A stretch of 20,369 nucleotides of DNA from Candidatus Latescibacterota bacterium (GTDB taxonomy: Bacteria; Latescibacterota; UBA2968; UBA8231). The position numbers and the translations under genes are program-made. The DNA lies in contig JAJDYK010000362.1 in assembly GCA_022825185.1 (NCBI GenBank), forward strand, positions 1-20,369. Direction: 5' to 3'. Numbering within the stretch: position 1 is the stretch's first letter; every line of letters starts with the position of its first letter. The notes below the pieces were generated by a model. It had not been told where the DNA came from, ran no database searches, and saw only the letters and a program-made list of their open reading frames with translations. Shown here piece by piece: positions 1 through 20,369 of this stretch.

Positions 1-1581
1 GCGCTGATTGGCGGTGCGTTCGAAGACGAAGCGAGTATCCCAGCGCACGGATGCGCCTTCTTTTATGTTCAGTCCAACGTCAAAGCCGTAGAAGGTGTCT
101 TTGGTCGGCTCAAAGAAGTCGTCCCGGCCGGTGCCATCCTCGTTGGGATTCCGGCCGATGTTGTTCTTGTGAAAATAAGCGTACGCGCGCTTGAGGTGGG
201 GGAAGTACTTGAGCAGTTTGCGCGACAAGGATGCACTGGCGATGAGCTGCTGTTTTGGGTCGCCAGTGCCCGTCAAATACTGATAGGAGATAGAGGCGTA
301 CGCGTACGAGCCGAGTTCCGTACCCAAGTGACCGAAGAAGCCGGAGAGGTTGTTGCTGTGGTCTAGTCGTGAGTCCTTGGACTGGGCCTGCCCGGTGGCG
401 AGGTCGAGATGAGCGCGGTCAAGTTCGTACAGTTCGTCGAAGTAGCGCGAGTCGAAATCGCGGCGGAAGTGGCGGAAGTCCAATTGACCGTTGAGCGGGC
501 CTAAAGATAGCCACAGGCCCGGGGCGGCGATTCCGAACCCAGTCGCTTGGCGGTTGCCGGGGTAAACGCCCTGCTGTTGCGCCTCAAAGCTAGAGAGGGC
601 GTCGTCGTCGTCGATCAGCATGGCGAATTGGCCGTAGAGCTTGAGCTCTAAGCCTAGGTCGCGGATGAGCGGGTAGGCTAGATCCACGCCCAAAATCGAA
701 AAAAAGTCTTGGCCAACGCGGTTTTTGTTGAAGGGCTTGTGGCGGTCCACGTCTTGGTCCACGGGGAAGGCGTTGCCGTAATTGGCGTTGAGCCCCAATA
801 AGGCGGAAGCGATGTCGGCGGAGAGGCCGCTGCCGGCGTCGGTGTCGATGATGCCGTCGTTATCGTCGTCGCTGTCGATGTGGTCGGGTACGCCGTCGGA
901 ATCGTTGTCGAGGGCAAAATCGCCGTCTTCTGGGAAGGCGTCAATGGGGTCGGGCACGCCGTCGGAATCGCTGTCGCGCAGGCCGCTGTACTGGTCGAGA
1001 TCGGCGACAAAGGTTACACCCACTTCGAGATCGGCGGCGTAGCCAAAGGTCCGCAGCCCGATGAGGGCACCGCCCTCTTGGAAGTCTTGGAGGTTGTTGA
1101 TCACTCCTTCGAGTCCGATATTAGTGCTGGCAAAATTGGCGATGCGGAACTGGAATCCGGTTTTCTTGATGCCGGGATAGTGCAGGGTGTTGCGGTAGTT
1201 GTCCATGATGAGGCCGTATCCCAACGTCACGTTGTCGAGCGCACCGATTTTGACGTACACCGCGTCATTGGGACGACCATAGCGCAGGTAGTAGATTTTG
1301 CGCAAGATTGAGTCGAAGGTTTGGGTTGACGAGCCAGCCTCCCAGCCGCGTGAACCAAGATCGCCATTGCGCTCGACAAACAGCTCTAAGTCGAGGCCAA
1401 TGCCCAAGCGGCCCAGGGGAAAGTCGGGCCGGAGGCTGAGGCGATACAACTGCTCTTGATCGACGGTGACGCTGCCCATGCTGAGCGAGTAGCCAAACAT
1501 GGCCACCGAGGGCTGAGCTGAGGAGATGACCGGATAGGACAAGAGCAGTAAGACCAAGGCGCGATTGCAGCGAAAATTCAT
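1..1581 (-). CDS. Outer-membrane barrel-type protein with Asp-rich TSP3-like linker (3' end missing)
   Basis: The minus-strand frame is open for 527 codons from ATG at 1581 to the left window edge with no stop, so the C-terminus is missing. The N-terminus is a signal peptide (hydrophobic run ALVLLLLSYPV, likely cleavage after ISSA, about residue 23). The mature part alternates polar and hydrophobic residues with many Gly, Tyr and Phe, as in outer-membrane beta-barrels. It includes segments such as VYVKIGALDNVTLGYGL. Residues about 202-250 hold DSDSDGVPD, DNDSDGVPD and DSDDDNDGIID, a thrombospondin type 3-like run that normally binds calcium. A second strand-rich part follows. No Shine-Dalgarno sequence is visible upstream. 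It is divergent from the acyl-CoA synthetase gene. I do not recognise a named family; a porin-like or surface-assembly role is inference. Export and outer-membrane placement are likely; the cargo or ligand is unknown. Confidence 0.8.
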   Translation of the reverse strand, partial: MNFRCNRALVLLLLSYPVISSAQPSVAMFGYSLSMGSVTVDQEQLYRLSLRPDFPLGRLGIGLDLELFVERNGDLGSRGWEAGSSTQTFDSILRKIYYLRYGRPNDAVYVKIGALDNVTLGYGLIMDNYRNTLHYPGIKKTGFQFRIANFASTNIGLEGVINNLQDFQEGGALIGLRTFGYAADLEVGVTFVADLDQYSGLRDSDSDGVPDPIDAFPEDGDFALDNDSDGVPDHIDSDDDNDGIIDTDAGSGLSADIASALLGLNANYGNAFPVDQDVDRHKPFNKNRVGQDFFSILGVDLAYPLIRDLGLELKLYGQFAMLIDDDDALSSFEAQQQGVYPGNRQATGFGIAAPGLWLSLGPLNGQLDFRHFRRDFDSRYFDELYELDRAHLDLATGQAQSKDSRLDHSNNLSGFFGHLGTELGSYAYASISYQYLTGTGDPKQQLIASASLSRKLLKYFPHLKRAYAYFHKNNIGRNPNEDGTGRDDFFEPTKDTFYGFDVGLNIKEGASVRWDTRFVFERTANQR

Positions 1582-1601
1582 ATAGGGAAGATGCGGTCGC
1601 C

Positions 1602-1634
1602 GGGCCGCGTGTGCAATGGCAAGGCGGCCCTTTT
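1602..1634 (+). terminator. Terminator-shaped hairpin in the divergent intergenic region
   Basis: GGGCCGC (1602-1608) and GCGGCCC (1624-1630) form a perfect 7-bp GC stem, with a possible inner TGC/GCA pairing (1612-1614 with 1619-1621), followed directly by TTTT (1631-1634). The shape is that of a plus-strand intrinsic terminator. It lies between two divergent genes, so it could stop transcripts running antisense out of the membrane-protein gene, act as a leader attenuator for the acyl-CoA synthetase, or serve as a protein-binding palindrome. The T-run is short. Confidence 0.4.
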
Positions 1635-1681
1635 ATGCGCCGCAAACGACAACGATATAACTCATCAGAAAGAGGCTTGCG

Positions 1682-3520
1682 ATGGGACAAACACTAAGGG
1701 ATATACTCAACCATAGCTTTGCAACCTGTGCCGAACAGACGGCCATTCGAGAGCTCAAGCCCGTAGAGGGCAGCCGCACATTGAGCTACCAGCCCGTGAC
1801 CTACGCCGAGCTCAAAAAACGCCGCGACCAGCTCGCGGCTGGCCTTGCAGCGCAGGGTTTGACCAAGGGCCAGCGCGTGGGCATTCTCACCGATGGCGGC
1901 AGCGAACCGCTCTTGATCTTTCTGGCGACCGACTACATTGGAGTCAGTGCGGTGCCACTGTGTATTCAGTCGCCTGACGAGGCGCTCGCCCATAGCATCG
2001 CGCACTCTGCGGTTGAGTTACTGGTCGTAGATCGCAAGGGCTACGAGCGGTTTGACACCATCCGAGAGCGGCTGGACAAGACGCCGCAGATTGCGTTGAC
2101 CGAGGGCGAGGCTGAAGACGCGATCCCGTGGGAAGAGCTGGCGGAGAGCAGCGCGGCCGTGCCCGAGGTCGAGGTGTTGCCGGAAGATGAATCGAAAATT
2201 CTCTATACTTCGGGTTCAACCGGCCTACCCAAGGGCGTGATCCAGACCCACGCCAACATCGTCGCCAACGTCGAAGAGGTCTGGGACGTGATTAGCAAGC
2301 GCGAGCCGCTCCGCATGTTCAAGTCCGCGCCCGACTATCACTCCATGGGAATTCTCAACATCTACTATCCCTTGGCCAAGGGGTGGATTTTGGACTTGGC
2401 GCGCTCGCCCGACCGCGTCCTCAGCGACATCCGCCTCTCAGAGCCGGAGGGCTTCCTCACCGTGCCGCTAATACTCGACAAAGTGTACGGCAATGTGCGC
2501 AAGGAAATCGACGCTGGCGGCCTCAAGGGAGGCTTGATTCAGCGCTCGGTTGCGGCCAAGGAGCGGTTGGCACACGGTCAGGCTGGATTGGGGGACAAGC
2601 TCTTTTTGGCGGCCATCGGTCGTTCAATCGTCGGCAAAATTCGCGCCCAACTCGCCACGCGAGTCGGGCCTCATCTAGAGCTTTTGATTGTCGGTTCGGC
2701 CAAGGCCGATCCCGAGGCGCTGGACTTCTTTCACCACGTGCTCGACATCACTACGTACGAGGGCTACGGCACGACCGAGTGCGCGCCGCTGATTGCCGCC
2801 AACCATCTCGGCGGGCGCAAAAGTGGCACGGTGGGAAGGCCGTTGCAGGCAGTGAAGATCGTGGCCGAAGACGGTTCGGAAATTGGGTACAACGATCCAG
2901 CGCAGGACGAGTGCCGGCCTAGCGGCGATCAGGTCGGAGAGCTGTGGACCAGTGGTCCCAATGTCATGCGCGGATATTTGCACGACCCCGAGCAGACCGA
3001 GCAGGTGCTAGTGGAGGAGGATGGCCAGATCTGGTATCGGACCGGCGACTTGTTCAGCATGGATGACGAGGGTTTCCTCTCGTTCCACGGGCGAGTTGGC
3101 CGACAGTTCAAGCTGCGCAATGGCGAGTTTGTCAATCCCGAAGCCTTGGAGCGGATTTTCGCCCGGGTGTCTCTGGTCGAGCACGTGGTCGTGTACGGCG
3201 ACCAGCAGCGCGACTACCCGCTGCCGTTGGTGACGGTGGATGTGGAGGAGGCAAAAAATAGCGGCATTGACGGGTTGCCGCTAGAGGACGAGGATGCCCT
3301 ACGCACGCATCCGAGCTTGGGCGAGCGCATCCGCGAAGGGTTCCTCGCCGAGGCCACGGCCGTTGGCCTGCCCAGCTACCAGCGGCCGCAGCGCGTTGCG
3401 CTCTTGCCCGAGCCGCTGAGCGAGGACGCCGGAACCCTGACCAAGGGGCTGAAGAAGATCGTGCCCAAGGCGATCGTCGAGCGGTATCGCACGGTCGTCG
3501 AACAGACCTACGCATCCTAG
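1682..3520 (+). CDS. Long-chain fatty-acid CoA ligase (AMP-forming), FadD15-like
   Basis: This 612-residue protein is an adenylate-forming enzyme that would activate a fatty acid with ATP and join it to CoA in the cytoplasm. The core motifs appear in order: A3 phosphate loop YTSGSTGLPKG (175-185), A5 YGTTE (362-366), A7 YRTGD (452-456) and A8 GRVGRQFKLRNGEFV (470-484). Near the C-terminus GTLTKGLKK supplies the likely A10 catalytic lysine. The length and the long insertion between A3 and A5 fit the 600-residue long-chain or very-long-chain acyl-CoA synthetases rather than short-chain enzymes. No phosphopantetheine carrier or reductase domain follows, so it is not a carboxylic acid reductase, although the A8 region resembles that group. 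AGAGG lies 6 bases before the ATG. It converges on the sugar-kinase gene with a 3-base overlap. Chain-length preference cannot be read from the sequence. Confidence 0.9.
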   Translation: MGQTLRDILNHSFATCAEQTAIRELKPVEGSRTLSYQPVTYAELKKRRDQLAAGLAAQGLTKGQRVGILTDGGSEPLLIFLATDYIGVSAVPLCIQSPDEALAHSIAHSAVELLVVDRKGYERFDTIRERLDKTPQIALTEGEAEDAIPWEELAESSAAVPEVEVLPEDESKILYTSGSTGLPKGVIQTHANIVANVEEVWDVISKREPLRMFKSAPDYHSMGILNIYYPLAKGWILDLARSPDRVLSDIRLSEPEGFLTVPLILDKVYGNVRKEIDAGGLKGGLIQRSVAAKERLAHGQAGLGDKLFLAAIGRSIVGKIRAQLATRVGPHLELLIVGSAKADPEALDFFHHVLDITTYEGYGTTECAPLIAANHLGGRKSGTVGRPLQAVKIVAEDGSEIGYNDPAQDECRPSGDQVGELWTSGPNVMRGYLHDPEQTEQVLVEEDGQIWYRTGDLFSMDDEGFLSFHGRVGRQFKLRNGEFVNPEALERIFARVSLVEHVVVYGDQQRDYPLPLVTVDVEEAKNSGIDGLPLEDEDALRTHPSLGERIREGFLAEATAVGLPSYQRPQRVALLPEPLSEDAGTLTKGLKKIVPKAIVERYRTVVEQTYAS

Positions 3521-4563
3521 CTGCGTCGCAACTGGTGCAAGCGGCGGCTTAGCTCGGTTGGCGAGGCCGTGCCGGTCGTGCCAACCTGTTGAGCGGTAAT
3601 TGACGCGGCCAAGCAGGCTACCGCCGCCGCTTCCGTCAGTCCGGCACCTGCCGCCAAGGCCGCACTGAGGGCGGCCGCACAAGTGTCTCCGGTGCCTACC
3701 GGGTCAACGGGTGCGGTGAGGCTCACGGCTGGCACGTGCTCGACCGCGTTGCCGTCGGCTACGAGTATCCCCCTATCACCAAGCGTTAGAAACACCGGGC
3801 GACTAGTCTGGTTGCTGAGTACGCGGGCGTGGTGGCGCGCGGCCTTGAGCGACAGGCTTCCTTGGCCGCCGAGCGCGGCCCAAGCCTCGCGCTGGTTGGG
3901 TTTGAGGATAGCGCGTTTGAAGAGACCAATGCGCGTGCGCGAATCGGCGAGGACCACGAGCTTGGATTGGGAGCCGAGCGCAGCGGCAATGGCGCGGCGC
4001 ACGCGCGTGGTGAGGACGCCGCAATTGGCTTCGGCGACTTGGTCGATGAGCACGAGCCCGTCCCAGTGGCTTAGGCGCTGGCGGACGTGGTCGATGAGAT
4101 CGTGCTGGAGGCTGGCAGGGGTCGGACGGCGGTTTTTGGTATCGAGCCGCTCCAGTTCCTCAAGGATGGGCCGACCGCGCTGGCCACTATCGACGTAGCA
4201 GGGTTTGTCATAGGTCGGGGTTAAGCGGCCCGGAGCCGTGAGAAATCCCGTCAAATCTAGGCCCATCCGGCGCATGGCTCGCCGCAGTTCGTAGCCTTCT
4301 CCGTCGTCACCGCAATAGCCCACGGCCTCGACCGCACCCACGCCGAGGGCGCGCAAGTTGGCAGCGACATTGCCAGCGGCCCCAGGTTGGCGGCGATAGC
4401 CGATTACCTGATAGCAGGTCTTGCCGGTCTCCAGTGACTTTTCGTCGAGAGCCGGGTCGCATTCGAGGTAGGAATCGAGGAAAAAGTCGCCAACTACGCC
4501 GATGCGTAGCGCGGGAAATGCTGCCATGAGGGCGCGCAGACGAGTTGGGGCCAAGTCGAACAT
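3517..4563 (-). CDS. PfkB-family sugar kinase, resembling heptose-7-phosphate kinase (HldE/RfaE N-terminal domain)
   Basis: This 348-residue protein is a ribokinase/PfkB-fold carbohydrate kinase. Signs are GDFFLD near the N-terminus (25-30), the sugar-binding Gly-rich segment PGAAGNVAANL (60-70), LKPNQRE (220-226), TLGDRG (260-265), and the PfkB signature PVGTGDT with the catalytic base Asp293. The N-terminal layout and the conserved Asn in LKPN resemble the kinase half of HldE/RfaE, which phosphorylates D-glycero-D-manno-heptose 7-phosphate for lipopolysaccharide core synthesis. No nucleotidyltransferase domain is attached. The ATG at 4563 lacks an obvious Shine-Dalgarno sequence but gives a natural family N-terminus. 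The stop codon overlaps that of the convergent acyl-CoA synthetase gene. The substrate is inferred; other sugar kinases of the family remain possible. Confidence 0.85.
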   Translation of the reverse strand: MFDLAPTRLRALMAAFPALRIGVVGDFFLDSYLECDPALDEKSLETGKTCYQVIGYRRQPGAAGNVAANLRALGVGAVEAVGYCGDDGEGYELRRAMRRMGLDLTGFLTAPGRLTPTYDKPCYVDSGQRGRPILEELERLDTKNRRPTPASLQHDLIDHVRQRLSHWDGLVLIDQVAEANCGVLTTRVRRAIAAALGSQSKLVVLADSRTRIGLFKRAILKPNQREAWAALGGQGSLSLKAARHHARVLSNQTSRPVFLTLGDRGILVADGNAVEHVPAVSLTAPVDPVGTGDTCAAALSAALAAGAGLTEAAAVACLAASITAQQVGTTGTASPTELSRRLHQLRRS

Positions 4564-4603
4564 GAGATTGGCGGCGCAAAGGGTAGGTAAGTCGGACTTG
4601 ATT

Positions 4604-4643
4604 TAGCACCTATAGCTTCCTATTTTCACTAGGTGCTATTTTT
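4604..4643 (+). promoter_or_regulatory. AT-rich inverted repeat with T-run upstream of the GalU-like gene
   Basis: TAGCACCTA (4604-4612) and TAGGTGCTA (4630-4638) are perfect 9-base inverted arms separated by 17 bases and followed by TTTTT (4639-4643). The segment sits in the 123-base gap between the divergent sugar-kinase and GalU-like genes, which is much more AT-rich than its surroundings. On the plus strand it has terminator shape and could end a leader RNA 43 bases before the GTG start. It could also be an operator for a dimeric regulator serving both genes. I found no convincing promoter boxes for either gene in this gap. Confidence 0.45.
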
Positions 4644-4686
4644 AGTTATGTCCTTGATTCTCTTAAACTTAAAATAAAAAGAAACC

Positions 4687-5556
4687 GTGCCAATTCGCAA
4701 AGCCGTATTCCCCGTAGCAGGCTTGGGTACTCGCCTGCTGCCGGCGACTAAGTCCCAGCCCAAGGAGATGCTGCCCGTTGGTTGCAAGCCAGTCGTGCAG
4801 TACGTAGTCGAGGAGATGATCGAACAGGGGTTGGACAAGTTCCTCTTTGTAACGGGTCGCAAGAAGCGCTCGATTGAGGATCACTTCGACGACGACCCAG
4901 AGCTTGCGGCGCGCTTGGGCGATGGCGCGATCGGCGAGGTTGACTACGCAGCCGCAGGCGTTGAATTCTACTATGTGCGGCAGCGGCGTCCTTCCGGCAA
5001 TGCCGATGCCGTGCGCCAAGCGCGGGAATTCGTCGGCGACGAGTCGTTTGTGGTGGGGTTTGGCGACACGATCGTCACCTCGCCGCGGGTACCAGGCGTG
5101 GTCGGTCGGATGATGCAATCGCATGCCCAGCGGGGTGCGGCCGCCACCATTGCCGTATGGGAAGTGCCGCGCGAAGAGACCTACAAGTACGGGGTCGTTA
5201 CACCGCAAGGCGCGGCTGACGACGACTTTGCCATCGCCGACATCGTTGAAAAGCCAGCGGTGGAAGCCGCGCCGAGTTGTCTTGCGGTTGCGGCCCGCTA
5301 TATTTTTTCACCGGAGATTTTCGCCGCCATTGATGAGATTGAGCCTGGAGTTGGCGGCGAGTTGTGGTTGACCGATGCCATCCGCGTCCTGATCCAACGC
5401 GGGGCCGAGGTCCGCTGCATGCGCCTTGCGAGCGACGAGGTGCGCTACGACATAGGAACGCCGCTTACGTACTACCGGGCCTTCGCAGATTTTGCCTTGG
5501 CCGACCGGGAGTTCGGAGCAGCGTTTCGCGCGTATCTAGAGGACAAATTGGCCTAG
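4687..5556 (+). CDS. GalU-like UTP--glucose-1-phosphate uridylyltransferase family protein
   Basis: This 289-residue protein is a sugar-phosphate nucleotidyltransferase, expected to make UDP-glucose or a similar nucleotide sugar in the cytoplasm. The N-terminal signature GLGTRLLPATKSQPKEMLPV (12-31), KPVVQYVVEEM (34-44), TGRKKRSIEDHFD (56-68), YVRQRRPSG (96-104), VEKP (187-190) and WLTDAI (227-232) place it in the GalU group. The start is GTG at 4687 because the family motif begins almost at once; no clear Shine-Dalgarno sequence precedes it. Two active-site stretches differ from classical GalU: GNADA (104-108) where GLGHA is usual, and GDT (126-128) where GDD is usual. The C-terminal RYDIGTP also recalls other nucleotidyltransferases. 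The nucleotide and sugar are therefore not certain. It leads a long plus-strand gene run; the next start is 9 bases on. Confidence 0.82.
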   Translation: MPIRKAVFPVAGLGTRLLPATKSQPKEMLPVGCKPVVQYVVEEMIEQGLDKFLFVTGRKKRSIEDHFDDDPELAARLGDGAIGEVDYAAAGVEFYYVRQRRPSGNADAVRQAREFVGDESFVVGFGDTIVTSPRVPGVVGRMMQSHAQRGAAATIAVWEVPREETYKYGVVTPQGAADDDFAIADIVEKPAVEAAPSCLAVAARYIFSPEIFAAIDEIEPGVGGELWLTDAIRVLIQRGAEVRCMRLASDEVRYDIGTPLTYYRAFADFALADREFGAAFRAYLEDKLA

Positions 5557-5565
5557 GCATACGCA

Positions 5566-6840
5566 ATGAAAGTAAAACTCGACTATGGCCGCGACGGCCT
5601 TGAAATCGAAGTGCCCGACTCGGCCGCGGTATTGCAGATGGCTCCGAGTGAGGGACTCGACCGGATCGAGGAGCGGATCGATCACGCGCTAGCCCGCCCG
5701 ATAGGGACTCCGTCTTTGCGGCGGCTGGCGCGGGGGCGCAAAAACGCCTGCATAGTTATTGCCGATATTACCCGCCCGGTCCCCAATCCCGTCATCTTGC
5801 CGCCAATGCTGCGGATTCTCGAAGAGGAAGGCATCACCCGCGCCGATATTACCTTGTTGGTCGGCACCGGCTTGCATCGGCCCAACGAAGGCGAGGAATT
5901 GGTGCAGCTCGTTGGGGCCGACATCGCCCGCAACTATCGCATCGTCAACCACACCGCCCGCCAACGCGAGACTCTGACATATCTGGGGGAAACCTCGGGT
6001 GGAGCGCCAATATGGATCACTACGCTCTACATGGAGGCCGACCTGAAAATCGCCACCTCGCTGATCGAGCCGCACTTGATGGCTGGGTACTCGGGCGGTC
6101 GCAAGGCCATTTGTCCGGGATTGATGGGCATTGAGACGATGCGCGTCCTGCACGGCCCCGAGCTGTTGAGCCACCCCCGGGCGTGCGAAGGTTCCATTGA
6201 GGGCAATCCCTTCCACCGCCAAGCCCTCGAAGTGGCGCAGCGCGCCGGCGTTGATTTTACATTTAATGTGGCTATGAATGACCGGCGGCAAATCACCGGT
6301 TTGTTCTGCGGCGACCTAGAGAAAGCCCATGCCGAAGGTGCCCGCTTTGTTGAGCAACAGAACGGCGTCTTGGTTGACGAGCCGGTTGACATTGCGATTA
6401 CTAGCAGTGCCGGCTGGCCGCTCGACCTGACGTTTTACCAAGCCGTCAAGGGCCTGACGGCAGTGTTGCCCATCGTCAAAGAGGGCGGGACGATCCTCAT
6501 TGCCGCGCGCTGCGCCGAAGGTTTGGGCAGTGCGGAATTCGTAGAGATGCTGTTAGGCGCATCCGGTGCCGCCGAATTCGCGGGCCGCCTCGCGGATCCC
6601 GATTTCTTCGCCATCGACCAATGGCAGTTGCAAGAGCTGTGCAAGGTACTCGACAAGACCGAGGTTATGTTCTACTCGGAGGGCATTGATCCTCAGTACC
6701 GCGACAAGGTGTGGGTCGAGGTCGTTCCCTCTGTGGAGCACGGGCTAGCCGCGGCGCTGGAGCGGCACGGTGCCGGGGCGCGCATAGCAGTCGTGCCCCA
6801 AGGCCCTTACGTACTCACGCAAACCAAAGGAGAGCACTGA
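5566..6840 (+). CDS. larA: LarA-family nickel-pincer racemase/epimerase (lactate racemase homologue)
   Basis: This 424-residue protein belongs to the LarA family, which interconverts 2-hydroxyacid stereoisomers with a nickel-pincer nucleotide cofactor. The residues known from Lactiplantibacillus plantarum LarA (His108, His174, Lys184, His200) have counterparts at a constant offset of four: His104 in TGLHRP, His170 in IEPHLMAGYSGG, Lys180 in GGRKA (the cofactor-tethering lysine) and His196 in MRVLHGP. FYQAVKG (290-296) fits the substrate-side Tyr/Gln/Lys segment. It follows the GalU-like gene by 9 bases, and its stop overlaps the next start by one base (TGATG). The cofactor-making genes larB, larC and larE are not in this window. 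The family includes many non-lactate racemases, so the substrate is unknown, and the envelope-gene setting argues for caution. No Shine-Dalgarno sequence is seen. Confidence 0.87.
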   Translation: MKVKLDYGRDGLEIEVPDSAAVLQMAPSEGLDRIEERIDHALARPIGTPSLRRLARGRKNACIVIADITRPVPNPVILPPMLRILEEEGITRADITLLVGTGLHRPNEGEELVQLVGADIARNYRIVNHTARQRETLTYLGETSGGAPIWITTLYMEADLKIATSLIEPHLMAGYSGGRKAICPGLMGIETMRVLHGPELLSHPRACEGSIEGNPFHRQALEVAQRAGVDFTFNVAMNDRRQITGLFCGDLEKAHAEGARFVEQQNGVLVDEPVDIAITSSAGWPLDLTFYQAVKGLTAVLPIVKEGGTILIAARCAEGLGSAEFVEMLLGASGAAEFAGRLADPDFFAIDQWQLQELCKVLDKTEVMFYSEGIDPQYRDKVWVEVVPSVEHGLAAALERHGAGARIAVVPQGPYVLTQTKGEH

Positions 6841-7922
6841 TGTCCGCTAGACACAGGTGGTTTTTGCGAGGGGGACTTGCTTTGTTGGCCGCGCTATACT
6901 GGGGGGCAGACGGAGGAGCGGCTGTGGTGCCGATTATGGGGTTGGGCGATCAAAAAGAAGAGGAGGAGGCTCCAAAGGAACCGGTGGCAAAAGACAGCAC
7001 CATCGCAGAGGGGCTGAAGCAGCGGCTGCTCTTCATGCCCTTTCGCGACAAGTCGAAATACAAGGGCGAGTGGGACATATACTCGGCCGTGCCCCGAGGC
7101 TTAGCCGATTCGCTGCGCGGCAGTGCCTTTTTCAGCACTGTGTCTATTGATTCGGCGCTCGTGCGATTAAAAAAGAAAGAATTGCAGGGCAAGCTCGATG
7201 TCGGGCGCGCCTTGGCCATTGGCCGCGAGGTAGAAGCCGATTACGTCGTCTTGGGGCAGATCGACGAGATGAGCATGAAGCGCTTTCGCGCCACCATGCC
7301 CATCGGTGGCTATCGTAGCTATCAGGGCCTGACCACGGTGCGGCTGTATCCCTATAAGGTCATAGATGGGGAGCCAGCCGGCGAAGTGGAGCGGGAAGTA
7401 GTTGAGGACAGCAAGCGCTATGGGATCGCCAATCCGGCGGCCACCGTGCCGCTGGAAAAGGAGTACTTTCTCTTGGGGCAAATGGAGTGGGGCAGCGAGG
7501 AATTCCACAACACCTTGCTGGGCAAGTCGATAGGCCGCTGTCTGGACCACTTGGCCGCTGGGCTGGACAGCCTTATCCAACCCCCAGCCGCTTTCAAGGT
7601 CTCCGAGCCGAAGATCATCGAGGTGGTAGCTGATACAGTGCGGGCCGATACAGGGGAGAACGGTCAGTCTGTGCGAGTGCGGTTGAGTGCCTATATTAAT
7701 GTGGGATTAGCCGATTCAGTGCAGAAAGGCAACAAGTACGGCGTGTGGGACAAGGGACGGGAATTGAAGGACCCGGATACCGGCGAGGTATTGGGAATGT
7801 CTCTGCCGCGCCGAGTCGGCGTTGTGCAGGTCGAACAGGTGCTCAGCCAACACCTGTCGCTGGTGAGGATCCTCCAAGGGGAAGACGCCGTGCAAAAGGA
7901 CTACGGAATTCGCGCCGAATAA
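6840..7922 (+). CDS. Exported CsgG/FlgT-like protein
   Basis: I place the start at ATG 6840, overlapping the LarA stop (TGATG), because AAAGGAG lies 6 bases upstream and a signal peptide begins there (hydrophobic GGLALLAALYWG, cleavage near residue 27). A longer in-frame start at 6711 would lie inside the LarA gene and destroy the signal. The product has 360 residues. After an acidic linker (EEEEAPKE), residues about 60-250 contain RLLFMPFRDKS and EADYVVLGQIDEM, typical of CsgG-like or other periplasmic assembly proteins. The C-terminal part (278-360), with KGNKYGVWDKG, DPDTGEVLG and a GVVQVEQV strand, resembles the FlgT C-terminal domain. It probably acts in the periplasm or at the outer membrane in assembling or anchoring something. 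No curli or flagellar gene is nearby, so the partner is unknown. Confidence 0.7.
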   Translation: MSARHRWFLRGGLALLAALYWGADGGAAVVPIMGLGDQKEEEEAPKEPVAKDSTIAEGLKQRLLFMPFRDKSKYKGEWDIYSAVPRGLADSLRGSAFFSTVSIDSALVRLKKKELQGKLDVGRALAIGREVEADYVVLGQIDEMSMKRFRATMPIGGYRSYQGLTTVRLYPYKVIDGEPAGEVEREVVEDSKRYGIANPAATVPLEKEYFLLGQMEWGSEEFHNTLLGKSIGRCLDHLAAGLDSLIQPPAAFKVSEPKIIEVVADTVRADTGENGQSVRVRLSAYINVGLADSVQKGNKYGVWDKGRELKDPDTGEVLGMSLPRRVGVVQVEQVLSQHLSLVRILQGEDAVQKDYGIRAE

Positions 7923-7929
7923 GGTCAAC

Positions 7930-8382
7930 ATGAACACACTACGAACGACATGGATGACGGGATTGGTCCTGCTGCTGGTCGCAGCGAGTGGAACTAGCAG
8001 CGATGAGATCCAAGCTCTACCGGAAGACAGCCGCGTATTTTACGTCTTCTCGCCCGATAGGGCTCCGCAGCGCCAGCGGGTCTTACAACTATGGCAGCAG
8101 TTGGGTACTCAAGATGCCGAGCAGCGATTTGTCGCCATTGCCCGCGAAGGACAAGTGCCAGCTATCGAGGGTCTGACCCTGTGGTCAGCCGCGCTAGCCG
8201 CACAGTCCCCAGAAGTGCCTGCGTACATCAAAGCGCGGCTGGACGCCGACGGGGATTACTTCGCAGCCATAGATTCCGAGGGCACTTTGTACTTGGCCGG
8301 CCCGGGACAAGACCTGCTGCAACCCTTGTCCACGGAAGTGGACGAAACCACTTGGGGCAAGGTAAAGGACTTGTTCAGATAG
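7930..8382 (+). CDS. Small exported protein, possibly thioredoxin-like fold (DUF4174-like)
   Basis: This 150-residue protein begins with a signal sequence (TGLVLLLVAASG). The rest has the pattern RVFYVFSPDRAPQRQRVLQ, a helix, RFVAIAREGQ, a helix, then DGDYFAAIDSEGTLYLAG. This strand-helix-strand order with a central 'data/ID-x-G' strand is reminiscent of DUF4174 or thioredoxin-like proteins, but there is no CxxC motif, so a redox role is not supported. AAGG stands 5 bases before the ATG, and the gene begins 7 bases after the CsgG/FlgT-like gene and ends 4 bases before the acyltransferase gene. The coupling suggests a shared envelope job. The family call is a weak resemblance; the function is unknown. 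Confidence 0.6.
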   Translation: MNTLRTTWMTGLVLLLVAASGTSSDEIQALPEDSRVFYVFSPDRAPQRQRVLQLWQQLGTQDAEQRFVAIAREGQVPAIEGLTLWSAALAAQSPEVPAYIKARLDADGDYFAAIDSEGTLYLAGPGQDLLQPLSTEVDETTWGKVKDLFR

Positions 8383-8386
8383 GACT

Positions 8387-9070
8387 ATGTCCGCAGAGCC
8401 TGAGCATAGGGACTTTCCCATCAAGCGCATTGATGCCTTCGCCTGCGGTGCTCGCTTGCTTGCAGCAGGTGTCATGCGCTATCACCGCTTGGCAGTCGAG
8501 GGCGGTCGCAATCTGCCGCGCGAGGGCCCGGCCCTGATTTTACCCAAGCACTGCGCGTACCGCGACATCCTGCTCGAAGGAGTCTTGTTGTACAGGTTCA
8601 CCCGGCGCTATGCCAACTACATTATGAAGGTTGGTCTGTGGGGGGTACTAGAGTTGATGGGGGGGATCAAAGTGGTGAGGCCCAAAGACATCAGGCGGAT
8701 CGCCGACCGAGAGCAACGCCGCGCCGAGATTCGGCGGGCTCGAGCGGCCAACCAACAGATGCAAGGCTATTTAGACGGGCTATACCAGCGCGGAGAAGTG
8801 GTCGTTTCACACCCGGAAGGCATGCGCTATCAGGACAAGTTGGGACCGTTGCAAAAGGAAGTAGTGGAGCATCTGGTACAGGCCGAAGAGCGGTTGGGAA
8901 TGCGCGTGCCGTTGATTCCCATTGGACTGGAATACGATAGCTACGCTCGGCCTGGGGCACGGGTGCACTTTCGGGTTGATGAACCGCTCTACGCAGATTC
9001 CTTCGCCAATATCAACGAGTTGATGGATCATCTCAGCAATCGCCTGCGGGTGCTCAGCGGCTTGGCCTGA
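8387..9070 (+). CDS. PlsC-type 1-acylglycerol-3-phosphate acyltransferase family protein
   Basis: This 227-residue protein is a glycerolipid or lysophospholipid acyltransferase. It has the catalytic HX4D box as KHCAYRD (His55, Asp60), the motif III variant HPEGMR (142-147, canonical FPEGTR) and the motif IV-like VPLIPIG (174-180). Enzymes of this family move an acyl chain from acyl-ACP or acyl-CoA to a lysophosphatidic acid or related acceptor at the inner face of the cytoplasmic membrane. The segment YIMKVGLWGVLELMGGIKVV fits the acceptor-binding region. The length is near the family norm. It begins 4 bases after the preceding stop, with AGGA just upstream. The acyl-CoA synthetase in the same window could feed it, but this is inference. 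The acceptor need not be phospholipid; ornithine lipids or glycolipids are alternatives. Confidence 0.85.
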   Translation: MSAEPEHRDFPIKRIDAFACGARLLAAGVMRYHRLAVEGGRNLPREGPALILPKHCAYRDILLEGVLLYRFTRRYANYIMKVGLWGVLELMGGIKVVRPKDIRRIADREQRRAEIRRARAANQQMQGYLDGLYQRGEVVVSHPEGMRYQDKLGPLQKEVVEHLVQAEERLGMRVPLIPIGLEYDSYARPGARVHFRVDEPLYADSFANINELMDHLSNRLRVLSGLA

Positions 9071-9106
9071 TGGGCCGGGTGTGCAATAACTCAGTAAGGA
9101 GACTAC

Positions 9107-10282
9107 ATGTTCAAGCTATTTATATTGGTTTTAGCTGTCGCGATTGCAGGATGCGGCTCGAACCAAGTTAAAATCGAGATCAAGGGCGGAGACGGCCAAC
9201 TCGTGCGCTTAGACGCCAATGACGTCCAATACAAATTCAACCACTTGGTCAGAGCCGGAACCTACATCTTGCCCGAGCCAGATAGCAAAATCGAATTGGG
9301 CGGAGGTGCGTACGCTGTCAATGTCGCCGTGGGGGATTATCTGGGTAACAAGGTCTTGCAAGTGGAATCGCCGCCGCTGTGGGGCGTGCGGACCTACGAG
9401 GCGATCTTCGATATTCCCGCTAGCAGCAATGCTCCTTTCAAACGCGAAGGTACAATACTCTACGCCTCGACTAAGAAAAACGTCCGCAACTGGGACTTGT
9501 TTACCATCAAGGCCGATGGCAGCGATCGTCAGCAACTAACCCACACTCCCGAACCCGAGCAGCATCCCTCTTGGTCGCCCGACGGGAAGAAGATCCTTTT
9601 CACTCGCGGCGACGTGATGAGTAACATCGACCTCTACGTCATGGATGCCGATAGCTCTAATGTCGTGCGCCTGACCGAACATCCCGAGCGCGATCAGCGC
9701 GGCGTTTTTTCGCCCGACGGCGAGATGATCGCCTTCGTCAGTCAGCGCGACGGTGATGTGGCCGTCTGGCTCATGGACGCCGATGGGGCCAACCCGCGGA
9801 AGTTGGTCCAAGGTGGCCAGCCTTCGTTTTCGCCTGACGGCCGCCGCATCGCCTTTACTTCTGCGGCCTTCGACGACAACGCCGAGATTTACCTCATTGA
9901 TCTCGACGGATCGAATCGGACTCGCCTCACCGAAAATCGGCGCAAGCTCGACTTGTTCGCGTCGTTTTCTCCAAAAGGCGACCGCTTGGCTTACAACTCG
10001 GAGGAGTTTGGTGGTCAAGAACTGATGCTCATGCGGCCCGACGGGCAAGGGCAGACCCGCATCTCCATTGCCGAGAAGACCTATGAGCAAGAGCCCGTCT
10101 GGTCGCCCGATGGCAAGGGGATAGCTTATGCGGGCAGGATGGGCGACGACGAATACGACATTTACTTGGTCGGCACGGCTGGATTCGACATGGACGATAT
10201 GGACGAGCCGCCGCTGATGCCCATCAATCTGACCGACAACGACGACCGCGACGATATGTCGCCGAGCTGGCGTCCCTACTGA
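9107..10282 (+). CDS. TolB-like beta-propeller lipoprotein (PD40 repeats)
   Basis: The 391-residue product starts with a lipoprotein signal, lipobox IAGC with Cys16, so it should be lipid-anchored in the envelope. Residues 17 to about 115 form a small beta-rich domain. From about 120 on there are PD40/WD40-like blades, each with a WSPDG-type turn: PSWSPDGKKILF (154-165), GVFSPDGEMIAF, PSFSPDGRRIAF, ASFSPKGDRLAY, PVWSPDGKGIAY and a final PSWRPY. This is the propeller seen in TolB, but TolB itself is a soluble periplasmic protein encoded with tolQRA and pal, none of which are here. A binding or scaffolding role is likely. AAGGAG 6 bases before the ATG marks the start. The gene lies 36 bases after the acyltransferase gene and 6 bases before the glycosyltransferase gene. 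Confidence 0.85.
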   Translation: MFKLFILVLAVAIAGCGSNQVKIEIKGGDGQLVRLDANDVQYKFNHLVRAGTYILPEPDSKIELGGGAYAVNVAVGDYLGNKVLQVESPPLWGVRTYEAIFDIPASSNAPFKREGTILYASTKKNVRNWDLFTIKADGSDRQQLTHTPEPEQHPSWSPDGKKILFTRGDVMSNIDLYVMDADSSNVVRLTEHPERDQRGVFSPDGEMIAFVSQRDGDVAVWLMDADGANPRKLVQGGQPSFSPDGRRIAFTSAAFDDNAEIYLIDLDGSNRTRLTENRRKLDLFASFSPKGDRLAYNSEEFGGQELMLMRPDGQGQTRISIAEKTYEQEPVWSPDGKGIAYAGRMGDDEYDIYLVGTAGFDMDDMDEPPLMPINLTDNDDRDDMSPSWRPY

Positions 10283-10288
10283 TCCGAC

Positions 10289-11899
10289 ATGCAAACGAAG
10301 GGGGCTAAGGGCGCTTTTTATCTTTATATCGTCCTCGCCCTGGGGCTGGCCCTACGACTTGTAAACCTGCAAGATCCCCTGATCGACAAGCAGGCTTGGC
10401 GTCAGACGGATACGGCCGCCATAGCCCGCAATTTTTACGAAGAAGGGTATTCGCTCTTCTATCCGCGCGTCGATTGGCGCGGTACCACCCCTGGGTACGT
10501 GGAGACGAATTTTCCGCTATACCCCTTCGTCGTTGCCCTGCTTTACGCCGCTGCCGAGGATTCCTATGAGTGGCTCGGGCGGCTCGTGGCGGCGCTGTGT
10601 TCGATAGCGGCGGCGGCGCTGCTCTATTGGCTGGGCCTGCGATTGGGCATGGGGCGGCTGGGCGCGCTATTAGCTGCTCTGCTCTATTTGCTTTTTCCCA
10701 TGAGCATCTACTACGGGCGCACCTTTATGCCCGAGGCGCTGATGATCCTTTTGAGCGTGGGGTCGCTTTGGGCTTTCGCGCGGTGGATTGACAGCAGTCG
10801 CCGATGGGACTTCGCGCTGGCTGTTCTGTTGGCCGCCCTGTGTTTTCTCGTCAAAATACCTACTCTCTATCTCGGTTTCCCACTGGTCGCCTTAGCTTGG
10901 CTGCGCTGGGGTTGGCGCTTCGCCTTCAAGCCTGTGCTTTGGTTCTATCTCGTGCTAGCCTTGGCACCCGCCGTGCTCTGGTACTGGCACGCCAGCCTGC
11001 TCTTTGAGGAGACCGGCCTGACATTTGGTATCTGGAATCGCTACGGCTATGACAAGTGGGATCGCAGCCTGCTTTTTACGGTTGATTTTTATTTGACGCT
11101 GTTAGAGCGCTTCTGGCACAGCGTCTATACGCCTGCGGGGGCGGCCCTAGTTTTGGCTGGACTCGTCCTAGCGCCTAGCCAACGGCGCGAGTGGACGCTC
11201 TGGGTGTGGATGGGGGGGCTGGTGCTATACGTCTTTGTCGTTCCTGAGGGCAATCGCAGGCTACATTACTATCAACTACCCTTTGCTCCGGTTGGGGCCC
11301 TTCTAGCCGGACGGGTACTCGAAGCCATTATTGGGGCAGATGCCGCAGCGGCGGGATGGTGTCGATTCGCGCGGAACTGGACGCACTACTGGCGCGTCGT
11401 GTTAATATGTACCCTGATCGTCGGGGTCGCCGCCTACAGCGCTTGGGCGGTTAGGCCGTATTACGCGCAGCCCAACAATTGGCACAACTACTATCAAAGC
11501 TGCCACTTGGTGGGGCGGATACTCGATGCCAAGTTGCCACAGGATGCGTTGTTAGTCATCGGCGACGAGGACGAAAACACCGGGGTACCACACCGGTCGC
11601 AAAGCCCGACCTTGCTCTACTACTGCCATCGCAAGGGCTGGCAAATAACCCCGGACGAATTTGCGCCCGCCCGGCTCGACAGCCTCGCGGCCGAAGGTGC
11701 AGACTATTTCCTGGTAGCGGCTGGTTTTGTTGTGGGAAACGAGTCTTTTTGGCAAGATCTATTGCGCCGAGGCGTGACGATCCCTTCGGCGCACCCGCGC
11801 CAGTGGCACGACGAAGCAGAATTTATGCACTTCGTCGGCCGGCAGCCAAGACAGGATCGGCACTTCATCCTCGTATCTCTCGCGAGTCGCGGCGAGTAG
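10289..11899 (+). CDS. GT39/ArnT-like membrane glycosyltransferase
   Basis: This 536-residue protein has about ten hydrophobic segments in its first 390 residues, then a soluble tail of about 140 residues. The first outside loop carries DKQAWRQTDT (33-42) with the acidic residue expected of PMT/ArnT-type enzymes, and the next loop has YGRTFMPEALM with a second acidic residue. These GT-C enzymes move a sugar from a polyprenyl phosphate donor to a protein or lipid acceptor on the outer side of the cytoplasmic membrane. ArnT (aminoarabinose to lipid A) and bacterial protein O-mannosyltransferases are relatives; the donor and acceptor here are unknown. No Shine-Dalgarno sequence is obvious and the start is 6 bases after the propeller gene, suggesting translational coupling. 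It ends the long gene run, and a possible promoter for the next unit abuts its stop. Confidence 0.85.
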   Translation: MQTKGAKGAFYLYIVLALGLALRLVNLQDPLIDKQAWRQTDTAAIARNFYEEGYSLFYPRVDWRGTTPGYVETNFPLYPFVVALLYAAAEDSYEWLGRLVAALCSIAAAALLYWLGLRLGMGRLGALLAALLYLLFPMSIYYGRTFMPEALMILLSVGSLWAFARWIDSSRRWDFALAVLLAALCFLVKIPTLYLGFPLVALAWLRWGWRFAFKPVLWFYLVLALAPAVLWYWHASLLFEETGLTFGIWNRYGYDKWDRSLLFTVDFYLTLLERFWHSVYTPAGAALVLAGLVLAPSQRREWTLWVWMGGLVLYVFVVPEGNRRLHYYQLPFAPVGALLAGRVLEAIIGADAAAAGWCRFARNWTHYWRVVLICTLIVGVAAYSAWAVRPYYAQPNNWHNYYQSCHLVGRILDAKLPQDALLVIGDEDENTGVPHRSQSPTLLYYCHRKGWQITPDEFAPARLDSLAAEGADYFLVAAGFVVGNESFWQDLLRRGVTIPSAHPRQWHDEAEFMHFVGRQPRQDRHFILVSLASRGE

Positions 11900-11934
11900 T
11901 TGACAGCGGCCAAGAGCCTATATATTTATATACT
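11900..11934 (+). promoter_or_regulatory. Possible promoter upstream of the PEGA-like lipoprotein gene
   Basis: TTGACA (11900-11905) matches the sigma-70 -35 consensus exactly and begins directly after the glycosyltransferase stop. A TA-rich tract follows. TATATT at 11921-11926 is a 5/6 -10 match but with a short 15-base spacer; TATACT at 11929-11934 also matches 5/6 but too far away. The 113-base gap has no gene of its own. A perfect -35 in a locally AT-rich gap makes a start site here plausible, though the spacing is not ideal. Confidence 0.4.
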
Positions 11935-12012
11935 CACTATACATCCAAAATGTTTAAATCTTGGCTCTTAGGTAGTTGTCCGTTTCCTACAGCTCGTCCC
12001 AAGGAGGGAAAG

Positions 12013-12708
12013 ATGGCGTCGAAAATCGAATACACACAGGTGCGAAAGTGGTTTCTGGTCGGTATAGCAGCCGTTGTGGCTGGCTGTGCCACCACCGGAG
12101 GCAGCGGAGGGGGTGGTTATGGCCTGCCGCCCATTCCCGAGGGCAAGGGGCGGCTCATGTTGGAGACGGGTGGGATCAACGAGGTCAATTACTATGTCCT
12201 CGACGGAGAGACTGGCGAGGAAGTTCACTCGGAATCGCCGCGCATGGCTGCGAGTTCGCCCATAGGATACGAGACCGGCTACCGCTCCTTGCCGCAATTC
12301 GTCGATCTGGACCCTGGCAGCTACACAGTTGTGGTCAATACAGATATCGACGATAGCGTTGAGAAGGAAATCGAAGTCCTAATGGGACAGGAAATGTACG
12401 CGACCATACCCGTCGGTCGTTTTCAGGTCATTTTTTCCGATGCGCAGGGCCGCAGTCAGGTGCCTTTCCTGATTTTTGACTACAATTTGCGGACTATGCT
12501 GGGCCGAGGCATGACCTCAACAGAAGTGCGCTACTTTATCATGCCAGTGGGCGAGTACAAAGTGCGGATTGAAAATTCTCCCACTGGTTTGGACGAAATC
12601 AGGCCCGTACAGATCAGTATGGGGCAGACCCAGAACATTCTCATCGGACCGCCTCCCTCGCCGGCACAACCGGGCGAAAGTGGGGGCGAAGGGGACGCAC
12701 AGCCTTAG
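12013..12708 (+). CDS. Lipoprotein with two PEGA-like beta-sandwich repeats
   Basis: The start is ATG 12013 because AAGGAGGG (12001-12008) lies at ideal distance and a lipoprotein signal follows; in-frame upstream starts at 11950 and 11479 lack this support, and the latter lies inside the glycosyltransferase gene. The 231-residue product has the lipobox VAGC with Cys25 and Ala at +2, which in Escherichia coli would favour the outer membrane. A Gly/Ser linker follows. Two related blocks can be aligned: DLDPGSYTVVVNTD through VLMGQEMYATIPVG, and IMPVGEYKVRIENS through ISMGQTQNILIG. The P-G-x-Y-x-V pattern is that of PEGA-type surface domains. The tail is rich in Pro, Gly and acidic residues. 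The role is unknown; a cell-wall or surface anchoring function would fit. The next gene starts 27 bases downstream. Confidence 0.75.
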   Translation: MASKIEYTQVRKWFLVGIAAVVAGCATTGGSGGGGYGLPPIPEGKGRLMLETGGINEVNYYVLDGETGEEVHSESPRMAASSPIGYETGYRSLPQFVDLDPGSYTVVVNTDIDDSVEKEIEVLMGQEMYATIPVGRFQVIFSDAQGRSQVPFLIFDYNLRTMLGRGMTSTEVRYFIMPVGEYKVRIENSPTGLDEIRPVQISMGQTQNILIGPPPSPAQPGESGGEGDAQP

Positions 12709-12735
12709 GCTGATCGCTTATCGTGGAGTAATGCC

Positions 12736-13653
12736 ATGAAGCGCAAAGTATTATGGGGTGGAATTGCACTCTTGGCCGCGCTATGGGTATCGGCCAGTGG
12801 CGCGGCCACGTCCCCTCTCAAGGCGACCGTCATCGATCGCTACGGAAATCAGCACCAAGTAGATAAGTTCACCTTTCAGGGGCGTCAGGATTTGGAAATC
12901 TACGTCCAAGGACAGCGTCGGCTAGTGGAACTGGTCAAGGTGGATCGGTTGCGCTTTGAAGGGGAACGCAGCGACGAGGAACAGCGCGTCGTGCTTGTGT
13001 TCCGCAACGGTGTTCAAGAAGCGGCCTTGATGGTGACGGGTGGCTCTGCTTCGCCTCACCAAGATGCGGTTGGCGGTGGGAGTAGTGGGCGTCGCTTCTC
13101 TGGGGTGACCGAACTGGGGCCGTTTTTCATTCTCGCCAGTGATGTGCAAGAGATTGTCTTGCGCCATCCCGTCGGCGAGAAGCCACCCGAGGAAAAAATT
13201 CTCAAGGCCACGATCATCACTATGGACGGCAGGCGCTTCGAGGTGGAAAATTTGCGCTATCACGGCAAGCAGCGGCTCGACTTTTTCAGGGGCCGCAACA
13301 AGCGCTTTATTCCCCTAGATAAGGTGGCGCGGATTGACTTTGAAGACGGCGGGACGGGTGACGAGTTCAGGCCGATAACGGCGACCTATTGGTCGGGGAA
13401 AACCGTTATGGGCACGGTTGAGGCGAGCCTAGTGCGCCTTTCGGGCGAGACCGACAAGAGCTATTTCGAGCGCGTCAACCGGGCCTTTACGGGCGTCGTA
13501 GGTTCGAGTCCATTTGCGGTTGGTATGCACGATGTGAAGCATATTCGCTTTCGGCAAAATAAGGACGAAGAAAGCGCTGAAGGTGGTGCTGACGACACTG
13601 CCGATAGCGCCAGCGATAGTGCTGCTGCTACTACTGCCGGAGGTACTCAATAA
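12736..13653 (+). CDS. Exported protein with two copies of an unrecognised 117-residue domain
   Basis: This 305-residue protein has a signal peptide (MKRKVLWGGIALLAALWVSA, cleavage near ASGAA). I do not recognise its family. It is made of two related units, about residues 28-144 and 156-273. Each begins with LKAT-I/V-I, then G, a V/E strand, L, R, L-x-KV-x-R-L/I-x-FE, and ends in a block F-S/T-G-V-x4-PF-x5-DV-x-x-I (121-140 and 251-270). The spacing between the landmarks is almost the same in both. Between the units lies a Pro/Glu linker. The last 30 residues are acidic with Ala, Ser and Thr and are probably disordered. GGAG lies 8 bases before the ATG. It follows the PEGA-like lipoprotein gene closely and probably shares its transcript. 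An envelope structural or binding role is a guess. Confidence 0.75.
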   Translation: MKRKVLWGGIALLAALWVSASGAATSPLKATVIDRYGNQHQVDKFTFQGRQDLEIYVQGQRRLVELVKVDRLRFEGERSDEEQRVVLVFRNGVQEAALMVTGGSASPHQDAVGGGSSGRRFSGVTELGPFFILASDVQEIVLRHPVGEKPPEEKILKATIITMDGRRFEVENLRYHGKQRLDFFRGRNKRFIPLDKVARIDFEDGGTGDEFRPITATYWSGKTVMGTVEASLVRLSGETDKSYFERVNRAFTGVVGSSPFAVGMHDVKHIRFRQNKDEESAEGGADDTADSASDSAAATTAGGTQ

Positions 13654-13715
13654 GTGTGCTTTACTACGGACCGATGGGGAGGTATGATGACGGGCTAGAC
13701 ACTACGAATAAACAC

Positions 13716-13747
13716 TTGCAATATAGAGGAGGATTTCCTATATTGCA
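13716..13747 (+). promoter_or_regulatory. Candidate promoter covered by a perfect palindrome (CBM9-like gene)
   Basis: TTGCAA (13716-13721, 4/6 to the -35 consensus) and TATATT (13739-13744, 5/6 to the -10 consensus) are separated by exactly 17 bases. The inverted repeat TGCAATATAG (13717-13726) and CTATATTGCA (13738-13747), with an 11-base spacer, overlies both boxes, as expected of an operator bound by a dimeric repressor. The spacer contains AGGAGG, but no good coding start follows. Transcription from here would give a leader of roughly 200 bases before the ATG at 13952. Confidence 0.5.
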
Positions 13748-13853
13748 CGGATTAAAAGGCCCTCTACAGTGGCTTCCGGTTGGTCGGGAAAGATCGGATC
13801 GGATGTCGATTGTCAGTGGGCATAATTTTCTACGCGAGGAAAGCAGATCTACG

Positions 13854-13913
13854 GAGGCAACAAGCTATAGTCCGCGGCTACGATGGAGATTGAGCCGAAA
13901 AGGTCGCTGCCTC
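13854..13913 (+). other. Nested hairpin in the leader of the CBM9-like gene
   Basis: GAGGCA (13854-13859) can pair with TGCCTC (13908-13913), enclosing a second hairpin CGGCT (13875-13879) with AGCCG (13893-13897). The 298 bases between 13654 and 13951 hold no convincing gene; apart from the promoter palindrome this fold is the only structure I can see. It ends 23 bases before the Shine-Dalgarno sequence GGAAGGAG (13937-13944), so it could affect translation. I could not match it to a known riboswitch class. Confidence 0.3.
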
Positions 13914-13951
13914 AAACCACCACACTCCCGAAAGAGGGAAGGAGTTGCACT

Positions 13952-14854
13952 ATGAAACGTCTATATGGCCTTTTGGCTATGGGCCTGATTGTGGGCCTGA
14001 CGAGCGGTGCCAGTGCGCATATTGGCGAACAGGTTTACCTGCTCTTTGAGCTCCCTGAAGCTGATCTGGCCGATATCGATCTGCGTGACGCCAGCATAGC
14101 CGACTGGGAAGATGTAGTTGGTGATGCACAGTTGGTCACCACTGATTTCTTTCAGGATCCGACTGTGGGCGACGGTGCCCAGTACGATCCGGCGGACCTA
14201 GACTATCGCATTTGGCTGGCTTGGAATGGCAATGCCGGTACCATTTGGATGGGCATGGAGCGCATCGACAACATCTACATCAACGAGTACGCTGGCGGTG
14301 ACTTGGGTAGCTTGTGGAGACAAGATGCCATTGAGTTCATGCTTGATGGCGACCACACTGGTGGCGATTACACTGGTTCGGCCGATGAGAACTGGACCGA
14401 CGAAGAGAAGGACCTGAATAACAACCGCACGGCTCAGCAGTACGTGGCTATCGGTGATACTCCTGACGGCCGCCACGTCGGCTACCTGGGCAAAGGCACC
14501 GAGTGGGTCAACGCGTTGCCCTACGCTGATGGCGGCGGCGGTTCGACCGGCGACGGGCCGACGACCACAATCATTGAGTTCTTCGTCACGCCTTTCGACG
14601 ACCTAATCTGGAACAGCCCAGACGACAGCGTAGCTTCGCCGCTGTTCGATGGTAAGATCATTGGTTTCCAGATTTCGGCTCAGGACATGGATGAGGGGCC
14701 GAGCGATTACCGCGCTTTTCACACCTTGTCTGGTCAGGCTGCGACTTGGCGCTTTGCCGAGCGCTTCGTCGATGGTCGCCTAGTCGGTGCCGGTGGCGAT
14801 GGCACGGCGGTCGAAGAAGACTCTTGGGGCCGCATCAAGGCCGCGTTTGAGTAA
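13952..14854 (+). CDS. Secreted CBM9-like carbohydrate-binding protein
   Basis: The start at ATG 13952 is fixed by GGAAGGAG (13937-13944) and a signal peptide with cleavage at GASA/HIG (residue 22). The 300-residue product resembles the CBM9-like, DOMON-type sugar-binding fold: an early SIADWEDVVGD segment, then DYRIWLAWN, TIWMGMERID, the central DAIEFMLDGDHTGG and a late GFQISAQDMDEG. Family members bind sugar ends and often sit in secreted enzymes; here there is no attached enzyme, so it may be a free or surface-bound binding protein. The protein is strongly acidic, as many secreted proteins are. It appears to be its own transcription unit, with a palindromic promoter in front and tandem hairpins behind, which suggests controlled and possibly high expression. 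The ligand is unknown. Confidence 0.72.
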   Translation: MKRLYGLLAMGLIVGLTSGASAHIGEQVYLLFELPEADLADIDLRDASIADWEDVVGDAQLVTTDFFQDPTVGDGAQYDPADLDYRIWLAWNGNAGTIWMGMERIDNIYINEYAGGDLGSLWRQDAIEFMLDGDHTGGDYTGSADENWTDEEKDLNNNRTAQQYVAIGDTPDGRHVGYLGKGTEWVNALPYADGGGGSTGDGPTTTIIEFFVTPFDDLIWNSPDDSVASPLFDGKIIGFQISAQDMDEGPSDYRAFHTLSGQAATWRFAERFVDGRLVGAGGDGTAVEEDSWGRIKAAFE

Positions 14855-14875
14855 CAGCAACGCCCTGTTGTTTTT
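14853..14875 (+). terminator. Weak hairpin with T-run at the CBM9-like gene stop
   Basis: AACAG (14853-14857), which overlaps the stop codon, can pair with CTGTT (14865-14869), and TTTTT follows at 14871-14875. The stem has only 5 bp with a 7-base loop, so on its own it would be a poor terminator. It may help the stronger hairpin that follows. Confidence 0.25.
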
Positions 14876-14879
14876 CTAA

Positions 14880-14926
14880 ATTTTAAGGAGAGGGGGAATA
14901 CGTCCTCCTCTCCTTAAAATCATTTT
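14880..14926 (+). terminator. Strong intrinsic-terminator-like hairpin after the CBM9-like gene
   Basis: ATTTTAAGGAGAGG (14880-14893) pairs perfectly with CCTCTCCTTAAAAT (14907-14920). The stem extends inward by a G-T wobble and three pairs to 18 bp (14880-14897 with 14903-14920) around a 5-base loop, followed by CATTTT. The long A/T-flanked GC core suggests a terminator that could work in both directions, since the minus strand reads TTTAGAAAAA next to the stem. Confidence 0.7.
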
Positions 14927-14953
14927 GTGGCTATCCATAATTTGGGTAGCCAC
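14927..14953 (+). repeat. Second inverted repeat directly behind the terminator
   Basis: GTGGCTATCCA (14927-14937) pairs with TGGGTAGCCAC (14943-14953), an 11-bp stem with one G-T wobble and a 5-base loop. No T-run follows, so it is not an obvious terminator. It may be an mRNA-stabilising structure or an operator for the downstream gene: a weak -10-like CATAAT lies at 14965-14970, with TTGGGT 17 bases before it inside the right arm. Confidence 0.5.
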
Positions 14954-15033
14954 CTTCCTCGCGTCATAATACCTCGCTCTTGGTTTGCCATGCTAAGACC
15001 TAGGCAGCGCAAATTCTACCGGGGAGTAACGGA

Positions 15034-17514
15034 ATGAGAATTGGGATTTGTGTCGCCGCGTTGGTTTTGGGCGGTTGGGTAAATGCTGCTGCGGAGTTGC
15101 GGCTGTTCGCTATTCCGGGCAATACAACTTGGATTGATGCCAAGCAGGGACCGCTTTCAGAAAATCGCTTCATTGAAGTAATAGACCTTGAAAGCTATGA
15201 AAATGGCATTGGGCCTATTACCCCATCGCGTGTAGTTCCCGTTCCCGAAGTTCCTCTCGCATTAACCGCCGCCGAAGTGGATGCAGCGACCGATTCCAGC
15301 CTCTTTGCCTTCTCGCTTAATGTAACCAGAGCCGATGTAGTAGCACCGACTGATATCGAACTCGAAGATGGTACGACCGTAAAGGCGGGCACGGTCTTGG
15401 TTCCTCGTTGGAGTTCCTTCCCGCGTAGCTTAGAGGCCGTCCAGTTATTGCGTCGGGCTGGCATCACCGAGATTGAGGCCATGATCAACGTGGCCGAGTC
15501 CTTCCCCCGCCCTCCCAGCGGCGACAAGTACAATAAGGGACTCAATCTCACGCCTCTCGGCATTTTTGAAAGGGCTTTGACTGACCAGCGACTCCAGGAG
15601 GGCTTATGGCACGTTTTCGATGGCGATCCACTGACCCATTTCGAGCGCATTGACCGAGTTGGGCAGGACGTCAAACAGCAATGGATTCTCTATATCGACT
15701 TAGGACGCTACTTTCCAATCCGCTTGTTCCGCCTCTATCCCAGTCTTGAAGAGCCCTCGCGCGTTTCAGCTTATACCTTCTATAGGGGCCTGCCTGGGAC
15801 TGAAAAGGTGATTGCCGGCCTTAGTCTCGACGATCCGAGTGTTGGGCAGTTGGCGTTCCCTAGATTCACTAAGATAGCCTCGACTTTTCCGACCTTCGTT
15901 CCCGAGTCGAGCGCACCGGTCAATGTGGAAGACACTATTGCCGTGGCCTTTGAGCCGCAGGCCTACATGCGCTATGCGCGCTTTGATTTTCAGACTCCGC
16001 TGGATTACGATTTAGCTGAAATGGAGTTTTTAGCTGACGGCTTTGTGCCTGAGGCGGTTTATACTTCCAATGCACTGCCGCTGCCCCCAGCGACCTTGGG
16101 ACGGATCTTCTGGGACGAGCGAAAAATTGGCGATCCCAACGGGTCGCGCGCTATCGTGCGCGTACAGACAGGCGTCAATCCCGAGCCGGAGGTACTTTTT
16201 CGCGTCAACAAATTCGAGCGCTCGGTGGAGTGGAAAGAGGAAGGGGCGAGCATCACCGACCAACGGCTTGGCTCTAAGACCTTCGGCCAGGAAGTGGACC
16301 TAAACGATGAGGCTCTCAATCTGGAAGCCCGTGAGATCTTCAGTGCTGCCTTGCCCGAAGACCGAGCGCGAGTCCGCCTGACCCGCGCTGAGTACAAGGC
16401 TCTGCCGGGCAATGAGCGGCGCCATGTTGAGCCCGATCTCGAGTTTTGGAGTGGTGTTCAGTTGGCTAACAATGGCCAGTTGATCAATGCACCGAGTGGT
16501 CGGCCCTTCATTCAGATTGAGGTTGAGTTTCTGAGCGAAGATCCTGCGGCGGCTACGATTATTAGCAATTTGCGTTTTGAATACTCCGCTCCGCAGATCA
16601 CGGATCAGGTCTTCGGCGAAATTGCTCCGGCCGTGGATGTGATTGCTGGCCGCGATACCTCCTTTGTGCTGGTCCTCAACGCTGGACTAGGGGCTGAGAA
16701 CAATGGGTTCAACCGCTTGCAGGTTTTTACGCCAGCGCGTGCGGAAGCCATTGAGGGGGTGGAAGTGGATCTAGGCGACGGAGAGTTCTTGGACTTGGAA
16801 CGAGTGGATGACGAAGGCAAGATAGGCGAGGGACAGTTTCGAGAATTGTACGTCGCCGATGATCAGTTCGTCGTTGGTTTTCCAACCATAGGCCCAGCTG
16901 AGGAAGGCCAAGTCCGCAACGCATTGGTAAAGGTCCGCTTTCAGGGCCGGGTCATCGACTTCCGCACCAACTTCGCTGCCAATGTATTCTTAGACACTTT
17001 AGATGCAGAAGCAGAGCGGCGCTTTACCAGTAGCGGCATTTTGGCGCTTGGGGGTAATGAGAGTGCGCTTGATACGCTGGCCATTTTCTTGCCACAGCGG
17101 GTGGAGGACAATGACGTGGTAGATTTCGCAGCGACGGACCAGCTCTCAGATCGCAATTCCCTAGCGGTGATCGCCGATATTTCAGCGCAGAGCGAGAACC
17201 TAGTGACCAATTTCAAGGTCGTGCCCAATCCTTTTACGCCCAATGGCGACGACGTCAACGACGAAGTAGTCGTGACTTTTGACGTCCAGCGATTGCTAAC
17301 GCCTAAGCCATTATATCTGGAGATATTCGATTTGAACGGTCGGCGTAGGCGTCTCATTGAGCGCCAGCTATCGTCGGGGGGATATTCCCAACAGTGGGAT
17401 GGCCGCGACGATGCTGGACAGGTCGTGCCTCCAGGGCTATACCTATTGCGCATTTCGACCGACGCTGATCATGCAGGTGAGGCCCAGACGCGCATCATTT
17501 CCGTAGCGTATTAG
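15034..17514 (+). CDS. Large secreted protein with discoidin-like region and FlgD/CHU_C-like C-terminal domain
   Basis: This 826-residue protein has a signal peptide (RIGICVAALVLGGWVNAAA, cleavage near residue 20). Residues about 190-345 look discoidin-like: FDGDPLTHF (195-203), then WILYIDLGRYFPI, RYARFDF and LAEMEFLADG. A short motif YKALPGNERR follows at 454-463, then a block around PFIQIEVEFLSEDP (491-504) with NLRFEYSAP. The C-terminus has VVPNPFTPNGDDVND (729-743) and WDGRDDAGQVVPPGLYLLRIS (788-808), the FlgD-Ig/CHU_C-type domain that ends many secreted proteins of FCB bacteria and can act as a sorting or anchoring module. GGGAG lies upstream of the ATG. It is followed after 35 bases by a diverged paralogue. 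No enzyme motif is seen; a structural or adhesive surface role is likely but unproven. Confidence 0.78.
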   Translation: MRIGICVAALVLGGWVNAAAELRLFAIPGNTTWIDAKQGPLSENRFIEVIDLESYENGIGPITPSRVVPVPEVPLALTAAEVDAATDSSLFAFSLNVTRADVVAPTDIELEDGTTVKAGTVLVPRWSSFPRSLEAVQLLRRAGITEIEAMINVAESFPRPPSGDKYNKGLNLTPLGIFERALTDQRLQEGLWHVFDGDPLTHFERIDRVGQDVKQQWILYIDLGRYFPIRLFRLYPSLEEPSRVSAYTFYRGLPGTEKVIAGLSLDDPSVGQLAFPRFTKIASTFPTFVPESSAPVNVEDTIAVAFEPQAYMRYARFDFQTPLDYDLAEMEFLADGFVPEAVYTSNALPLPPATLGRIFWDERKIGDPNGSRAIVRVQTGVNPEPEVLFRVNKFERSVEWKEEGASITDQRLGSKTFGQEVDLNDEALNLEAREIFSAALPEDRARVRLTRAEYKALPGNERRHVEPDLEFWSGVQLANNGQLINAPSGRPFIQIEVEFLSEDPAAATIISNLRFEYSAPQITDQVFGEIAPAVDVIAGRDTSFVLVLNAGLGAENNGFNRLQVFTPARAEAIEGVEVDLGDGEFLDLERVDDEGKIGEGQFRELYVADDQFVVGFPTIGPAEEGQVRNALVKVRFQGRVIDFRTNFAANVFLDTLDAEAERRFTSSGILALGGNESALDTLAIFLPQRVEDNDVVDFAATDQLSDRNSLAVIADISAQSENLVTNFKVVPNPFTPNGDDVNDEVVVTFDVQRLLTPKPLYLEIFDLNGRRRRLIERQLSSGGYSQQWDGRDDAGQVVPPGLYLLRISTDADHAGEAQTRIISVAY

Positions 17515-17549
17515 CTTTAGCTATAACGCGCGAAAAGAAAGGAAATGCT

Positions 17550-20369
17550 ATGAAACGGCTGCTAAAGCGGAAGACGGCTCTCTTAGCCGTGTTATTTTTG
17601 CCTAGTTTCTGTCTGGCTCAAACGGATGCCTATCGGCTTTTCGGCAGCTCGATTCGCGTGGATCGGGCTTCGCACTGGGAAAACTGGATTTATCAGAACG
17701 ACTTGGTCTCCCAGTTGAACGTGCCAATCCGCGATGCGGACATTTTCCGAGTTGATGCCGATGGGCTGCGGCCGACTTTCTTTCGCCGCAATATCAACGT
17801 GGCCCCGACGGCTGTCGATTTCACCTATCCTGATTTGGTCCGAGCTAACGGCGATCTCGTCTCTGGGGGGGCGACGGCTAAGTCCAATGACGCCTTGGCC
17901 AATAATATCATCGATGGCGATTTAAGCACCTTTTGGGAACCGGACACGCCGATCAGTTTTACGAGCCGCCTGACTCGCCCTGGAGATTTCCATCTCGACG
18001 GTCTGCGCGACTGGGAAATTGAAGTCGATCTGGGGCGGCTGGTCTTTGCCGATAGCCTGACGATTATCTTTCCCGCTGGCCAGTTTGAGGACGAGTTTCT
18101 CGGCGAGCCGGTTAAGGCCTTTGTGCTTTTCGCCTCAATGGGCGAGCGCTTTCCCTTTCCCTTGGGTAACAACCTCAAGTTTTCCGTCGTCGGGCAAGTC
18201 TCTACCGGCTTCGTCGCTGGCAAATTGGCCCAGTGTGTTCGCGATGAAAGCGCGGGCTACGCTGGCGAAACTCGCTGTGAAGGTGGGGGAGGAGGTGAGA
18301 CCGGTGAAGTGACGCTGGTTCCGATGCCTGGGAGTGAGGGGCGCTATGTGCAGATGACCTTCCCGCTCTTGCCGCTGGATCGAGCCGACTGGGACTTGGA
18401 TGGCCGGCCCGATATTAACGGAGCTTTCATCCATTACGTCCGCATTAAAATTACGGATTCAGACCTCTGGCGCGACGCCTTTTTGGGCACGGGCGAAGAG
18501 GCACGTCTCGCCTATGAAGCATTGCCCCAAGAGCAGCGCGGTGCGATCGTCTATCAGCGCCAGACAGCCGGTGGCCTACTCGTGGAACTCCAAAACGACG
18601 ACAATCTGACGGCCGCAGAAAAGTATCAAGCCCTGCCCGAGGAAAAACGCGGTCCGATCCTCTATTATAGCAAGGAGGTTCCCCGGATTGCCGAGGTTCA
18701 GGTCTGGGCTAAGGGCGACAACTACGCGCTACAACCCGAAAAGCGCGGCGGTGCCTCGTTTGAAAACGGCGGTTTGGGTGCGCCCAATTTGTCCACGGAT
18801 GGGCTATACGATTCGGAGTGGGTGGCCAATACATGGTCGCCGGTGTACCTCAAAGGCACGGCTTGGTACGACTTAGGGGCTGTATTTTGGGTCGATAATG
18901 TCTCAGTAGTCAACAAGCGCATCAACCAGAGCCACCAAGGTGCCTTCTTGGGGCCGGATATCTTGGTTTCCGACGGCACGCTGCTCAAACCCGTGAGCAT
19001 GGACGACCGCGAGGACTTTCCGCAGCTCGAAGAATCGCTCAAATGGGACAACATCATCAGTGAGGAGCACGTCGATAACCACGGTCCGGTAGTGCGCATT
19101 TTCCGCGAGACTTTTCCTTGGCGCAAGATACGCTTTTTGCAAATCCGCGACATCGACGTCACCGGAAATCAATCCGGTCGCTATGGTGCACTGGCGACTT
19201 TAGCCGAGATCCAGCTTTACGGCGAGGGGTATCCGGTGAGCGTGTGGGCGTACTCGCCACCGATCACGCTGACCGATTCACGCGGCAACTTCATCCGCAA
19301 AACCCTGCCGCGCATTGCTTGGGAAGGCGATGTCATCGTCCGCGGGACCGATCCGCTCACCGGCCAAGCCATCGAACGGATCGAGCCGTTGGATCTCCAT
19401 CCAGATGTTCGCTTACAGGTACAGACCCGCACCTCGGATCAGACCGACACCAACTTCACATACTATCAGGTCGTTACTGTTGCTGGCAACGAAGAGCGCG
19501 AGGAAGTGACGAAAGAGGTTTACGACGAGATTGCCTTGGAGTGGACGGCTTGGGAGATCTGGCAGACCCTGCCCGCCAGCCAGCAACACGCCTCGCGCAC
19601 CGACGACGATGGCGACGGGGTCACCGATGAGGATCCGATTGACCTGATTGACAACGATGGCGACGGTAAGGTGGACGAGGACGGCCGCAAACTGCGCCGG
19701 GCACCGCGCTCCAGCTTTGCCAAAGACGGCGAACTGGCATTTGTCGGCTGGAGCGAATGGAGTGAGAGCTATTTGCCCACCAATGGCGTCAACGAGGCGA
19801 CGATCACCTCGCCCAATCCGCGCAAGTTCGTTCAGGTGCGGGTCAATCTCTCTTCAGAGGATCCCTTTAAGACGGCGCGCATCCGCGAGTTGCGCGTTGA
19901 GTTGGCCCCGCCGCTGTCGCTGGAACTGGCCGGCGAGTTGGCACTTCTCACCGACGAGGGAGCAACGCGCGTGCCGACCGACTTGAGTGTGCAGACCTCA
20001 GACTATACGCCGCCGCGCAATATCGATCCGCTCGCGTCGCAGCAGTTTGCTTATTTCATCCGCGCTGCCGAGCCCGACCCGACCGATGCGACCGTGCGCG
20101 ACGGCTTTAACGAGGTGCTGGTCGTCGCGCCGCGCGATGCGCACTTGACCGGTGTGCGCTTGGGGCAGGTCGCTATCGCTCAGACGTCCTCGCTGCTCAA
20201 CCCGGAGGAAACGCAAACCTCGGCGACGACCACGAAGTTTGACCGCGCCTTTGTCCTCGACGACGACGGAGTCTTGCGCGATGCAGATGGCGAGATATTG
20301 GAACGGATGGCGACCGGCGCGGATTCGATCTGGGTGCGGTTCCCCTTTTCGCTCAATGCCGATCTGCCG
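17550..20369 (+). CDS. Large secreted discoidin/TSP3-like protein, paralogue of the preceding gene (3' end missing)
   Basis: The frame is open for 940 codons from ATG 17550 to the right edge, so the C-terminus is missing. AAAGGAAA precedes the start; the signal peptide ends near SFCLA/QTD (residue 23). Two discoidin-like regions are visible: IDGDLSTFW (121-129) with WEIEVDLGR, and LSTDGLYDSEW (414-424) to LAEIQLYGEGY (551-561). Two copies of a motif, YEALPQEQRG (322-331) and YQALPEEKRG (359-368), lie between them. Residues 685-712 hold TSP3-like DDDGDGVTDED and DNDGDGKVDEDG, likely calcium sites, inserted before a block (RKFVQVRVNLSSEDP, 758-772) that matches the preceding protein. The order of parts mirrors that protein, so I predict a FlgD-like C-terminal domain beyond the window. 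Surface adhesion or sugar binding is inference. Confidence 0.77.
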   Translation, partial: MKRLLKRKTALLAVLFLPSFCLAQTDAYRLFGSSIRVDRASHWENWIYQNDLVSQLNVPIRDADIFRVDADGLRPTFFRRNINVAPTAVDFTYPDLVRANGDLVSGGATAKSNDALANNIIDGDLSTFWEPDTPISFTSRLTRPGDFHLDGLRDWEIEVDLGRLVFADSLTIIFPAGQFEDEFLGEPVKAFVLFASMGERFPFPLGNNLKFSVVGQVSTGFVAGKLAQCVRDESAGYAGETRCEGGGGGETGEVTLVPMPGSEGRYVQMTFPLLPLDRADWDLDGRPDINGAFIHYVRIKITDSDLWRDAFLGTGEEARLAYEALPQEQRGAIVYQRQTAGGLLVELQNDDNLTAAEKYQALPEEKRGPILYYSKEVPRIAEVQVWAKGDNYALQPEKRGGASFENGGLGAPNLSTDGLYDSEWVANTWSPVYLKGTAWYDLGAVFWVDNVSVVNKRINQSHQGAFLGPDILVSDGTLLKPVSMDDREDFPQLEESLKWDNIISEEHVDNHGPVVRIFRETFPWRKIRFLQIRDIDVTGNQSGRYGALATLAEIQLYGEGYPVSVWAYSPPITLTDSRGNFIRKTLPRIAWEGDVIVRGTDPLTGQAIERIEPLDLHPDVRLQVQTRTSDQTDTNFTYYQVVTVAGNEEREEVTKEVYDEIALEWTAWEIWQTLPASQQHASRTDDDGDGVTDEDPIDLIDNDGDGKVDEDGRKLRRAPRSSFAKDGELAFVGWSEWSESYLPTNGVNEATITSPNPRKFVQVRVNLSSEDPFKTARIRELRVELAPPLSLELAGELALLTDEGATRVPTDLSVQTSDYTPPRNIDPLASQQFAYFIRAAEPDPTDATVRDGFNEVLVVAPRDAHLTGVRLGQVAIAQTSSLLNPEETQTSATTTKFDRAFVLDDDGVLRDADGEILERMATGADSIWVRFPFSLNADLP

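What the first reader, a model, noticed from the sequence alone, without database searches (positions are those of the whole stretch)
15034..20369. Tandem diverged paralogues of a large secreted multi-domain protein
The two genes share an ordered set of parts: a DGD-x-x-T-x-F loop followed by W-x-I-x-x-DLGR; an end-of-discoidin segment (LAEMEFLADGF versus LAEIQLYGEGY); an ALP motif; and a block P-x-x-R-x-F-x-Q-x-x-V...SEDP...I-x-x-LR-x-E...P. The second carries an additional discoidin/ALP section and a TSP3-like insertion. They look like an old duplication that grew by domain insertion. I know of no named family with this order, so this is the best candidate here for an undescribed surface system.
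Basis: partly seen in the sequence, partly recalled or inferred. Interest (0 to 1): 0.72.

Follow-up and report, generated by a model that had tools for sequence, protein, structure and literature searches.

The report
Repeated glycan-binding surface gene module
The two neighbouring genes are distant copies of each other that probably make sugar-binding surface proteins, and together with an unnamed outer-membrane barrel gene they form a module that close relatives of this uncultured marine bacterium carry dozens of times, perhaps to grip and take up many different sugars.

Summary
Gene A (15034-17514, 826 aa) and gene B (17550-20369, cut by the window; 1111 aa in ortholog L021) are homologous over A189-826/B410-1111 (profile E 3.1e-75), well beyond the discoidin domains. 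Both end in a FlgD_ig/CHU_C-type domain, and relatives carry SprA, PorV and PorU. 26 of 29 B-type paralogues carry F5/8C domains, though not the window's own B by Pfam. The pair is not singular: in 20 stretches of near relative G001, 67 such proteins split into A and B clades. Adjacent A-B pairs have matching trees (Mantel r 0.92, 0/20000), as do A and a ~900-aa outer-membrane-barrel family, C, without a Pfam model (r 0.86, 0/10000). C occurs about 41 times in G001 and 47 in G050, where 47/47 lie within 10 kb of such genes. Order P(CBM9-like)-A-B-C is kept in 11 of 11 orthologous loci long enough to show it. Best reading: a T9SS-displayed glycan-capture module with a barrel, working like SusCD but not homologous. 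Uptake is inferred. Side find: a C-terminal tag, VExx[ST]WGx[IV]K.

The parts
13952..14854 (+). P: small secreted CBM9-like protein (300 aa) directly upstream of A; the ORF call starts at 13883, the start at 13952 is chosen by homology
   Evidence: Family alignment of 16; Pfam CBM9_1 in 3 of 16 members, best 4e-6, but not in the window's own member; family profile matches xylanase A chain 1i82, E 3.8e-4
14810..14839 (+). C-terminal tag VEEDSWGRIK of P, 4 residues before the stop
   Evidence: Pattern 33x in G001, 38x in G050, 0 in three genomes of other families and 0 in reversed-pattern controls; in 30 of 30 fetched loci (of 71 matches) it lies 3-8 residues before the stop
14880..14920 (+). 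18-pair stem-loop between P and A, terminator-like
   Evidence: 18 pairs, 7 GC; consensus scan only, 6 sites in the stretch against 3.8 expected
15034..17514 (+). A: 826-aa protein, signal-peptide-like start (by eye), one discoidin-like domain, C-terminal T9SS-type domain
15598..16047 (+). A residues 189-338: discoidin-like domain (inferred from homology to B-type F5/8C domains)
   Evidence: profile alignment with B410-560; Pfam F5_F8_type_C in 1 of 18 A-type members, 9.2e-5, not in the window's A
16447..16593 (+). A residues 472-520: SEDP block shared with B
   Evidence: BLASTP E 1e-5, 0 of 500 shuffles
17212..17511 (+). A C-terminal domain (727-826), FTPNGDxxND...WDGRD...PPGxY, T9SS sorting-type
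17550..20369 (+). B: paralogue of A, 940 aa in the window, 1111 aa in ortholog L021 (12518-15853); 35 bp after A
17895..18719 (+). B residues 116-390: first (extra) F5/8C-like domain with a long insertion; limits approximate
   Evidence: F5_F8_type_C in 26 of 29 B-type members but not in the L021 ortholog of B itself; family profile positions 93-196 match alpha-N-acetylglucosaminidase chains 4a4a, 2vc9
18777..19235 (+). B residues 410-562: second F5/8C-like domain, collinear with A's
   Evidence: family profile positions 242-342 match FBP32 3cqo, E 5.2e-6
19596..19685 (+). B residues 683-712: DDDGDG/DNDGDG TSP3-like insert
   Evidence: direct sequence
19758..19913 (+). B residues 737-788: SEDP block shared with A

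Best explanation
A and B are an anciently diverged pair of secreted, sugar-binding-type (discoidin/CBM32-like) proteins. They are exported through the type IX secretion system by their C-terminal domains and held at the cell surface. They work with the ~900-aa outer-membrane barrel encoded just downstream (C) and the CBM9-like protein encoded just upstream (P). Paralogous copies of this unit with different ligand preferences have multiplied to about 40 barrels per genome in the two relatives counted, so the cell carries a repertoire of glycan capture-and-uptake complexes, in the manner of SusCD systems but built from unrelated parts. Shown: A-B homology, T9SS-type C-terminal domains and T9SS core genes in relatives, F5/8C domains in most B-type paralogues, linkage, order and co-divergence with C, and expansion. 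Inferred: surface display, sugar binding, the barrel fold and outer-membrane place of C (prediction only), physical complex with C, and uptake through C.
Confidence: 0.48

Rival explanations
1. Adhesion reading: A and B are T9SS-displayed adhesins that bind host or matrix glycans, and C is their outer-membrane anchor; nothing is taken up.
For: F5/8C domains are common in adhesins (recalled); several ortholog MAG names look sponge-derived (names, sponge origin recalled); attachment genes are reported as enriched in sponge-associated MAGs, with Latescibacterota among the lineages rich in glycosyl hydrolases and eukaryote-like repeats (PMC8163846, passages).
Against: About 40 barrels, with A neighbours that diverge along with them (14 pairs), are more than an anchor seems to need; some ortholog MAG names do not suggest sponges (my reading).
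Confidence: 0.26
2. Export reading: C is a dedicated exporter or assembly barrel for A/B or for a polysaccharide (AlgE-like), and A/B decorate the exported polymer.
Confidence: 0.14
3. The genes are merely members of a large paralogous secreted family; adjacency and matching trees reflect block duplication without a joint function.
For: Block duplication alone makes trees match; local near-identical copies exist (L036, L042).
Against: Order P-A-B-C is kept across orthologs down to 66-68% identity in A, and C lies near such genes in 47/47 loci of G050, which drift would be expected to break.
Confidence: 0.12

Closest known systems
SusCD / polysaccharide utilisation loci of Bacteroidota
   Same: Surface-protein gene plus ~900-1000 aa outer-membrane barrel gene, many paralogous copies per genome, partners that diverge together (features of SusCD recalled).
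   Different: C has no plug or TonB-receptor domain; A/B are not SusD-like and carry T9SS-type C-terminal domains, with F5/8C domains in the family.
T9SS cargo proteins with type A/B C-terminal domains
   Same: FlgD_ig/CHU_C C-terminal domain; SprA, PorV and PorU in G001.
   Different: TIGR04183 and TIGR04131 are matched only below cut-off by the window's A; here the proteins recur as A-B pairs, often next to a barrel.
CBM32 / F5/8 type C carbohydrate-binding modules
   Same: F5_F8_type_C in 26 of 29 B-type proteins; B profile matches alpha-N-acetylglucosaminidase chains and FBP32 (the labels CBM32, GH89 and fucolectin are recalled).
   Different: No catalytic domain in the Pfam scans of A or B families; two such domains in tandem in B, the first with a long insertion.
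CBM9 (xylanase A C-terminal module)
   Same: P family profile matches 1i82; Pfam CBM9_1 in 3 of 16.
   Different: Stand-alone secreted protein ending in the VExx[ST]WGx[IV]K tag.

Membership tests
T9SS cargo | C-terminal Ig-like sorting domain | tested here: met
   FlgD_ig 18/18 and 28/29, CHU_C 17/18 and 29/29 at E<=0.1; PorU/PorZ structural matches; window's A just under gathering scores
T9SS cargo | T9SS translocon and sortase in the genome | tested here: met
   SprA, PorV and PorU over curated cut-offs in G001, PorV and PorU in G050; the window's own assembly is not held
T9SS cargo | Secretion lost when T9SS is disabled | not testable with these tools
   needs experiment
F5/8 type C (discoidin, CBM32) proteins | PF00754-type domain in the B family | tested here: met
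   26/29 at E<=0.1, best 1.7e-10
F5/8 type C (discoidin, CBM32) proteins | PF00754-type domain in the window's own B and A | tested here: inconclusive
   no Pfam hit for the L021 ortholog of B or the window's A; both align with members that hit
SusC / TonB-dependent receptors (for C) | Plug and TonB-receptor barrel domains | tested here: not met
   Pfam scan of 23 C members at E<=0.5 gives neither
SusD (for A/B) | SusD-type domain | tested here: not met
   absent from Pfam scans of 18 A and 29 B members
Outer-membrane beta-barrel (for C) | Closed antiparallel barrel fold | tested here: inconclusive
CBM9 (for P) | CBM9 domain | tested here: met
   for the family: Pfam CBM9_1 in 3 of 16 members, PDB 1i82 at 3.8e-4; the window's own member gives no Pfam hit

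The most novel reading that the evidence does not exclude
Latescibacterota have evolved, independently of SusCD, a class of outer-membrane nutrient machines: a plug-less ~900-aa barrel (C) paired with T9SS-displayed A/B sugar-binding arms and a CBM9 partner (P) that carries a new short C-terminal sorting tag, expanded to about 40 specificities per cell.
Probability: 0.3. Interest if true: 0.8.

Novelty: new variant of a known kind. Interest (0 to 1): 0.62.

Why it matters
Paired surface-protein and barrel modules in many copies are best known from SusCD in Bacteroidota (recalled). An unrelated module of the same logic, at similar copy number, in an uncultured phylum would show that the design evolved more than once and would give a handle on what these bacteria eat or hold on to. 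It also puts a family of 1100 matched database proteins (C), with no Pfam domain in the 120 listed, into a context that can be tested.

Tried and rejected
Recent local tandem duplication of A into B: rejected, because the A/B split separates all 71 rows of the tree by one branch (SH-aLRT 97; labels were set by A- and B-profile scores, so this shows consistency, not an independent test, and the root is unknown). C as a SprA-like translocon: G001 has one separate SprA and the SprA profile found none of the C genes there; Foldseek lists the T9SS translocon 6h3i only at rank 38 (E 1.1e-3). C by sequence in the PDB: nothing up to E 10 with an alignment of 50, three chance-level matches for one sequence. 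A's model outside its C-terminal domain gave no usable fold match, which says nothing about those parts. Literature (held PMC library only): no paper joins Latescibacteria or Latescibacter with type IX secretion, Latescibacter with FlgD, or Gemmatimonadota with type IX secretion and sponge, and none holds the tag letters SWGRIK, SWGQIK, TWGQIK or TWGRIK. Searches were empty too. One search listed five papers, 72 two and 94 two. Of these I opened two, as passages only: PMC4454575 (non-specific porins and TonB import for Latescibacteria, no such module in the passages seen) and PMC8163846. The rest were seen as listings. Tandem repeats and tRNAs in the window: none. On checking against the calls I lowered the best explanation from 0.5 to 0.48, because the L021 ortholog of B has no Pfam F5/8C hit of its own.

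Full report
What was checked. The window's own assembly is not held; the nearest held genome is G001, whose contig C30 has the same length, 118191 bases, as JAJEIO010000051.1, titled Candidatus Latescibacterota. A scan of genome contigs with protein A returned 14 loci: 12 with full-length relatives (66-98% identity) and 2 with the C-terminal domain only. All 12 are titled as Latescibacterota/Latescibacteria or Gemmatimonadota/Gemmatimonadetes/Gemmatimonadaceae MAGs. Several names suggest sponge sources, but that is recalled.

The pair. A is a complete ORF and B is cut by the window end; both begin with signal-peptide-like segments (by eye). Plain BLASTP sees only the SEDP block significantly (E 1e-5; 0 of 500 shuffles as high). 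Profiles of orthologs alone align columns 512-867 with 739-1113 (E 5.9e-22). Profiles with paralogues give a collinear match A189-826/B410-1111 of 567 columns (E 3.1e-75), plus A190-272/B116-202 (E 6.8e-11). So B is A's architecture plus an N-terminal discoidin-like domain and a DDDGDG/DNDGDG insert.

How many. Protein A matches 244 places in G001, mostly through the C-terminal domain in the rows shown, with 150 of 277 candidates scored. A profile of that domain matches 150 places in each of G001 and G050, which is the cap (150 of 266 and 150 of 330 candidates scored), 15 in G039 and 41 in G017. In 20 stretches of G001, chosen because they held family members, 72 ORFs matched A or B profiles.

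The module. In 12 of 12 ortholog loci the order P-A-B is kept, and C follows in the 11 where the contig goes on; in L029 the contig ends inside B. In G050 all 47 C loci lie within 10 kb, and 43 within 4 kb, of one of 144 C-terminal-domain genes; rotations of at least 30 kb give means of about 10 and 5 and maxima of 23 and 15. Against a strict module, 32 of 76 clusters have such genes without C. Among 67 G001 proteins, 32 neighbouring pairs lie on one strand within 400 bases; 23 of the 32 are A-B against 48% expected (one-sided binomial 0.006; the pairs are not independent), and A is upstream in 16 of 23. A tree of 71 rows separates 43 A from 28 B by one branch. For 18 adjacent pairs the A and B distances correlate at r 0.92 (0 of 20000 permutations, maximum 0.56); for 14 A-C neighbours r is 0.86 (0 of 10000), and for 6 B-C neighbours r is 0.87 (92 of 10000). 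Block duplication of the unit followed by joint divergence explains this; it supports but does not prove a shared function.

Neighbours. Of 78 other complete ORFs of at least 230 aa in those stretches, 9 carry PPIC-type PPIase domains, 9 TPR, 5 enolase-superfamily and 5 FG-GAP domains (25 of 89 families shown). These ORFs were called mechanically and some are probably not genes. In L021 a lipoprotein-like gene (by eye, no Pfam hit), a SurA-like PPIase and a GDSL-lipase/TPR gene follow C. A strong stem-loop lies between P and A, while A-B are 35 bases apart and B-C 45 in L021, so A-B-C look like one operon (inference).

Most likely mechanism. T9SS export of A and B to the surface (about 0.9), sugar binding by their discoidin-like domains (about 0.6), co-operation with barrel C (about 0.65), and uptake of the bound ligand through C (about 0.45) are successive inferences; as the best single account I put the whole at 0.48.

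Novelty. Every domain type named in A, B and P is known. The combination, the pairing with C, the expansion and the C family itself were not found described in the held literature by the searches named in Tried and rejected. I call it a new variant of a known kind (surface binding protein plus outer-membrane barrel modules, as in SusCD), not a member of SusCD, whose defining domains were tested and not found.

Noticed in passing
window 14810-14839; loci L059-L088: A short C-terminal tail VExx[ST]WGx[IV]K, 33 copies in G001 and 38 in G050, none in three genomes of other families and none in reversed-pattern controls. In 30 of 30 fetched loci (of 71 matches) it lies 3-8 residues before the stop, on groups not linked by BLASTP outside the tail: a CBM9-like group (21), TolB-like (5, plus one fragment), a 166-aa protein (2), a 423-aa protein (1). 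Possible undescribed sorting tag.
   Followed up: partly
L036:13470-19501 and L042:5928-9928: Closely similar neighbouring copies (three B-type in L036, one of them cut by the stretch end; two A-type in L042), so local tandem duplication seems to go on.
   Followed up: partly
window 14880-14920: An 18-pair stem-loop between P and A, the longest terminator-like stem of the stretch scanned; may set different expression of P and A-B-C.
   Followed up: no
window 1-1581, minus strand: A protein with DSDSDGVPD/DNDSDGVPDHIDSDDDND calcium-binding-like repeats inside an outer-membrane-protein-like sequence (by eye).
   Followed up: no
G039: A same-class genome without the C family has 31 matches to the PorV family against 12 in G001 and 13 in G050; a different barrel family may be expanded there.
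   Followed up: no
window 9107-10282: TolB-like propeller protein: PD40 repeats, 1.3e-33.
   Followed up: no
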